From assembly GCF_900100385.1 (NCBI RefSeq), contig NZ_FNFC01000012.1, positions 1 through 64,000 on the forward strand: 64,000 nt of DNA, given 5' to 3'. The notes beneath the pieces were generated by a model. That model was not told the origin of the DNA and made no database searches. It worked only from the letters and a program-made list of their open reading frames with translations. Made by a program: the position numbers and the translations under genes. Below are positions 1 to 64,000 of this stretch, in pieces. Numbering within the stretch: position 1 is the first letter of the stretch; every line of letters begins with the position of its first letter. The DNA is from Halovenus aranensis (lineage in GTDB: Archaea > Halobacteriota > Halobacteria > Halobacteriales > Haloarculaceae).

Positions 1-929
<929 letters not shown>

Positions 930-1120
930 GTGCCTCCACGAGGGAGGCGGTTAGGCGGGAAACACACATAATGTGTGTTGCTATATTGCTATCGACTCGG
1001 GACACTCGATAACCGACCGAGTGTCACCGAACTACCAGGGCTAACATCAGATCCCATCTATACGGCGGACCGCAGGGGTGGAATCCTCATGTCTTCCGGA
1101 CCTAATCGTACACCACAAAG
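930..1120 (-). other. 16S rRNA leader with three hairpins
   Basis: This is the 5' leader of the rRNA transcript. Three perfect inverted repeats are visible: arms at 932-937 and 943-948 (six bases), at 961-969 and 971-979 (nine bases around a single A), and at 1001-1008 and 1018-1025 (eight bases). In haloarchaea the 16S leader pairs with the 16S-23S spacer to form a processing stem with a bulge-helix-bulge site. The partner strand lies outside the window, so which of these elements belongs to that stem cannot be decided. Confidence 0.6.
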
Positions 1121-1140
1121 GGACTTAAACCCTTCGAGAT
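1117..1140 (-). promoter_or_regulatory. Proximal rRNA promoter candidate
   Basis: The minus strand reads CTCGAAGGGTTTAAGTCCC, with a TTTAAGT box like the A/T boxes of haloarchaeal rRNA promoters. It is the promoter-like element nearest to the 16S gene and it differs in sequence from the four repeated promoters to its right. Transcription would begin about 25 bases further left. It could instead be a leader processing element. Confidence 0.5.
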
Positions 1141-1193
1141 GGCGTAGATTTGGTCCAACGCAGCCGGGTTTCGCTCGCCCCCGACCGAACCTC

Positions 1194-1240
1194 GTTTGCA
1201 TTCACCCGAAACACCCGTTTACACTTAAGGGCATCGGATT
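1194..1240 (-). promoter_or_regulatory. rRNA promoter A, repeat copy 1
   Basis: The minus strand carries CGATGCCCTTAAGTGTAAAC followed by a GGGTG block and TGCAAACG. The CGATGCCCTTAAGT core matches the repeated promoters known upstream of haloarchaeal rRNA operons. The TTAA box is at 1225-1228 and the expected start is about 25 bases to its left. Confidence 0.8.
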
Positions 1241-1273
1241 TCTTTTCTCCGGACCGAACCGGAGTAAGGCGGT

Positions 1274-1317
1274 TTGCATTCAGTCATCAACGCCCTGTTT
1301 CACTTAAGGGCATCGGA
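1274..1317 (-). promoter_or_regulatory. rRNA promoter B, repeat copy 1
   Basis: This is a second CGATGCCCTTAAGTG core on the minus strand with the TTAA at 1304-1307, followed by AACAGGGCGTTGATGACTGA. The downstream flank differs from promoter A, so A and B are distinct promoter types that alternate. Confidence 0.8.
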
Positions 1318-1355
1318 TGACTATCGGGTTCGGCGGGGAACGTCTCCCCGCGCTG

Positions 1356-1402
1356 CTTCGTATTCACCCGAAACGCCCGTTTACACTTAAGGGCATCGGA
1401 TT
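1356..1402 (-). promoter_or_regulatory. rRNA promoter A, repeat copy 2
   Basis: This is a near-identical second copy of promoter A, exactly 162 bases to the right of the first, with its TTAA box at 1387-1390. Confidence 0.8.
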
Positions 1403-1435
1403 TCTTTTCTCCGAATCGGTTCGGAGTATAGCGAT

Positions 1436-1479
1436 TTGCATTCAGTCATCAACGCCCTGTTTCACTTAAGGGCATCGAA
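1436..1479 (-). promoter_or_regulatory. rRNA promoter B, repeat copy 2
   Basis: This is a near-identical second copy of promoter B, exactly 162 bases from the first, with its TTAA box at 1466-1469. It is the rRNA promoter farthest from the 16S gene. Confidence 0.8.
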
Positions 1480-1524
1480 CGACTGTCGGGTTTAGCGGGA
1501 ATCATCGTCCCGCGCTTCTTTGCA

Positions 1525-1875
1525 TTCAGTCGCAGGGGGTGGGACTAGTTAAGACCGTCGAACGAGCGGTGCTTCGCCATGAAGTCACACCACAGGAATT
1601 GGATGAGAACATGCCACATCTCTGTGAGCACGTAACCAGCTCTCGGCTCGATACAGCGATATCGCGCGGCCGGAGGCCAGCCCGTCATCCCACGCAGCGT
1701 GCGTCCGGTCGGGCCGGGTGAGAGCCACGCGTTCGAGGCCTGGGGCCTGTGCCACCTAAATGTCTCGTCCTGCTACGCGAGCGTACGTGGAAACGGTAAA
1801 GACTGGGGGTACTGAGTCTAGTACTCGGAGCCTGAAAAAATACGGTCTCTCGCGACAGGTCGTCTGCTCAGCGCG
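1525..1875. other. Gene-free stretch upstream of the rRNA promoters
   Basis: No protein frame with recognisable sequence or haloarchaeal composition, no tRNA and no rRNA were found here. A 60-codon plus-strand frame starting at 1539 resembles no known family and has no promoter-like element. The stretch may hold distal rRNA control sequence or a degraded gene. Confidence 0.5.
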
Positions 1876-2187
1876 TCAGATCTCGTCGAGGTGCTCGACG
1901 CCTTCTTTGGAGACGTTGCCTTTCGTAATCTCCTCGGGCATCCAGTCCGGCTTGTCGTCGGGCGCGTGTTCTTCCCAAGCCCACCCCTCGTATACGTGGA
2001 CCTTCTTTTCACCCTTCTCTCGGAGCCGCAGTTCCTCCGGATCGGCATCGTCTTCGGATGGTGCTGGGTCGAGACGCCGCGCCGCCTTGAGCGCCGCCTG
2101 TCGAGGCGTCCGTCCCGAAAAGACGCTTGTCTCTTCACCGCCTGTTTGTCGCAGCGCAAAGTTGCGCTTGTCGTTGTCTGGTGCCAT
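1876..2187 (-). CDS. Non-histone chromosomal protein MC1
   Basis: This is a 103-residue protein of the MC1 family, small monomeric DNA-binding and DNA-bending proteins of methanogens and haloarchaea. Family blocks are clear: NFALR at residues 9-13, VFSGRTPRQAALKAARRL at 22-39, and HVYEGWAWEE near 64-73, followed by a Pro/Asp-rich tail. The ATG at 2187 was chosen because the homologous region begins there; an upstream in-frame start at 2217 would add ten unrelated residues and would sit between the TATA box and the expected transcription start. It is a single gene running toward the rRNA promoters. It probably acts as a chromatin architectural protein. Confidence 0.93.
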   Translation of the reverse strand: MAPDNDKRNFALRQTGGEETSVFSGRTPRQAALKAARRLDPAPSEDDADPEELRLREKGEKKVHVYEGWAWEEHAPDDKPDWMPEEITKGNVSKEGVEHLDEI

Positions 2188-2225
2188 GGTTATCACCGCT
2201 CCATGCCAAACCAGCACATGCCCCG

Positions 2226-2237
2226 TAATAAATATAT
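2226..2237 (-). promoter_or_regulatory. TATA box of the MC1 gene
   Basis: The minus strand reads ATATATTTATTA, a strong archaeal TATA element about 40-45 bases before the MC1 ATG. A GGAG sequence about ten bases before the ATG could act as a ribosome binding site, giving a short leader of about 20 bases. Confidence 0.6.
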
Positions 2238-2527
2238 CCCCAAAACCGGGTGCCGTCGGCGAGTCTTTTATAAAGGAACGTGCGGTCTGATATATTTCCA
2301 GACGGCGGAGTTGTTAAAATACTGTATTTGCCCAGGGAATCTGGCTCGCGCGCACCGCAAATCCACCCGATGACGGCGTCGAGAAGCCACGTACAGAGAC
2401 AGTCGCACCCGCGCACACACGCAGGCATACGAGGACGTAGTCCGCGATTTAGGCGTCAGCCGCCGGTCGTCCGAGGCGCGGTAGACTTAAGTACATGCTC
2501 CAGTGAACCACTGTATACGATAGCCCG
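2238..2527. other. Spacer between MC1 and AbrB-like genes
   Basis: No gene is recognised. The stretch contains a plus-strand TTTTATAA box near 2267-2274, a second A/T-rich box at 2289-2297 inside a GTCTG/CAGAC inverted repeat (2285-2289 and 2299-2303), and an ACTTAAGTA box near 2485-2493 that would serve the next gene. The first two have no protein gene within normal reach and could drive a small RNA. Confidence 0.4.
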
Positions 2528-2725
2528 ATGGTACGGAAAAAGAAGCTGAGTCCGAGTGGTGCAAAAGACGAAGACGGCGAGTACCACAACGTTCACATCA
2601 ACCTGCACGAAGACGAACTCGCCGTTGCAGGGATGGAAATCGGTGACGAGGTGTTCGTGCGTGTGCGCGACAGTAAAATCGTCATCCAGAAGGCAGACCC
2701 AGACGAGCTCGACCACGAGTTCTGA
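2528..2725 (+). CDS. AbrB/MazE-like small DNA-binding domain protein
   Basis: This is a 65-residue protein with a basic N-terminus (MVRKKKLS) and a central stretch, HINLHEDELAVAGMEIGD then VFVRVRDSKIVIQK, that fits the swapped-hairpin AbrB/SpoVT fold: strand, helix with GME-GDEV turn, two strands. Such proteins bind DNA as dimers. It lies 58 bases upstream of pyrD on the same strand and is probably co-transcribed. No toxin partner is nearby, so a stand-alone regulatory role is more likely than an antitoxin one. The assignment rests on fold pattern, not on close identity to a characterised protein. Confidence 0.7.
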   Translation: MVRKKKLSPSGAKDEDGEYHNVHINLHEDELAVAGMEIGDEVFVRVRDSKIVIQKADPDELDHEF

Positions 2726-2783
2726 GCCCGCCTCGCCGTGCCGTCACGAGGCCAAACACACGGTTCACTATCGGTCACAGAAC

Positions 2784-3833
2784 ATGAACGTTTACCGCCT
2801 CGCTAAACCGCTGTTGTTTCGACTCTCCCCGGAGACTGCCCACCGAGCGATTCACGAGTTACTCGGCGGTGTCCAGCGGACGCCGCTTTTGTCGCTGCTG
2901 TCGAACCGATTCACGGTCAGCGACGAGCGACTCGAAGTATCCGCGTTCGAACAGGAGTTTCCGAACCCGGTTGGACTCGCCGCGGGCTTCGATAAAAACG
3001 CCGAGATTCCACGCGCGATGGCCGCGCTTGGCTTTGGCTTCGTCGAAGTCGGCGGTGTCACCGCCAATCCACAGACAGGTAATCCACGTCCGCGCATGTT
3101 CCGGCTCCGCGAGGACGAAGGGGTAATCAACCGGATGGGCTTAAACAACCACGGCGCAACAACCGTCGGTAACCGCCTCGCCGAGACAGATGTCGGCGTT
3201 CCGCTGGGTGTCAACATCGCCAAGAGCGAACACGTCGACCCGGCCGATGCACCGGAGGACTACTGTCAGACCTACGACGAACTCGGTGCAGCCGACTTCT
3301 TCGTCGTCAATATCTCATGTCCCAACTCACAGGGGTTCACAGAGCTCCAGAACCGCGAGTCGATGGCTGAAATTATCGGTGCACTCAACGACCGCGGCGC
3401 ATCACCGTTGCTGGTGAAGCTCTCGCCAGACCTGCCAGAGCCAGCAGTCGACGACGCACTCGAGATTGTCGATGAGTTCGACCTCGACGGCATCGTCGCC
3501 ACGAACACGACGACAGACCGGCCGGCCTCACTCGACTCCCCGTACCGGAGCGAAACCGGTGGCCTCTCGGGTAAACCAATCGAATCGAGTGCCACAGAGA
3601 TGGTGCGCTATGTCGCCCGTCGGAGTGACGTGCCGGTAGTGGGCGTCGGCGGCGTCTCGACTGCGGCCGATGCCTACCGAAAAATCCGTGCGGGCGCGAG
3701 TGTCGTCCAACTCTACACCGGACTCATCTACCGCGGTCCCACAATCGCACGAGACATTAACCGCGGGTTGCTCACACTGCTCGAACGTGACGGATTCGAG
3801 AGCGTCGAAGACGCAGTGGGCGCGGACCTCTAG
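2784..3833 (+). CDS. pyrD: Dihydroorotate dehydrogenase (class 2 architecture)
   Basis: This enzyme oxidises dihydroorotate to orotate with FMN, the fourth step of pyrimidine synthesis, using membrane quinone in class 2 enzymes. The 349-residue product has the class 2 N-terminal helical extension (residues 1-45), NPVGLAAGFDKN at 61-72, NPRPRMFRL at 100-108, INRMGLNNHG at 115-124 and the glycine-rich FMN phosphate site VVGVGGVST near the end. The catalytic loop reads NISCPNS, placing Cys179 where class 2 enzymes normally have Ser and class 1 enzymes have Cys. The start was chosen at the conserved MNVYRLAKPLLF; the longer open frame upstream overlaps the AbrB-like gene. The stop overlaps the convergent response regulator stop. 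Confidence 0.95.
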   Translation: MNVYRLAKPLLFRLSPETAHRAIHELLGGVQRTPLLSLLSNRFTVSDERLEVSAFEQEFPNPVGLAAGFDKNAEIPRAMAALGFGFVEVGGVTANPQTGNPRPRMFRLREDEGVINRMGLNNHGATTVGNRLAETDVGVPLGVNIAKSEHVDPADAPEDYCQTYDELGAADFFVVNISCPNSQGFTELQNRESMAEIIGALNDRGASPLLVKLSPDLPEPAVDDALEIVDEFDLDGIVATNTTTDRPASLDSPYRSETGGLSGKPIESSATEMVRYVARRSDVPVVGVGGVSTAADAYRKIRAGASVVQLYTGLIYRGPTIARDINRGLLTLLERDGFESVEDAVGADL

Positions 3834-4393
3834 CTGCTCTGGTGGAGGTCGGCCAACGTCTCTTTGACCATTTCGTTGTCGAAGGCGTCGACGGTGTTTT
3901 CCAACCGCTGTTTGAGTGTCTCGCGGCGCTCGGTGAGTTCGCGGAGTTCCTCGTCGTCGACATCCTGTGCAGCGAGCAGTGCGTGTTTTCTCGTCGCAGT
4001 CTGGTAGCGCTCGAACAGCGTCTGGTAGCGCTCGAATAGGACCTGCTGTTTGACCGTGCTCAGAAGTTCGGACTTCGAAACTGGCTTGGTGAGATAGCCA
4101 TCGAATTCCATCTCGATGATGCTCGTGTCGGGGTTGACCGCCGTCACCATGATAACCCGGCAGTCGAGGTTCCAGTCTCTGATAAATTCGAGGACTTCGT
4201 CCCCGGAAACCTCCGGCATCCGGCGGTCGAGCAAGACGATGTCGACATCGTCGTCGACTTTCAACAACGCCTCTGGCCCGCCCTGTGCGACCCGAGTACG
4301 GAACCGCTCGCCTCGGAAGTACATCTCGTAGGTGTTACACACTTCTGTGTCGTCGTCGACGATAAGAACAGTAATCGGCCCTTCGGTTATCAT
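3830..4393 (-). CDS. Response regulator with HalX domain
   Basis: This is a 187-residue two-component regulator. The receiver has the acidic cluster DDD at 13-15, phospho-acceptor Asp56 in VLLDRRMP, Thr84 and Lys103 (LTKP). A HalX C-terminal domain follows, a haloarchaeal helical output module without a recognised DNA-binding motif. Two successive copies of LFERYQT at 119-125 and 126-132 come from a 21-base tandem duplication at 4001-4041. The ATG at 4393 was preferred to a TTG two codons upstream. No histidine kinase is adjacent; the partner may be one of the PAS kinases elsewhere in the window or genome. Confidence 0.93.
   Translation of the reverse strand: MITEGPITVLIVDDDTEVCNTYEMYFRGERFRTRVAQGGPEALLKVDDDVDIVLLDRRMPEVSGDEVLEFIRDWNLDCRVIMVTAVNPDTSIIEMEFDGYLTKPVSKSELLSTVKQQVLFERYQTLFERYQTATRKHALLAAQDVDDEELRELTERRETLKQRLENTVDAFDNEMVKETLADLHQSS
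4001..4041 (-). repeat. 21-base in-frame tandem repeat in the HalX gene
   Basis: CTGGTAGCGCTCGAA occurs at 4001 and again at 4022, giving a 21-base period with one substitution within the first 19 bases. It encodes the repeated LFERYQT heptapeptide. Confidence 0.85.
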
Positions 4394-4488
4394 GAACAAA
4401 GGTTAGGATTCAAGCATCAAATGTTCCACCCCAAAAGCGGGCCTGTGGAACCGAGCTATCTTGTAGGAGGGCAACAGAACAGCCAGCT

Positions 4489-5643
4489 ATGCAACTGCGT
4501 TCACCAGGACCGACCGTCGGCATCGTCGGCGGCGGCCAGCTCGGCCGGATGCTCGGCGAAGCCGCCGCGCCGCTGGGTATAGACCTCGTGGTCTCGGACC
4601 CGACACCACAGGCCCCGGCGTCGCCAGTCGCGCGCGACCAGGTCGTCGGCGCGTTCGACGACGAAGCGACCATCCGAGAACTCGCCGAACGGGCAGACTA
4701 TCTCACCTTCGAGATAGAGCTCACGGACCCAGCAGCACTCGAACGTGTCCGCGAGGAGACCGGGACGCCGGTCCACCCGGACCCGGCGACGCTACGGACC
4801 ATCCAAGACAAGCTCGTTCAGAAGCGACGACTGTCCGAAGCTGGCGTGCCGGTGCCGGCCTTCCGCGCAGTCGACTCCGCCACGGAACTCCGGGAGGCCC
4901 TCGACGACCTGGGCTATCCGGCGATGCTCAAGGCCCGGAAAGGCGGCTACGACGGACGCGGGAACGTTCCCGTCGAATCTCCCGAGGACGTAGAGACCGC
5001 GTTCGCGGCAATCGAGGGACCGGCGATGGTCGAGGAGTTCGTCGACTTCGAGCGCGAACTGGCGGTAATGGCCTGCCAGGGAGACGGCGAGGTCGACACC
5101 TTCCCCGTGACAGAGACGATACACGAAGCGGAGATTCTCCGCCAGATGGTCTCACCGCCGCGGACCACGGAAACAGTACGGGAACACGCCACCGAGGTGG
5201 CACTGGAGGTACTCGACGTCCTCGACGGCAGAGGCGTGTTCGGCATCGAGCTGTTCGAGACGGTCGACGGCGAGATTCTGCTCAACGAGATTGCACCGCG
5301 TCCACACAACTCCGGACACTGGACGATAGAGGGCTGTCACACCTCACAGTTCGAACAGCACCTCCGGGCAGTCACCGGACGACCGCTGGGAACGACAGCG
5401 CGGCGGTGTCCGACGGCCTCGGCGAACATTCTCGGCGATGTCGACGACCGTCGGTCTGCCCGGCTGCGTGGCGTCGAGAACGTTCTCGGACGGGAGCGAG
5501 CCGCGTTACACTGGTACGGGAAACAGGAGGTCTATCGCCTCCGAAAGATGGGACACGTCACACTTCCCGGCGAGGACACTGCCAACAGTGCCGCCCTGCT
5601 CGACGACGTCGAGGCGTGTGTGACGCCGCTGACCTTCGATTAA
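4489..5643 (+). CDS. purK: 5-(carboxyamino)imidazole ribonucleotide synthase
   Basis: PurK converts AIR, bicarbonate and ATP to N5-CAIR in purine synthesis. The 384-residue product opens with GIVGGGQLGRML (10-21), the PurK nucleotide-binding start. It has the ATP-grasp lysine and glycine loop KARKGGYDGRG near 146-156 and the metal site LLNEIAPRPHNSGH near 264-277. Length is typical. The promoter region contains GAGGGCAA before the ATG. PurE, its usual downstream partner, is not next to it: the following gene is convergent and unrelated, so purE must be elsewhere. Confidence 0.96.
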   Translation: MQLRSPGPTVGIVGGGQLGRMLGEAAAPLGIDLVVSDPTPQAPASPVARDQVVGAFDDEATIRELAERADYLTFEIELTDPAALERVREETGTPVHPDPATLRTIQDKLVQKRRLSEAGVPVPAFRAVDSATELREALDDLGYPAMLKARKGGYDGRGNVPVESPEDVETAFAAIEGPAMVEEFVDFERELAVMACQGDGEVDTFPVTETIHEAEILRQMVSPPRTTETVREHATEVALEVLDVLDGRGVFGIELFETVDGEILLNEIAPRPHNSGHWTIEGCHTSQFEQHLRAVTGRPLGTTARRCPTASANILGDVDDRRSARLRGVENVLGRERAALHWYGKQEVYRLRKMGHVTLPGEDTANSAALLDDVEACVTPLTFD

Positions 5644-5885
5644 CACTCCTCGAGCAGGTCGTCGATTGTCGCCGACACGTCTCGGTCTTCCTCGAGGCCG
5701 AGTGTCTCCGTGAGCCCGGCGCGTTCGATTTCGTCTTCGAGCTCCCAGGGCGATACCCCTGCCGCCTCGGCAGCCTCGTGGATGCTGGCGTCACTGAGTA
5801 CGAACAGACCGAATGCAGTTGCCAGCTCTGTGTGGACGTCCTCGGGCCGGACTCCGTTCCCCCCAGCAGTGCCGTCGTCAGGCAT
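5640..5885 (-). CDS. Small HTH-like protein of unknown function
   Basis: This is an 81-residue acidic protein. The segment LSDASIHEAAEAAGVSPW followed by ELEDEIERAG looks like a helix-turn-helix of the kind found in small haloarchaeal UPF0175-like proteins, and the end, VSATIDDLLEEC, is helical. No catalytic residues are seen. The stop overlaps the purK stop by four bases, so the two genes are convergent. It stands alone between purK and surE. DNA binding is an inference from the predicted helices. Confidence 0.65.
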   Translation of the reverse strand: MPDDGTAGGNGVRPEDVHTELATAFGLFVLSDASIHEAAEAAGVSPWELEDEIERAGLTETLGLEEDRDVSATIDDLLEEC

Positions 5886-5982
5886 ATCACGTAGTAGCTA
5901 ACAGATGCTATTGAAACTAATGTTCATAATATGAGAGGACAGGGAGCGCTAGCTTGATTGTACTGCCACACTGAAGACGGAT

Positions 5983-6783
5983 ATGGACGACTTGGACGTG
6001 CTGTTGACGAACGATGACGGTATCGACGCGACCGGGCTGCAGGTGCTCTATGAGGAGCTATCGACGGTGGCCGACGTGACGGTAGTTGCCCCCGACAGCG
6101 ACCAGAGTGCAATCGGCCGGGCTATCTCACACTCGGTGACTGTCCGTGACCACGAGCGAGGTTACGCCATCGAGGGCACACCCGTCGACTGCGTCGTCGC
6201 CGGCCTCTCGACGCTGGTCCCTGAGACGGATATCGTCGTCTCGGGCTGTAATCGCGGCGCGAACCTCGGCCATCACACGCTCGGGCGGTCGGGAACCATC
6301 AGCGCAGCGGTCGAGGCGGCATTTTTCGGCGTCCCTGCTATCGCGGTCTCGACGTACGTCCCCGCCGACGAGTTCGCATACGGCACGGACTTCGGCGAGG
6401 TCGAGGTCCCCGCACACCAGTACTCCGAGGCGGTCCAAGCAGCGCGATTCCTGCTCGAACGCACCCGCGACCAGCCAGTCTTCGAGCACGCCGACTACCT
6501 CAACGTCAACGCACCGATAACCGACCGGGCGACCGGCGAGATGACACTGACGCGACCCTCTCACACCTACCGAATGGATGCCACACGCGAGGGCGACACC
6601 GTCGAACTCGAAGACAACATCTGGGAGATGATGTCGAACGGGTCAGTGCCGGACGAAGACGGAACCGACAGGCGAGCAATTTTGAACAACAAGGTCAGTG
6701 TCTCGCCGCTGACGGCACCGCATACGACCGAACACCACGACGAACTCGACGCAATCGTCGGCGAGTACCCCCCGGCCGAGTAG
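5983..6783 (+). CDS. surE: 5'/3'-nucleotidase SurE
   Basis: SurE is a metal-dependent phosphatase that removes phosphate from nucleoside 5'- and 3'-monophosphates. The 266-residue protein begins with LLTNDDGIDATG (metal-binding Asp pair at residues 11-12), then has APDSDQSAIG, and VVSGCNRGANLG with the conserved Asn and Gly residues. The following SGTISAAVEAAFFGVPAIAVS block is the family's second signature. Length and start agree with haloarchaeal SurE proteins. It is a single gene with a short A/T-rich upstream region. Confidence 0.95.
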   Translation: MDDLDVLLTNDDGIDATGLQVLYEELSTVADVTVVAPDSDQSAIGRAISHSVTVRDHERGYAIEGTPVDCVVAGLSTLVPETDIVVSGCNRGANLGHHTLGRSGTISAAVEAAFFGVPAIAVSTYVPADEFAYGTDFGEVEVPAHQYSEAVQAARFLLERTRDQPVFEHADYLNVNAPITDRATGEMTLTRPSHTYRMDATREGDTVELEDNIWEMMSNGSVPDEDGTDRRAILNNKVSVSPLTAPHTTEHHDELDAIVGEYPPAE

Positions 6784-6847
6784 CCGGCCTCGTGTACCGT
6801 CTGACGGGGATATCTGCCCAGAAGAACAATACTTATCCCCCGTTAAT

Positions 6848-6865
6848 TTTTAGGTTTGCCTAAAA
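6848..6865. promoter_or_regulatory. DtxR-like palindrome overlapping the kinase start codon
   Basis: TTTTAGG at 6848-6854 and CCTAAAA at 6859-6865 are perfect seven-base arms around TTTG. The core TTAGG-N-CCTAA resembles operators of DtxR/SirR-type metalloregulators. The right arm ends on the A of the kinase ATG. An ACTTAT box at 6830-6835 places a leaderless transcription start within the palindrome, so a bound repressor would block initiation. Confidence 0.55.
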
Positions 6866-8103
6866 TGGCCGACCACGCCGAGCAACTTGTCGGGACGCTG
6901 TTTCGCGTACTATCTGAGCAGGGCCACCCGGAGGTCCAGCAGGCGTTGCTCGAGCGGTACCAGTCACAGGCGACCGCGGACCGGGGAGAACTCACGGAGA
7001 ACCTCTTCTCTGAGCTCGTCGCGATACTACACGAGCAGGTCAAAACACAGGAGCAGATAGCAGTGCTCACGACTGCAATCGAACGACTGCTGAGTCGTCT
7101 CACCGCCGTCATCGACGCCGCGCCCGTGGCGATGCTCGTCGTCGACAGCGACAACGAGATTCAGGTCTGGAACGACGGCGCCGAGCGGATATTCGGCTGG
7201 AGCGACACCGAGGTTCGTCGCCAGCCGTACTCGAAAGTACTCGCGGCATCCTCCGAGACGACAGAGATACTCGCTCGCCTTCAGGAGGGCGAGCAGCTCC
7301 ACGGCGTCGAAACACGGCACGTCGACAAACACGGAACCCGACTCGACGTGCGAATCTGGGCCGCCCCGGTCCAGACACACGGCACGGAGTCGACGGGTGG
7401 AGTGTGTATTATAAGTGATATTACATCTCAGAAGCAGCGTGAACAGCGCCTCGCGGTACTCAACCGTGTGTTACGACACAATATCCGAAACGACGTGAAC
7501 ATCATTCAGGCACACCTCGAGATGCTGGCCGAGGAGTACGAGGACGAAAACGAGCACGTCCAGATAATGGACGAGCGACTCACCAATATCGTCGAGTTGA
7601 GCCAGGCGGCACGGAATATCGAGCAACTCCAGGACGCCAGCGAGACAGAGCAGACGACGATCAATCTGGGGGTGATGCTGCGCGAGCGCGTCGAACAGCT
7701 CCGTGCCGAGTCCCCGGCAGCACGCGTCTCGTGTGAGTTACCCGACTCGCTCCTGGTCGTGGCACACGAGCTACTCCCCTACGCCTTCGACAACGTCCTC
7801 GATAACGCAATCGAACACAACAGTTCGAAGCGCCCAGAAGTGTCGGTCTCGGCATCGAGCGAGCCCTCGACAAACCACGTCACGGTCAGCGTCACCGACA
7901 ACGGCCCGGGACTGCCACAGATAGAGCGAGAGGTACTCACGGCTGAGACCGAGTCGGCCCTCACACACAGCAGTGGCCTCGGTCTGTGGCTCACCCGCTG
8001 GATAGTACGAAGCTCTGACGGGTCGATAACGGTAGAGGAGAGTGCCACCGGTGGAACAGCTATCTCGGTCCGGCTCCGACAGCCCGGCCGAGAGCGACAC
8101 TGA
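6865..8103 (+). CDS. PAS-domain sensor histidine kinase
   Basis: This is a 412-residue cytoplasmic sensor kinase. Residues 1-75 are helical and include a coiled stretch; a PAS domain spans about 80-190 (AAPVAMLVV, IQVWNDGAERIFGW). The phospho-acceptor box RVLRHNIRNDVN puts His205 in place. The ATPase domain has the N-box NVLDNAIEHN, G1 box DNGPGLP and G2 box SGLGLWLTRW, so it looks catalytically complete. The ATG was chosen over a TTG three codons upstream that lies inside the palindrome. No transmembrane segment is visible. The operator-like palindrome suggests control by metal availability. The response regulator partner is unknown. Confidence 0.92.
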   Translation: MADHAEQLVGTLFRVLSEQGHPEVQQALLERYQSQATADRGELTENLFSELVAILHEQVKTQEQIAVLTTAIERLLSRLTAVIDAAPVAMLVVDSDNEIQVWNDGAERIFGWSDTEVRRQPYSKVLAASSETTEILARLQEGEQLHGVETRHVDKHGTRLDVRIWAAPVQTHGTESTGGVCIISDITSQKQREQRLAVLNRVLRHNIRNDVNIIQAHLEMLAEEYEDENEHVQIMDERLTNIVELSQAARNIEQLQDASETEQTTINLGVMLRERVEQLRAESPAARVSCELPDSLLVVAHELLPYAFDNVLDNAIEHNSSKRPEVSVSASSEPSTNHVTVSVTDNGPGLPQIEREVLTAETESALTHSSGLGLWLTRWIVRSSDGSITVEESATGGTAISVRLRQPGRERH

Positions 8104-8126
8104 ATCGGACAGTTGCCGACACCCGG

Positions 8127-8585
8127 CTACGGCCCTGTGGGTTCGTCGCGCTCTGCCGCGGCCCCCGTGCCGCCTCCGAGAAACCGTGCCTCGATGTCCG
8201 GCCCGGGCACCATACACTGGTCCCGTCTCCCGAACCAGTCGTACCGTCGCTCGGCGACGAAGTCGTACACCCGGTCACGCACCTGACGCGGAACGAAACG
8301 TAGCGACCAGAGGAGGCGATACACGCCGCCCAAGTGAGCCGCGGCACGGAGGGCCGCAGTAGACCCTGTATAACAACGGTCCTCCTCGACGAGCACGACC
8401 GAGTCGAGGTGGTCGGGGTCGAGGCCGTGTCTGGCGAGTAACGTTCCGGCCGCTGCAGACTGTAACGGCGCAAAGCTGAACACGCCCTCGGGGTCGCGTT
8501 CGATGATAAACTGGACAGACCAGTTACAGAGGTTACAGACGCCGTCAAACAGGAGAACCGGCCCCTCGTCGACGCGGTTGCTCAT
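8127..8585 (-). CDS. DCC-family thiol-disulfide oxidoreductase-like protein (DUF393)
   Basis: This 152-residue protein carries the family signature FDGVCNLCNW (Asp14, Cys17, Cys20) close to the N-terminus. It continues with the typical FAPLQSAAAG and a second half with DSVVLVEEDRCYTGSTAALRA, followed by YDWFGRRDQC near the end. DCC proteins are predicted redox proteins with a thioredoxin-like fold; their substrates are mostly unknown. The start at MSNRVDEG was chosen because homology begins there; a longer open frame extends into the pckA promoter. It converges on the kinase gene. Confidence 0.88.
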   Translation of the reverse strand: MSNRVDEGPVLLFDGVCNLCNWSVQFIIERDPEGVFSFAPLQSAAAGTLLARHGLDPDHLDSVVLVEEDRCYTGSTAALRAAAHLGGVYRLLWSLRFVPRQVRDRVYDFVAERRYDWFGRRDQCMVPGPDIEARFLGGGTGAAAERDEPTGP

Positions 8586-8729
8586 TGTCGAATAGAAGGG
8601 CCGAGAGGGATTGAGCGTTGTGGCCACAGCAAACGGGAACAGCCGAAGGAACGGGCTGTGTGTCACCGCTATGTACGTACTCGATAGTTTCCAATCATTT
8701 ATGCATCCTGCTACAGAGGTACTAGTTAC

Positions 8730-10244
8730 ATGAGCCAAAGGGTGGAGACGTCCCGGTTACGAGGCGAGTTTCCGGACCCGGAAACAGCGCCCAACGTCGT
8801 GTACAATCCCACATTCGACCAACTGCGAGCGTTCGCGGACGGGGACGAGACGACGACCGAGTACGGCAGTCCACGGTACGTAAGCGAGCAAAAATCCAGG
8901 AGCGCAGACCGCACGAAGAACCTGGTCGACGACGAGTTCTCGGAAGCGGACTGGAACGCAATCGAGGACTCGCTCACCGCGCTGGACGACCGCGAGTTCG
9001 TCTGTCTCGACAGGCAGGTCGGTCGTCATCAGGAGACGGCCTTTACCTGTCGGCTGTTCGTACCACGGGAGTACGCCCGCATCGCACTCGCGTGGGGCAA
9101 GCTGCTCGAACCCGCAGAGGGTGAGCCCGACTTCCAGACCCTCCAGTTGCCCGAGTGGGACGAACGAGAGGACAACGAGCGTCGGATTCGCGTCCTTCCG
9201 GACGCGGGGCTGACCTTCGTGCTGGGGAGTGACTACACAGGCGAGGCAAAAAAGTCGTTCTTGCGCCTGTTCATGTACTACGCCAAAGAACAGGGCGGGC
9301 TCGGCATCCACGCCGGCAGCAAGCGCGTCACTATCGAAGACGACGGCGAGCTTGAGACGGTCGGGCAGGCGTTTCTCGGCCTGAGCGCCACCGGCAAGTC
9401 GACGCTGACCGGCCACGGCTGCTGGCTCGACGAGCCCGAGGGCGCGGAGATGCTCCAAGACGACGTCTGTGCGCTGTTGCCCGACGGTCAGGTGACCGGC
9501 AGCGAGGGCGGCGGCCTCTACATCAAGACCGACGGTCTCGACCGCGACGAACAGCCAGCGCTGTACGACGCCGCGACACACGAAAGCGCCGTCTTCGAGA
9601 ACGTCTGGGTCGACGACGACACGGTCGATTTCGACAACACGTCGCTGACGAGCAACGGGCGGGCAGTCATCCAGCGCGACCAGCTCGACTCTGCGGCAGA
9701 AGATATCGACCTGGAGGGCGTCGACCAGGTGTTTTTCATCACCCGGAACCCGATGATGCCCCCGATTGCTCGGCTCGACGACCGGCAGGCCGCCGTCGCC
9801 TTCATGCTCGGTGAGTCCATCCAGACGAGCGCCGGCGACCCGAACGCGGCCGGCGAATCGATTCGCGTCGTCGGCACCAACCCGTTCATCATCGGTCCCG
9901 AAGGCGAGGAGGGCAACCGCTTTCGGGACCTCATTGCCGAGAACGATGTCGAGTGCTTCGTCATCAACACCGGCCACATCGGTCCGGCGAAAGCCGACAT
10001 CGGCGTCCGCGAGTCCGTGAACATCCTCGTCGCCGCCGCACGCGGTGACATCGAGTGGGAGTACGACGAGCGCATGGACCTCGAACTACCGAGCGAGGTG
10101 CCCGGCATCAGCATCGACGCGTTCTACCCGCCCAAACATTACGACGACTTCGACCGCAAGCTCCACGACCTCCGCGAGGAGCGACTCGACTACCTCCAGC
10201 AGTTCGAGACGCTCCGTGACGACATCGTCAACGCCGTCTACTGA
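8730..10244 (+). CDS. pckA: Phosphoenolpyruvate carboxykinase (ATP)
   Basis: This enzyme makes phosphoenolpyruvate from oxaloacetate and ATP, the entry to gluconeogenesis. The 504-residue protein has the kinase P-loop GLSATGKST at 217-225, the metal-binding segment LQDDVCALLPDG near 243-254, EGGGLYIKTDGL and a substrate-side stretch FITRNPMMPPIARL. It is of the ATP-dependent class rather than the GTP class by the P-loop and by the KTDGL pattern. The promoter has a CATTTATGC box about 30 bases before the ATG. Growth on organic acids such as lactate, suggested by the island further right, would need this enzyme. Confidence 0.93.
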   Translation: MSQRVETSRLRGEFPDPETAPNVVYNPTFDQLRAFADGDETTTEYGSPRYVSEQKSRSADRTKNLVDDEFSEADWNAIEDSLTALDDREFVCLDRQVGRHQETAFTCRLFVPREYARIALAWGKLLEPAEGEPDFQTLQLPEWDEREDNERRIRVLPDAGLTFVLGSDYTGEAKKSFLRLFMYYAKEQGGLGIHAGSKRVTIEDDGELETVGQAFLGLSATGKSTLTGHGCWLDEPEGAEMLQDDVCALLPDGQVTGSEGGGLYIKTDGLDRDEQPALYDAATHESAVFENVWVDDDTVDFDNTSLTSNGRAVIQRDQLDSAAEDIDLEGVDQVFFITRNPMMPPIARLDDRQAAVAFMLGESIQTSAGDPNAAGESIRVVGTNPFIIGPEGEEGNRFRDLIAENDVECFVINTGHIGPAKADIGVRESVNILVAAARGDIEWEYDERMDLELPSEVPGISIDAFYPPKHYDDFDRKLHDLREERLDYLQQFETLRDDIVNAVY

Positions 10245-10351
10245 ACCCAGCGCCGACGGTTCTTCGAGTGAACCTCGGGGCTTTCTCCTCGATTCTCCCT
10301 AAGGGGCCGAGTAGTCATAGACCTACGCGGCTAAAGACCCTACAGCGCGGA

Positions 10352-10945
10352 ATGACAGACGACAGACAGGGCCGAGACAAGCAAGCAATAGACGCCGAGA
10401 ACCGCCAGCGAGAGCGCGACCTTGCGACCGAGCTAGAGCGGGGTGACCAACCGGAGCCACCGAGAGAAGACGGAACACTCGGCGAGATAGAGACAGCGCT
10501 CGAATCGGTCTCGTTCCCGGCGACGGGGAGTGCAGTCGTCGCCGCCGTCGGCGACCGCGAAGTCGAATCGGCCACGGACAGCTACAGTGTCGAGGAACTC
10601 GTCCCGGACGAGGAGCGGTTCGATTCGCCCGCCGCGGTCACGGTACACCTCCTGTGGCCGACCGTCGCCGCGGCCACCAAACAGGTCCTCGAAGCGATCA
10701 AGACGGTTCCGCATGCGGAGCTCCCGTGGTCACGGCGCAAGGCCTACGAGAAGACGTTCAAAGAGCTGAACGACGTCGACGCCGACGACGACAACGAGGG
10801 CATCGGGGCCATCAGCGACTGGATTGTCGAGTACAGCCACGAGAGAGAACAGCTCCCGGGCTCGCGTGCAGTTCGCCGACAGGCGGCGACGTTCTGCCGA
10901 GAGAACGGCTATCAGGTTCGCGTCGACGAGTGGCTCGGCATCTAG
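10352..10945 (+). CDS. DUF5789-like conserved haloarchaeal protein
   Basis: This 197-residue protein has no known function. Its N-terminal 45 residues are charged and helical. It then shows the haloarchaeal block SFPATGSAVVAAVGDREVES, with YSVEELVPDEERFDSPAAV, and ends with DDEGIGAISDWIVE-type and LPGSRAVRRQAATFCRENGY motifs and the terminal WLGI. The pattern fits the DUF5789 family. There are no membrane segments or cysteine motifs beyond a single Cys. The ATG at MTDDRQG was chosen; an upstream start gives a non-conserved tail. It lies 107 bases after pckA and may have its own promoter. Confidence 0.8.
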   Translation: MTDDRQGRDKQAIDAENRQRERDLATELERGDQPEPPREDGTLGEIETALESVSFPATGSAVVAAVGDREVESATDSYSVEELVPDEERFDSPAAVTVHLLWPTVAAATKQVLEAIKTVPHAELPWSRRKAYEKTFKELNDVDADDDNEGIGAISDWIVEYSHEREQLPGSRAVRRQAATFCRENGYQVRVDEWLGI

Positions 10946-12556
10946 TCAGAATCCCGAGACCTGTCCGTCCTTGCGCGGTTCGGTCGCACCCGAGAGCGTC
11001 CCGTCGTTGTTCCGGACCGCCTGTGCGCCGCCGAACAGCCCCGGGTACAGCACCCGCACGTCGTGGCCCCGGCGGGCGAGTTTCGTCGGGACGCCCTCGT
11101 GCATATGCTCCTCGACGGCCAGCGTCCCCTCCTCGCGGTACCGCCAGCGCGGGGCGTCGAGGGCAGCCTGGAGCGGCATCTCGTAGTCGACGAGATTCGA
11201 GATAAGCTGGACGTGGCCCTGGGGCTGCATGTAGCCACCCATCACGCCAAAGGCCAGCCAGTCGTCTTCGCCCAGCTGTGCGAGGCCGGGGACGAGCGTG
11301 TGGAACGGGCGCTTGCCGCCGTCGAGTCGGTTGGGATGCTCGGGGTCGAGCGAGAACGAGGCCCCGCGGTTCTGGAGCGCGATACCCGTCTCGCCGGCGA
11401 CGAGGCCGCTCCCAAAGCCCGCAAACCGGGAGTTGATATACGAGACGACGTTGCCCTCGTCGTCGGCGACACACAACAGGACGGTGTCGGCGTCTTCGCC
11501 GGTCGCTTCCGGCGTCCCCACGTCGACGTCCGAAATCGGCTCGTCGCCAATCTCTTTGGCACGGTCTTGTGCGTAGACCTTCGAGTGCAGCGGGGGCACG
11601 TCCTCGTATGCGGGGTCGGTGACGTGGTAGTGGCCGTCGTGGAAGGCGAGTTTCATCGCCTCGGAAAAATCGTGGACGCGGTCGGGCGAGTCGTAGGGGT
11701 GGTCGCCGGCCCCGATTTCCTCGGCGATGTTGAGCGCTTCGAGCGCGAGTTGGCCCTGATTGTGTGGTCCGAGTTCGTAGATTGTGCGGCCGTTGTAGGT
11801 CGTCGAGAGAGGGTCGGGCCACTCGACCTCGAAGTCGGCGAGATCCTCGGTCGTCATGAACCCGCCCTTGTCCTGTATCTCCTCGACGATTGCCTCGCCG
11901 ATAGCGCCCTCGTAGACGGCGTCTGCTCCCTCCTCGGCAATCTGTTGCATCGACTCGCCGAGCCGGGGGAGTCGGGCGGTCTGTCCCACGTCGGGCGCCT
12001 CGCCGTCGAAGAGGTAGGCCTCTCGGGCGTGGTCGTCCTCGAAGAGGCCCTCGGCGTGTTGCCACTGTGCCGAGACGACCTCCGTGACCGGGTATCCATC
12101 GATTGCGTAGGCGATTGCGGGGTCGAGTACGTCAGCCAGAGAGAGCCGGCCGAGTTCCTCGACGGTCGCCTCCCAGCCGCGAGCCGTGCCGGGGACTGTG
12201 ACCGTGTGGGGACCGTGCATCGGCATCGACGCCTCCTCAGGGTCGCCGTCGGCGACGCGCTCGCGGACGCCCTCGATTGTGGCGTCCTGTGGCGCGCCAC
12301 CGGAGGCTCGCATCGCCCCGACCTCGCCGTCTGCGGTCCGATAACAGGCGAACACGTCGCCCCCGAGGCCGGTGCTCGTGGGCTCGACGACGTTCAGCGC
12401 GGCCGCGGTAGCGACGGCGGCGTCGAAGGCATTGCCCCCCGTCCGCAGTATCTCGACGCCAGCCTCTGCCGCGAGTGGCTGACTGGTGGCGACGACACCG
12501 TTCGGTGCGTAAACGGTCGACCGACGCGACTCGAAGCTGTCGATGTCTGGGTCCAT
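10946..12556 (-). CDS. ggt: Gamma-glutamyltransferase
   Basis: This enzyme cleaves or transfers gamma-glutamyl groups. The 536-residue proenzyme has the N-terminal substrate region (GGNAFDAAVA near 40-49, EPTSTGLGGD near 57-66) and a predicted autocleavage Thr358 in DADTVLLCVADDEGN. Downstream are SYINSRFAGFGSG and GVMGGYMQPQGH, matching the small-subunit active site. No signal peptide is seen, so it is probably cytoplasmic. Haloarchaea use gamma-glutamylcysteine as a thiol, which makes that a plausible substrate. The stop lies directly against the DUF5789 stop. Confidence 0.94.
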   Translation of the reverse strand: MDPDIDSFESRRSTVYAPNGVVATSQPLAAEAGVEILRTGGNAFDAAVATAAALNVVEPTSTGLGGDVFACYRTADGEVGAMRASGGAPQDATIEGVRERVADGDPEEASMPMHGPHTVTVPGTARGWEATVEELGRLSLADVLDPAIAYAIDGYPVTEVVSAQWQHAEGLFEDDHAREAYLFDGEAPDVGQTARLPRLGESMQQIAEEGADAVYEGAIGEAIVEEIQDKGGFMTTEDLADFEVEWPDPLSTTYNGRTIYELGPHNQGQLALEALNIAEEIGAGDHPYDSPDRVHDFSEAMKLAFHDGHYHVTDPAYEDVPPLHSKVYAQDRAKEIGDEPISDVDVGTPEATGEDADTVLLCVADDEGNVVSYINSRFAGFGSGLVAGETGIALQNRGASFSLDPEHPNRLDGGKRPFHTLVPGLAQLGEDDWLAFGVMGGYMQPQGHVQLISNLVDYEMPLQAALDAPRWRYREEGTLAVEEHMHEGVPTKLARRGHDVRVLYPGLFGGAQAVRNNDGTLSGATEPRKDGQVSGF

Positions 12557-12651
12557 AGACCGAGTTGGAGCTTCGCGGTCAAAGATGTTGAGTTACCTCC
12601 AGAACAGCCAACAGGTCGCGGCGACGCAGTAGAACGGCCACACCAGCGCCC

Positions 12652-13218
12652 TCAGTCCTCTCTGTCGTTGCCGTCGAAGCGTTCGGTGGCGGTTTCGAAG
12701 GCGAGTTCGTCCTGCTGGCGGGCCCGTCGTGATTCACGCTCGGCGATGGCCTCCGGGTCAGGGTTGGCGTCGTCGTCGAGACGCGCCCAGGAGTTGTGGA
12801 CTTTCGCGTGACACCACCGACAGAGATAGACCGTAATCTCGTGGCTCGTCTCGCCGGAGCCGTGTCCAGAGTCGTCGGCGTACGAGAGGTGGTGTTCTTC
12901 CAGCAGCGGCCGCTCGTCGTCGTGTGCCATCCGCTGTTCGGCGAGGCCACACCGGACACACTCGCGGTCGTGGGTACGACACCGGAAATGCGGGCAGTCG
13001 GCCCACTCCCAGGGGCCGGTCGGGCCCGGTTCGTCGGGGTCGCCCGCGACCGGACACCGGAACTCCTCGCTCCGGCGCTGGGCGGCGAACTCGGGGTCGC
13101 GGTCGCCGTACTCGACAGCGTACCGGCAGTTTCCCTCCGAGGTGAGGTAGTCACAGCGGTCGACGACAGCGTACGGGTCGTCGACGCCGACGGAGGTGCC
13201 CGCCTCGGTTTTCTCCAT
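12652..13218 (-). CDS. HNH-like zinc protein of haloarchaea
   Basis: This 188-residue protein has Cys pairs suited to zinc binding: CPHFRCRTHDRECVRCGL in the middle and CRWCHAKVH near residue 145-153, with a His-His motif (EEHHLSY) between them. The spacing of HH, then C-x2-C-x3-H, resembles an HNH/HNHc endonuclease core. A long acidic and Arg-rich helix forms the C-terminus. Nuclease activity is an inference from the motif. The ATG at MEKTEAG is 89 bases from the divergent FAU-1 gene, so the two genes share a control region. Confidence 0.75.
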   Translation of the reverse strand: MEKTEAGTSVGVDDPYAVVDRCDYLTSEGNCRYAVEYGDRDPEFAAQRRSEEFRCPVAGDPDEPGPTGPWEWADCPHFRCRTHDRECVRCGLAEQRMAHDDERPLLEEHHLSYADDSGHGSGETSHEITVYLCRWCHAKVHNSWARLDDDANPDPEAIAERESRRARQQDELAFETATERFDGNDRED

Positions 13219-13307
13219 ACAGAGGCGTGGCGGGCCAGCGGCTTGAGGGTTTTGCGGGCCACGTGAAACAGGGAAGCTATACCCCTCCGGGCCACACGTT
13301 TCGGCCA

Positions 13308-14726
13308 ATGACAGTTCGGGTTCGCGGCATCTACACGACGGCGCTGACGGCGCTGTTGGACGACGTGGTCCAAGCCTCGCCGCCCATCCAGCGGCGCTTC
13401 GACGAGGAGTTTCCCCTCGAACCGGCCGCGGCGTCGGTCACGACGACCGACGACAGACAGGGCGTGTGTGTCACCGGCGCGAGCGAGCGAGTCACCGAGA
13501 TAGTCAAGCAACTGGAGGAACTCGGCCGTGACGCGTTCGTCTGGCGGGCCGCACTTCCACGGGGCGCGGTCTTTGCCGGCGAGGTCGTCGAGACGCTGGG
13601 TAGCGGCGCGCTCGTCGAGTGTGACGGCGTGGCCGACGGCGAGCCAGATGGCGTGCCGGCCGCCGGCGACACGCAGGGCTTTCTCCCGTATTCGAAGACG
13701 AGCCGCCGTATCGAGGAGGGCGAGACGCTTCGGGTGCAGGTCGACGAGCCACGTGCACCCTGGAGCGGTAGTCGGCCGGTACTGGAGACGACCGTCCGCG
13801 TCCACGGCGAACTCGCCTCGCTCGTCAGAGGCAAATCCTCGGGGAGCGGCCAGCCCGAGCTGGCCGAGATTCTGCCGGTCGACCCGCCCGAGGGATGGGG
13901 CACAAGCTGGGCGGACGCGGCCGACGACGCCGGACTGGATGCGCTTGGCGATACGCTGGAGGGACTGCGCGACCGCGCCCTCGCGTTCGACGATTCCCTC
14001 GCCGACGCCGGGGCGGTCGAGGATGTCGCGCCGGGCCCCTACTGGCCGGGCGAGACGACCTGCTGGGTCTGGTTCGGCCGCGAGTCACGGTTCGCGCTCG
14101 ATGCCGTTCGCCGGGATGCCGTCCCGACGATGCCGGGCCACCACCGAACCAAGGCCGGGACGAACGCGGCAAGCGCGGCCGTCGACTTCGTCGAGGCGCT
14201 GTGTGACGACCTCGGCGACACAGAGGCGGAATTTCCGTTCGGCGTCGTGACCGACCAGTTCGGGCCACAGGCGGGTGATTCGGTTCGCATCGACCACGGT
14301 AAGCCCGACGGCAGGCTGTTCGACCTCGGGACCGGTGAGGTGACAGAGCGCGACGCAGACGGGCAGGTGACCGTCAGGCGAGAGATGTCGCCGGGTGGCA
14401 CCTACGACGCGCTGGGCGTCGAGCGCCAGGCTGGGGATGTGGCTATCACGAAATTCAAGGAGGGCCGGTGGTGGTATCCGACGGTGTACCGGGGCGAGGA
14501 CGGGCAGACGCGGGGGACGTACGTCAACGTCTGTACGCCGGTCGAGGTGTTCCCCGACGCGGTCCGGTACGTCGACCTCCACGTCGACGTGGTCAAACAC
14601 GCAGACGGGACCGTCGAGCGCGTCGACGACGACGAACTGGACGCCGCCACGGAGGTAGGCCACATTTCGCCAGCCCTCGCAGAGAAGGCACGTGCTGTCG
14701 CCGACGCGATTGCGAAGTCGCTGTGA
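13308..14726 (+). CDS. Probable ribonuclease FAU-1
   Basis: FAU-1 proteins are archaeal RNA-binding ribonucleases with an RNase E/G-like N-terminal S1-type region and a C-terminal DUF402 domain; an archaeal member has been linked to 5S rRNA processing. The 472-residue product begins with MTVRVRGIYTTALTALL, the family start. A mid segment, PGHHRTKAG near residue 280, matches the family's core. The DUF402 part has GRWWYPTVYRGEDG and DLHVDVVKHADGTVERVDDDEL near 385-445. Length and layout are normal. It is divergent from the HNH-like gene. Confidence 0.9.
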   Translation: MTVRVRGIYTTALTALLDDVVQASPPIQRRFDEEFPLEPAAASVTTTDDRQGVCVTGASERVTEIVKQLEELGRDAFVWRAALPRGAVFAGEVVETLGSGALVECDGVADGEPDGVPAAGDTQGFLPYSKTSRRIEEGETLRVQVDEPRAPWSGSRPVLETTVRVHGELASLVRGKSSGSGQPELAEILPVDPPEGWGTSWADAADDAGLDALGDTLEGLRDRALAFDDSLADAGAVEDVAPGPYWPGETTCWVWFGRESRFALDAVRRDAVPTMPGHHRTKAGTNAASAAVDFVEALCDDLGDTEAEFPFGVVTDQFGPQAGDSVRIDHGKPDGRLFDLGTGEVTERDADGQVTVRREMSPGGTYDALGVERQAGDVAITKFKEGRWWYPTVYRGEDGQTRGTYVNVCTPVEVFPDAVRYVDLHVDVVKHADGTVERVDDDELDAATEVGHISPALAEKARAVADAIAKSL

Positions 14727-14813
14727 GCGAGACACTACTGCAGGGGCCAGGCTACAACAGCGCCTGACGGCTGCCGAAAGTATTTACTCGACCCACCGCC
14801 AGCCACGCACGTC

Positions 14814-15395
14814 ATGCGCCAAACCGCCCTCCTCGTGGCCGTCCTCGCCCTCGTCGCGGCTGGTGGCTGTCTCTCGGCAGGCAGTGGTCCGTTGTCGGAC
14901 GAGTCTGGAGAGAACGTCACGGTCGAGTACGGTATCACTGCCAGTAGTCTCCCGTCGGAAATCGCGTCAGCGAACCTGACGATGCAGGTGGTCTTCGTCG
15001 AGAACGGCGACGATTTCAGCGACAACGCCTGCTGGCGAGACACCTACTTCGGTCCGTTCAAACCGACGCCAACACCAATCGGAGAGCCAAGCGGAGACTG
15101 TCTCCGCTCACAGGAAGTCACTGTCGACGTCACGGAACTGAACGAGACGCGGACCGTGACCGCAACGGCACCCGAGCGGTTCGACGCCGGCCACGGTCTC
15201 GTCGTCACCGACGTGGTCGCAACCTACCAGAACGGGACGTCAGTGTCGAGAATCCACGGCTTCGGGGGCCACCGGGCCAACATCGTCGAGGGGACTCCCG
15301 AGGACCGATACACCGTCGACCTCGGTATCGGGACGGCCGAGACGCCTGCGTACGCCTACTACCTCTCCGCCGAGGAGAACAGTTCCGGCCGATAG
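14814..15395 (+). CDS. Secreted lipoprotein of unknown function
   Basis: This 193-residue protein has a hydrophobic signal (residues 5-17) ending in the lipobox AGGC with Cys19, so it should be lipid-anchored on the outer face of the membrane. The mature part is beta-rich, with several N-glycosylation sequons (for example ENVT, NET, NGT, NSS). Two cysteines near the middle (NACWRDT and GDCLRS) could form a disulfide. No family was recognised. It follows the FAU-1 gene by 87 bases. Confidence 0.75.
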   Translation: MRQTALLVAVLALVAAGGCLSAGSGPLSDESGENVTVEYGITASSLPSEIASANLTMQVVFVENGDDFSDNACWRDTYFGPFKPTPTPIGEPSGDCLRSQEVTVDVTELNETRTVTATAPERFDAGHGLVVTDVVATYQNGTSVSRIHGFGGHRANIVEGTPEDRYTVDLGIGTAETPAYAYYLSAEENSSGR

Positions 15396-15455
15396 ACCTG
15401 GCGGCCCGAGGAGTGTCGCTTTTCACTGCGGGTCCCGAGTACACGGCATGGTCCG

Positions 15456-15647
15456 ATGACTGAGGAGACAGAGAGTTCGTTGCCGATAGCGAGGGGGACG
15501 CTGCGGGTCGTCTATCTCGTCGGCATCGCGCTCAACGTGGTGGCACTGACTGTCGCGGCGGCGGCAGGTGAGACCGTCGGCGCGCTGACGCTTGGGCTCA
15601 TTATCGTCTATCTCGGCGTTCGCTACCGAATGCTCGACGTGTCGTGA
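15456..15647 (+). CDS. Small two-TM membrane protein
   Basis: This 63-residue protein has two hydrophobic helices, about residues 17-37 and 42-55, joined by a short Gly/Glu loop, with a polar N-terminus. It is too short for a confident family match. Codon use and its acidic N-terminus fit a real haloarchaeal gene. It converges with the next small membrane protein gene, whose stop is five bases away. Confidence 0.55.
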   Translation: MTEETESSLPIARGTLRVVYLVGIALNVVALTVAAAAGETVGALTLGLIIVYLGVRYRMLDVS

Positions 15648-15652
15648 CGGGG

Positions 15653-15901
15653 TTATGCCCCCGCTGCGAGAAAGGCGAGCCAGGAGACGACCCCGATTGC
15701 ACCCGTGACGGCGATGACCGCGCCACCGGTCGTGCTCGTCTCGTCGTCGTACAGTCTGTACCCGGCGTAGACGGCCGCGAGCCCGAACAGTGGAATCAGC
15801 ACCCACGAGATAATGGCTGACGCGATACCGCCCCAGAAGTAGAGCGTGCCGTCCTCGTTCCAGGCTCGGACCGTCGCGCTGACGCCAGTTGGGTCGTCCA
15901 T
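15653..15901 (-). CDS. Small two-TM membrane protein
   Basis: This 82-residue protein has a polar N-terminus (WNEDGTLYFWGG), a first helix at about 22-48 containing PLFG, a short acidic loop (YDDETSTTGG) and a second helix at about 60-82 that runs to the C-terminus. The ATG at MDDPTGV was preferred; a longer start five codons upstream is possible. Function is unknown. Confidence 0.6.
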   Translation of the reverse strand: MDDPTGVSATVRAWNEDGTLYFWGGIASAIISWVLIPLFGLAAVYAGYRLYDDETSTTGGAVIAVTGAIGVVSWLAFLAAGA

Positions 15902-16001
15902 CGTTGTGCCGTACACGCACTTGGTGTAGTGCTACTTATCCGTTGGCCCAAAGAGGCGCAGTATTTAACCGCACCTGCGTGGTAGCTACGAGTAGTAGTG
16001 A

Positions 16002-16775
16002 ATGAAGCTCCTGTCGTGTAATGCCGGTTATCTCCTCGATTACGAAGGTGCCTACCACGAGTACATGCTCCGGCCACACCGGGGGCTCGTAGGGAGCAAG
16101 CGCGCCGAGGAGAACGCCATCGGACAGCTAGTCGAACTCATCAGCGACGAGCGGCCAGATATCGTCGGCCTCGTCGAGGTTGACCAGGGTTCGGTACGCA
16201 CTCGAACCGACGGCCAGGTCACAGACCTCGCCAGCCGACTCGACCAGCGCGGACTCGTCTACCAGCCATACGCGGCGACGAAATACGGTGACGGTGGTGT
16301 TATTCCCTCGATGCCCGTCTTGCAACACCTCGCCAACGGCGTCCTTGTCGGCGACGACTACAGGATGTCGACACACTACCTCGAAACGGGGCCGAAACGG
16401 CTCGTCATCGAGGTCTCGACGCCCGAGGTCGACATTTTCAACACACACCTGGCGATGAGCGGCCGGGCGCGGCGCAGCCAACTCGGCGAACTCGCCGACC
16501 TGGTAGCCAAGCGCGAGAACCCCGTCGTCGCCGGCGATTTCAACACCTACAACGGGCTCGACGAGGTGCGGGCCATCTTCGAGGACACCGACCTGACCGT
16601 CTACAACCCCGGCGAGACGGTGCCGCCGCGCCCGCTGGACGGCGTCGTCACGGACACTCGGACGCTGGATTTCTTCATCGCGCCGGAGACGATGCCCGTC
16701 TCGCGGTGTGAGGTACTCGACGTACAGATATCGGACCACCGGCCAATCGTCATGGAGTTCGACCCGACTCAGTAG
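16002..16775 (+). CDS. Endonuclease/exonuclease/phosphatase family protein
   Basis: This 257-residue protein belongs to the EEP superfamily of metal-dependent phosphoesterases. It shows the catalytic series in order: NAGYL near the start, VGLVEVD (metal Glu) at about 55-61, FNTHLAM, GDFNTYNG and finally SDHRPIVM with the catalytic Asp-His. Its substrate may be nucleic acid, a phosphoinositide-like lipid or a sugar phosphate; the sequence does not decide. A GTATTTAAC box lies about 40 bases upstream. It overlaps the convergent PHP gene by seven bases, and the pairing of two phosphoesterases may reflect related substrates. Confidence 0.88.
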   Translation: MKLLSCNAGYLLDYEGAYHEYMLRPHRGLVGSKRAEENAIGQLVELISDERPDIVGLVEVDQGSVRTRTDGQVTDLASRLDQRGLVYQPYAATKYGDGGVIPSMPVLQHLANGVLVGDDYRMSTHYLETGPKRLVIEVSTPEVDIFNTHLAMSGRARRSQLGELADLVAKRENPVVAGDFNTYNGLDEVRAIFEDTDLTVYNPGETVPPRPLDGVVTDTRTLDFFIAPETMPVSRCEVLDVQISDHRPIVMEFDPTQ

Positions 16776-17527
16776 GCCACGTCGTCGGCGAATCGGTCGT
16801 CGTATCGGGAGGGGTTCGTCGGCTCGTCGCCTTCGAGGACGACGCGGGCGAACTTGTCCCAGGAGTTCTCTTTCGAGAGGTGTGCGAACTCGGCGCGACG
16901 CTTGAGCAGGTGAGCGAGGCCGTCGTTGCGGTAACACTGCGGGTCCGCGCCGTCAGCGAGTGCGCCAGCGAGGTCCCCCGCAGTTGTGATATCGCGCTCG
17001 AACTCGACCCAGGCCTCGCCGATGGTGGTAGGAAGGTGGCTGTACGAGGAGACGTACGTCGGCAAGTCGAGCTCGCCCGCTATCGACTGCATCCGACGGG
17101 TGTGGAACCACCAGTTTTTCGGGCAGAACACCTCGACGGCGTCGAACACCTCCTGATACTCCCGAACGTCCTCGGCGGCGAGGCTCATCGTGAGAAACTC
17201 GGGATGGGGAGCGAGGACCGTCTCGCCACGACGGTCGATTTCGGCCATCGTCGCCTCGAAGGTGAGAAAGTCCGGAATCGGGTCGTCGGGGTCGATGACG
17301 AGCACGTGCCGCCGGCGGTTCCAGCGGTCGGCAAAACACTCACGCGCGGGGACGACGAGCAGGTCTTCGTCGGAATACCGCCGGGCGCGGTCCCGGATAT
17401 CCGAGAGATGCGTGAAGTGTGGGGCGTAGACGAGAACGTCGAGACCGGCCTGTTTCGCCCGCCGGACGACCTCGTCGTCGAGTATCTTGACGTGGAGGTC
17501 GACCCGCGTCGACACAGCAGCTGTCAT
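16769..17527 (-). CDS. PHP-domain phosphoesterase
   Basis: This 252-residue protein has the PHP fold pattern: DLHVK at 10-14 in place of the usual DxHxH, VYAPHFTHLSDI, ECFADRWNRRRHVLVID, LAPHPEF and a late segment with ECF/CPKNWW and SYSHLPTTIG. PHP proteins are metal-dependent phosphoesterases, including histidinol phosphatases and nucleases. The first motif has Lys where the second metal His normally sits, so metal binding may be altered. It is convergent with the EEP-family gene. Confidence 0.8.
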   Translation of the reverse strand: MTAAVSTRVDLHVKILDDEVVRRAKQAGLDVLVYAPHFTHLSDIRDRARRYSDEDLLVVPARECFADRWNRRRHVLVIDPDDPIPDFLTFEATMAEIDRRGETVLAPHPEFLTMSLAAEDVREYQEVFDAVEVFCPKNWWFHTRRMQSIAGELDLPTYVSSYSHLPTTIGEAWVEFERDITTAGDLAGALADGADPQCYRNDGLAHLLKRRAEFAHLSKENSWDKFARVVLEGDEPTNPSRYDDRFADDVAY

Positions 17528-17605
17528 TGCACGTGGATTTGGCAGACGGCGTATAGTGCATTTCGGACTGGCCGCGTCCCGGAGAGCAAAACAGAGCCGC
17601 GAGTC

Positions 17606-18817
17606 TCAGGCGAACGTCCGGGAGACCTCGTCGTCGGTCTCTTCTTGCTGAATCTTCGCGTGGGCGTTCTCGAAGTCTTCCATCTTGACCTCCGTCCGGT
17701 CGTCGCGGATAGCGAACATCCCCGCCTCCGTACAGATAGCCTTGATATCGGCACCCGACGCCTCCTCGACCATATCGGCAAGCGCCCCGAAGTCCACGTC
17801 GTCGGTGACGTTCATCGACCGCGTGTGAATCTTGAAAATCTGCTCGCGGCCGTCGCCGTTTGGCTTTGGCACCTCGATGAGGCGGTCGAAGCGGCCGGGC
17901 CGAAGAATGGCGCGGTCGAGCATGTCGAAGCGGTTGGTCGCGGCGATGATACGGATATCGCCCCGGTCCTCGAAGCCGTCCATCTCGGCGAGCAGTTGCA
18001 TCATCGTCCGCTGGACCTCCGCGTCGCCCGAGGTTTTCGAGTCGGTCCGCTTGGCGGCGATAGCGTCGATTTCGTCGATGAAGATGACCGCCGGCTGGTG
18101 CTGGCGGGCGAGCTCGAAGAGGTCCCGGACCAGCTTCGCGCCCTCGCCGATGAACTTATGCACCAGTTCGGAGCCGGCCATCTTGATGAACGTGGCGTCG
18201 GTCTGGTTGGCGACGGCCTTGGCGAGCATCGTCTTCCCCGTGCCCGGCGGCCCGTACAGCAAGACGCCGGCGGGTGGCTCGATACCCACGTCGCCGAACA
18301 TCTCGGGACTTTTCAGCGGCATCTCGACGGTCTCACGGACCTCCTCTATCTGGTCGGTGATGCCGCCGATATCCGAGTACGTGACCGACGGGCTCCTGTC
18401 GACCTGCATCACGCGGGCACGCACGTCCGTCTCGTCGTCGAGCGTCTGCACGATAGACAGCGAGTTGTTCACGGCAACGCGGGCGTCCGGTTCGAGGTCT
18501 TCGCGCATCTCGTCGGTGACCTCGGTAAGCGCCTCCTGATTGTTGCCGTGCTGTTTGATGATGACCCCGTCGTCGGTTATCTCCTGAACCGTGGCGACAA
18601 ACAGCGGCGACTGCTTGAGCTTCTTGTTCTCGTGGGTGAGCCGCTCCAGCTTCTGCTGGTATTTGTTGTTCTCGGCGTTCGCGTCGAGTAGCTTGTCCCG
18701 CATCTCCTCGTTTTGGGACTCGAGTACTTCCACGCGCTCTTCGAGCGATTCTATCTTCTCCTGTTTGGACGTGTCCTCGTCGTACGGCAGATCGACATCG
18801 TCCACGGTGTCGGTCAT
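17606..18817 (-). CDS. pan: Proteasome-activating nucleotidase (PAN)
   Basis: PAN is the hexameric AAA+ ATPase that unfolds proteins for the archaeal 20S proteasome. The 403-residue product has an N-terminal coiled coil (17-67), an OB domain (about 70-135), Walker A GPPGTGKT at 189-196, Walker B VIFIDEID at 244-251, the second region of homology with [18 protein letters not shown] and a C-terminal helical lid. It ends in SRTFA; PAN proteins that dock on the 20S core often end in hydrophobic-Tyr-X, so Phe sits at the Tyr position here and the preceding residue is Thr. Haloarchaea have two PANs, and this is one of them. Confidence 0.95.
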
Positions 18818-18960
18818 TACAGTACTATAGCGGTTTCATTACCAAGAGGTTTCGGGTACTGTGCAATTTCTGAGAGCGCCGAAACATCTCGTCAAATACC
18901 TATTGGTAATATATCTATGTAGTAAATATTATTAACTTGCATTCCCCAGTCAGTGATACG

Positions 18961-19221
18961 ATGAGCACATCAGAGACGGTCCACAGTCCGGCAGAGTCCG
19001 ACACAGAAACGCTACAGGAACTGCCACCGAGCGCGAAACTCGTCGCGAAGGTACTGGAGTACAACGACACGCTCACACAGAGCGAACTCGCCGAGGAGAC
19101 GCTGTTGCCGTCCCGGACGGTCCGGTACGCCCTGACGAGGCTGGAAGACGCCGGCGTCGTCGAGTCGCGGTTCTCCTTTGTCGACGCCCGCAAGCGCGTC
19201 TACACGCTGGCGGCGAACTGA
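18961..19221 (+). CDS. Small winged-helix transcriptional regulator
   Basis: This is an 86-residue protein with a disordered acidic N-terminus and one winged-helix domain: LPPSAKLVAKVLEYNDTLTQ then SELAEETLLPSRTVRYALTRL, and a wing ending FVDARKRVYTLAAN. It is a MarR/TrmB-like DNA-binding fold without a sensor domain. The ATG at 18961 was chosen over one eight codons upstream since the A/T-rich promoter (TAATATATC, TAAATATTATTAA) ends just before. A paralogue lies at 29524-29787 and a fragment of a third copy at 20146-20187. Confidence 0.85.
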   Translation: MSTSETVHSPAESDTETLQELPPSAKLVAKVLEYNDTLTQSELAEETLLPSRTVRYALTRLEDAGVVESRFSFVDARKRVYTLAAN

Positions 19222-19549
19222 CCGGTCGCTACTGTCGAGCGGACCGCGGGCCGTCCCGCTGCCCGCGCCATTTGTGACCAGTCAGTGTCCTTGTACGTTC
19301 GGAGTTTGAAAGTCTGACAAATCGCAGGAACGACGACACCCTCGGTCGAGTGGCCACGCGTCGCCGACACAAAGGAGGGTCTTGCCATACAAAAGTTCCA
19401 GAGACACACCGTCGCTCAGTGCGGTGTAGCTTCGAAAGCGTGTCTGCCAAATGTCGAGAGACGGAGCTTTCGGGACAATGCGAGACGATGGCGATCAATC
19501 TCTCACTCAGGAGCGGTTCACAGTCTACTATTGGGTAGTCGAGACAGTG
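19222..19549. other. Gene-free start of an inserted islet
   Basis: No gene could be supported here. Short frames on both strands lack family resemblance and haloarchaeal acidic composition. The stretch lies between the winged-helix gene and a lipoprotein gene and forms the left half of a probable insertion. Confidence 0.45.
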
Positions 19550-20002
19550 TTACGCTGTCTGATTGTCCGTCTCACACTTCGGATACGTCGTCGTGGCCAA
19601 GTCCCACGGTGGTTTATCCATGTATAGTGTAAGAGAAATGGTTCGACAGTCACTATCCACATCGGTCTGTGGCTTATAATCCAGTGCAGGCTCTGCTCTG
19701 GCTTGGTCTTTATGAGACGTAATTGAGCCTATGAGATGGTATTTACCCTGCTCTTCGGGTAAATCACGAATGATGGTTGTATCTGATCCATCCTCCGCTT
19801 CGAACGGTCCAAGTGTATGGACATTGTCGTAGACCGGTGTCCCGTCACGTTCTATGTGTAATTCGACGCTATTGCCCTCATCAGCCCAATTGATGATTCC
19901 AACGTTGGCGAGCGCTATCTCTGTGTCAGAATCTAAGCAGCCAGCGGCCAGTATCGACCCTGCCACGGGACAGACAGACTTTAGATACGTACGACGGCGC
20001 AT
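19550..20002 (-). CDS. Tat-exported lipoprotein of unknown function
   Basis: This 150-residue protein starts with a twin-arginine motif (RRTYLK, residues 3-8), a short hydrophobic segment and the lipobox LAAGC with Cys22, as in haloarchaeal Tat lipoproteins. The mature part, VELHIERDGTPVYDNV then GPFEAEDGSDTTIIRDLPE, looks like a beta-sandwich similar to small haloarchaeal secreted proteins. Base composition is clearly more A/T-rich than neighbours, including its promoter, which suggests recent acquisition. The start was chosen at the Tat motif; nine upstream codons would precede it otherwise. Confidence 0.75.
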   Translation of the reverse strand: MRRRTYLKSVCPVAGSILAAGCLDSDTEIALANVGIINWADEGNSVELHIERDGTPVYDNVHTLGPFEAEDGSDTTIIRDLPEEQGKYHLIGSITSHKDQARAEPALDYKPQTDVDSDCRTISLTLYMDKPPWDLATTTYPKCETDNQTA

Positions 20003-20145
20003 AGTATGAAACACCCGAGCCAAAATCAATAAAATTGTTTAATAAAATTCATCCGTGAATCCAAACGACACGGTGAACAGAGCAGACAGTTATCGCAATT
20101 GCTCAAAGTTGGAGTTATCAGAGAGAGTCCTGTGTGGGCGTCACG

Positions 20146-20187
20146 TTTGTCGACGCCCGCAGGCGCGTCTACACGCTGGCCGAGTAA
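20146..20187 (+). pseudogene. 3' remnant of a winged-helix regulator gene
   Basis: Bases 20146-20180 match 19177-19211, the end of the upstream regulator gene, at 34 of 35 positions. In frame they read FVDARRRVYTLAE and then a stop, equivalent to the regulator's FVDARKRVYTLAAN end. Nothing before 20146 resembles the rest of the gene. It is a 5'-truncated copy, probably created when the islet to its left was inserted or when a tandem copy was deleted. Confidence 0.75.
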
Positions 20188-20227
20188 GACCACCACCGTT
20201 AAGCCGCGTCTCGCCGATTCGTTACCC

Positions 20228-20632
20228 ATGACCCGGCGGGTCCTGGCCGGCTGTACGGTCGTCGCCGTCGTCGCGACGCTTGGTAGCCTCTATTTCAGCG
20301 AGGTGGCGAACTACCTCCCGTGTGAGCTGTGCTGGTACCAGCGTATCCTCATGTATCCGCTGGTCGTCGTCCTCGGCGTCGCTGCCTACGAAGGAAATGC
20401 AGGTGTCTGGAAGACCGGACTCCCGCTGTCGGTGCTCGGTCTCGGTGTCGCGGGCTATCACACGGTCATCCAGTTCGCGCCGGATACGGTCTCCTCGACG
20501 TGTACGGTCGGTGGCTGTACCGGGACCGTCTGGCGCGGACTGGGTGTGTTCACGATTCCCCGGCTCTCGCTGGTGGCGTTCGCGCTGGTGACTGCCGGGC
20601 TGGTCGCCGTCGCCTGGCTTGACCGGTTTTAA
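20228..20632 (+). CDS. dsbB: DsbB-family disulfide bond formation protein
   Basis: This 134-residue membrane protein has four hydrophobic helices. The first periplasm-type loop carries the redox pair Cys32-Cys35 (PCELCWYQR), and the second carries Cys92 and Cys97 (STCTVGGC), as in DsbB/BdbC proteins that reoxidise a thiol oxidase and pass electrons to quinone. The QRI after CELCWY is a family marker. It follows the regulator remnant by 40 bases. No DsbA-like gene is next to it. Confidence 0.92.
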   Translation: MTRRVLAGCTVVAVVATLGSLYFSEVANYLPCELCWYQRILMYPLVVVLGVAAYEGNAGVWKTGLPLSVLGLGVAGYHTVIQFAPDTVSSTCTVGGCTGTVWRGLGVFTIPRLSLVAFALVTAGLVAVAWLDRF

Positions 20633-20706
20633 CCGCGTTCACACGACGTTTCACTTTCGGGGCGCTCACCGAATCCATTTAGGATGGCCACCCCTACCGG
20701 CAGGCA

Positions 20707-21861
20707 ATGACGAGAATACTCCATACGGGTGATACGCACCTGGGTTACCAGCAGTATCACCGGCCTGCTCGCCGGGAGGATTTCAGAGCGGCCTTCGAGC
20801 AGGTCGCAGAGGACGCCGTCGGCGACGGCGTGGACGCGGTCGTCCACGCGGGCGACCTCTTTCACGACCGCACGCCGACGCTGTCTGACATCATGGGCGC
20901 GATGTCGGTGTTGCGGATTCTCGACGACGCCGGCGTGCCGTTTCTGGCCATCGTCGGCAACCACGAATCGAAACGCAACCGACAGTGGCTCGACCTCTTC
21001 GAGTCGATGGGGCTGGCGACGCGGCTGGGTCCCGAGCCAGTCCGAATCGGAAACACCGCTTTCTACGGGCTGGATTTCGTGCCACGCTCTCGTCGGGAGA
21101 GCTACGACTACGAGTTTGTCGGTCACGAGGCCGAACACGCCGCGCTCGTCTCACACGGCCTGTTCGAGCCGTTCGAACACGGCGACTGGGACGCCCGGCG
21201 GGTCCTCGCGGAATCGCCGGTCGAGTTCGACGCGATGTTGCTCGGTGACGACCACACGCCACAGACCAAACAGCTCGACGAACCGACCGAGACGTGGCTG
21301 ACCTACTGCGGGTCGACCGAGCGCGCGAGCGCGAGCGAGCGCGACGAGCGGGGCTACAATCTCGTCACGTTCGAGGACGGCGTCGACATCCGCCGACGCG
21401 GGCTCGACACCCGGTCGTTCGTCTTCGTCGACCTCGAACTCAAAGACGGCGAAGGGAGCAGCGTCGTCCGCGAGCGCATCGAGGAACACGATATCGCGGA
21501 CGCGGTCGTCATCGTCACCATCACCGGGGAGGGCGAAGAGGTGATGCCCGCCGGTATCGAAGAGTTCGCCGAGGAACAGGGCGCTCTCGTCACCCGAGTC
21601 AACGACCAGCGCGAACTGAGCGAGGAGGCCGACGTCGAGGTGAGCTTCGCCGACCCCGACGAGGCGGTCCGCGAGCGAGTCCAGGAACTCGGCCTCAGCA
21701 CACTCGCCCGCGAACTCGACGAGACGGTCCGGGCCGGCAAAGTCGCCGACTCGAACGTCGCCGACGCCGTCGAGCGCCGTGTCACGGAGGCAATCGAATC
21801 GAGGGATGACGCCGAGGCAGACGAAACAGACAGCCAGGTCACGATGGAGGAGTACCGATGA
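20707..21861 (+). CDS. mre11: DNA double-strand break repair nuclease Mre11
   Basis: Mre11 is the Mn-dependent nuclease of the Mre11-Rad50 repair complex. The 384-residue product has the phosphodiesterase motifs in order: GDTHLGY at 8-14, GDLFHDR near 50-56, GNHESKR near 84-90, VSHGLFEP and LLGDDHTPQ (where many Mre11 proteins have GHxH; here the loop is DDHTP). The C-terminal third is acidic and variable. The stop overlaps the rad50 start in ATGA, so the two are translationally coupled. Confidence 0.95.
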
Positions 21862-24554
21862 GGTTCGACCGCATCTCCCTGCGGAATTTCAAGTGCTACG
21901 AGGACGCACAGCTCCGGTTCGACAGCGGCGTGACAGTCATCCACGGGCTGAACGGCAGCGGGAAGTCCTCGCTACTCGAAGCCTGTTTCTTTGCGCTGTA
22001 CGGGTCACGCGCGCTCGATACGACCCTCGACGAAGTCGTTACCATCGGGGCCGAGGAGACAATCGTCGAACTCGATTTCACCCACGGCGGCGAGTCCTAC
22101 CGCGTCAGGCGACGAATCCGGGTCAGCAACGGCGACGCCCGAACCGCCGAGTGCGTACTCGACGGCCCCGGGGGCACCACCGAAGGGGCGACCGATGTCC
22201 GGGGCCGCGTCACCTCGATGCTCCGGATGGACACCGAGGCCTTCGTCAACTGCGCGTACGTCCGTCAGGGCGAGGTCAACAAGCTCATCAACGCCTCGCC
22301 GTCGGTCCGTCAGGACACGCTCGACGACCTCCTCCAGCTCGGGAAGCTGGAGGAGTACCGCGACCGGGCGAGCGATGCCCGTGTCGGCGTCGGCCGCGTC
22401 CGCGACGACAAACGGGGCGCGCTCACCGAAGTCGAGGAACAGCTCGAGGCCAAAGAGGCAAAAGACCTCCACGAGCGACACAACGCGGTCGCGTCCGAGC
22501 TATCCGAGACCGAAGCACAAATCGAGCGCTACGAAGAGAACCAGGCTGACGCCGAGCAGAGCCGCGAAGCGGCCATCGAGGTCATCGAAGCCTACGAGGA
22601 GAAACGCGAGGAACTGACCGAAATCGAGGACGACATCGAACAGCTCCGCGAGCGGATTCAAGAGACCGAGCGCAAGCGAGAGAGTCTCGCCGACCGTGCA
22701 AGCGAGTGTCGAGAGGAGCTGGCCGACGCACGCGATGAGCGCGACGAGTCACTCGGCGCGCTCGGCATCGATGCCGGCGACGACCTCGATAGCCGCGTCA
22801 GCGAGCGTATCGACAGCGTCGAGGCCGAAATCGACGACCTGACCAACGAGATTCGCGAGCTGAGCGTCACGAAGACCGAACACGACAACGAAGCCGAACG
22901 CCTCGCCTCCGAGGCCGACGAGCTCGAATCGATGGCCGAGGAGAAACGCGAGGAGGCCGACGAGTTGGCCGACGAGCTGGCGGCTTCGAAAGAGAAGCTG
23001 GCAGAGCGCCGCGAGCGCCTCGACGAGATGGCAACCGAAATCGAGGAGAAACGGGCGGCGTTTGCCGACGCGCCGGTGGCCGTCGAGGAGGCGAGTGCGT
23101 ACCGCGAAGAGGTCGCCGAAGAACTCGGAGACATCCGCGAGCGTCGGAGCGAACTGTCGGCCCAACTCGACGGCGAACGCGAGCAGGTCGCGGAGGTAGA
23201 CGCCCTCCTCGAAGCGGGCAAGTGCCCGGAGTGTGGCCAGCCCGTCGAGGGGTCACCCCACGTCTCTGATATCGACGAGCGCCGCGAGCGGGTCGCGGAA
23301 CTCGAAGGCGAACTCGCCGACGCCGAGGCCCGCGAGCAGGCACGCAGCGACGACCTCGAACGTGCCCGAGAACTCGAAGAGATAGCGACGGAAGTCCAAC
23401 GCCTCAACTCAGACCGCGAGAACCTCGAACAGATACTCGAGGAACGCGAGGCCACCATCGAGGACAAAGAGCGCCGCGTCGAGCAGCTCCGCGAGGCGGC
23501 AGCGGAACACGAGGCCGACGCCGCGTCCAGCCGGGAAGCGGCCGAACAGGCCCGGGAACAGGCACAGGAGTACAAAGCCGAGATTGCAGAGTGCAACCAA
23601 CAGAAGGCCGAACTGGACGACCGTCTCGGCACGCTCAACGCGCTGTCGGAGCGACTCGACGAAATCGCGTCCTTAGAGGAGGAGCTGGCGAATCTGCGGA
23701 GCCAGCGCGAGGAGAAAGAGACGATGAACGGCGAGCGCCGCGACCGGCTGGGAGAGCTTCGCGAGCGCCGGAGCGACCTGCAGGCGGAGTTCGACGAAGA
23801 CCGCATCGAGCAGGCGCGCAAACGAAAGCAGAAAGCCGAGACGTATCTCGACGAAGTGGCCGAAACGCTCGCCGAGCTAGAGAGCCAGCGGGCGGACCTC
23901 CAAGGGAAACTGGGAGGCATCGAAGCCGAGATAGACGCGATGGCGGAGCTTCGCGAGCGTCACGAACAGCTGCGTGAAACCGTCGAGCGCCTCGATTCAC
24001 TCTACGAGGAGGCCGAACAGTTAGAGGATATGTACCGCCAGCTTCGGTCGGAGCTGCGACAGCGCAACGTCGAGAGCCTCGAACGAATGCTGAACGAGAC
24101 CTTCGATTTGGTCTACGAGAACGATACCTACTCGCGCATCGAGGTCGACGGCGAGTACCGGCTGACGGTCTACCAGAAAGACGGCGAGGAACTCGACCCC
24201 GAACAGCTCTCGGGCGGCGAACGCGCCCTGTTCAACCTCAGTCTCCGGTGTGCCATCTATCAGCTTCTGGCCGAGGGTATCGAGGGGACCGCGCCGATGC
24301 CGCCGCTCATCCTCGACGAGCCGACAGTCTTCCTGGACTCGGGACACGTCTCACAGCTGGTCGAGCTCATCGACGCGATGTACGACCTCGGCGTCGAGCA
24401 GATTCTGGTCGTCAGCCACGACGACGAACTGGTCGATGCGGCCGACACGCTCGTCACCGTCAGGAAGGACTCGACGACCAACCGCTCGACTGTCGACCGA
24501 CTGGACGACGTGCAGGGCATCGACAAACAGGCACTGGCCGCGAGCGGCGACTAG
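21858..24554 (+). CDS. rad50: DNA double-strand break repair ATPase Rad50
   Basis: Rad50 is an SMC-like ATPase that tethers DNA ends with Mre11. The 898-residue protein has Walker [10 protein letters not shown] near 34-42, a Q-loop region ([11 protein letters not shown]), two long coiled coils (about 160-440 and 470-760), the zinc hook CPEC starting at Cys456 between them, signature LSGGERALF and Walker B LILDEPT near the end, with the SHDDEL His-loop. The very high GAG/CGC content is ordinary for a haloarchaeal coiled coil. The convergent gene after it overlaps its stop by four bases. Confidence 0.96.
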
Positions 24555-24976
24555 GCGAGGGCGGCGAGTGCCTCGCTCGTGCGTTGCGTTACCTCGTAGC
24601 CGCGTTCGCCAGCGACGCGCGTCTCGGCGACCAGCCCGCCGGCCCGCAGTTCGGCCACCATCCCGTGCAGGTCACTCTCGCAGAAGTCGTAGGCAGATAG
24701 CAGTTGTCGGACGCTCATCGGACCCTCCTCGTCGAGTTCGACCAGGAGCGCGAGCGCTCGCTCGTCGTGGACCGCAGTGAGCAAGCCGACGACCTCGTCC
24801 GGAATCCCGGCCAGCGCCGTCTCGGTCGTCGTGACATCCTCGACGACAGAGAGTTCCGCGTTCGGGAGGTGGTGGCGCTCACCGGTCTCGGGGTGCCGGA
24901 CCAGACTGGCCTCCTCCGAGCGCTTGAGCAAGAGATACCGCGTGCCGTCGCTGTCCTCGACAGTCCGGCGCGTCAT
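24551..24976 (-). CDS. Winged-helix protein conserved beside rad50
   Basis: This 141-residue protein has an N-terminal beta segment ([22 protein letters not shown]) and a C-terminal winged-helix-like domain ([22 protein letters not shown], then [31 protein letters not shown]). The layout matches a haloarchaeal family of unknown function. It is the second gene of a two-gene operon, overlapping the upstream membrane protein gene in ATGA, and converges on rad50. A regulatory role is inferred from the fold only. Confidence 0.7.
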
Positions 24977-25365
24977 GTCGACTCCTCCGTTCCCTCGAAC
25001 TCGCCGTCGTCGAGGCGTGCCTTCCCTCGTCGGGTGAGCACCAGCGCGTAGACGAACAGCACCGTCCCCCCGACGACGAGCGCCGGGCCGCGTGTCGGAT
25101 GTGAGCCAAACACCCAGAACAGGACTCCCAGAACGAACCCGAGGATAGCGACCTTGTACAGGGCAATGAGCTTCCAGAACAGCCGTCTGACCCCGGGGTC
25201 GACGTCGGCCGACTTAGCGCGCAACTCCTTACTTCGGGGCGTTGGCACCTCTGTCGTCGGCCGCTTCGGTCGCGGCGTCTCGACCTCGACTGCACTTTTC
25301 CCCTCGGACTGGCGGTCCTCTGGGAGTGGCTCGTCGAGGTCGCTGAGACGGTCGTCGTCGGTCAC
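24973..25365 (-). CDS. Haloarchaeal membrane protein of unknown function
   Basis: This 130-residue protein has an acidic, Pro-rich N-terminal half (SDLDEPLPEDRQ, RPKRPTTEVPTP), an amphipathic helix (VRRLFWKLIALYKVAILG) and two transmembrane helices (about 67-88 and 92-112). The start is uncertain: a GTG at VTDDDRLSDL fits the homologous region, while a TTG nine codons upstream is also open. It is coupled to the downstream winged-helix gene through an ATGA overlap. Function is unknown. Confidence 0.65.
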   Translation of the reverse strand: MTDDDRLSDLDEPLPEDRQSEGKSAVEVETPRPKRPTTEVPTPRSKELRAKSADVDPGVRRLFWKLIALYKVAILGFVLGVLFWVFGSHPTRGPALVVGGTVLFVYALVLTRRGKARLDDGEFEGTEEST

Positions 25366-25404
25366 GCCCGTTCGTAGGGTGGCGAGGGGCAAATCCGTTC
25401 GGAT

Positions 25405-25560
25405 TCAGGGTTCGTGACCCATCGTCAGGTCACCGAGAATCGTGTGACACTCCGCACAGCGGTACAGTTTGACCAGCCCGTCCGGCTTCTCGTCGACGTA
25501 CTCGCAGCCACAGGAACACGACTGCAACTGTGACGGCGGCGTCACGCGTTTCCACTCCAT
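25405..25560 (-). CDS. 51-residue zinc-ribbon microprotein
   Basis: This short frame encodes a 51-residue protein that opens MEWKRVTPPSQLQSCS and has the zinc-ribbon pattern CSCGC near 15-19 and CAEC near 36-39, separated by YVDEKPDGLVKLYR. It ends GHEP. Cysteine pairs, acidic composition and a complete start and stop support a real gene. Such haloarchaeal zinc-ribbon microproteins have emerged as common regulators, but no target is shown here. It lies 40 bases upstream of the membrane protein gene on the same strand and is divergent from the quinone oxidoreductase. Confidence 0.72.
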   Translation of the reverse strand: MEWKRVTPPSQLQSCSCGCEYVDEKPDGLVKLYRCAECHTILGDLTMGHEP

Positions 25561-25624
25561 TACCGGAAGCCAGGCCCCCAATCAAAAAAGCCTGCTCATA
25601 GCTGTCACTCGGTCTGGTTAAAAT

Positions 25625-25637
25625 GAGATAATATCTC
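25625..25637. promoter_or_regulatory. GAGATA palindrome in a divergent promoter
   Basis: GAGATA and TATCTC arms flank a single A. The element sits between the divergent zinc-ribbon and oxidoreductase genes and overlaps A/T-rich promoter sequence (TAAAATGAGATAATATC), so it could be an operator for either gene. Confidence 0.35.
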
Positions 25638-25709
25638 GCCGACCGGTCAGACGGTTCCAGCGTCGGCAAAGCCAGAGGATATACAATGGTAGCCAGTCAC
25701 ACAGAGCCT

Positions 25710-26675
25710 ATGGACGCAGTCAGACTCCACACCCACGGCGGTACCGAGGTACTGGACGTCGAGACGGTCGACCGGCCATCGCCCGACAGCGACGAGGTGC
25801 TCGTCGAGGTGGCAGCCGCCGGTGTCAACCCCGTCGACACCTACTTTCGCGACGGCTCGTACGCGCCGGTCGCGGTGCCGTTTACCCCCGGTGTCGATTT
25901 CGCCGGCACCGTCGCCGCGGTCGGCGGGGGCGTCGACCGGCTGGCGGTAGGCGACCGCGTGTTCGGAACTGGCATCGGCAACGGCTCGCATCAGGGTGCC
26001 TACGCCGAGTACGCGACTGCGCCCGCGAGACAGGTCGTCACCGTCCCCGAGCCAGTCGGCATGGACGAGGCAGGTGCGGCGGGCGTCGCCGCGGGAACGG
26101 CCTGGCGGGCACTGTTTGGTCACGCTGGACTCGGCCCGGCCGAGTACTGTCTCGTCCACGGCGGCTCGGGCGGCGTCGGTCACGCGGCCGTCCAGCTCGG
26201 GGACGCTGTCAGCGCGCGCGTCGTCACGACCGCAGCCCCCGGGTACCACGACGCACTCGCCAGTCTCGGGGCAGAGACGGTCCTCGATTACGGGCGTGAA
26301 GACCTCGAAAAGGCCGTGCTTGAGGCCTCCGACGGCGGCGTCGACGTTGCTCTCGACCACCGGCTCGACGACTACCTCCAGTTCGACGCCGCGGTCGCCG
26401 CCGAGGGCTGTCGCGTCGTCGGTATCGGCGAGAACGACCCCAGCCCGGGGTTCGAGGCCGTGGGTACCGCCCGCTCGAAGGACGTGCGCTATCAGTTCAT
26501 GAGCCTGTTCAACGCCCCTGACCTGCGGGAGGTGCTATCGGGCGTTGCCCACCTGATGGCGAGTGACGAACTTTCGGTCGAACTCGCCCGCCGCTACGAC
26601 CTCGCCGAGGCCGGCGAGGCACAGCGCGCGGTGATGGAAGACTCGTTTCTGGGGAAGCTGGTGGTCGAGCCGTAG
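25710..26675 (+). CDS. NADPH:quinone reductase-type MDR oxidoreductase
   Basis: This 321-residue protein belongs to the medium-chain dehydrogenase family, zeta-crystallin/quinone reductase branch. It shows AAGVNPVDTYFRDG near 36-49, PGVDFAGTVAAVG, a cofactor-binding GGSGGVGHAAVQLG near 154-167 and a C-terminal substrate domain. The zinc ligands of alcohol dehydrogenases are absent, as expected for this branch. NADPH specificity is inferred from the family. The start was taken at MDAVRLHTHGG; an ATG eight codons upstream is also possible. Confidence 0.88.
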   Translation: MDAVRLHTHGGTEVLDVETVDRPSPDSDEVLVEVAAAGVNPVDTYFRDGSYAPVAVPFTPGVDFAGTVAAVGGGVDRLAVGDRVFGTGIGNGSHQGAYAEYATAPARQVVTVPEPVGMDEAGAAGVAAGTAWRALFGHAGLGPAEYCLVHGGSGGVGHAAVQLGDAVSARVVTTAAPGYHDALASLGAETVLDYGREDLEKAVLEASDGGVDVALDHRLDDYLQFDAAVAAEGCRVVGIGENDPSPGFEAVGTARSKDVRYQFMSLFNAPDLREVLSGVAHLMASDELSVELARRYDLAEAGEAQRAVMEDSFLGKLVVEP

Positions 26676-26704
26676 CGAGAGGAAAGCGACTATTTCGTCT
26701 GTTC

Positions 26705-28534
26705 TCAGGGCGCGTAGTAGTACTCGCCGGCGTTTTTCTGCTCGCGGTCGAGCTGGCTGCCGGGCTTGTTGATACGAGGCCGCCCGGTGCGTTCGTCCCG
26801 GCGGAACGTGATATCCAGATTCGAGAGGAACTCATTCATTCCTTCGCGCATCCCCTGGGGTGGGGCGGCGCGACCCTCGATGGCCGGCTCGCCGTCGAAG
26901 ACGAGCAGGCGGTCCGCGAGCAGGTCTATCATGTAGATGTCGTGGTCGATGACCATCGCCGTCGCGTCGTTGTGCTCGGCGTACCGGCGGATGGCCGAGG
27001 TGGCCCGGACCCGCTGTTCGACGTCGAGGTGTGCCGAGGGCTCGTCGAGCAGGTAGAGGTCGGCGTCCTCGGAGAGACAGGCCGCGATAGCGACCCGCTG
27101 GCGCTCCCCGCCCGAGAGGTCGGTCAGGCTCTGTTCCATGATGGCCTCGAGCTGGAGGGGCTGAGCGATTTCGGTGTTCCAGTACGACGAGCCAAACTCG
27201 TTCGTAATCGACGAGAGGAAGGCATCGACGCGCATCGGCTGGTCGATGTCGATGTACTGTGGCTTGTAGGCAATATCGAGCCCGGCGTCGACCGCGCCAG
27301 CGTCGGGGTCGAGCTGGCCCGCGAGCAGCTTGGCGAAGGTGGATTTCCCGATACCGTTGGGGCCGACGACACCGAGCACTTCGCCCTCGCGTATCTCGCC
27401 GGCGTCGACCGACAGCGAGAACTCGCCGTCGCCGTAGCTCTTTCCGAGCGCGGGGTACTCGATGACCGTCTTGCCCGTCGAGTTCGAGGCCGGTGCGTGT
27501 TCCTCGAACTCGATGTCCGTCTCCCGGATGCGCATGTTCTCGTTTTCGAGATAGCCCGAGAGATACTCGTTGATGCCGTTTTTGACCGACTTGGGTGGCG
27601 TGATGATACCGAAGGCACCGGGCTGACCGTAGCCGATGTGGATGGCGTCGGCGAGCAAATCGAGGATGGCGAGGTCGTGCTCGACGACGAGCATCGAGCG
27701 CCCCTCGTTCTCGGCGAGGTCGCGGATGAGCCGTGCGGCGGTCATCCGCTGGCTGATGTCGAGATACGGCGTCACTTCGTCGAGGAAGTAGAAGTCGGCG
27801 TCGCGAGCGAGCGTGGCCGCGAGCGCGACCCGCTGGAGTTCGCCGCCAGAGAGTGTGTCGATATCCTGGTCGACGACGGGGCCGATACCGAGTCGCTCGA
27901 CAAGCTCGTCGAGGACGCCTCGCTCGTCGGTCTGTTCGAGCAGGGTCCGGGTCGCGCCGTCGAACTGGTCGGGAATCTGGTCGACGTACTGCGGTTTGCG
28001 CGCGACAGTCATCTCCTCGTCGCGCATCGCCTCGAGGTACTCCTGGAGGGCGGTCCCGCGGTAGGCTTCGAGGACCGCGTCCCAGTCGGATTCGGTGCCG
28101 ACCTCGCCGAGGTTCGGCGTGAGTTCGTCGGCGAGGATGTGAACTGCCGTCGTCTTCCCGATACCGTTGGGGCCGAGGATGCCGGTGACACGACCCTCTT
28201 CGGGGGCAGGAAGCCCGTAGAGAGCGAAACTGTTCTCCCCGTAGCGGTGGACCGGTTCCTCGTCGAGTTCCTGGGGGAGGTTCAGAATCTGAATCGCGTC
28301 GAAGGGGCATTTCTCGACGCAGATACCACAGGACTCGCCGAGACAGATTTCCTCGGAAATCCACACCTGGTCTTCGGTGCCCTGGAAGGGTTCGCCCTCC
28401 TCGTAGCGCTCGTCGCGCGTGGTGATACACTCCTTGCCCGTCCGGTTTGGCGGACAGAAGTTCGCACACTCGTAGTTACACCTATCGGGCTGACACTGTT
28501 CGAGGTCGACGACCGCGATACTATCATCTGCCAT
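26705..28534 (-). CDS. Ribosome recycling ATPase ABCE1 (RLI)
   Basis: ABCE1 splits ribosomes after termination and aids initiation. The 609-residue product has the N-terminal iron-sulfur domain with two cysteine sets (CQPDRCNYECANFCP and CLGESCGICVEKCP), then two ABC domains with Walker A GPNGIGKTT and GPNGIGKST, signatures LSGGELQR and LSGGERQR, and the hinge segments. Length and order are normal for the family. It follows an EMC6-like gene by two bases and so forms an operon with it. Confidence 0.97.
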   Translation of the reverse strand: MADDSIAVVDLEQCQPDRCNYECANFCPPNRTGKECITTRDERYEEGEPFQGTEDQVWISEEICLGESCGICVEKCPFDAIQILNLPQELDEEPVHRYGENSFALYGLPAPEEGRVTGILGPNGIGKTTAVHILADELTPNLGEVGTESDWDAVLEAYRGTALQEYLEAMRDEEMTVARKPQYVDQIPDQFDGATRTLLEQTDERGVLDELVERLGIGPVVDQDIDTLSGGELQRVALAATLARDADFYFLDEVTPYLDISQRMTAARLIRDLAENEGRSMLVVEHDLAILDLLADAIHIGYGQPGAFGIITPPKSVKNGINEYLSGYLENENMRIRETDIEFEEHAPASNSTGKTVIEYPALGKSYGDGEFSLSVDAGEIREGEVLGVVGPNGIGKSTFAKLLAGQLDPDAGAVDAGLDIAYKPQYIDIDQPMRVDAFLSSITNEFGSSYWNTEIAQPLQLEAIMEQSLTDLSGGERQRVAIAACLSEDADLYLLDEPSAHLDVEQRVRATSAIRRYAEHNDATAMVIDHDIYMIDLLADRLLVFDGEPAIEGRAAPPQGMREGMNEFLSNLDITFRRDERTGRPRINKPGSQLDREQKNAGEYYYAP

Positions 28535-28536
28535 GG

Positions 28537-28893
28537 TTACAGTGCATCAACTGCGCCAGTCGTCAGGATGATACCCCACGTCAGGAACCACAGAATGAAC
28601 GTCATCAACGCGATGTAGAGGTTGCCCTTGATGCCGAAATCGTCGACATCGAGTCCGATGAGACGGTACAGCGGGAACTGAACGAACACCGCAGCGGCGA
28701 CCAGCAACAGCGCCGTGCGGCTCTGTGGGTCGCCGATGTAGAGTTCAGAGGCGAACGCGGCGACGATACCGCCGAGCGTCGCGCCGGTGGTCACGATGGC
28801 GCTGCGCTCGTAGTCGCTGAAGGCGCTCGTCTCGTCTGTCGTGTCCTCACCGGACACGTCTTCGGTTGGTCCCTCGCCCGTCTCTGTCGCCAT
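28537..28893 (-). CDS. EMC6-like membrane protein
   Basis: This 118-residue protein has a disordered acidic N-terminus and three hydrophobic helices (about 30-50, 59-76, 92-115). The sequence IVTTGATLGGIVAAF and FGIKGNLYIALMTFILWF resembles archaeal proteins related to EMC6, a subunit of the ER membrane protein complex that inserts membrane proteins. Its tight linkage to ABCE1 suggests a link between translation and membrane insertion, which is inference. The ATG at MATETGEG was chosen. Confidence 0.7.
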   Translation of the reverse strand: MATETGEGPTEDVSGEDTTDETSAFSDYERSAIVTTGATLGGIVAAFASELYIGDPQSRTALLLVAAAVFVQFPLYRLIGLDVDDFGIKGNLYIALMTFILWFLTWGIILTTGAVDAL

Positions 28894-29012
28894 ACACAAT
28901 CGTCTGCCACCCGGCGTAAAAAGCCGTTCGTTCCGGCTCCGGCCCCACCGGCGGGCAGACCGCCACTCTCGTCGACGACCAATTTATCACCCATCGGCGT
29001 GGAAATACGACG

Positions 29013-29444
29013 ATGGCAGAGTCGACTGACGGTGCGTCGCCGTGGCTGTTCCTGTTCGGGGTTGTGCTCTTTTTGGGCACGGTGGTACTGTTCGTCATGG
29101 ACCTGGTACGCGGAGCCGACCTCTTCCGGGCGATACTGGGCAACGCGGTGGGGGCAGTCGTCCTCATCGGCTGGGCGGCACTGGACACGATACGAGACCC
29201 CGAGTCGACAGTCACGAGCGCGAGCGGAGCGAGTGGCACTGCTCTCCTGTTGTATGCGCTGTATCTGGCCGGCACGGGCGCGGTCGTCGCGGCCACCGCC
29301 CTGCTGGGCCACGACTACTTCGCCGTTGGCCTGCTGTACGCTGTACTCGCAGTCGTGGCCGCCGGCCTCGGATACAGTATCTTTCCGACAGGTACCGTCG
29401 TCGATGATGAGGACGGTGAACAGACAGAGAGTAACCCAGAGTGA
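29013..29444 (+). CDS. Four-TM membrane protein of unknown function
   Basis: This 143-residue protein has four predicted transmembrane helices (about 11-29, 37-57, 71-92, 98-118) and an acidic C-terminal tail (VVDDEDGEQTES). No catalytic or transport signature is visible. An AATTTATCAC box about 30 bases before the ATG fits a haloarchaeal promoter. It is divergent from the ABCE1 operon and precedes the small regulator. Confidence 0.65.
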   Translation: MAESTDGASPWLFLFGVVLFLGTVVLFVMDLVRGADLFRAILGNAVGAVVLIGWAALDTIRDPESTVTSASGASGTALLLYALYLAGTGAVVAATALLGHDYFAVGLLYAVLAVVAAGLGYSIFPTGTVVDDEDGEQTESNPE

Positions 29445-29488
29445 ACGCGGTATCGGCGGGTGAGACGGGCGCTCGAAGCTAGTCCCTC

Positions 29489-29498
29489 AATCTTTATA
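29489..29498 (+). promoter_or_regulatory. TATA box of the second small regulator gene
   Basis: CTTTATACA lies about 30 bases before the ATG, placing transcription start at or next to the start codon, so the message would be leaderless. Confidence 0.55.
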
Positions 29499-29523
29499 CA
29501 GCGCGCGCCAGTACAATGAGCCG

Positions 29524-29787
29524 ATGACAGAATCCGACGAGGAGGGCATCGCGGACCTGCCTCCGAGCGCGAAGCTCGTCTATAAGGTGCTCGAATACAA
29601 CGGGCCGCTGACACAGAAAGGAATCGTCCAGGAGTCGATGCTATCGGCCCGGACCGTTCGATACGCGCTCGAACGCCTCGACGAAATCGGTGTTATCGAG
29701 GAAGATGTCTACTTTGCTGACGCGCGCCAGAACCTCTACGAGATTACCGACGAGGTTGTCGAGCCCGAGGCCGCTGTCTCGGACTGA
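29524..29787 (+). CDS. Small winged-helix transcriptional regulator (paralogue)
   Basis: This 87-residue protein is a paralogue of the regulator at 18961-19221. Shared features are LPPSAKLVYKVLEYNGPLTQ, the recognition segment ARTVRYALERLDEIGVIEE and the wing ending ADARQNLYEITD. It lacks any sensor domain and has an acidic C-terminal tail. The stop is one base from the stop of the convergent PIN-ATPase gene. Confidence 0.87.
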   Translation: MTESDEEGIADLPPSAKLVYKVLEYNGPLTQKGIVQESMLSARTVRYALERLDEIGVIEEDVYFADARQNLYEITDEVVEPEAAVSD

Positions 29788-29788
29788 C

Positions 29789-31624
29789 CTACGACGGTAC
29801 CACGGTAATCGTCCGCCCGTGGTCGATTGCCTTCTCCAGTTCTTCGGCGATTGCACTCCCCCGGGAGACCTGAATCTCACCGCCGCGTGAGACCGTCGCG
29901 GTAAACAGATACTCGCTGTCTGCCTGGACCTCGACGGTGTCGCCGGCGTGGCCCTCCATCGGGATGATGACGTGACGAGACGTGATTTCTGGCGTGACGG
30001 CCATCCCACCCCCACCGGTGTCGGTGTCGGTGGTGTTCGGTCGCTCGTCGAGGGTCCGCACGTCGATGTCGATACCCAGGCGGTTCTCGATATCCGAGAT
30101 GCGGCCGCCGCCCTTGCCGATGACCGCCGAGATATCGTCGTCCTCGACCCAGACGATAGCCGTATCCGGTCCCCGGAGGTCGACCTCGACGTGGCCGTGG
30201 GCGACCGAGCGAATCTCGCGTTCTATCTCCTGTTTCGCGATGCGGTCGACGCCCGAGTCGGCCGACTGACCGCCCTCCTCGCCGACGGGGACGGTGACGA
30301 CCTGCCGGTTGAAGGTGTAGATTTCGTACTCGGTGCGGTCGGTCTCGAAGTCCCGAATCATGATGACCGGCCGAGCGAGGTCTTCTTCCATCAGCCCCTC
30401 GGGGACTTTCACCTCGGTCTGAACGTCGTAGACTTTCGTCACGCGGCCGGCCTCGATGTAGACGACGGTGTCGACGACCTGTGGAATCAGCCCCAACTCG
30501 ACGCGGCCGATGAGTCGCTGCAGGGCATCGATAGCCCGCGTAGCGTGAACGACGCCGACCATCCCGACGCCGGCCAGGCGCATGTCCGCGAAGACCTCGA
30601 AGTCGTCGGTCTTGCGCACCTCGTCGTAAATCGTGTAGTCGGGACGGACCATCAACAGCGAGTCCGCAGTCTTGGACATCTGGCCGCCGAGTTCGGTGTA
30701 CTGCGTGATTTCGGGACCGACCTGGAGGTCACGCGGCTTCTCCATCGTCTTGACCGCGAAGTCGGCGTCGGTCAGAAACTCCGCGACAGCCTGTGCGAAC
30801 GTCGACTTGCCGGCGCCGGGCGACCCAGAGATGAGGACACCCCGCTGGCGTTCGAGCAGGCGCTCGCGGAGGTCGTCGGCGTACTCGTAGTCGTCGAGTG
30901 TCGTCTTGACAATCGGCCGGACAGCGGTAATCTCCATCCCGTCGCTAAAGGGCGGGCGAGCCATCGCGATGCGGTAGTCCCGGAACTGGACGATGGTCAT
31001 CCCCGGCTCGTCGAGTTCGACGAAGCCGTCGGGGCTGATGCGAGCGGCGTCCTCGATATCGGCGGCGTACTCGTGGAGGTCACTCTCGGTGAGTGGCGCA
31101 TCTCCGATAGTCTCGTAGGCCATCTCGCCGACATCGCCGCGCTTTGCCATCGGCTCGACGCCGACCTTGAGGTGGACGCTCATCGTCGTCTCGTCGAAGA
31201 ACTTCTCGATAGCGAGCGTCTCGAACTCGCGTTCGCGAGGTTCGATGTAAGCTACCTCGAACCCTTTGGCGCGGGCGACTTCGGCCTGTACCTCGTCGCT
31301 GGTGACGAGCTGTGCGTCCCGCTCGGCGGCGATATCGCGGATGAGGGCATCGATATCGCCCTCGTCGGCGTCGCGTTTCTCGGACTGGGCCGCGCGGCGG
31401 CCGACGTACTCGACGGTGATAGTGCCGTCGTCGTCGAACTCGACGAGGCGCTGGAGTTCTTCGAGCCCCTCCCACCCGGTCTCGCGGCCGTCGTTTGCTT
31501 GCGATTCGAGCTCGCCCACGACCGCCTCCGGAACGGCGACGGTCGCGCCCGCGAACTCGCCCTCTTCGACGCGCTCGGACACCCGGCCGTCGATGACGAC
31601 GCTCGTATCCGGGACAATTTCCAT
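29789..31624 (-). CDS. PIN-domain ATPase with KH domain (PINA type)
   Basis: This 611-residue protein combines an N-terminal PIN domain (residues 1-130, VPDTSVVIDG and the conserved acidic residues in DEGDIDALI), a PilT/VirB11-like ATPase with Walker A GSPGAGKST at about 270, Walker B-like DYTIYDEVRK, and a C-terminal KH domain (AVIGKGGGRISDIE). Archaeal PINA is a hexameric ATPase reported to act in Holliday junction processing with Hjm and Hjc. The ATG was chosen where the PIN domain begins; 49 open upstream codons show no homology. Confidence 0.93.
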   Translation of the reverse strand: MEIVPDTSVVIDGRVSERVEEGEFAGATVAVPEAVVGELESQANDGRETGWEGLEELQRLVEFDDDGTITVEYVGRRAAQSEKRDADEGDIDALIRDIAAERDAQLVTSDEVQAEVARAKGFEVAYIEPREREFETLAIEKFFDETTMSVHLKVGVEPMAKRGDVGEMAYETIGDAPLTESDLHEYAADIEDAARISPDGFVELDEPGMTIVQFRDYRIAMARPPFSDGMEITAVRPIVKTTLDDYEYADDLRERLLERQRGVLISGSPGAGKSTFAQAVAEFLTDADFAVKTMEKPRDLQVGPEITQYTELGGQMSKTADSLLMVRPDYTIYDEVRKTDDFEVFADMRLAGVGMVGVVHATRAIDALQRLIGRVELGLIPQVVDTVVYIEAGRVTKVYDVQTEVKVPEGLMEEDLARPVIMIRDFETDRTEYEIYTFNRQVVTVPVGEEGGQSADSGVDRIAKQEIEREIRSVAHGHVEVDLRGPDTAIVWVEDDDISAVIGKGGGRISDIENRLGIDIDVRTLDERPNTTDTDTGGGGMAVTPEITSRHVIIPMEGHAGDTVEVQADSEYLFTATVSRGGEIQVSRGSAIAEELEKAIDHGRTITVVPS

Positions 31625-31724
31625 ACAGTAGCTTGCCCGCGGTGATTGATAAGCCTCCGGATAAGAGGAAGTGTGTCTCGTGGGGTGGCCACGAGGTCGA
31701 TAGACATTTTCACCACCTCTGCGT

Positions 31725-32678
31725 ATGGGTCGTATGGAGATTCTCGTCATCCGCCAGAAGATACACGGCATGGACGGCAGCGGCTACGCCGAACTGCTGA
31801 GCGAGACGTTCCCAGAACACACGGTCCGAGAGGCGACGACGCCGGCCGAGGAACAGGAGGGCCTCCGAACCGCCGATGTCGTCACCGGGTTCGAACTCTC
31901 GCCGGCCGACCTCGAAATCGCAGAGAACCTGAAGCTGTTTGGCTGTGTCTTCGCGGGTACGGGCCACCTCGACCTCGAGGCCTTCGAGGAACACGGTGTC
32001 GCCGTAACCAACGCATCGGGCGTTCACGGGCCGAACATCTCAGAGTACATCGTCGGCGCGATGATACACCACGCAAAGCGCTTTGGCCGGGCGCGCCGCC
32101 AGCAAGAACGCCGGGAGTGGCGGAGCTACAAGACCCGAGACCTGTACGGCTCGCGGGTCGCCATCGTCGGGATGGGTGCCATCGGCACGGCCGCCGCCGA
32201 ACGCCTCGACGCCTTCGGGATGGAGACCGTCGGCGTCCGGTACACCCCCGAGAAGGGCGGCCCGACCGAGGAGGTCTACGGCTTCGAGGAGATCCACGAG
32301 GCCGTCGACGGCGCGGAGTACGTCGTCCTGGCGTGTCCGCTGACCGACGCGACCGAGGGACTCATCGACGAAGACGTCTTCCAGACGATGCACACCGACG
32401 CAATCCTGGTGAACATCGCCCGCGGGCCGGTCGTCGACACCGAGGCGCTGGTGGACGCGCTGCGCTGGAACCGCATCGGCGGCGCGGCACTCGACGTGTT
32501 CGACCCCGAACCCCTGCCCGAAGACCACGCGCTGTGGGGGATGGACAACGTCACCATCACGCCACACAACGCCGGCTACTCGCCGGAGTACTTCGAGCGC
32601 CGCAGCGCGATTCTCGAACGGAACATCGACCGACTCCGCGAGGGCGAGCTGGACGACCTCGAGAACAGGGTCGTATAA
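31725..32678 (+). CDS. D-2-hydroxyacid dehydrogenase (NAD(P)-dependent)
   Basis: This 317-residue enzyme reduces 2-keto acids to D-2-hydroxy acids or the reverse. It shows the Rossmann motif VGMGAIG near 146-152, the catalytic Arg in NIARGP, Glu in FDPEPLPEDH and His in ITPHNAGYSP. It resembles haloarchaeal D-2-hydroxyacid dehydrogenases. Candidate substrates are pyruvate/lactate, glyoxylate/glycolate or hydroxypyruvate/glycerate; the downstream island makes all plausible. An in-frame ATG three codons later is an alternative start. A CTCGTGG/CCACGAG inverted repeat at 31677-31695 precedes it. Confidence 0.88.
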   Translation: MGRMEILVIRQKIHGMDGSGYAELLSETFPEHTVREATTPAEEQEGLRTADVVTGFELSPADLEIAENLKLFGCVFAGTGHLDLEAFEEHGVAVTNASGVHGPNISEYIVGAMIHHAKRFGRARRQQERREWRSYKTRDLYGSRVAIVGMGAIGTAAAERLDAFGMETVGVRYTPEKGGPTEEVYGFEEIHEAVDGAEYVVLACPLTDATEGLIDEDVFQTMHTDAILVNIARGPVVDTEALVDALRWNRIGGAALDVFDPEPLPEDHALWGMDNVTITPHNAGYSPEYFERRSAILERNIDRLREGELDDLENRVV

Positions 32679-32850
32679 ACCGGCCACGGAACGCGGGGGA
32701 GTAAAATACATTATCGCGTTCTGTGATATGCCAACTGATGGCGTACGTACGACAGACAGTCGAGCGGCAGTTGCGAGTAGGTGCTGTAGAGCGGCAGGGA
32801 GACTCGATACGGCGACGCCACGGGCCTGACCAACGGCGGAGGCGTTCGAC

Positions 32851-34728
32851 ATGACTGGAGCGGTCCCACTGGAGGCAGTGCTGACGGCGACCGGGGGCGA
32901 GGCGATTCCCGGCGCGGGCGCGGCGGGCGGCGTCGAGTTGCTTCTGGCGGCGTTACCGTTGCTGGCGACGGCCGGCTTGCTCGTTGGCTTGCTGTGGTCG
33001 GCGACGCGTGCGATGCCGGTCGCGTGGGTCATCGCGCTCCTCGTCGGCTTCGTCGTCTGGGGGCTTCCCGTCGACTGGCTGGCGGCCTCGTCGCTGGTGG
33101 GCGTGATTACCGCGCTCGAAATCCTCTTTATCGTCGCCGGCGCGCTGGTGTTACTGTACACGATGTTACAGGCCGGCGCGCTCGACCGCATCAACAAGGG
33201 ATTCGCGGCGGTGTCGGCCGACCGCCGCGTCCAGATTATCCTGCTTGGCTTTTTCATGGCGACGTTCATCGAGGGCGCGGCAGGGTTCGGGACGCCCGCG
33301 GCGGTCGTCGCACCCCTGTTGCTCGGACTGGGCTTTCCCGCGCTCGCGGCGGTCATCGCGGCGCTCATCGGTCACGTCATCGCCGTCACCTACGGCGCGG
33401 TCGGAACCCCTATTATCGTCGGTATCGAGGCCCCCTTCGGAGAGGGTCGCTATCCCGATGCAATCGCCGAGGGTGGGTTCGAGGTGACCGAGTTCTCACA
33501 GGAGGTTGCCGCCTGGGCGGCGACCTATCACGCGCTCGTCGGCTTTGTGATGCCGCTGATAGCGGTCGCGATGGTGACCTACTTCTTCGGCGAGGAGAAG
33601 TCACTGCAGCCGACCCGCGAGGTGGTCCCACTCGCGCTCGTCGCCGGCATCTCCTTTGTCGTCCCCTACTGGGTGTCGGCGTGGTTCATCACCGCCGAGT
33701 TCCCCTCGCTTATCGGCTCGATGGTCGGCGGCACCGTGACCGTTGGCCTGCTCAACGCGGGCTATCTGGTGCCCGACGAGGAGTGGGAGTTCCCCGACCG
33801 CGACCGCTGGGCAGACCACTGGGTCGGCGACATCGAACCCGGCGGCGAGGAGATGGTCCGCGGCGAGCGAGAGATGTCGCTGCTGAAGGCGTGGTCGCCC
33901 TATATCATCCTCGTCGTGTTGCTCGTCGTGACTCGGGCAGTCGACCCGATTTCTGACGTGATAACCGACGGCGACAACACCGTCTCGGTCGCGGTCGACG
34001 GCGTCGGCGAGTTCGCCTTCGGCGTCATCCTCGAATGGGACGCGATTCTGGGCTACGAGTCCCTCGGCTCGGACATCGGTCTGGTCAACGTCCCCGGCTT
34101 CTGGCTGTTTCTGACCGCTATCGCCGCCATCTTCATCTTCGGGATGTCCGGCGACGAGGTCGGGGCGGCCTGGAGAGAGGCCGGCCAGAAGCTCGTCGCG
34201 CCGCTGATTGCGCTGGTGTTCGTCATCTCGATGGTCCAGGTGATGCTCAACGCCGGCACCTACTACGGCATCGAGGGGATGATAGACGGGACGGAACCGC
34301 CGGCGGTCCTCGCGTCGGGAGCGGCCGACATCTGGAAGAACGCCAACATGATAGAGGTGCTCGCGGTGGCGACCGCCGAGGCGTTGGGCAACGTCTATCC
34401 GGCAATCGCCTCGCTTGTCGGCGCACTCGGCGCGGCGATGACGGGCTCGAACACCGTCTCGAATCTCACCTTCTCGCAGTTCCAGTTCACCGCCGCCCAG
34501 CAGATCGGCGTGCCCACACAGCTCGTCGTCGGCGCACAGGCCGTCGGCGGCGCGATGGGGAACCTGGTCGCGATTCACAACGTCGTCGCGGCGCTGGCGA
34601 CGGTCGGGCTGGTCGGCCAGGAGGGTCGTATCATGCGGCTGAACCTGATTCCGCTGTTGTATTACGCCGCTGCGGTCGGCCTGCTGACGATGGTGTTCTC
34701 GTTTGTCGTCTTCACCGGGGTGTTCTGA
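32851..34728 (+). CDS. lctP: L-lactate permease (LctP family)
   Basis: This 625-residue protein has about 13 transmembrane helices and belongs to the LctP family of lactate and glycolate proton symporters. Family markers are FIEGAAGFGTPAAVVAPLL near 142-160, AVIAALIGHVIAVTYGAVGTP and, late in the protein, GAAMTGSNTVSNLTFSQFQ. A 172-base upstream region with a TACATTAT box gives it its own promoter and a long leader. It opens the utilisation island. Confidence 0.93.
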   Translation: MTGAVPLEAVLTATGGEAIPGAGAAGGVELLLAALPLLATAGLLVGLLWSATRAMPVAWVIALLVGFVVWGLPVDWLAASSLVGVITALEILFIVAGALVLLYTMLQAGALDRINKGFAAVSADRRVQIILLGFFMATFIEGAAGFGTPAAVVAPLLLGLGFPALAAVIAALIGHVIAVTYGAVGTPIIVGIEAPFGEGRYPDAIAEGGFEVTEFSQEVAAWAATYHALVGFVMPLIAVAMVTYFFGEEKSLQPTREVVPLALVAGISFVVPYWVSAWFITAEFPSLIGSMVGGTVTVGLLNAGYLVPDEEWEFPDRDRWADHWVGDIEPGGEEMVRGEREMSLLKAWSPYIILVVLLVVTRAVDPISDVITDGDNTVSVAVDGVGEFAFGVILEWDAILGYESLGSDIGLVNVPGFWLFLTAIAAIFIFGMSGDEVGAAWREAGQKLVAPLIALVFVISMVQVMLNAGTYYGIEGMIDGTEPPAVLASGAADIWKNANMIEVLAVATAEALGNVYPAIASLVGALGAAMTGSNTVSNLTFSQFQFTAAQQIGVPTQLVVGAQAVGGAMGNLVAIHNVVAALATVGLVGQEGRIMRLNLIPLLYYAAAVGLLTMVFSFVVFTGVF

Positions 34729-34795
34729 GACGGCCGGGGCGGTGTAAGAGTTACGTGTACCGGCACCCAACCGTGAACGACCAGCAACCCCACGC

Positions 34796-35311
34796 ATGAC
34801 ACAGGCAACCCCTACAGCCGACGGTTACGACCGGTTCGCGGCCGTCGCCGGCGAGTACGGCATCGAACCGAAACGAGTCCCCCCCGACGAGGTCGCCGAG
34901 ACCATCGATGAGCTCGCGACACAGCCGGCGGTCGGGACCCCGCTTCCGTGGGATGGCGTGACCTTACCCGAGAGCGTCACCGCAGAGCCGACGATGGGAG
35001 CACTCGAAGAGGCCAGTACCGGCGTCACGGCGGCCTCCTTCGCGGTCGCCTCGTATGGCAGTCTCGTCTTGGAGACAGACCACGCGGGGAGCGAGCCGGT
35101 CAGTCTGTTCAACGACCTGCATATCGCCGTCGTCCGCGAGGACGACATCGTCCCCGACATGGCGGCGGCAATCGACCGGCTCGGTGACGACCTGCGGGCG
35201 GGTCGCTCCTCGGCGGTCATCGCCACCGGTCCCTCGGCGACGGCCGATATGGGTGCGCTCGTCCAGGGCGCACACGGCCCCAGACGCGTGGAGGTGCTCG
35301 TCGTCACATGA
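34796..35311 (+). CDS. lutC: LUD-domain protein, LutC-like
   Basis: This 171-residue protein is a LutC/YkgG-type LUD domain protein, a component of the iron-sulfur L-lactate oxidation complex. It has GVTAASFAVASYGSLVLET, then ISVV-like NDLHIAVVREDDIV and the late GPSATADMGALVQGAHGPRRVEVLVV signature. Its stop overlaps the next start in ATGA. The role in lactate oxidation is by family and context. Confidence 0.9.
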   Translation: MTQATPTADGYDRFAAVAGEYGIEPKRVPPDEVAETIDELATQPAVGTPLPWDGVTLPESVTAEPTMGALEEASTGVTAASFAVASYGSLVLETDHAGSEPVSLFNDLHIAVVREDDIVPDMAAAIDRLGDDLRAGRSSAVIATGPSATADMGALVQGAHGPRRVEVLVVT

Positions 35312-37506
35312 GCAAGTCGAAAGCCGAACACATCCGCCACCTGATGGCGACCGAAGGCGACGCAATCGGCGAGAACACCCGCGGATTCAACGCGGGCCGG
35401 TACGAGTCGGTGGCGAAGCTAGAGGACTACGAGGGGCTGAAAGACCGGGCCCGCGCCATCAAGGAGGACGCCATCGAGAACCTCCCGGCACTCATCGAGG
35501 AGGTCCGCGAGACTGTCGAGGCAAACGGCGGCACCGTCTACGTCGCCGACGACGCGGCCGACGCGAACCGCTACGTCCGGGAGGTGTGTGACGACGCAGA
35601 CGCCGACCGACTCGTCAAGAGCAAGTCGATGACCAGCGAGGAAATCGAGGTCAACGAGGCCCTGGAGGCCGCCGGCGTCGATGTCGTCGAGACCGACCTC
35701 GGCGAGTGGGTGCTCCAGGTCGCCGAGGAGGCACCGAGTCACATCGTCGCGCCGGCAATCCACAAGTCCCGCGAGGAGATTGCCCGGCTGTTCAACGCCC
35801 ACTTCGACCCCGAGGCGGAGCTCGAAAGCGCCGCGGAGCTGACCGCCTTCGCCCGCGAGCGGCTCGGCGACCTCATCGCCGACGCAGACGTGGGGATGAC
35901 GGGGGCGAACTTCGTCACCGCCGACTCGGGGACGATTGCGCTGGTCACCAGCGAGGGCAACGCCCGCAAGACGGTGACGGTGCCGGAGACACAGATTGCC
36001 GTCGCCGGCGTCGAAAAAATCGTCCCGACCGTCGAGGACCTTCAGCCTTTCATCGAACTCATCGGCCGCTCGGGGACCGGTCAGGACATCACGAGCTACG
36101 TCTCGCTGTTTACCCCGCCGCTCGACTCCCCGACCGTCGATTTCGACGAGCCGACAGAGCCGCTTGCCGACGACGGGAGCGACCGGGAGTTCCATCTCGT
36201 CCTCATCGACAACGGCCGGCTGTCGATGCGTGAAGACGACGATTTGCGGGAGACGCTGTACTGCATCAGGTGTTCTGCCTGTGCGAACACGTGTGCGAAC
36301 TTCCAGTCCGTCGGCGGCCACGCCTTCGGCGGCGAGACCTACTCCGGCGGAATCGCCACGGGCTGGGAGGCCGGCGTCCACGGCCTCGATTCGGCGGCGG
36401 CGTTCAACGACCTCTGTACCGGCTGTTCGCGGTGTGTCCCCGCCTGTCCGGTCGGCATCGACATCCCCTGGATTAACACGGTCGTCCGCGACCGCATCAA
36501 CGGCGGCGAGGACCTGCCCCGGGAGTTCCTCGTCGACGGACTCACCCCCGACGCCGAAAGCGACGGCCCGGGCGTCCAGAAGCGGCTGTTTGGCAACGTC
36601 GAGACGCTGGCGAAACTCGGGAGCGCGTTCGCGCCAGTCTCGAACTGGGTGGCGAACTCGACGCCGGCCGCGGCAGTCCTCGAACGGGTCGCCGGCGTCG
36701 CCCGCGAGCGGACGTTCCCCGCCTTCCAGCAGACGACACTCGTCGAGTGGATGCGCGAGCGCGACGCGGTGCCGCCCGTCTCCCCCGACCGGAAGGTCGT
36801 GTTGTACCCGGACCTCTATACCAACTACATGCTCGTCGACCGCGGGAAAGCCGCCGTCAGGGCGCTCGAAGCGCTGGGCGTCGAGGTGCTCGTCCCGGAG
36901 GCCCCGGGGTCGGGACGCGCGCCCTTGTCCCAGGGGATGATAGACACGGCCCGCCAGCAGGCCGAGGGCGTCGCCGAGGTACTCGGCCCGTATCTCGAGG
37001 AGGGGTACGACGTGGTCGTCATCGAGCCCAGCGACGTGGCGATGTTCCGGTCTGACTACGAGCGCCTCCTGCCCGACGCCGAGGCCGAGCGCCTGGCCGA
37101 CAACAGCTACGAGATACTCGAATACGTCTACGGCCTGCTCTCGAACGGTGCCGAGGCCGAGGCGCTGGCGACGACCGACGGCGAGAGCGTCGCCTACCAC
37201 AGCCACTGCCAGCAGCGCACGCTCGGGCTGGAACCGTACAGTATCGAGACCATGGAGGCCTGTGGCTACGAGGTGACGACGACCGACGCCGAGTGCTGTG
37301 GGATGGCCGGCTCCTTTGGCTACAAACAGCAGTACTACGAGCTGTCGATGGACGTCGGCGAGTCACTGGAGACCCAACTGGAAGCCGCCGAGGCCGACCA
37401 AATCGTCGCCAGCGGCACCTCCTGTACCGACCAGATTGGCGACCTGCTCGACGACGAGCCGCCACACGTAATCGAACTACTCGCCCCCGAGACAGAGACA
37501 CGATGA
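35308..37506 (+). CDS. lutB: LutB-LutA-type fusion: LUD, 2x[4Fe-4S] and CCG domains
   Basis: This 732-residue protein joins two subunits of bacterial LutABC. Residues 1-290 are the LUD domain, with MTGANFVTADSGTIALVTSEGNA. Residues about 312-395 hold two ferredoxin-type clusters (CIRCSACANTCANF and CTGCSRCVPACPVG). The C-terminal 240 residues carry a CCG domain like LutA (HSHCQQRTLG, CCGMAGSFGY, GTSCTDQIGD). It should oxidise L-lactate to pyruvate at the membrane side of the cytoplasm. It overlaps both neighbours in ATGA, so the complex is translationally coupled. Confidence 0.92.
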   Translation: MSKSKAEHIRHLMATEGDAIGENTRGFNAGRYESVAKLEDYEGLKDRARAIKEDAIENLPALIEEVRETVEANGGTVYVADDAADANRYVREVCDDADADRLVKSKSMTSEEIEVNEALEAAGVDVVETDLGEWVLQVAEEAPSHIVAPAIHKSREEIARLFNAHFDPEAELESAAELTAFARERLGDLIADADVGMTGANFVTADSGTIALVTSEGNARKTVTVPETQIAVAGVEKIVPTVEDLQPFIELIGRSGTGQDITSYVSLFTPPLDSPTVDFDEPTEPLADDGSDREFHLVLIDNGRLSMREDDDLRETLYCIRCSACANTCANFQSVGGHAFGGETYSGGIATGWEAGVHGLDSAAAFNDLCTGCSRCVPACPVGIDIPWINTVVRDRINGGEDLPREFLVDGLTPDAESDGPGVQKRLFGNVETLAKLGSAFAPVSNWVANSTPAAAVLERVAGVARERTFPAFQQTTLVEWMRERDAVPPVSPDRKVVLYPDLYTNYMLVDRGKAAVRALEALGVEVLVPEAPGSGRAPLSQGMIDTARQQAEGVAEVLGPYLEEGYDVVVIEPSDVAMFRSDYERLLPDAEAERLADNSYEILEYVYGLLSNGAEAEALATTDGESVAYHSHCQQRTLGLEPYSIETMEACGYEVTTTDAECCGMAGSFGYKQQYYELSMDVGESLETQLEAAEADQIVASGTSCTDQIGDLLDDEPPHVIELLAPETETR

Positions 37507-40500
37507 GCGACACACAACAGCCAGACAACGAGAGCATAGACCCCGCAGACGCCGCGCGGAGCAACTACGACTACGCGAGCGAGGCGGTCGAAGACCCCGC
37601 GCTGTTTGCCGCACTCGACGCCCGCGTCGAGGGAGAGGTCCGCTTCGACAGCTACACGCGAAACCTCTACGCGACCGACGCCAGCGCCTACCAGCAACTC
37701 CCAATCGGTGTCATCGCCCCGACCTCGACGGCAGATGTACAGGCGGTCATGTCCTACTGTGCCGAGGAGGGGATTCCGGTCCTCCCACGTGGCGGCGGGA
37801 CCAGCCTCGCCGGCCAGGCCGTCAACGAGGCTGTCGTTCTCGACTTCAAAAAGGAGATGGACGCCGTTCTGGATGTCGACCCCGAAGCGGAGACGGCCCG
37901 GGCACAGCCCGGCGTGACGCTGGCCCGGCTGAACGACCGTCTGGCTCCCCACGACCTGAAATACGCCCCCGACCCAGCCTGGGGCGACAAGAGCGTCCTC
38001 GGGGGCTGTATCGGCAACAACTCGACGGGCGCACACTCCCTGAAATACGAGAAGGCCGACGGCTACATCGAATCCGTCGAGGCGGTGCTGGCCGACGGCA
38101 CCGTGACCGAACTCGGCTGGGTCGACGTCGATGACCTGCACGAACGCGCAGACGCCGTCCGGGCCGAGGCCGACGACCTGAGCGCGGTCTCCGACATCGA
38201 GGACCGCATCTACGCCGAGGTATCACGAATTTTACGCGACGAGCGAGAGGAAATCGAACGCCGGTATCCCGACCTCACGCGGAACGTCTCGGGCTATAAC
38301 CTCGACAAACTCGTCGAGGATGCCGAGGAACGCAACGCGGTGAACCTCGGCAGACTGCTCGCCGGCAGCGAGGGCACGCTCGCGGTCGTCACCGAGGCGA
38401 CGGTCTCGCTGGAGCCGGTTCCCGAGACGAAGGCGGTCGTCCTGTTGACATACGACGACGTACTCGACGCGGTGGGTGACGTGGCCCCAATCCTGGAACA
38501 CGACCCGGCGGCCGTCGAGGTGATGGACGACGTGTTCCTGGAGTTGGCGGCCGAGCGCCCCGAGTTCGCGCCGGTTGTCGACCTCCTCCCCGAGGGGACG
38601 GATTCGACGCTCCTCGTCGAGTTTTACGCCGACTCGCCCGCGGACGGCAGACAGCAGGTCGCCGACCTGCTCGCCGACCGCCTCCCCGATGCCGAGCGGC
38701 CAGTCGAGCCACGCGAGGGCCGAGCAAAAACGGATGCACCGCTCCGTGCGGTCGACGCACTGGAGGCCTACGACGCCGACAGACGCGCCACGTTCTGGAA
38801 GATGCGCAAGGCGGGGCTTCCCATTTTGCTCTCACGGACCGGCGACGACAAACACTGGCCGTTCGTCGAGGACACGGCGATTCCGGCCGAACACCTCGAA
38901 GCGTACGTCGCCGACCTCCAGGCGCTGTTCGAGGAACACGACACCTTCTCGTCGTACTACGCCCACGCCGGGCCGGGCGTGCTCCACGTCCGCCCGCTGT
39001 TGGACTTGAAAAGCGAGGACGGCGTCGAGACGATGACCGCCATCTCCGACGGCGTCACGGACCTCGTCCTCGAGTACGGCGGGTCGGTGTCGGGCGAACA
39101 CGGCGACGGCCGGGCGCGGACGAAGTACAACCGCAAGCTGTACGGCGACCGCATCTGGGAGACCTTCGAGCGGCTGAAAACCGCCTTCGACCCCGACTGG
39201 CGGCTCAACCCCGGCAGCGTCTGTGGCGAGTTCGACCCCGCCGAGAACCTCCGATTCGACCCCGAGTACAGCTTCGAGGCCGGCTTCGAGCCCGCGATGG
39301 AGTGGGACAACGAGAACGGCTTTCAGGGGATGGTCGAACTCTGTCACGGCTGTGGCGGCTGTACCGGCCACCAGGAGACCACCGGCGGCGTGATGTGCCC
39401 GACCTACCGCGCCGAGGACGAGGAGATGCTCTCGACGCGTGGCCGGGCGAACGCGCTGCGGCGGGCGATGAGCGGTGACCTCCCGGAGGACCCGACCGAC
39501 GACGAGTTCGTCGAGGAGGTGCTCGACCTCTGTATCGGCTGCAAGGGCTGTCGGGTCGACTGCCCCAGCGGCGTCGACATGGCCAAGATGAAAGCCGAAC
39601 TCAAACACGCCCACCATCAAGAGGAAGGGATTCCCCTCCGGGACCGCGCCTTCGCGAACGTCGAACGGCTGTACGCGCTCGGCAGTGCGTTCGCGCCGCT
39701 GTCGAACATCGCGACGCGGCTTCCGGGCAGCGGTCTCGCCGCCGAGAAGCTGCTGGGTATCGCCCGCGAGCGCGACCTGCCGACCTTCGAGCGCGAGACG
39801 CTCCAGGACTGGGCGAACGCACGCACGCCGGCGGTCTCGGCGGCCGAAGCCGACCGGAAGGTGTTGTTGATTGCGGACCCCTACACCAACTACACCCAGC
39901 CCGAGGTCGGGAAAGCGGCAGTGCGGGCCCTCGAAGCGGCGGGCGTCCACGTGACCGTGCCCGAGGACGTGACCGACAGCGGCCGGCCGGCACACTCGAA
40001 AAGCATGCTCGACAAGGCCCGCGCCACCGCCCGCGAGAACGTCGCCGCGCTCGCGCCGCGAGTCCGGGAAGGGTGGGACGTGGTGACCGTCGAACCCTCG
40101 GACGCGGTGATGTACCAGCTCGATTATCTCGATTTGCTCGACGGCGATGAGGCTGAGACCGTCGCGGCAAACGCCTACGGCGTCATGGAGTACATCGACA
40201 CCTACCGGCTCGACGAAACGCTTAGATTCGACGCCGGCGAGACGGTCACCTACCACGGCCACTGCCAGCAGAAGGCGACGGCCAAAGACCACCACGCCGA
40301 GAACGTCCTCGACCGGGCGGGGTACACCGTCGACGCGCTCGATTCGACCTGCTGTGGGATGGCCGGCTCGTTTGGCTACGAGGCCGAGCATTACTCGATG
40401 AGCCAGGCCATCGGCGACCTGCTGTTCGACCAGGTCGACGACTCACCCGGGGAGACGGTGGTCGCGCCGGGGACCTCCTGTCGAACGCAGTTGGACGACC

Positions 40501-40568
40501 ACGACGGCGTCGACGGCAAACCACCCCATCCCATCGAGGCGTTCGCGGACGCGATACGGCAGCCGTGA
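37503..40568 (+). CDS. FAD-linked D-2-hydroxyacid oxidase fused to iron-sulfur and CCG domains
   Basis: This 1,021-residue protein has an N-terminal FAD-binding domain (LPRGGGTSLAGQAVNEAVVLD near 90-110, GGCIGNNSTGAHS near 165-177), an FAD-linked oxidase C-domain (PGVLHVRPLLDLK, SGEHGDGRARTKYN), then two iron-sulfur sets (CHGCGGCTG and CIGCKGCRVDCPSG) and a CCG domain (HGHCQQKAT, CCGMAGSFGY, GTSCRTQLDD). This is the GlcD-GlcF/D-lactate dehydrogenase type; substrate could be D-lactate, glycolate or D-glycerate. It overlaps its neighbours at both ends. Confidence 0.92.
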   Translation: MSDTQQPDNESIDPADAARSNYDYASEAVEDPALFAALDARVEGEVRFDSYTRNLYATDASAYQQLPIGVIAPTSTADVQAVMSYCAEEGIPVLPRGGGTSLAGQAVNEAVVLDFKKEMDAVLDVDPEAETARAQPGVTLARLNDRLAPHDLKYAPDPAWGDKSVLGGCIGNNSTGAHSLKYEKADGYIESVEAVLADGTVTELGWVDVDDLHERADAVRAEADDLSAVSDIEDRIYAEVSRILRDEREEIERRYPDLTRNVSGYNLDKLVEDAEERNAVNLGRLLAGSEGTLAVVTEATVSLEPVPETKAVVLLTYDDVLDAVGDVAPILEHDPAAVEVMDDVFLELAAERPEFAPVVDLLPEGTDSTLLVEFYADSPADGRQQVADLLADRLPDAERPVEPREGRAKTDAPLRAVDALEAYDADRRATFWKMRKAGLPILLSRTGDDKHWPFVEDTAIPAEHLEAYVADLQALFEEHDTFSSYYAHAGPGVLHVRPLLDLKSEDGVETMTAISDGVTDLVLEYGGSVSGEHGDGRARTKYNRKLYGDRIWETFERLKTAFDPDWRLNPGSVCGEFDPAENLRFDPEYSFEAGFEPAMEWDNENGFQGMVELCHGCGGCTGHQETTGGVMCPTYRAEDEEMLSTRGRANALRRAMSGDLPEDPTDDEFVEEVLDLCIGCKGCRVDCPSGVDMAKMKAELKHAHHQEEGIPLRDRAFANVERLYALGSAFAPLSNIATRLPGSGLAAEKLLGIARERDLPTFERETLQDWANARTPAVSAAEADRKVLLIADPYTNYTQPEVGKAAVRALEAAGVHVTVPEDVTDSGRPAHSKSMLDKARATARENVAALAPRVREGWDVVTVEPSDAVMYQLDYLDLLDGDEAETVAANAYGVMEYIDTYRLDETLRFDAGETVTYHGHCQQKATAKDHHAENVLDRAGYTVDALDSTCCGMAGSFGYEAEHYSMSQAIGDLLFDQVDDSPGETVVAPGTSCRTQLDDHDGVDGKPPHPIEAFADAIRQP

Positions 40569-41890
40569 TTCGAAACCGCGACGCTCTCGCGCGGACGCCG
40601 ACACACGGCGTCGCTCTCGATGCCATCGAGGCGGGCATCGAGGCCGCCCATCCCGAGACCGTCGTCACCGAGACCGTCTCGCTCAGCGGCGATACCCTCT
40701 CGATAGCCGACGAACGCTACGACCTCGACAGCTTCGAGCGAGTGTTGGTCCTCGGCGGCGGCAAGCCTGCGGGCGCGGTCGCGGCTGCACTCGAAGCCGT
40801 CCTCGGCGAGCGCATCGACGGCGGCGCGGTCGTGACCGCCACACCGGTCGAAACCAACCGAGTCACCGTCCACGAGGGGACGCATCCGCTCCCTTCTGAG
40901 GCGAACGTTCGCGCCACGTCGGACGTGCTCGACCGGGCGAGACGCGCCGACGAGGACACCCTCGTGCTGGCCGTGATTACCGGCGGCGCGAGCGCGCTGC
41001 TGTCCGCGCCGGCCGAGGGCGTCACCATCGAGGACCTCTGTGCTGTGACCGACGGCCTCCTCGACGCCGGGGCGACCATCGCGGAACTCAACGCGGTCAG
41101 GAAACACCTCTCTCGACTCAAGGGCGGCCAGCTCGCCCGCGAGCTCGCGCCCGCGATGACCGTCGGCGTCGTCTTCAGCGACGTGGTCGGCAACCCTCTG
41201 GCAGTGGTTGCCAGTGGGCCGACAGCCCCGGATAGCTCGACGTACGCCGAGGCAGTCGCCGTCCTCGACCGGTACGATATCGACCCGCCTGCCGCGGTGT
41301 GTGAGCGACTCGGCGCCGGCACAGCGGGAGACCGACCGGAGACGCCCGACCCGGACAGCGCGGTGTTCGACGGCGTCGACAACCACGTCCTCGCAGACGG
41401 CCAGACGGCAGTCGATGCCGCGGCCGCGGTCTGTGCAGACGCCGGCTACGAGCCGGTCGTGCTCTCGACACGAGTCGAGGGCGAGGCACGCGAGGCGGGC
41501 AGGCGACAGGCCGCCATCGCCAGAGAGTGTCTCGTGACTGACGACCCAGTAGCGCCGCCGGTCGGACTGCTGTCGGGCGGTGAGACGACGGTAACCGTCA
41601 CCGGCGATGGAGACGGCGGCCCGAACCAGGAGTTCGCGCTCGCTGCGGGGTGTAACCTCGACGAGACGGCCGGCCGAGTCGTCGTCGGAAGCGTCGACAC
41701 CGACGGCGTCGACGGGGCGAGCGAGGCCGCCGGCGCGCTCGTCGAGGAGACGGTCGGCGGGCAAGCGGCACGCGAGGCGCTCGCGGACAACGACAGCGAG
41801 ACGTTTCTCCGCGGGCAAGACCGGCTTATCGAGACCGGGCCGACGGGAACGAACGTGAACGACTTGCGCGTGCTACTAGTGGGCGAGTGA
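40565..41890 (+). CDS. Glycerate kinase (MOFRL/DUF4147 family)
   Basis: This 441-residue protein matches class II glycerate kinases that make 2-phosphoglycerate: VLVLGGGKPAGAVAAALE near 59-76, TGGASALLSAPAEGV near 139-153, NAVRKHLSRLKGGQLA near 179-194 and the C-terminal MOFRL part (LLSGGETTVTV, GGPNQEFALAA, STDG-like SVDTDGVDG). Translation starts at a GTG that overlaps the previous stop in GTGA. The position in the operon implies that an intermediate of the pathway is glycerate, or that glycerate is also consumed. Confidence 0.92.
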   Translation: MIRNRDALARTPTHGVALDAIEAGIEAAHPETVVTETVSLSGDTLSIADERYDLDSFERVLVLGGGKPAGAVAAALEAVLGERIDGGAVVTATPVETNRVTVHEGTHPLPSEANVRATSDVLDRARRADEDTLVLAVITGGASALLSAPAEGVTIEDLCAVTDGLLDAGATIAELNAVRKHLSRLKGGQLARELAPAMTVGVVFSDVVGNPLAVVASGPTAPDSSTYAEAVAVLDRYDIDPPAAVCERLGAGTAGDRPETPDPDSAVFDGVDNHVLADGQTAVDAAAAVCADAGYEPVVLSTRVEGEAREAGRRQAAIARECLVTDDPVAPPVGLLSGGETTVTVTGDGDGGPNQEFALAAGCNLDETAGRVVVGSVDTDGVDGASEAAGALVEETVGGQAAREALADNDSETFLRGQDRLIETGPTGTNVNDLRVLLVGE

Positions 41891-41894
41891 CCGG

Positions 41895-43565
41895 TCAAGC
41901 CTGCAGGCCAACCTCCTGCATCAGATACTCGACATCGGTCTGGATGTCGCCGTCGTTCAGACCCGCATCGAGCGTCTGGCGGTGCTGTGCAATCCGGTCG
42001 GGATAGTGGTCGGCGAGTGCAGTGAGCATCGTGACGGCGTCCTCGCGGACCGACGGGTCGGCGTGAGTGAGCAGGTCGCAGGCGTCGTCGACGGTATCGG
42101 CGAAATGTCGCGGACTGTTCTGTGCTGCACGGACGAGCACGTCGGTCGCCTCGTCCCTGAACTGTGGGTCTTCTGACTCCCGAACGGCGCTAAAAAGCGG
42201 CGCTACCAGCTGCTCGAAGGCCTCGATATCAGTTCGGTAGGACGTGGCAATCACCAGGCCGAGCTGTCGCTCGCTGGGGTCAGGGCTGTACAGCTTTGCC
42301 ACGTACGTCGAGAGCAAGTCATCGAGCACCGCCCGCAGGTCCGAGCGAATCTCCTCGTCGAGGTCGGTCTCGATGTCGTCGACTGGCTGTGTGTCCGCGA
42401 GTTCCCGGTCGAGTGTTTGACGAATCTGTGCCGGCGTGTCGGGATTATCGACGAGTTCGGCGGCTATCTCGACGGCGTGACCACGGACCTCCGGGTCCGG
42501 GTGCGAGAGGAGGTCTGTCAGTCGGTCGGTCGACTCATCGAAGTGATGGGGTGCCCGGCGTGCGACACGCTGAAGTATCGAGCCGATGAGTGACCGAAAC
42601 TGGACGTGGGCTGTGTCGGTCAACAGCGACAACAGTGGTCCGACTGCTTCCCGGTATTCGGGGATGTCAACCCGGAAGGGGTACATTGCGGCGACCCCGA
42701 ACTCGCGCTCTCCGGGGTCGTCGCTCCGGAGAGAGGCGGCGTTCTCGGAGATGAGGTTCCCAACGGTCCGCTCTCTGAACTCGGTTAGTGCCGCCCGTGT
42801 CTGCTCGTCGTCGAAGTCGGGCGTCGTATCGAACGCGTCGTCTTCATCCAGACCCGTCCCAACGGTGACCTGCCCGCCCTGAGGGTCCTTGAACGCGGTG
42901 ACGAACTCCGTCGCGTCGGGTGAGGTCATCTCGAAGGTTGCCTCTTCGCCGGTCCCGTACTCGACAGTGAGTTCGTCGGGCCGGGGAATCGAGTCGGTGT
43001 AGACCGCGAGCCCGAGGCCGATAGCACCGAGTACGGCACCCTGGGCCAGTAGGTCCGCCCAAACACCCAAGAGGACGGCGGCGACGCCGAGCACGGCCAG
43101 AATTGCTGGCAGCGGAAACGGGTCGGTCGGCTTGTGGTCGACGCTGACGACGTTGGGTGGGACGACGTGGTATCGGTAGCGGTACTCGTTGTATCTGGAA
43201 CTGTTCGAGCCCTCGACGGTGATGACCTCGTCTGCGGCGTTCAGAAACTGTGATTCGATACCTTCGACATCCTCTTCGAGGTCGTACGTGTCAGTCACCG
43301 TCGCGACACGCATCTCGTCTGGAACGAACAGCATAGCGCTGAGTGCGACCCACAGCGCCCCGCTTGCCAGCAACGCCACAATCGTGTTCGTCTCGCGCAC
43401 GAGAAGGACTAACGTCACCACTGGTATCCCCCAGATGAGCGCGTGTGCAAGCCTGGTGAGTTCGCTGTACTGCGCCTGGACGAACGAGATGTTTTCTGCG
43501 TTGAAGTGTTTCCGTTTCGTCCCGGTGTCGGTGTCGACGGCGATGGAAACTGTGCGGTCTACCAT
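41895..43565 (-). CDS. Membrane protein with C-terminal HEAT repeats
   Basis: This 556-residue protein has two pairs of transmembrane helices (about 42-60, 65-83 and 150-170, 175-192) with a beta-rich loop between (NEYRYRYHVVPPNVVSVDH). A second beta-rich domain (TVEYGTGEEATFEM) follows, and residues 270-556 are helical with two matching HEAT-like blocks (HFDESTDRLTDLLSHPDPEVRGHAVE and HFADTVDDACDLLTHADPSVREDAV). It may scaffold a membrane complex. No enzyme motif is visible. Start at MVDRTVSI; a GTG four codons upstream is open. The upstream region is strongly A/T-rich. Confidence 0.75.
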   Translation of the reverse strand: MVDRTVSIAVDTDTGTKRKHFNAENISFVQAQYSELTRLAHALIWGIPVVTLVLLVRETNTIVALLASGALWVALSAMLFVPDEMRVATVTDTYDLEEDVEGIESQFLNAADEVITVEGSNSSRYNEYRYRYHVVPPNVVSVDHKPTDPFPLPAILAVLGVAAVLLGVWADLLAQGAVLGAIGLGLAVYTDSIPRPDELTVEYGTGEEATFEMTSPDATEFVTAFKDPQGGQVTVGTGLDEDDAFDTTPDFDDEQTRAALTEFRERTVGNLISENAASLRSDDPGEREFGVAAMYPFRVDIPEYREAVGPLLSLLTDTAHVQFRSLIGSILQRVARRAPHHFDESTDRLTDLLSHPDPEVRGHAVEIAAELVDNPDTPAQIRQTLDRELADTQPVDDIETDLDEEIRSDLRAVLDDLLSTYVAKLYSPDPSERQLGLVIATSYRTDIEAFEQLVAPLFSAVRESEDPQFRDEATDVLVRAAQNSPRHFADTVDDACDLLTHADPSVREDAVTMLTALADHYPDRIAQHRQTLDAGLNDGDIQTDVEYLMQEVGLQA

Positions 43566-43695
43566 CGTTTGCCCCACTGTATATACAATAGTTACTTATA
43601 TTACAATTTTGTAAGATTATTGGTAACAATTGCCACTAGCGAGGCGTAGCGCTGCATAGAGCATCTGGAACAGAAAATCAGTCAACGACCGGTCG

Positions 43696-45063
43696 TCACT
43701 CGAAGGGGTGTTCGAGGACGACGGACTGGTCGCGACCGGGGCCGACGCCGACCGCGTAGATGGGGGTGTCGAGTTCGTCGCTGATATACGAGAGGTACTC
43801 GCGGGCGTTCTCTGGCAGGGCGTCGTAGCCGTCGGCCGCGACGGCGTCCCAGTCGGCGTCTTCCCAGCCCTCGAAGCTCCGGAAGTTGGGCTCGCAGTCG
43901 CCCCACCGCTCGGTCGTGGCGGGGACCGAGAGCCGTGTGTCGCCGTCGAGCGTGTAGGAGTGACCGACCTTCACCTCGTCGAGGCCGGCGAGCGTGTCGA
44001 CGTGGTTGATTGCGAGGCCCGTGAAGCCACTGGCTCGCGTCGCGTGACGCAACACGGGCATATCGAGCCAGCCGACCCGCCGGGGACGGCCGGTGACGGT
44101 GCCGTACTCGCCGCCCTCCTCGCGGATGACGGTCGCCAGTTTCTCCTCGTCTTCACCCGCGTCGCCGTCGTAGCCCGGCGTGTCGCCCTCGACGCCGGCG
44201 AGTTCGGTCGGCATCGGACCGCTTCCCACCCGCGAGAGGTAGGCTTTGACAATGCCGATAACTTCTCCGTCGCCGACGACGCCGGGACCGAGCCCAGTGC
44301 CGGTCGCCGCGCCGCCTGCGGTCGGATTCGAAGACGTGACGTAGGGGAAGTTGCCGTGGTCGATATCTATCATCGTTCCCTGTGCTCCCTCGAAGACGAC
44401 GTTCGCGCCATCGTCTAGACGGTTCCGGAGGTGTTCGCCTGCCTCGACAAGCATCCCCTCGCTCTCGAGGCGGTCGCCGTACTCGCTGAACTCCTCGTGG
44501 AGTGTGTCGATGTCGAAGTTCTCCTCGTCGACGGCCACGCCGAAGATATCCTCGGCGACGGCGCGTTTCTGTGGGACGACGTACTCCAGGCGCTCGCGGA
44601 GCGTCTGAGAGTCGGTCAAGTCACCCACCCGAATCCCGCGGCGGGCGGCCTTGTCCTCGTAGGTCGGGCCGATGCCGCGCCCGGTCGTGCCGACTTCCTG
44701 GTCCGAGTCGCTTTTTGCCTCTTCCTCGATGCCGTCGAGGACACGGTGATACGGGAAGATAACGTGTGCGCGCCGGGCCACCCGAACGTCGGGTTCGAGA
44801 CCCCGGTCACGGAGCATCTCGATTTCGTCGAACAGCGTGCGCGGGTTGACGACACAGCCGTTGCCCAGAACGCCGGTCTTGCCGCGGACGACGCCGCTGG
44901 GGACAAGCGAGAGTTTGTACTCCTCTCCCTCGTGGACGACGGTGTGTCCGGCGTTGTCACCGCCCTGATACCGGGCGACAACATCGGCAGGTTCGCCGAA
45001 CAGGTCGACGATACCCCCCTTGCCTTCGTCTCCGAGCTGTGCGCCGACGATTGTTACGGTCAT
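43696..45063 (-). CDS. purA: Adenylosuccinate synthase
   Basis: PurA joins IMP and aspartate using GTP, the first committed step to AMP. The 455-residue protein begins with VGAQLGDEGKGGIVD (P-loop and catalytic Asp), then has YQGGDNAGHTVV (catalytic His), GTTGRGIGPTYEDK (IMP binding), EGAQGTMIDIDHG and the base-binding GWLDM and late NHVDTLAGLDEV segments. Length is typical for archaea. The ATG chosen, MTVTIVG, is three codons into a slightly longer frame. Confidence 0.96.
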   Translation of the reverse strand: MTVTIVGAQLGDEGKGGIVDLFGEPADVVARYQGGDNAGHTVVHEGEEYKLSLVPSGVVRGKTGVLGNGCVVNPRTLFDEIEMLRDRGLEPDVRVARRAHVIFPYHRVLDGIEEEAKSDSDQEVGTTGRGIGPTYEDKAARRGIRVGDLTDSQTLRERLEYVVPQKRAVAEDIFGVAVDEENFDIDTLHEEFSEYGDRLESEGMLVEAGEHLRNRLDDGANVVFEGAQGTMIDIDHGNFPYVTSSNPTAGGAATGTGLGPGVVGDGEVIGIVKAYLSRVGSGPMPTELAGVEGDTPGYDGDAGEDEEKLATVIREEGGEYGTVTGRPRRVGWLDMPVLRHATRASGFTGLAINHVDTLAGLDEVKVGHSYTLDGDTRLSVPATTERWGDCEPNFRSFEGWEDADWDAVAADGYDALPENAREYLSYISDELDTPIYAVGVGPGRDQSVVLEHPFE

Positions 45064-45308
45064 CACGGCCACATTCCGTCCACCGGGCTAAACAGATTAC
45101 GGTCCTGTATTGCGTGCGCGACGGGTGTGTCTGTGCTCCCATTGACGCCAACATGGTGGGTAAAAACCGAACCCGAGCGACGACAAACACAACGCATGGG
45201 ACACGGAGAGCAACACACAGTCGACGCCACGTCGAGACGAGAAGCTACGGTCGCCGGGCTAGCAGTCTGTTCGGCAGTATCGCGGGCGTTCGACAGGAGC
45301 GTGAGAGG

Positions 45309-45719
45309 ATGAACGCCGATAGCTCCCGACCGTCGGCGTTTGGGGACCACTCGGAGGCCGTCCACTCCCTCGCGTCGCTGGTCGTCTCGACGGTGACGAT
45401 GCTCACGCTGGTCGTCGCGTTCGGCCTGCTTGCCCTGGGCGTCGAGGAGTTCTGGGTGGTGTTCGTCGTCGGCTTCGGCGGCGTGCTCCCGATGGCAGTC
45501 GGCGCTCTGGCGACTCTCGACAGACTGGACGACCGCCGCGCTGGCGGCGAGAGTCAGACACACGACGAGCGTACCGAAGACGAGAGCGCACCCCGGGAGC
45601 TTCGGAGACAGTACGCACGCGGAGAGTTCACCGACGAGGAGTTCGAGCGCCGCGTCGAGCGGTTGCTCGAAACACCAACCACGGACGACAGCCGCGACCC
45701 CACGCGCCGTAAACGTTGA
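45309..45719 (+). CDS. SHOCT-domain membrane protein
   Basis: This 136-residue protein has two transmembrane helices (about 22-44 and 48-68), a charged linker and a C-terminal SHOCT motif (RELRRQYARGEFTDEEFERRVERLLE), a short helical oligomerisation element common in haloarchaeal membrane proteins. Upstream in-frame codons reach into the purA promoter and look non-coding, so the ATG at MNADSS was chosen. Function is unknown. Confidence 0.8.
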   Translation: MNADSSRPSAFGDHSEAVHSLASLVVSTVTMLTLVVAFGLLALGVEEFWVVFVVGFGGVLPMAVGALATLDRLDDRRAGGESQTHDERTEDESAPRELRRQYARGEFTDEEFERRVERLLETPTTDDSRDPTRRKR

Positions 45720-45744
45720 TGATGCTGTCGCCCGTACAGTCGGT

Positions 45745-46347
45745 ATGGAGCGAGATTCTGTCCGCGAGGCGTGGGACGCGGTGGCGGAGACCTACGCCGA
45801 GCGGCGCGACCCTGACGGGTCAGACGCAGACCTGCTCGACGAGCTTCGCGAGGAGTGTCCGCCGGACCCGACGATAGTCGACATCGGCTGTGGCGACGGC
45901 GCGCGGACGCTCGCGAATCTCCCAGACGGCAGCGTCGGCATCGACTTCTCCAGAGAAGGGCTCGACCTGGCCAGCGAAACGGTGCCGGCGGCGAGGCTGG
46001 TTCAGGCCGACATGTGTGCCCTGCCCCTGGCGACAGACAGCGCCGACGCGGTGACGGCCTACCACGCCGTCTTTCACGTGTCGCGAACCGACCACCCGAC
46101 AGTCTACCGCGAGTTCGCCCGCGTTCTGAAGACGAGAGGGACGCTGTTGATGACACTGCCAGGCGGACGGTTCGAAACGGTGCGACGCGGCTGGATGGGC
46201 GGTGAGATGTTCTTTTCGGCACCCGGCCGAGAGCAGACACTCGACCAGTTGGCCGCGGCCGGCTTCGAGAACGTCCGGACGAGAACGGTCACCGACCCGC
46301 TGGGAAGTAGCAGCGAGTTCGTCTTCGCCGACCTGGGTGGGGACTGA
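45745..46347 (+). CDS. Class I SAM-dependent methyltransferase
   Basis: This 200-residue protein has the S-adenosylmethionine motif VDIGCGDGARTL near 43-54, an acidic end to strand 2 (GIDFSREGLDLA), LVQADMCALPL near 85-95 and motif III-like FARVLKTRGTLLMTLPG. It looks complete. The sequence resembles the methyltransferase domain 11 group; the substrate, small molecule or protein or tRNA, cannot be told. It follows the SHOCT gene by 25 bases and may be co-transcribed. Confidence 0.87.
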   Translation: MERDSVREAWDAVAETYAERRDPDGSDADLLDELREECPPDPTIVDIGCGDGARTLANLPDGSVGIDFSREGLDLASETVPAARLVQADMCALPLATDSADAVTAYHAVFHVSRTDHPTVYREFARVLKTRGTLLMTLPGGRFETVRRGWMGGEMFFSAPGREQTLDQLAAAGFENVRTRTVTDPLGSSSEFVFADLGGD

Positions 46348-46376
46348 CCACGTGGGTGACGGCAGGACGGGCGATT

Positions 46377-46685
46377 TCAGACGGTCTGAGCGTCTATCCA
46401 GTCGAGATACTCGTCGCTGGCGTCGATTTCGTTGTACGTGACGCCGGGGAGGTCGTCGTCGGATATCGCCTCGACGAGGTCGTAGATGGCCGCCAGATTG
46501 GCGGCGGTCGTAAACGCGTGGACCGTCCAGTACCGGCGTTCGTGAACGGTCCCCTCCCACCGGTAGTGGCTGGTCCCCGGGACGATGCGCGTCCCGGCGG
46601 CGAGTCGCTCTTCGACGAGTGTCCGAGACAGTTCTGTGGCGTCGGCTTCAGTCGGGAGACCAGCACTGACTGCGAGGGAGGGCAT
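46377..46685 (-). CDS. cutA: CutA1 divalent cation tolerance family protein
   Basis: This 102-residue protein fits CutA1: SAGLPTEADATELSRTLVEERLAAGTRI at the N-terminus, SHYRWEGTVHERRYWTVHAFTTA in the centre and LPGVTYNEIDASDEYLDWI at the end. CutA proteins form trimers with a ferredoxin-like fold and have been linked to copper tolerance, although their general role is unsettled. The Cys of the usual LAACVN motif is replaced by LAAGTR. Confidence 0.85.
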   Translation of the reverse strand: MPSLAVSAGLPTEADATELSRTLVEERLAAGTRIVPGTSHYRWEGTVHERRYWTVHAFTTAANLAAIYDLVEAISDDDLPGVTYNEIDASDEYLDWIDAQTV

Positions 46686-46734
46686 ACCCCCGATACGACC
46701 GGACTACAAATAGGTGCACCGCCTCGGCGGTGGG

Positions 46735-47364
46735 TTAGGGTGTCTCCTCTGGTGCGATGGTCTCCTCGGCGATGACCGACGTGAACCCTTCACGCTGGTA
46801 GACGACTCTGATACTGTCTCCCGGTTCGATAACGTCGTAGCTACGTGTGTCGTTTCGCTCCTGAATCGTGAGTCGCTGGCCGGCCGAAACCTCGTCCTCC
46901 CACTCGAAGACGACGCTCGGGTCCGCGCCGTCCCCGTCACCCGGCGGGTCCGAGGGCGAGCAGTCCGTGGGCTTGAACCGACAGGGTTTGTTCAGGTCGT
47001 TGAAATCGTCGTCGTCAACTTCGAGAATCAGCCCCGGGACTTTCGAACCAGCGCCGACGTTGCTCTCGCTGTTTTCAGTCTCGTTGTAGACGAGAGTCCC
47101 GTCGATATAGACCGCGATATCGTCCCGCTGCAGTACGTCGCCGCTGATGTGTGTAATCGTCACCGAGTCGTTGAGCGGAACGCCATCACCGAAGTACTCC
47201 CACTCGAACTCCAGATACGCGTTCGTCCGCGGTTCGGACTGTGTCTCGGCCAAATCGAGCGCGAATACCGTCACCGTCGCCCCGAGAAGCACCGTAACGG
47301 CAACCAGCAACACGACACCCACCACCGAAGCGACACCGGTGTCGTCGCTGACGGGACGTATCAT
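46735..47364 (-). CDS. Archaeal type IV pilin-like protein
   Basis: This 209-residue protein has a class III signal: SDDTGVASVVGVVLLVAVTV starting near residue 6, with a charged N-terminus and processing expected before the hydrophobic helix, as in archaeal pilins cleaved by PibD. The rest is an extracellular beta-rich domain with N-glycosylation sequons (NDS, NET) and a Cys pair (CRFKPTDC) that could be a disulfide, followed by a Pro/Gly/Asp linker. No pilus assembly genes are near. Confidence 0.85.
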   Translation of the reverse strand: MIRPVSDDTGVASVVGVVLLVAVTVLLGATVTVFALDLAETQSEPRTNAYLEFEWEYFGDGVPLNDSVTITHISGDVLQRDDIAVYIDGTLVYNETENSESNVGAGSKVPGLILEVDDDDFNDLNKPCRFKPTDCSPSDPPGDGDGADPSVVFEWEDEVSAGQRLTIQERNDTRSYDVIEPGDSIRVVYQREGFTSVIAEETIAPEETP

Positions 47365-47480
47365 GCGATATTACTACCAGTCTCGCGATACATAAACCTG
47401 GTCGATAACCGCACCAGCAGGGAGACACTGCTCGGAGGAGAGCAATCGCACAGAAAGTGTGCCAGCAGCGAGGGAGTCCG

Positions 47481-47924
47481 TCAGTGCTGGCGGACCGACC
47501 GGGCGACTCGGTAGGCGACACCGTAGCTGAGCAGGCCAATGCCGGCTGCGAGAATCAGATTTCCGAGGAACACCCGTACGAGGACAGCCGTGCCGGTGTC
47601 AAGCCCGAGTTCGAACGAGGAGATACCCGGGGCCGGGCCGAGCAGGAAGACGCCGATTGCGAAGCTCAGGCTGTACACGCCGCCTTTCACGATAGGGTTC
47701 AGGATTGCGACCGCGGCGAAGAACGCGATATTGCTGGCCCAGGCGAACCGTCGGCCGACCCAGACGAGTGCAAACACAGCGGCCCCGAAGTTGGGGAGTG
47801 CGATAGCGAACATGCCGAGTGAGAAACTCAGTGCGACCGAGTGTGGCGGGAGGTCATCCGAGAACGCTTCGCGGAGCGTACTCTGTACCCGTTGGGTGTA
47901 CCCGGTCACGTAACCACCGGCCAT
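47481..47924 (-). CDS. DUF2062 membrane protein
   Basis: This 147-residue protein has about four transmembrane segments and the DUF2062 pattern PPHSVALSFSLGMFAIALPNFG then NPIVKGGVYSLSFAIGVFLLGP. The family is widespread but uncharacterised and is often linked to glycosyltransferases; none is adjacent here. The ATG at MAGGYVTGY was chosen since residues before it lack homology. Confidence 0.8.
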   Translation of the reverse strand: MAGGYVTGYTQRVQSTLREAFSDDLPPHSVALSFSLGMFAIALPNFGAAVFALVWVGRRFAWASNIAFFAAVAILNPIVKGGVYSLSFAIGVFLLGPAPGISSFELGLDTGTAVLVRVFLGNLILAAGIGLLSYGVAYRVARSVRQH

Positions 47925-48013
47925 CACTACCCCGTATGTACTGGGGCGTGAAGAATTACCGGGTCGCGCCAAATTCTGACACGACACCGTGACCGGGAAC
48001 TGCAACAGTCCGT

Positions 48014-48256
48014 TCAGCCGCCACGCACCCGGAACCAGACGCGCTCGCCGACAGGTGACTCGTCGTCGTCGATGTCCAGTCTGCTGACGAACAGGTCCCG
48101 GATAGCGACTGTCACGGTGAGTTCGACCGTCCGGTCGTCGACCTCGACTGTGACGACACAGTGCCCGTCCCGTCGGTCGAGTGCCTGGATTGTCCCGACC
48201 GACCAGCGCTCGATATCGTGGGTCGGCTTCCGGGCGTGAATGCGGTCGTGGTCCAT
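48014..48256 (-). CDS. Small conserved haloarchaeal protein
   Basis: This 80-residue protein begins MDHDRIHARKPTHDIERW, followed by alternating beta-type segments (GTIQALDRRDGHCVVTVEVD, VELTVTVAIRDLFVSRLDI). It resembles a small OB-like or barrel fold. Function is unknown. A longer frame upstream is open but reads into non-homologous sequence. Confidence 0.6.
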   Translation of the reverse strand: MDHDRIHARKPTHDIERWSVGTIQALDRRDGHCVVTVEVDDRTVELTVTVAIRDLFVSRLDIDDDESPVGERVWFRVRGG

Positions 48257-48391
48257 ACCCACGCCTGGGTCGCCGTCGGTGTCTGCCTTTCGTCCCTGTT
48301 TGGGGTCTGTATAGCTAGTATTCCGAGGAGCGACGCTCACAGCTACTAGCATCAGAACTCAGGGTGATGGGGGACATCAGTAGAGATAGAG

Positions 48392-48748
48392 ATGTTGCAA
48401 TCAGCACAGCCCTCCGCTGACACGACGACGGAGGAGGCCGACCGGCGCGTCGCCCGACGGAGCGAGGAGCTACACCTCCGGAACTTCGACCTGAACCGCG
48501 AGTACACCCTCACAGTACAGGTTTCAGACGGCGACGGACTCGTCTTCGCCAATCGGTATTACCTCACACCCGGCAAGACGGTCAGCGAACTCGGCCGGAT
48601 TCCACCCGGCGAGTACGAGGTCCGTGTCGAACTCGACGGTCGCCGCCAGCAGACGGCCACCTGCGAAATCGACCGGACCCCGAGAGAGACCGCACTGGTC
48701 GAGGTCGGTAACGGGACCGTCTCGCTCACCCAGGGACTCTACCGCTAG
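48392..48748 (+). CDS. Conserved protein with a beta-sandwich-like domain
   Basis: This 118-residue protein has a short acidic N-terminus and a beta-rich body (LTVQVSDGDGLVFANRYYLTPGKTVSELG then IPPGEYEVRVELDG) that resembles a secreted-type sandwich, but no signal peptide is present, so it should be cytoplasmic. It shares four bases with the convergent helicase gene. Function is unknown. Confidence 0.6.
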   Translation: MLQSAQPSADTTTEEADRRVARRSEELHLRNFDLNREYTLTVQVSDGDGLVFANRYYLTPGKTVSELGRIPPGEYEVRVELDGRRQQTATCEIDRTPRETALVEVGNGTVSLTQGLYR

Positions 48749-51102
48749 TCGGTGTCGAGCACGGTATCGAGTAGCTCACGGGCCAATCCCTTATCGAGCG
48801 GGTCGTTCCCGTTGCCACAGTGTGGCGACTGGACACAGGCCGGACACCCATCAGAACAAGAGCAGTCTGCGAGCATCGACGCCGTCTCGGCCATCAGCCC
48901 CTCGATGTCGTCGTACCCGGTACGCGAGAGGCCGACCCCGCCGGGATAGCCGTCGTAGATGAAGACGGTACTCCGGTCGGTGTGTGGATGTATCGGTGTC
49001 GAGAGCCCCCCGATGTCGCGGCGGTCACAGACCACCAGCAGCGGGAACAGCGCAATCATCGCGTGTTCGGCGGCGTGAATCGCGCCGGGGAAACTCCCGT
49101 CGGCCGCCAGTAACCGCTGTTTCAGGTCGGTCGGGACGGTGAAATACAGCGCCCGCGTCTCCAGGCTCGTTTCGGGAACGTCAAGTGCTTCCTGGCCGAG
49201 TACCTCGCCGCTACGGCTGTCTCGGCGCTCGAACCCTGTAATCTGTTTGTTCATCGTCACGTCGGCAAAGCGGACGGTCACGTCCTCGCAGGTCGACAGC
49301 CGCTTCTCCTCGCGGTCGTCGTCGACGACCATGGACTTCTCGTGGCGAACCTGCGTGTAGTACTCGGCGCGGGTCGGCCGCAGCGTCGCTCGGTCCCGGC
49401 GCAAGTCGAGGTTGGCAACCTCGTAGGTCGTCCCCTGATGGTGATAGATTGCGCCGGTGTGGGCGTCACGGAGCGCGTCACCGAGCGAGAGACCGCCGAT
49501 GCGTTCGTCCCGGCTCGTGTCGACGAGCGTAATCTCGCGGTCGTCGACGCTCCGGAGGCTCATCTCGTGTTGGGGGCTGCCGTCGCCGGCGTCGAGCCAG
49601 CGGAGGCCGTCGCTGGTCTGTCGCCGGTCCAGGCTACCCTGGTCTGTGAGCGTGGCGACGTGGCCCGGAAAGGAGTCGCCGAAGTGGGCCTCGTCGCTCG
49701 GGCGGAGCCAGGACTCGGTCGCCGCGGCTCTGATGTGCGCGGGCAGGAGCTGGTCGTTGTGTGGGTTGGCGACGGCGCGTTCGGGACTGCCCTCGAAAAA
49801 GCTCTCGGGGTGGTTCATCACGTACTGGTCGAGCTGGTCTTCGCCCGCGACCAGTACCACGAGACTCGGCTCCTGGCCCCGGCCGGCGCGACCCGCCTGC
49901 TGGTAGGTCGCCATCCGCGTCCCCGGGTAGCCATCCAGCACCACGGCATCGAGTCCCCCGATGTCGACCCCGAGTTCGAGCGCGTTCGTGCTCCAGACGC
50001 CCCGGACCGTCCCGTCGTGGAGGCCCGATTCGAGCTCCTGCCGACGCTCGTTCGAGAGCGCGGCCTGGTAGGCAGCAATCCCGTCGGCGAGGTCGTGTTC
50101 ACCGCGTTCACGCAGGTCTCGCGCGCTGTCGGTCGCGTATCTCTCTGCGGTCTGGCGTGCCCGGGTGAACACCGCCGTCTGGTAACCACGGTCCACCAGG
50201 TCGACAAACAGCCGCTTCGTCTCGGTATGGCTAGAGCGGCGTGCACCGTGGCCGCCGCTCTGTTCGGGCGGATTCCAGAACAGCCAGTGTGTCGGGCCGG
50301 TGGCGCTGGCGTCGTCGTCGACGAGCGTAAACGAGTCCGGCGACCGGCCGGTGACGGTGGCGGCGTGCTGGATAGGGTTGTCGATAGTCGCCGAACAGCA
50401 GACGTACTGGGGGTCGGCCCCGAACTCCCGGCACATGCGCCCGAGGCGGCGCATCACCAGCCCGACGTGGCTGCCGAAGACGCCGCGGTACTCGTGAACC
50501 TCGTCGAGGACGACCATCGAGAGGTTCTCGAACAGCCAGTCCCAGAGCCGACGGGAGTGGGCGAGCAGGCCGTAGTGCAACATATCCGGCGTCGTGAGCA
50601 CGAGCGTCGGCCGGCGGTCCCGGACAGCCTGTTTTTCCTGTTTGGTAAGTCGTCCGGTGTACTGGTCGACGGTGACGGTCGTCCCGAACCCGAGCGAGCG
50701 GGCAACAGCCGACAGCGTCTCCTCCTGGTCGTTGATGAGCGCGACCTGTGGCGCGACATACAGCGTCGTCGCCCCCTGTGAGAGCGCGCGCTCGAAGGCC
50801 GGGACGGTGTAGGCGAGGCTTTTCCCGCTCGCCGTCGGGGTGGCAAGCACGACATTGTCGCCGTCCCTGACCGCGTCGATGGCCGCGGCCTGATGGTCGT
50901 ACAGCGCTGTGATACCCTGGTCTTCCAGCGCGCGGTCGAGGCGGTCCGGGAGGTCGACGGTCCGTGTGCTCGCGTCGCTCCCGGGCGCGACGCGGTGTGT
51001 CTCGACCTGTCCGCTGTAGTACGGCCGGTCTTGGAGCCACGCGATAGTCTCGTCCACACGCCGGGTTGGGGCCGGAGCGTCCAGAACGTTTCCATCGACC
51101 AC
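48745..51102 (-). CDS. DEAD/DEAH-box helicase with DUF1998 (MrfA/Hrq1 type)
   Basis: This 785-residue superfamily 2 helicase has motif I TPTASGKSLAYT near 88-99, the DEVHEYR (DEVH) box, CCSATIDNP motif III, VWSTNALELGVDIGG motif V and QQAGRAGRG motif VI. The C-terminal DUF1998 part holds four cysteines, CSCSDGCPACVQ and a following C, a metal site seen in MrfA and Hrq1 helicases that act in crosslink or mitomycin damage repair. The GTG start is placed ten bases after the upstream kinase stop; an earlier GTG overlapping that gene is possible. Confidence 0.88.
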   Translation of the reverse strand: MVDGNVLDAPAPTRRVDETIAWLQDRPYYSGQVETHRVAPGSDASTRTVDLPDRLDRALEDQGITALYDHQAAAIDAVRDGDNVVLATPTASGKSLAYTVPAFERALSQGATTLYVAPQVALINDQEETLSAVARSLGFGTTVTVDQYTGRLTKQEKQAVRDRRPTLVLTTPDMLHYGLLAHSRRLWDWLFENLSMVVLDEVHEYRGVFGSHVGLVMRRLGRMCREFGADPQYVCCSATIDNPIQHAATVTGRSPDSFTLVDDDASATGPTHWLFWNPPEQSGGHGARRSSHTETKRLFVDLVDRGYQTAVFTRARQTAERYATDSARDLRERGEHDLADGIAAYQAALSNERRQELESGLHDGTVRGVWSTNALELGVDIGGLDAVVLDGYPGTRMATYQQAGRAGRGQEPSLVVLVAGEDQLDQYVMNHPESFFEGSPERAVANPHNDQLLPAHIRAAATESWLRPSDEAHFGDSFPGHVATLTDQGSLDRRQTSDGLRWLDAGDGSPQHEMSLRSVDDREITLVDTSRDERIGGLSLGDALRDAHTGAIYHHQGTTYEVANLDLRRDRATLRPTRAEYYTQVRHEKSMVVDDDREEKRLSTCEDVTVRFADVTMNKQITGFERRDSRSGEVLGQEALDVPETSLETRALYFTVPTDLKQRLLAADGSFPGAIHAAEHAMIALFPLLVVCDRRDIGGLSTPIHPHTDRSTVFIYDGYPGGVGLSRTGYDDIEGLMAETASMLADCSCSDGCPACVQSPHCGNGNDPLDKGLARELLDTVLDTD

Positions 51103-51112
51103 GACACGCCGG

Positions 51113-52573
51113 TCAGGCGTCCGACTCGAGTGACGGCACCGAGAGGGTGACACGGGTGCCGGCCGCCAGCGACTCGAAACTCACGTCGCCACGGACAGCG
51201 TTGGTCGCCCAGTAGATGAGCCAGATGCCGATGCCGCTCCCGTGGGTGAGCGATGTCTCTTCACCGTCTTCCAGTACCGCGAGCTCTGGCTCGGGAATGC
51301 CTGGGCCGCTGTCCTCGACGGCGATATCGACACCACCGCCGCTCTCCTCGGGATGGACTGTGATACAGACCGGTGAGTCGTCTGTCGTGCCGTGCTCGAC
51401 GGCGTTTTCGAGTGTCTCGCGGAGCGCAATCGTGACCGCGTTCCGGTCGGTCAACACCGTAACTGGGTCCGAGAGTGCGGTCTGTATCTCGGCGTCGGGG
51501 TACGTCTCTGTGATATCGGCGACGACCTCGTCGACGACCCCCCGGACCGACACCTGTGTCGCCTGTGTCTCGTCGACGGCAGTAATCCTGGCGGCCAGTC
51601 GCGCCTTCTCGCCGAGGGCGGTCAGGTCGCGGGCCGACTCCCGGATTTGTCGGACGTTGTCGCTGGCCTCCCCGGACAGGCGCTCGTCGAGCACCTCTGC
51701 CAGTCCCGTGATGACCGAGACCTCGTTCCGGAGGTTGTGTCGGAGCAGTCGATTGAGGACCTGTGTTCGTTGCTCGCGGCGTCGCTGTGCGGATACGTCC
51801 CGGTAGATGGAGACAAGCGCCGACCGCTCGGCGAGTGTCACCACCTGTGCGCTAATCTCGACGGGGACGCGTGACCCGTCCTCGCGGACGAGTTCGATGT
51901 CGCTGCCATCGTCGAACGTCTCGACGGAGACGGCCGACTTGCGGGCCATCTCGACGGCCTCGCTGAACAGTCCGTCGTAGCGCTGAGTCGAGGGATGGAG
52001 TGCCATCTGGTGTGTCCCGATAATCTCGTCTCGGGGCCGCTCGACGAGTGACTCCATCGCCGAGTTCGTTTCGAGGACACAGCCGGTGTCGGGGTCGGTA
52101 ATTACAATCGGGTCCGGTGCCGTCTCGATGAGCGTCTGGTACCCCTCAATCGAGAGTTCGATGCCGAGCTGTGTGAACAGGCCGAAGTCGTCGCCCTGGA
52201 TGCTCGCGTGGACGATTTCGTCACCTTCGACTACGAAACGCCCCCAGAGTTCGTAGGTGACCTCGTTGCCCGACGGCGGGACACCACGGTACTCCGACAG
52301 GTGTGTGCCCTCCCAGGTCTGAATCGAGAGAACAGTGTTCCCCTCCGCATACAGCGAGCGCGAGACGACGGTCGTGTCGGGAAACGCCGTGAAAATCTCT
52401 TGGAGAACGTCGGCCAGCCCGTTCCGACCCAGACTCTCGATGTTAGAGCGAGCAATGTCGTACTCTGCGGTGAACTCGTCGGCGACCACCTCGTCTATTA
52501 CGTCGAGATTTCCCGCTTCGAGTTCCTCGAAGTAGTGGCGAACGAGAGCTTTGTTCTCCGCTGTAGATGCCAT
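51113..52573 (-). CDS. Sensor histidine kinase with N-terminal SnoaL-like domain
   Basis: This 486-residue protein has an unusual order. Residues 1-130 are a SnoaL-like domain (KALVRHYFEELEAGNLDV, IFTAFPDTTVVSRSLYAEGN, EVTYELWGRFVVEGDEIVHA), which in other proteins binds or cyclises small molecules. A PAS domain follows (about 145-265), then the acceptor box LLRHNLRNEV, N-box ENAVEHG, G1 DSGPGIP and G2 SGIGIWLIYW. The kinase looks complete and soluble. It is downstream of a second PAS kinase on the same strand and directly upstream of the helicase gene. Confidence 0.88.
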   Translation of the reverse strand: MASTAENKALVRHYFEELEAGNLDVIDEVVADEFTAEYDIARSNIESLGRNGLADVLQEIFTAFPDTTVVSRSLYAEGNTVLSIQTWEGTHLSEYRGVPPSGNEVTYELWGRFVVEGDEIVHASIQGDDFGLFTQLGIELSIEGYQTLIETAPDPIVITDPDTGCVLETNSAMESLVERPRDEIIGTHQMALHPSTQRYDGLFSEAVEMARKSAVSVETFDDGSDIELVREDGSRVPVEISAQVVTLAERSALVSIYRDVSAQRRREQRTQVLNRLLRHNLRNEVSVITGLAEVLDERLSGEASDNVRQIRESARDLTALGEKARLAARITAVDETQATQVSVRGVVDEVVADITETYPDAEIQTALSDPVTVLTDRNAVTIALRETLENAVEHGTTDDSPVCITVHPEESGGGVDIAVEDSGPGIPEPELAVLEDGEETSLTHGSGIGIWLIYWATNAVRGDVSFESLAAGTRVTLSVPSLESDA

Positions 52574-52799
52574 CGTCTCTATCACAGCGGTTGGTGAGCA
52601 ATCATGAAATCAGTTTGCCCTATGGCCCGACCGTCGCCCCCGCGTCACGCAGGCAGTATTCTGGCGCTGTATCCTTTCCCGACTGCGTCCTCAAAACGCA
52701 GCGTTCTGACGTGCGAACGAGAGCTTGCTCTCGTTACTACTCGGTCGCTTCGCTCCCTGCGTTGCGCCTAAAGGAAGCTGGCTTCGCGCCTGGAATCAG
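52574..52799. other. Spacer with a perfect inverted repeat
   Basis: The spacer between the two kinase genes contains AACGAGAGC and GCTCTCGTT arms with a two-base loop near 52719-52738, in the midst of GC-rich sequence. No gene was recognised. The hairpin could end the transcript of the upstream kinase or be the relic of a mobile element. Confidence 0.4.
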
Positions 52800-54218
52800 T
52801 TACACAGCGTCAAGCCGTGGGATTTCGACGCGGAGCGAGTGAGGTGCTTGCTCGTCGTCGAGCAGCAGGATATCGCCACCGAGTCCCGTCACCGTCAGAT
52901 AGGTGCGGGCGACATCGAGGCCGCTGCCGTGTCTGAGGTCGGTCTCGGTGCCGTTTCTGATGAGTTCGGCGTCCCCACCCGCGAGTAACGCGGCCTCGCC
53001 GCGAATGTCGAGGGCGACATAGCTATCCCGAACGTCGACAGTCAGGTCGACGGTCGGCGTTTCCATGTAATCGAGGCTGTGTGTGAGAAGCCGCGAGAGG
53101 GCCTCACACAGCGGTTCCGAGATAGCAACCGTGTCGTCGACCGTCGGCACAGTGACCGTCCCGTCGGCGACGGACGCATCGACATCGCGCAGGTCTGTGA
53201 GGAGGGTGGGGAGCGTCGTCCGGGCCGAGTTACTGGCCGCGCCAAGCGTGCGGGAGGCGACCGCGTGGGCGCTCAGCTCAGACAGTTCCCCGGTGGCGGC
53301 GAGTATTTTCTCCGTCATCTCCTGTATCGTTTCCCCGTCGGCCGAGGGGTCGGCCCGGAGCATCGACGCGTACCCCTGGATGACAGTGAGCTTGTTGCGC
53401 AGATTGTGCCGCAGGAGTCGATGCAGGACATCGAGTTGCTGGCTCCGTCGCTTTCGGTCTGTGATGTCGATAGCTGACCCGATGATACCGGTCATTTCGC
53501 CGTCCTCGTACAGTGGGCGTGCGTAGATTTCGACATCGATGCGCGACCCGTCTCTGGCGCGGTGAACCGTCTCGTAGCCAGCGAGTGTCTCGCCGTCTGT
53601 GATACGTTCGAACAGGGCGGCAAACTGGTCGTCGTCGACGAAAAACGGGTACTGGCTGCCGACCAGTTCCTCGGCGGCATAGCCGAACGTCTGCTCGGCC
53701 GCCTGATTCCACATCTGGATGGTCCCGTCGAGGTCAAGCACAGCGACCGGGAACGGCGTCGCATCGACGAGTGTATTCAGCCGGGAGGTCGTCTGTCTGA
53801 GCTGGTTCTCTCGCTCGATGCGGGTGCTGATGTCTCGAAACACGCCCAGGACCAGCAGTTGTTCGCCTGCCTCGATGCGCTGTGCGTTGATTTCGACCGG
53901 CGTTCGCTCACCGCGGCGAGTCTCGATGTAGAGCGGGCTACCGTCGGCCAGCCGCTCGACTTTGTTGTTCTCGAACCCCCGATGAAATGCCTCCTCGTAT
54001 GCCTCGGTGTCAGTGCCGGGGTGAAGCTCTCGACGGTCGAGCCCGACGAGGTCCTCGGTCCGACAGTCGAACAGCGCCGCCGCGGCATCGTTGGCTGCGA
54101 CAATTTCGTTCGACGAGAACTCCGCGATGATGACCGCATCCGGAATGCTCTCGATGACAGTCGTGACCGAAACCTCGGGCACTTCCGCCAGCGACGAGGA
54201 TTCGGTTGTTTCGGACAT
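52800..54218 (-). CDS. PAS-domain histidine kinase with degenerate ATPase domain
   Basis: This 472-residue protein has two PAS domains (about 17-130 and 140-265) and a phospho-acceptor box RLLRHNLRNKL that retains the His. The ATPase part is altered: the N-box position reads LLTHSLDY with no Asn, no DxGxG box is found (LDIRGEAALLAGG occupies that place), and the G2 region reads HGSGLDVARTYL. Autophosphorylation is therefore doubtful and a receptor or heterodimer partner role is more likely. Start was set at MSETTESS; further upstream codons lack homology. Confidence 0.85.
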   Translation of the reverse strand: MSETTESSSLAEVPEVSVTTVIESIPDAVIIAEFSSNEIVAANDAAAALFDCRTEDLVGLDRRELHPGTDTEAYEEAFHRGFENNKVERLADGSPLYIETRRGERTPVEINAQRIEAGEQLLVLGVFRDISTRIERENQLRQTTSRLNTLVDATPFPVAVLDLDGTIQMWNQAAEQTFGYAAEELVGSQYPFFVDDDQFAALFERITDGETLAGYETVHRARDGSRIDVEIYARPLYEDGEMTGIIGSAIDITDRKRRSQQLDVLHRLLRHNLRNKLTVIQGYASMLRADPSADGETIQEMTEKILAATGELSELSAHAVASRTLGAASNSARTTLPTLLTDLRDVDASVADGTVTVPTVDDTVAISEPLCEALSRLLTHSLDYMETPTVDLTVDVRDSYVALDIRGEAALLAGGDAELIRNGTETDLRHGSGLDVARTYLTVTGLGGDILLLDDEQAPHSLRVEIPRLDAV

Positions 54219-54380
54219 ACTGTATGGTGTCCTATACGTGTCTGTGGTAAATAACCCCAAACCCAACGCTGTTAGGGAGCGTTCGACAGCAGCTGACACA
54301 TAGTCACAGGTGGTAGCTGGGACGGTTCCGTCGAGTTGCCGAGGGACAGGCCTTAGTCATCCGGGTCCTGAGAGCCGGAT

Positions 54381-55538
54381 ATGGAGACCACAGAGGGACT
54401 GGCTGGGCTCGACTGTCTGTCCTGTGCAACGACGACCGACGCGACCACAGACCGCTGTCCGGACTGCGGAGGCATCCTCGACCCGGTCTACGACGACGCG
54501 ACGCTCGAACGTGTCCACCAGACCGTCCGCGAGGACGGCGAGCAGGCGCATGTGCTGCCGTTCGACGACCCCGTGACCCTCGGAGAGGGGGGCGTGACGC
54601 TGGTGGACGCTCCGGAACTGGCCACGGAGATTGGTGCTGGTCGCGTGCTGGTCGCCGACGAGGGACACAACCCCACCGGCGGGCTGGTCGACCGCGAGCT
54701 TTCGGTCGCGGTCACTGCCGCACGCGAAGCCGGGGTCGAGACGGTCGCGCTGCCGACGAGCGGTAACGGCGGCCAGGCGGCCGCGGCCTACGCCGCCCGT
54801 GCCGGACTCGACGCGGAGTGTTTCGTCCCCTCGCGGTCGGTGTTCGCCAACAAGGCGATGATAAACGTCCACGGCGGCGAGATGTCCGTCGTCGGCGGCC
54901 GGTACCCCGACGCCACGGAAGTCTTCGCCGAGGCCAGCGCCGACGAGGACTGGTACTCGCTTGCGCCCTTCGAGACACCGTACCGCCACGAGGGCGCGAA
55001 AACACTCGCCTACGACCTGCTGGCCGACCTCGACGATGCACCCGACGCGGTCGTCCACCCGACGAGTCACGGCACGGGGTTATACGGCCTCACGAAGGGG
55101 TTTCGCGAGTTCGTCGACACCGGACACCTTGATGCCGCGCCACGGCTCTACGCCGCCCAGCCCGAGGGCTGTGCGCCACTGGTCGACGCCGACGAGGATG
55201 AGGCGGCAAAACCCACGCCAGTCGAACACCCCGATACCATCTGTGGCGCGCTGGAAGTGCCCGACCCTTCGGGCGGCCACCTCGTGCTCGATGCGCTCGC
55301 CGAGACCGGCGGTGCCGCGGTGGCGGTCGAGGACGACGCAATATTAGAGGGTGCGGCCTCGCTCGCAGCGGCGGGCATTCCCCTGAGCGCGACCGGCGGT
55401 GCCGCGGCCGCCGGGGCGCAGACCCTGGCCGACGACGGCGCGTTTGACGGCGACGAGACGGTCGTTCTGGTCAACCCGGCGACGGCGAACCGCGAGGCCG
55501 ACATCCTGCGGAGCCACCTGATGAAACAGGGCATCTGA
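54381..55538 (+). CDS. Threonine synthase-like protein lacking the PLP lysine
   Basis: This 385-residue protein has the fold-type II layout: N-terminal zinc-type cysteines (DCLSC, RCPDCGG), then GHNPTGGLVDRELSV, a phosphate loop PTSGNGGQAAAAYAARAG near 129-146, and a GTGLYGLTKGF segment. In threonine synthases the first of these motifs contains FKDR with the Schiff-base Lys; here it reads GLVDR, and the codon is GTC (Val). PLP chemistry by the normal mechanism is therefore unlikely. It could be a pseudoenzyme or have a different activity. Confidence 0.8.
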   Translation: METTEGLAGLDCLSCATTTDATTDRCPDCGGILDPVYDDATLERVHQTVREDGEQAHVLPFDDPVTLGEGGVTLVDAPELATEIGAGRVLVADEGHNPTGGLVDRELSVAVTAAREAGVETVALPTSGNGGQAAAAYAARAGLDAECFVPSRSVFANKAMINVHGGEMSVVGGRYPDATEVFAEASADEDWYSLAPFETPYRHEGAKTLAYDLLADLDDAPDAVVHPTSHGTGLYGLTKGFREFVDTGHLDAAPRLYAAQPEGCAPLVDADEDEAAKPTPVEHPDTICGALEVPDPSGGHLVLDALAETGGAAVAVEDDAILEGAASLAAAGIPLSATGGAAAAGAQTLADDGAFDGDETVVLVNPATANREADILRSHLMKQGI

Positions 55539-55595
55539 CCGCGTTTTAGTCAGTCCGCCGTCACATTCAAGGGCTGTGATGCCGAGTCACCACTC

Positions 55596-57146
55596 ATGAC
55601 TAGTCCAGCGTTCGTCTCCGAGGTCCAGGAGGTGCTGTCAGTCGACCCGGACGCCTTCTGTGAACAGGTACGCGCCGACGCAGAGGCCATCACCGAGGCA
55701 ATCGAAGAGGGTGTCTTCGACAACCCACAGGCGATTATCGGGCTGGAGTATGAGTTCTACGCAATCGCCAGAGACGCCGGGCCGGAGGCATCCGCGGGCA
55801 CAGTCGGGTCGCTCCAGCGTGTCCCGCGCCAACTCCTGAATTTCATCCGCTTCGAGCAGGAGCTTGGCCTGCACAACGCCGAGTTGTCGACGAGCCCGCT
55901 GCCGCTGAACGCCGACGGCTTGCGCGCACAGGAGGCGACCGTCGCCGCACAGCTCCGGACTGCAAACGAGTATATCCACAACGAGGGGCTGATGCTGGTC
56001 AGTGACGGGATCTGGACGATTCCCTCCGAAGGAGAAACTGCGACGGACTATCTCACCGACAGCACCGCAATCGACGGCATCGAGATAGCGGCGAACATGT
56101 CCACGGAGCCGCGCTATCACGCGATGGCGAACACGAGCTGTGAGGTGACCCCGGCGCTGGAACTGGACGCGCCACACGTCTCGCTGTCGGCGCAGACGGC
56201 AATGCCCGAGAGCCTCATCACGTCGACACAGCCACATTATCAGGTGCCCCGGGCGAAGACCCTACCCGAGCGGTTCCGATACGCGCTCCGAGTTGCTGGC
56301 CCGCTGCTCGCGCTCGGGGTCAACTCCCCGGTGTTCCCGCCGGACCTGTACGACGACGCGCCGCCTGCGAAGATTCTCGACGAGGCGCGCATGGGGAACC
56401 GCATCGGTGTCTTCGAGTCGGTGTTGAATCCCCGAGACGGCCCCGACAAGGTGCGGTTTCCCCGCGATATCGGCTCCATCGAGGAGGCAATCGACCGTAT
56501 CGTCGAGGACGACCTGCTGGTCCCGATGCCGGTCGAAGACGGCGAGTACGGCGCGTTCCAGACGAAACACGGGACCTACTGGCGGTGGGTTCGTCCGGTC
56601 TTTGGCGGGGCCTCGGGGTCACGGGCGAACGCCCGAATCGAGTTCCGTCCTATCGCCGCACAGCCGACCGTCCGGGACACCATCGCCTTCCAGGCCGCCT
56701 TCGCCGGACTGATGGAGTCGCTGCCGGCGACAGACCACCCGGTCGCGGACCTGGACTGGGAGACGGCCCGCGACAACTTCTATCGTGCCGCCGACGACGG
56801 CCTCTGTGCCACGCTGACCTGGATTACCGGCGACGGCGAACGAACGACGGACACGGAGACGATGTTCGCCGACCTGTTCGAACACGCCGCCGAAGGGCTG
56901 CGGAGTTGTGGTATCTCCGAAGAGACCATCGGGCGATACGTCGGACCGCTCCGACGGCGCGTCCGGCATGAGCTGACACCGGCCCGCTGGAAGCTCCAGC
57001 AGGTTCAGAGAGGACTCGAGGACGGCGCGTCTTTCGGGGACGCTATCACCGCGATGCAGCGGCGATACTTCCGGCGACAGTCCGAGACGCTGCTCGACAG
57101 CGACTTCGGCGCGTGGATTGAGGACTACAGCTATCGCGTGCAGTAG
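55596..57146 (+). CDS. GCS2-like ligase of haloarchaea
   Basis: This 516-residue protein has motifs of the glutamate-cysteine ligase/carboxylate-amine ligase fold: IIGLEYEFYAI near 47-57, LGLHNAELSTSPLPL near 88-102, and the late NARIEFRPIAAQPTVRD near 346-362 with the conserved Arg. It is longer than the usual haloarchaeal GCS2 enzyme. The substrate is unknown; ligation of glutamate with an amine or amino acid is an inference from the fold. It follows the threonine-synthase homologue by 57 bases with a likely separate promoter. Confidence 0.7.
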   Translation: MTSPAFVSEVQEVLSVDPDAFCEQVRADAEAITEAIEEGVFDNPQAIIGLEYEFYAIARDAGPEASAGTVGSLQRVPRQLLNFIRFEQELGLHNAELSTSPLPLNADGLRAQEATVAAQLRTANEYIHNEGLMLVSDGIWTIPSEGETATDYLTDSTAIDGIEIAANMSTEPRYHAMANTSCEVTPALELDAPHVSLSAQTAMPESLITSTQPHYQVPRAKTLPERFRYALRVAGPLLALGVNSPVFPPDLYDDAPPAKILDEARMGNRIGVFESVLNPRDGPDKVRFPRDIGSIEEAIDRIVEDDLLVPMPVEDGEYGAFQTKHGTYWRWVRPVFGGASGSRANARIEFRPIAAQPTVRDTIAFQAAFAGLMESLPATDHPVADLDWETARDNFYRAADDGLCATLTWITGDGERTTDTETMFADLFEHAAEGLRSCGISEETIGRYVGPLRRRVRHELTPARWKLQQVQRGLEDGASFGDAITAMQRRYFRRQSETLLDSDFGAWIEDYSYRVQ

Positions 57147-57237
57147 CTGTCGACCGGTTCGAAAGAGCTATGATAACAGACACCAGGACCGTCATTAATT
57201 CAAAGCCTTTGTATCCTCGGATACCCGAACCGACTGT

Positions 57238-58401
57238 ATGACGGAGCAGGTCGTCGTACTCGGGTCCGGGTACGCGGGCGCTGGCGCAGTACGGAGTCTC
57301 GAAGATGAACTCGACGGCGAGGCGGACATCCGCTGGATTTCCGATACGGATTACCACCTCGTCTTGCACGAGTCACACCGCTGTATCAGCGACCCCAACG
57401 TCGCAGACAAGATTACGATTCCTGTCGAGGACATCAAGTCCCCACGGACGGAGTTCGTCCAGGGCAGGGCCGAAGACATCGACGTGGAGGACCGGACGGT
57501 TCACCTCGAAGACGGGAGCGAACACGACTACGATTACCTCCTCGTCGCAGTCGGCTCACAGACAGCCTTCTTCGGCATCGACGGCCTCGAAGAACACGCA
57601 CACACGCTCAAGAGCCTCGACGACGCACTCGCCATTCACGAGGATATCAAAGAAACGGCTCACGAGGCAACCAAGTCCGACCCCGCACAGATTGTCATCG
57701 GCGGGGCGGGTCTCTCTGGTATCCAGACCGCTGGCGAGGTCGCCGAGTTCCGCGACGAGCACAACGCCCCGCTCGACATCCATCTCGTCGAAGGGCTCGA
57801 CGAGATTTTCCCCGGCAACGACGAGAGCATCCAGCAGGCACTTCGGACCCGCCTAGAAGCACGCGACGTGAACATCCTGACCGGCGACTTCATCAGCGAA
57901 GTCGACGAGGAGCGTGCCTACCTCGGCGAAGACGACGAACTCGACTACGACGTACTCGTCTGGACGGGCGGTATCACGGGTCAGGATACCGTTTCAGATA
58001 CCGACGTCGAGAAAGACGACCGCAACCACCGGCTCAACACCGGCATGACCTTCCAGACCTCAGACGAGCGCGTGTTCGCACTCGGCGACTGTGCACTCAT
58101 CGAGCAACACGACGACCCCGCGCCGCCGACCGCACAGGCCGCCTGGCAGGCCGCCGAGGTCGTCGGCGAGAACATCGCCCGCACTATCCACAACCGTCCG
58201 CTCAAAGAGTGGACCTACGACGACAAGGGGACGGTCGTCTCGGTCGGCGAATCCGCCGTTGCCCACGACGTGTCGCTGTTCCCGTTCCTCGATACCTTCG
58301 GCGGCTTCCCGGCGAAGACGCTGAAAAAGGCCATCGCTGCCCGCTGGATTGCCTCGGTGACGGGCGTCGGCACGGCGATGAAGGCCTGGCCCGACATGTA
58401 A
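57238..58401 (+). CDS. NADH dehydrogenase type 2-like flavoprotein
   Basis: This 387-residue FAD/NAD(P) enzyme has the N-terminal FAD motif VVVLGSGYAGAGAV (4-17), the second nucleotide motif IVIGGAGLSGIQTAGE near 153-168, and FALGDCA near 278-284 that binds FAD. The C-terminus (ASVTGVGTAMKAW) is hydrophobic and may sit on the membrane. It resembles NDH-2 enzymes that pass electrons from NADH to quinone. A sulfide:quinone reductase relation is less likely since no conserved Cys pair is seen. Confidence 0.88.
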   Translation: MTEQVVVLGSGYAGAGAVRSLEDELDGEADIRWISDTDYHLVLHESHRCISDPNVADKITIPVEDIKSPRTEFVQGRAEDIDVEDRTVHLEDGSEHDYDYLLVAVGSQTAFFGIDGLEEHAHTLKSLDDALAIHEDIKETAHEATKSDPAQIVIGGAGLSGIQTAGEVAEFRDEHNAPLDIHLVEGLDEIFPGNDESIQQALRTRLEARDVNILTGDFISEVDEERAYLGEDDELDYDVLVWTGGITGQDTVSDTDVEKDDRNHRLNTGMTFQTSDERVFALGDCALIEQHDDPAPPTAQAAWQAAEVVGENIARTIHNRPLKEWTYDDKGTVVSVGESAVAHDVSLFPFLDTFGGFPAKTLKKAIAARWIASVTGVGTAMKAWPDM

Positions 58402-58412
58402 CACAGCCCGGT

Positions 58413-59132
58413 TTACCGCCTCTCACGTCGGTCAGTCAACGAAGCGACGGCCTCGTTCTCTACGTCGACCACCACGGACAGAATACGTTCGTCGGTGGTC
58501 GTGTTCCGAACGTAGACGACTGCCCTCCCGTCAACGTACGACGGGTCGCGGTCGACTCGGACGGCGTCGGACCCGTTCGATGTCGACCCGTAGAGCGTGA
58601 CATCGAACGTCTCGTTTTCGTCGGTAGCGTTGATTGCGGTAGCCAACCCCTCGCTTGCCTGTGCGGTATTTGCTGTGATGTTTGTCATCGTGATATTCAC
58701 GGTGTTCGTTGCCTCGAGTTTGCGAATCGGCTCCACCGTGAGCATATACCCGTCGAGGTCGTCGAGGACACCGGCCACGGTGTCGTTAGCCCGTGCCACG
58801 GCGAGACTGGTGTTGCGCTGGCGGTCGGTCAGTGGGTTGTCCCGGTCGGTTTTGATAACGAACGCGCCGTCTGTTTCCGATATTTCGACCCCGGAGACGT
58901 TTGTCATCCGGTCGACCGCGGTGACCTCCGTGCCGTCGGCACTGACCGTGACGTTATCCTCCGAGACGCGAAACGACGCACCAGGGTCGGGGTCAGTCAG
59001 TCCCGCGGGGAGGCCAACGGCGTGTCCCGCGAGCGCGAGGACGAGACCAAGCGCGAGTAAGGCACCGAGAACGGCCAGACGAGTGCGAGCGCTCGCGGTC
59101 TGGTCGTCCTGCTGGCTGGCCTGTACTTGCAT
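58413..59132 (-). CDS. Membrane-anchored extracytoplasmic protein with PepSY-like repeat unit
   Basis: This 239-residue protein has a single N-terminal transmembrane segment (about 20-40), so the bulk lies outside. The body shows NPLTDRQRNTSLAVARANDT then VAGVLDDLDGYMLTVEP, and later DGRAVVYVRNTTTDERILSVVVDVENEAVASL, a helix-then-hairpin unit of PepSY type that recurs in the protein at 59963-60796. Many N-glycosylation sequons are present. An upstream ATG nine codons earlier is possible. It is divergent from the regulator gene and shares its operator region. Confidence 0.75.
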   Translation of the reverse strand: MQVQASQQDDQTASARTRLAVLGALLALGLVLALAGHAVGLPAGLTDPDPGASFRVSEDNVTVSADGTEVTAVDRMTNVSGVEISETDGAFVIKTDRDNPLTDRQRNTSLAVARANDTVAGVLDDLDGYMLTVEPIRKLEATNTVNITMTNITANTAQASEGLATAINATDENETFDVTLYGSTSNGSDAVRVDRDPSYVDGRAVVYVRNTTTDERILSVVVDVENEAVASLTDRRERR

Positions 59133-59170
59133 CGTCACATCGTTGGGTGAAAGAGCCAAAGAGTGTTGCG

Positions 59171-59208
59171 CTGAAACGCGGTTGAAACGCGTTTCAGGCC
59201 CGTTTCAG
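59171..59208. promoter_or_regulatory. GAAACG operator cluster in a divergent promoter
   Basis: Four half-sites are packed here: CTGAAACG at 59171-59178, the perfect palindrome TGAAACGCGTTTCA at 59183-59196, and CGTTTCAG at 59201-59208, which also pairs with the first. It lies between the exported protein and regulator genes, next to a TCATTTATGA box at 59236-59245 that would serve the regulator. It is a likely binding site for the regulator itself. Confidence 0.65.
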
Positions 59209-59273
59209 GCTGGTTTTCGTCGGAACAAAAGTCGGTCATTTATGACGGAGGCTCACGCATGGACTCCTGTCAG

Positions 59274-59852
59274 ATGCCCTCCCCTCGTCGCAAACGACTC
59301 GTCGCGGCCGTGGTCTTCGTTAGCTCTGTGGTCGTACTCGCAATCCAACTGATAACGCCCTCGCCGGTCGTGGTGACCGCCGGCGAGACTGGCACAGAGG
59401 TCGCAGAACTCGGCGATTATTTCCAGTATCGCGATGTGGCAGTTATCGCAACCGCGGCGTGTACGCTCGGCGCGAGCGGAACCTACCTCCTCGCTGCCGG
59501 TCCCGTCCGGTCGGCATCAGACAGCGCGACGCGAGTCGACAGCGAGCCAACGCCGCCCAGACCAGCGAGCTCGGACGGCGGCGTCGACGAGTCGCCCTCG
59601 CTCGAACCGAGCACCGAGTTACTCGAAGCGCGCAAAGAGGAATGGGAGGAAACCGCCGACCGCCTCGCCAACAAGGAACGCGAGGTCTACGAGGCGCTGC
59701 TCGATGCCGACGGCGTCCTCCCACAGAGTGACATCGTCGAGCGGACGGACCTCTCGAAGGCGTCGGTCAGCCGCGCGCTCGACAGCCTCGAAGTGAAAAA
59801 CCTCGTCGAACGCAAGCGCCGGGGGATGGGTAACGTGATTTTGTTGCAGTGA
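59274..59852 (+). CDS. Membrane-anchored winged-helix transcriptional regulator
   Basis: This 192-residue protein has two N-terminal transmembrane helices (about 8-25 and 55-72) bracketing a short outside loop (SPVVVTAGETGTEV), a charged disordered linker and a C-terminal winged-helix domain (LANKEREVYEALLDADGVLPQ, DLSKASVSRALDSL, RRGMGNVILLQ). The arrangement suggests a one-component sensor that reads the cell surface and binds DNA. An ATG five codons upstream is an alternative. GAAACG palindromes lie on both sides of the gene. Confidence 0.85.
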   Translation: MPSPRRKRLVAAVVFVSSVVVLAIQLITPSPVVVTAGETGTEVAELGDYFQYRDVAVIATAACTLGASGTYLLAAGPVRSASDSATRVDSEPTPPRPASSDGGVDESPSLEPSTELLEARKEEWEETADRLANKEREVYEALLDADGVLPQSDIVERTDLSKASVSRALDSLEVKNLVERKRRGMGNVILLQ

Positions 59853-59854
59853 AA

Positions 59855-59868
59855 CCGTTTCGAAACGG
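59855..59868. promoter_or_regulatory. Palindrome CCGTTTCGAAACGG between regulator and exported protein gene
   Basis: This perfect 14-base palindrome contains two facing copies of the CGTTTC/GAAACG half-site found in front of the regulator. It begins three bases after the regulator stop and precedes the next exported protein gene by 95 bases, so it could control that gene. Confidence 0.6.
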
Positions 59869-59962
59869 GTTGTGTCGGCGTTTCCAACGGGTCCTCAAGG
59901 GGGCTTTCATTCAAGAGTAGCCTGGAGCCACGGTCCCCCGTGACCGTACTCCGGTGATACCG

Positions 59963-60796
59963 ATGAATACGAAGTTACACACAGTTGTTGCCGCCGCCGT
60001 CCTTGCGCTGGCGCTCAGTGCGGGCGGCGTCGCTGCGGCCGACCACGTGTACAGTCACTCGGCGGACTCCGCCGACGAACTACCCGAGGAGTACGACCTG
60101 ACAGTCATCGACCCCGACGACCGCCTGACCGACGGCCAAGCCGAGATGGCTCTCGAACTCGCCTGGAGTCACGACGACATACAAGAGGAGTTCGACGAGA
60201 GCGAGTCCTGCGACGTGACCGTCCAGGCGACCGGCGAGGACGTGACCGTCGTCATCAAGGGCGACGCTGGCGAGGCCGCGAGTGCTGACCTCGACCTCGA
60301 CAGCGAGACGGTGAAGTCGGTCCTCCCGACCGAGCAAATCGGGACCGCAGACGAGAGCAAGTCGATAGCGATTGGAGTCGACGGCAACGAGACCGAGGTC
60401 GAGGTCCTCGTGCTGCCGCTGGCAGACGCCTCAGTCGAGGTCGTCGACGAGAACGACGTCCTCACAGGCGACGAAAGTCGGCTCACGGGCCTGCTCGCGA
60501 GTAACGCGGCGGTGAACGACCACGTCACTGACCTGCTCGACCGCGAGAACGAGAGCGGCGTCGCGGAGTGGACTGCGACGGTCAGCGAGGTCGACGACAG
60601 CATCTTCGTCGACGGCGAGGACGCCGTCGCCGTCGAACTCAGCTACGACGGGACCGAGGACGCCGTCAAGGCCTTCGTCGACCTCGACGACGAGGAAGTC
60701 ACCCGAGTCGTTCCTGTGCAGACGCTCGACGCCACCGAATCCGTCGGAATCGACAGCGACGATGTCGAGATTGTCGACGACGAGAGCGACGAGTAG
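59963..60796 (+). CDS. Exported protein with two PepSY-like repeats
   Basis: This 277-residue protein has a clear signal peptide (NTKLHTVVAAAVLALALSAG, cleavage near AAA-DH). The mature chain has two copies of one unit: the first starts VIDPDDRLTDGQAEMALELA, the second VVDENDVLTGDESRLTGLLA; each continues through a D-x-V-type strand to SETVKSVLP or DEEVTRVVP. The composition is very acidic and there is no anchor, so it should be secreted. It lies downstream of the regulator behind a GAAACG palindrome. The ATG was chosen over a GTG three codons earlier. Confidence 0.78.
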   Translation: MNTKLHTVVAAAVLALALSAGGVAAADHVYSHSADSADELPEEYDLTVIDPDDRLTDGQAEMALELAWSHDDIQEEFDESESCDVTVQATGEDVTVVIKGDAGEAASADLDLDSETVKSVLPTEQIGTADESKSIAIGVDGNETEVEVLVLPLADASVEVVDENDVLTGDESRLTGLLASNAAVNDHVTDLLDRENESGVAEWTATVSEVDDSIFVDGEDAVAVELSYDGTEDAVKAFVDLDDEEVTRVVPVQTLDATESVGIDSDDVEIVDDESDE

Positions 60797-60840
60797 CGAC
60801 ACCAGCCCCTGACACGGCCCTCCACCCGAACTCGGTCCGG

Positions 60841-61689
60841 TTAGAGTCCAAGCATCGCGTGCCAGGCGTCTGCGCCCGCCTCGTCGACGCGGTCGTCCAT
60901 CTCGGCGAGCAGCGAGACAGCCTTGCTCGCGGTCTTTGCGGCCTTGCTCTCGCCGGTGACCTGGAACTCGCCGGTCGTCCGGTCGGCATAAACCGTACAG
61001 ACCGCACCCGCTCGGAGGCCGTAAATCTGTGCCAGCGTGAGAATCGCGCTCGCTTCCATTTCGAAGTTGAGCACGCCGGCCTCGCGGAGTTCCTCGATTT
61101 TGTCGTCTGCGTCACGAGCGAGAAAGCCCTGGAACCCCTCGCGGCTCTGGCCGGCATAGAAGCTGTCGGTACTCGCGGTCAGGCCGACGTGGTAGTCGTA
61201 TCCCAGTTCGTCGGCGGCCGCGGCGAGCGCCGCAACGACGGCGTGGTCGGCGACGGCGGGGTACTCCTCGCGGACGTACTCCTTGCTCGTGCCCTCCTGT
61301 CGGACCGCGCCGCTCGTGATAATGAGGTCACCCACGTCGGTCTCCTCCTGAATCGCGCCACAGGAGCCCACCCGGATGAGCGTATCTGCGCCGACGCGTG
61401 CGAGTTCCTCGACCGCGATTGCGCTGGAGGGTGCGCCGATACCCGTCGACGTGACAGAGATGGGCGTCTCGTCGTAGGTCCCGGTCGCCGTCCGGTACTC
61501 GCGGTGGTCGGCGACGACGTCGTGGTCGTCCCAGCAGTCGGTGATTTTCGCGACTCGCTCGGGGTTGCCTGGTAGGAGGACACCCTCGGCTACGTCGCCT
61601 TCTGTGACTTCGAGGTGGTACTGTTCGTCGGTCTGTGGGTCCTCGCTGCCGTGTACTGTACTCGCATCGTCGCTGTTGTCTGTTGTCAT
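60841..61689 (-). CDS. udp: Uridine phosphorylase-type nucleoside phosphorylase
   Basis: This 282-residue enzyme cleaves nucleosides with phosphate to a base and ribose 1-phosphate. It has LLPGNPERVAKI near 38-49, TSTGIGAPSSAIAVEEL near 79-95, RVGSCGAIQ near 106-114 and NFEMEASAILTLA with the ribose-binding Glu-Met-Glu. It is of the NP-I hexameric family. The gene is downstream of cdd with a four-base overlap. Together they turn cytidine into uracil and ribose 1-phosphate, the latter a source of carbon. Confidence 0.94.
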   Translation of the reverse strand: MTTDNSDDASTVHGSEDPQTDEQYHLEVTEGDVAEGVLLPGNPERVAKITDCWDDHDVVADHREYRTATGTYDETPISVTSTGIGAPSSAIAVEELARVGADTLIRVGSCGAIQEETDVGDLIITSGAVRQEGTSKEYVREEYPAVADHAVVAALAAAADELGYDYHVGLTASTDSFYAGQSREGFQGFLARDADDKIEELREAGVLNFEMEASAILTLAQIYGLRAGAVCTVYADRTTGEFQVTGESKAAKTASKAVSLLAEMDDRVDEAGADAWHAMLGL

Positions 61690-62093
61690 GCTGAATCCTC
61701 CGTATCGAGTGTGTCGGCGGAAATCGTATCCGGGAGCAGGGTGCCAAGACTGTACGTTCGGACGCCGTCCTCGGTGTCACAGTGAACGTCGAAGTCAGCG
61801 TCACAGAACTCCGCGAGCGTCTGGCGACACATCCCGCAAGGTGTGACGCCGTCACGGGCCGCCGAGGTGACCGCAAGCGCGGTGAACTCGCGGTGACCCT
61901 CTCGGACCGCCGTCCCGACTGCGACCTCCTCGGCGTGGAGACTGTTCGAGTAGTTGGCGTTCTCGATGTTACAGCCGGTGTAGACCGTCCCGTCGGCGGT
62001 CAGGAGGGCCGCACCGACCTGATACTCTGAGTAGGGTGCATACGCCGCCGCGAGCGCGTCGCGCGCCTCGGCGATGAGTTGGTCGGCGTCCAT
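61686..62093 (-). CDS. cdd: Cytidine deaminase
   Basis: This 135-residue enzyme deaminates cytidine to uridine. It has the substrate segment YSEYQVGAALLT, CNIENANYSNSLHAEEVAV (zinc Cys/His and catalytic Glu: HAEE) and PCGMCRQTLAEF with the two zinc cysteines. Length is normal for the small CDA type. The ATG at MDADQLIAEA was chosen. It is coupled to udp, whose start overlaps its stop. Confidence 0.95.
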   Translation of the reverse strand: MDADQLIAEARDALAAAYAPYSEYQVGAALLTADGTVYTGCNIENANYSNSLHAEEVAVGTAVREGHREFTALAVTSAARDGVTPCGMCRQTLAEFCDADFDVHCDTEDGVRTYSLGTLLPDTISADTLDTEDSA

Positions 62094-62183
62094 GTCACGG
62101 GGGTGGAGTCGCGGGGGCAAATACTCTCCGACAGCGAATCGGGGCCGCAAAGTATATAGTTCGCTTGGGGCTTGTCACACACA

Positions 62184-64000
62184 ATGAGCACACGCGTGGT
62201 CGACCGCGTCGACGAGTGGCGCGAGCGGCCGTTTTCAGACGGCTACCGCTCGTTACACGAGTTGGCAGACGAGGGGTTCTCGGGAGCCGTCCGGGCCGGC
62301 GGAGCGGAACTCTACATGACCAAAGGAGCCGTCGTTGGCATCCACCACGGTGATATCGACGACTTCGATGGCAGCGGGACGGCGTACGAAGCCCCCTCCC
62401 CCGCACTCCCGTTGCTCGCGGTCATGCAGGAGGCCAACGACGAGGTGCGCGCGGAGTACTACAGCGAGAAGACGGCTATCGCCGAGGTCGACAGCACGCT
62501 CAGCGACGGCGGCTTCACCGGCTACGTCGAACTCGCTGACAACGTCCTGAGCGGCGACTACTACCAGGTGTATCACGCCGGCCAGTCGATGAGCGTCGGC
62601 TTCATCGGCGAATCCTCGCGGCTGGTCGACGGCGATGAGGCCTTCGAGACCGCAAACGACGAAGTCGGCATCTATCAGGTCCGTCCGGCAGACATCGACG
62701 TTATCGAGCTCCCCGAAGTCGACGAGCCCGAAGACGACTCCACAGATGCGTCGGTCCCCGGAGAGACCGACGAGACCATCGAGGAAGACGACGCCAAAGA
62801 GGCCGGCGAGGACGACAGTCAGACCACCTCGACCGACGAGCGCGAGGCCGACGACCACAAGCCCGACGAGACAGTCGAGGAAGACGAGGCCGACGAGGAA
62901 CCCGAGAGTGACTCCGGTGAGAGCGACGACCCACTCGGCGGTGACGAGTCGGCAGAGACGCCACAGCCGTCGGCCACGCAGGACAACACAGCGACTCGGA
63001 CCGCCGGACAGCAGGCCGCTACAGCGGCGAGCAGGACCTCAGCCACACAGAGCGCCGCGCAGACAGCAGAGACGAAACAACGTGGGACCGACCAGCAATC
63101 CGAGCAGTCACGGAGCCGTCAGCGCTCGCGGTCGACGAACGAACAGCCGAATCTCGCCCTCGAAACGAGGGCGATTCCGTCACTCGACCCGAAAAAGACC
63201 GCCGAGCCGGACGAGAACGGCAACAGCGCCCGTGCGGACACGTTCGAGCACACCGCAGACGCCGAGCAGGGCCGCTCACAGGGGTCCACCGAACCGGTCG
63301 AAACGAACACCACACCCGAGCAGACCGCCCCAGAGCCGGTACAGTCCAAGACAGAGCCCGAGACACAGAGTCAGCCTGACAGGGACCCATCCGCCACGGA
63401 AAACGAGAAGTCGGCCGAGGACGACCAGGCTACAGAGCCAACACAGACAGTCGACCCGGACCGAATCGACGAACTCGAATCGGAGATAGCAGACCGGGAC
63501 GACGAAATCGAGCGTCTGGAGTCCGAACTCGACCGAAAGACGACAGAGTACGAAGACGCGAAATCACAGCTCGAAACCGTCCGCGAGGAACGCGACGAAC
63601 TCGCGACGGAGGCCGAGGAACTCCGGCAAGAACTCGAACAATTGGAGACCGAACTGGGGGCGGCCACAGACGCCGAGCGTCGGATAACCCCAGCGGAGGC
63701 GCTGGCGGGGACTGACATCTTCCCGCGGTACAAATCCAAAGGCGACGCGACTTTAGAAAAGGCACACGGCGGAAGCCACCGCCGGGAAGACGTTCTCGAC
63801 AACCTCCGGCTCGAACAGAACACACAGTTCGACGCCGATACAGTTGCGGTCGGCGGACAGGAGTACGGCGAATTCCTCGAAGCGACACTCGAATATCGCT
63901 TTGTCAACTGGGTCGTCGGGAATCTCCTGTTCGAGGTGCGCGAAACCGGCCACGAGAAGGCGCTCAAAGACCTCTACGACGCGTTGCCGGTTATCGACTG
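62184..64000 (+). CDS. Large haloarchaeal protein with coiled coil (3' end outside window)
   Basis: At least 605 residues are present. Residues 1-160 form a globular domain (RERPFSDGYRSLHELADEGFSG, GAELYMTKGAVVGIHHGDIDDF) conserved in haloarchaea without known function. A very long acidic, Thr/Gln-rich disordered stretch follows (about 190-425), then a coiled coil (ESEIADRDDEIERLESEL through ELRQELEQLE) and a second domain (GTDIFPRYKSKGDATLEKAHGG, EYRFVNWVVGNLLFEVRETG). The frame is open through the right edge. A scaffold or chromosome-related role has been proposed for coiled-coil proteins of this type, but none is shown. Confidence 0.82.
   Translation, partial: MSTRVVDRVDEWRERPFSDGYRSLHELADEGFSGAVRAGGAELYMTKGAVVGIHHGDIDDFDGSGTAYEAPSPALPLLAVMQEANDEVRAEYYSEKTAIAEVDSTLSDGGFTGYVELADNVLSGDYYQVYHAGQSMSVGFIGESSRLVDGDEAFETANDEVGIYQVRPADIDVIELPEVDEPEDDSTDASVPGETDETIEEDDAKEAGEDDSQTTSTDEREADDHKPDETVEEDEADEEPESDSGESDDPLGGDESAETPQPSATQDNTATRTAGQQAATAASRTSATQSAAQTAETKQRGTDQQSEQSRSRQRSRSTNEQPNLALETRAIPSLDPKKTAEPDENGNSARADTFEHTADAEQGRSQGSTEPVETNTTPEQTAPEPVQSKTEPETQSQPDRDPSATENEKSAEDDQATEPTQTVDPDRIDELESEIADRDDEIERLESELDRKTTEYEDAKSQLETVREERDELATEAEELRQELEQLETELGAATDAERRITPAEALAGTDIFPRYKSKGDATLEKAHGGSHRREDVLDNLRLEQNTQFDADTVAVGGQEYGEFLEATLEYRFVNWVVGNLLFEVRETGHEKALKDLYDALPVID

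Follow-up and report, generated by a model that had tools for sequence, protein, structure and literature searches.

Three genes, here called A, R and B, form a module of about 2.5 kb in the window (the whole 64,000-nucleotide stretch of Halovenus aranensis DNA that was analysed), flanked by genes for a pyridine-nucleotide-disulphide oxidoreductase (57238-58401) and a nucleoside phosphorylase (60841-61689) (Table 1). The open reading frames and hydropathy place R between two genes for exported-type proteins, the N-termini of A and B both being hydrophobic and of the signal or anchor type. An earlier note on this DNA had described R as a regulator with two transmembrane (TM) helices and a C-terminal winged helix, and hydropathy and domain matches agree: a Pfam search matched the winged helix to DUF7343 (E 1.4e-12) and MarR_2 (E 3.5e-9), R belongs to DUF7343 (PF24034) with 47.7 bits against a curated cut-off of 27.6, and DUF7343 was matched at E <= 0.1 in 26 of 26 R homologues. 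R combines a TM region and a DNA-binding domain in one chain, with a topology taken from hydropathy alone (KD mean 2.8 for the first N-terminal hydrophobic segment and about 1.6 for the second, summed by hand). Its outer loop is short and conserved in the alignment of 26 homologues (VVVSxGExGT...YFxY), and the linker between the TM helices and the winged helix is probably disordered. R is a predicted one-component transmembrane transcription regulator, its putative DNA binding and regulatory role being read through the operator.

Table 1 Features of the A-R-B module, with nucleotide positions in the window or residue numbers in the proteins.
Feature	Position	Strand	Description	Basis
A	58413-59132	minus	Upstream extension to TTG at 59159 possible	ORF
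A promoter block	59143..59170	minus	TATA-like box then CTTTCACCCAA; resembles element preceding B
Left operator array	59173..59206		GAAAC-N6-GAAAC-GC-GTTTC-N6-GTTTC, 11-bp period	Sequence, array counts
TATA-like box of R	59236..59248	plus	Putative, by likeness to haloarchaeal promoters	Read from sequence
R	59274-59852	plus	Alternative upstream start 59259	ORF
Second operator, R-B spacer	59851..59884		GAAACcGTTTCGAAAC ... GTTTC; spacings looser in relatives	Sequence
B promoter block	59880..59908	plus	GTTTCCAACGGGTCCTCAAGGGGGCTTTC	Matching block upstream of B in 38/39
B	59963-60796	plus	Alternative upstream start 59954	ORF
R layout	Residues ~9-29, ~53-73 (TM helices); 133-191 (winged helix)		Two TM helices, short outer loop, linker, helix and DUF7343/MarR-type winged helix	Pfam, 26-homologue alignment
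A architecture			One predicted PepSY/cystatin-like unit: beta-helix-beta, insert, three strands	AlphaFold2 model, B profile match
B architecture	Model residues 44-121 (unit 1); ~155-245 (unit 2)		Predicted PepSY/cystatin-like unit 1, weaker unit 2	AlphaFold2 model

Of 146 genomes of the same family, which we take to be Haloarculaceae (with Haloarcula, Halorientalis and Halosimplex), 38 were found to have R, 28 A and 15 B; single-sequence search misses A at some loci, and those copies were recovered by position. R was not found in other genomes of the window's genus, so the module is patchy. The 43 loci of a named scan were nearly all haloarchaeal (Natrinema, Halorubrum, Haloferax mucosum, Natrialba, Halorussus and Halostella among them). 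In all, 62 distinct R loci from at least five haloarchaeal families remained once duplicates were removed, bearing out the synteny that the earlier note had proposed to test. Two gene orders account for most of these loci: in order 1 (40 of 62) A is divergent from R, usually followed by B, and in order 2 (21 of 62) a gene A' is codirectional with R, most such loci having a divergent gene for an exported protein, C, upstream (A' and C were both delimited in 17). A was missing from its expected place at one of the 62 R loci, and a tree of the 62 R proteins showed strong clustering of gene order with few changes. Because the genes beyond the trio vary between loci, the trio is the conserved unit. 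Apparent module remnants were seen at L120 (genome G048, about 5635-5766), where 43 residues of the R C-terminus are still open and a short A match lies nearby, and at L124 (G100), with a short A fragment without R. In genome G078, contig C83 carries a piece with A' and R, C60 has a module of the divergent type, and C38 has another, partly broken one (L187) that comprises C, an operator array and an A' open reading frame diverging at its end.

The earlier note had also pointed to GAAACG palindromes in the spacers on both sides of R. Half-sites are indeed present in both, as GAAAC at 59173 and 59184 and GTTTC at 59191 and 59202 on the left, and at 59851, 59857, 59862 and 59880 on the right, but the left site is an array phased at 11 bp rather than an isolated palindrome. 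The first right-hand half-site (59851-59855) overlaps the stop codon of R (TGAAAC). Across 41 divergent-type loci the left spacer contained 4.1 half-sites per 230 nt, compared with 0.80 in shuffles and 0.35 in control windows, and neighbouring half-sites lay at 11 bp in the same orientation (64 cases: RR 45, FF 19) or at 7 bp when converging (FR, 24 cases), far above other distances. At order-2 loci the array again lies between divergent promoters, those of C and A' (FF at 11 bp 22 times, RR at 11 bp 14 times and FR at 7 bp 17 times), and was not found in the A'-R spacer. A strict form of the array, searched as GAAAC-N2-GTTTC-N6-GTTTC, was present in 28 of 38 R-positive and 0 of 108 R-negative genomes of the family (Fisher 5.7e-22, a value that ignores genome kinship and overstates the evidence), and the backwards control pattern had 0 matches. 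Every strict match lay at a locus of the module; one outlier proved to be a second, partial module. In this genome the pattern occurs in the left spacer only, once per strand. The strict array is specific to the module; 10 R-positive genomes lack it, and several arrays are degenerate. A wider regulon in this genome was rejected as a candidate, as GAAACNNGTTTC occurs at two other places but without the flanking repeat.

The promoters of B (38 of 39) and C have in common an element of roughly the form TTTCCAAY-N7-TATG-N-GG-N-CTTTC, the core of which, GG-N1-2-TTTC, lies upstream of 24 of 41 A genes compared with 3.1 expected. The commonest distance from the promoter GG to the nearest GTTTC half-site was 21 bp for A (11 cases), B (10) and C (10); it is not universal, being 32-33 bp, one turn more, in some, and B operators are variable in spacing. 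Such constant phasing on the helix, close upstream of the TATA-like region, would suit an activator that recruits transcription, and the module-tied array together with the 21-bp spacing before A, B and C suggests that R controls A and B directly and probably activates them.

A and B matched no family in Pfam or NCBIfam. Profile-profile comparison bore out the proposal that both exported proteins are built on one LTDxQ helix followed by a strand pair, the helix part aligning between the A and B profiles at E 4e-7 and, beyond an insert in A, the strand pair at E 4e-5, with the order of the two parts unchanged, compared with E 0.2 for a reversed B profile. C is related to B (hhalign, E 2.8e-7) and matched A weakly when compared directly (E 0.003, probability 10%), so that the beta-helix-sheet unit we define here for the A/B/C family was recognised through the A-B and B-C profile matches. 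By the earlier note's own account, dissimilar flanking proteins, or the loss of synteny and palindromes in relatives, would have spoken against its reading, and neither was encountered. The second, weaker unit of the window's B matched the B profile at E 0.0015. B varies in length and sequence among loci and may have a different job; a search of the genome contigs with B alone returned nothing because B diverges fast, whereas family-level whole-genome searches did find it. At L083, L085 and L125 B is longer, at 335-343 aa, and its additional N-terminal stretch is perhaps another copy of the unit.

The predicted fold agrees with the profile matches. AlphaFold2 models show an identical order of strands (E) and helices (H) in A (E90-97, H103-115, H117-125, E129-137, insert, E199-210, E216-223, E228-234) and B (E44-49, H57-68, H71-74, E83-90, E93-100, E105-111, E116-121), with pLDDT mostly >85 in the units and about 85-98 over the folded region of A. 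In structure comparison the nearest matches of the A and B units were copper amine oxidase N-terminal domains at Z about 8, with an overall range of 5.5-8.5 in which, as the tool cautions, a match may mean no more than a shared arrangement. The B unit was also near designed cystatin folds, and further matches were UipA (7ath, Z 6.3), YpeB (5boi, Z 6.0 and 6.9), vibriolysin propeptide (3nqz, Z 5.9) and YpmB (2gu3, Z 5.5). We take the YpeB, YpmB and vibriolysin propeptide structures to be of PepSY type. For UipA, this assignment is also indicated by the reference list of PMC12714742. Comparison with PepSY, which the earlier note had proposed, failed at the level of sequence: the window's A and B had no match to PF03413 at E <= 1, PepSY did not appear among the 25 families reported for 42 A and 28 B proteins, and hhalign to haloarchaeal PepSY domains gave E 0.004 (probability 9%) for A and E 0.014 (probability 3%) for B. 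A PDB sequence search with the A and B profiles gave nothing relevant, and Foldseek alone gave neither protein a match below E 0.001. Classification of A and B as PepSY by sequence was rejected on the Pfam and profile comparisons; because these failed, the predicted fold is called PepSY/cystatin-like, a likeness of fold only, and the proteins are not filed as PepSY. A true PepSY protein with two PepSY domains is encoded elsewhere in the same genome (G000:C42:174135-174584).

With slightly more confidence than doubt, we read the module as a self-contained, portable one-component circuit in which, we infer, R binds the array and activates A and B, and A and B modulate R in return. Two helices would hold R in the membrane and the winged helix would reach the DNA, where several R subunits could occupy one face, on GAAAC half-sites that repeat with each helical turn, and, stationed at a constant position close upstream of the TATA-like element, could bring the transcription machinery to A and B; in order 2, C, the homologue of B, would take the place of B as target. 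On the outer side A (anchored) and B (exported) would present their PepSY/cystatin-like units, most likely contacting the outer loop or helices of R, or each other, and setting the activity of R as feedback and input; they would thereby sense or relay conditions outside the cell. That A and B may feed back on R is suggested by analogy with bacteria, in which PepSY proteins partner sensor kinases (DbfQ-DbfRS). The 'surface sensing' put forward in the earlier note is supported no further than by the predicted exported location of A and B. We hold more tentatively the view that the module would be an archaeal one-component counterpart of bacterial PepSY-sensor modules, with paired exported subunits of one fold for input or feedback, a membrane-tethered activator and a phased operator that serves its own module only.

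These data could be read in other ways. The array might be bound by a different, global factor, R being merely a neighbour, and the literature search did find no binding data for R; however, the strict array is confined to R genomes (28/28 versus 0/108) and to the module, which it follows through two gene orders, making this explanation highly improbable. If R does bind, it could act as a repressor of A and B that is released by a signal, as winged helices of the MarR type often act as repressors and the GTTTC half-site at 59880 abuts the B promoter block. Activation fits better with half-sites that lie upstream of the TATA-like element, mostly 21 bp (about two turns) from the anchor in three promoters, rather than across the start site, and we regard repression as unlikely.

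A further question is whether A and B act on R at all. R might sense through its own TM helices and loop, leaving A and B simply as effectors at the output end, such as surface-binding or protease-inhibiting proteins, with no feedback, and regulated A and B promoters would fit this equally well. TM regulators often have no separate sensory domain (PMC10269533 and general knowledge), and the loop of R is short yet conserved. The occurrence of A at nearly every R locus and the unit common to A and B, however, look more like partners than arbitrary outputs, so that a self-sensing R appears somewhat unlikely, and the circuit with feedback remains our preferred reading.

The claim that the system is undescribed stands for the module as a whole, of which the literature search found no description, and needs to be limited where its ingredients are concerned, since TM regulators (PMC10269533), the ToxR-ToxS pair (PMC7496328) and the PepSY-sensor neighbours DbfQRS (PMC12714742) are known. 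TM-anchored regulators are already a known kind, of which the R/A/B module is a variant with no description found: TM transcription regulators are widespread, at about four per archaeal genome on average (PMC10269533), ArnR and ArnR1 are archaeal examples (PMC6396743), and ToxR works with its partner ToxS (PMC7496328). R resembles ToxR, CadC and ArnR/ArnR1 in having its DNA-binding domain held in the membrane (PMC10269533, PMC6396743), and differs in its two N-terminal TM helices, near lack of an ectodomain, C-terminal DUF7343 and two partners of one common fold. DbfQ binds the sensory domain of DbfS, and gene neighbourhoods of PepSY and sensor kinase are >60-fold enriched (PMC12714742). As in the R module, the gene for a small exported protein, there a PepSY protein that modulates the sensor, adjoins that of the membrane sensor, and relatives have two such proteins or divergent genes at some loci (PMC12714742); the R module, in contrast, is archaeal, has a one-component winged helix and no kinase, and its exported units are not PepSY by sequence. 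YycH and YycI likewise act as membrane-bound accessories in tuning the membrane sensor WalK, which is a bacterial histidine kinase (PMC7355866). The winged-helix regulator CsmR of Haloferax volcanii has a different site (TATCA-N4-TGATA). Archaea have many membrane-anchored DNA-binding proteins, very few of which have a signal, partner or site established. In the module a regulator comes with a sharply defined operator, two putative target promoters that share their geometry and two candidate external partners with the same fold, and it could show how a signal passes across the haloarchaeal membrane without a kinase.

A close parallel within haloarchaea is provided by DUF7345-TM-DUF7343 proteins, one of which is encoded in the same genome (L002:1459-2700). 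A common origin of A/B/C with the DUF7345 ectodomain was rejected, as no similarity was found to the single DUF7345 sequence compared. These proteins have a membrane-anchored DUF7343 winged helix like that of R, with the ectodomain fused in one chain, and R therefore looks like a version in which the ectodomains are separate proteins.
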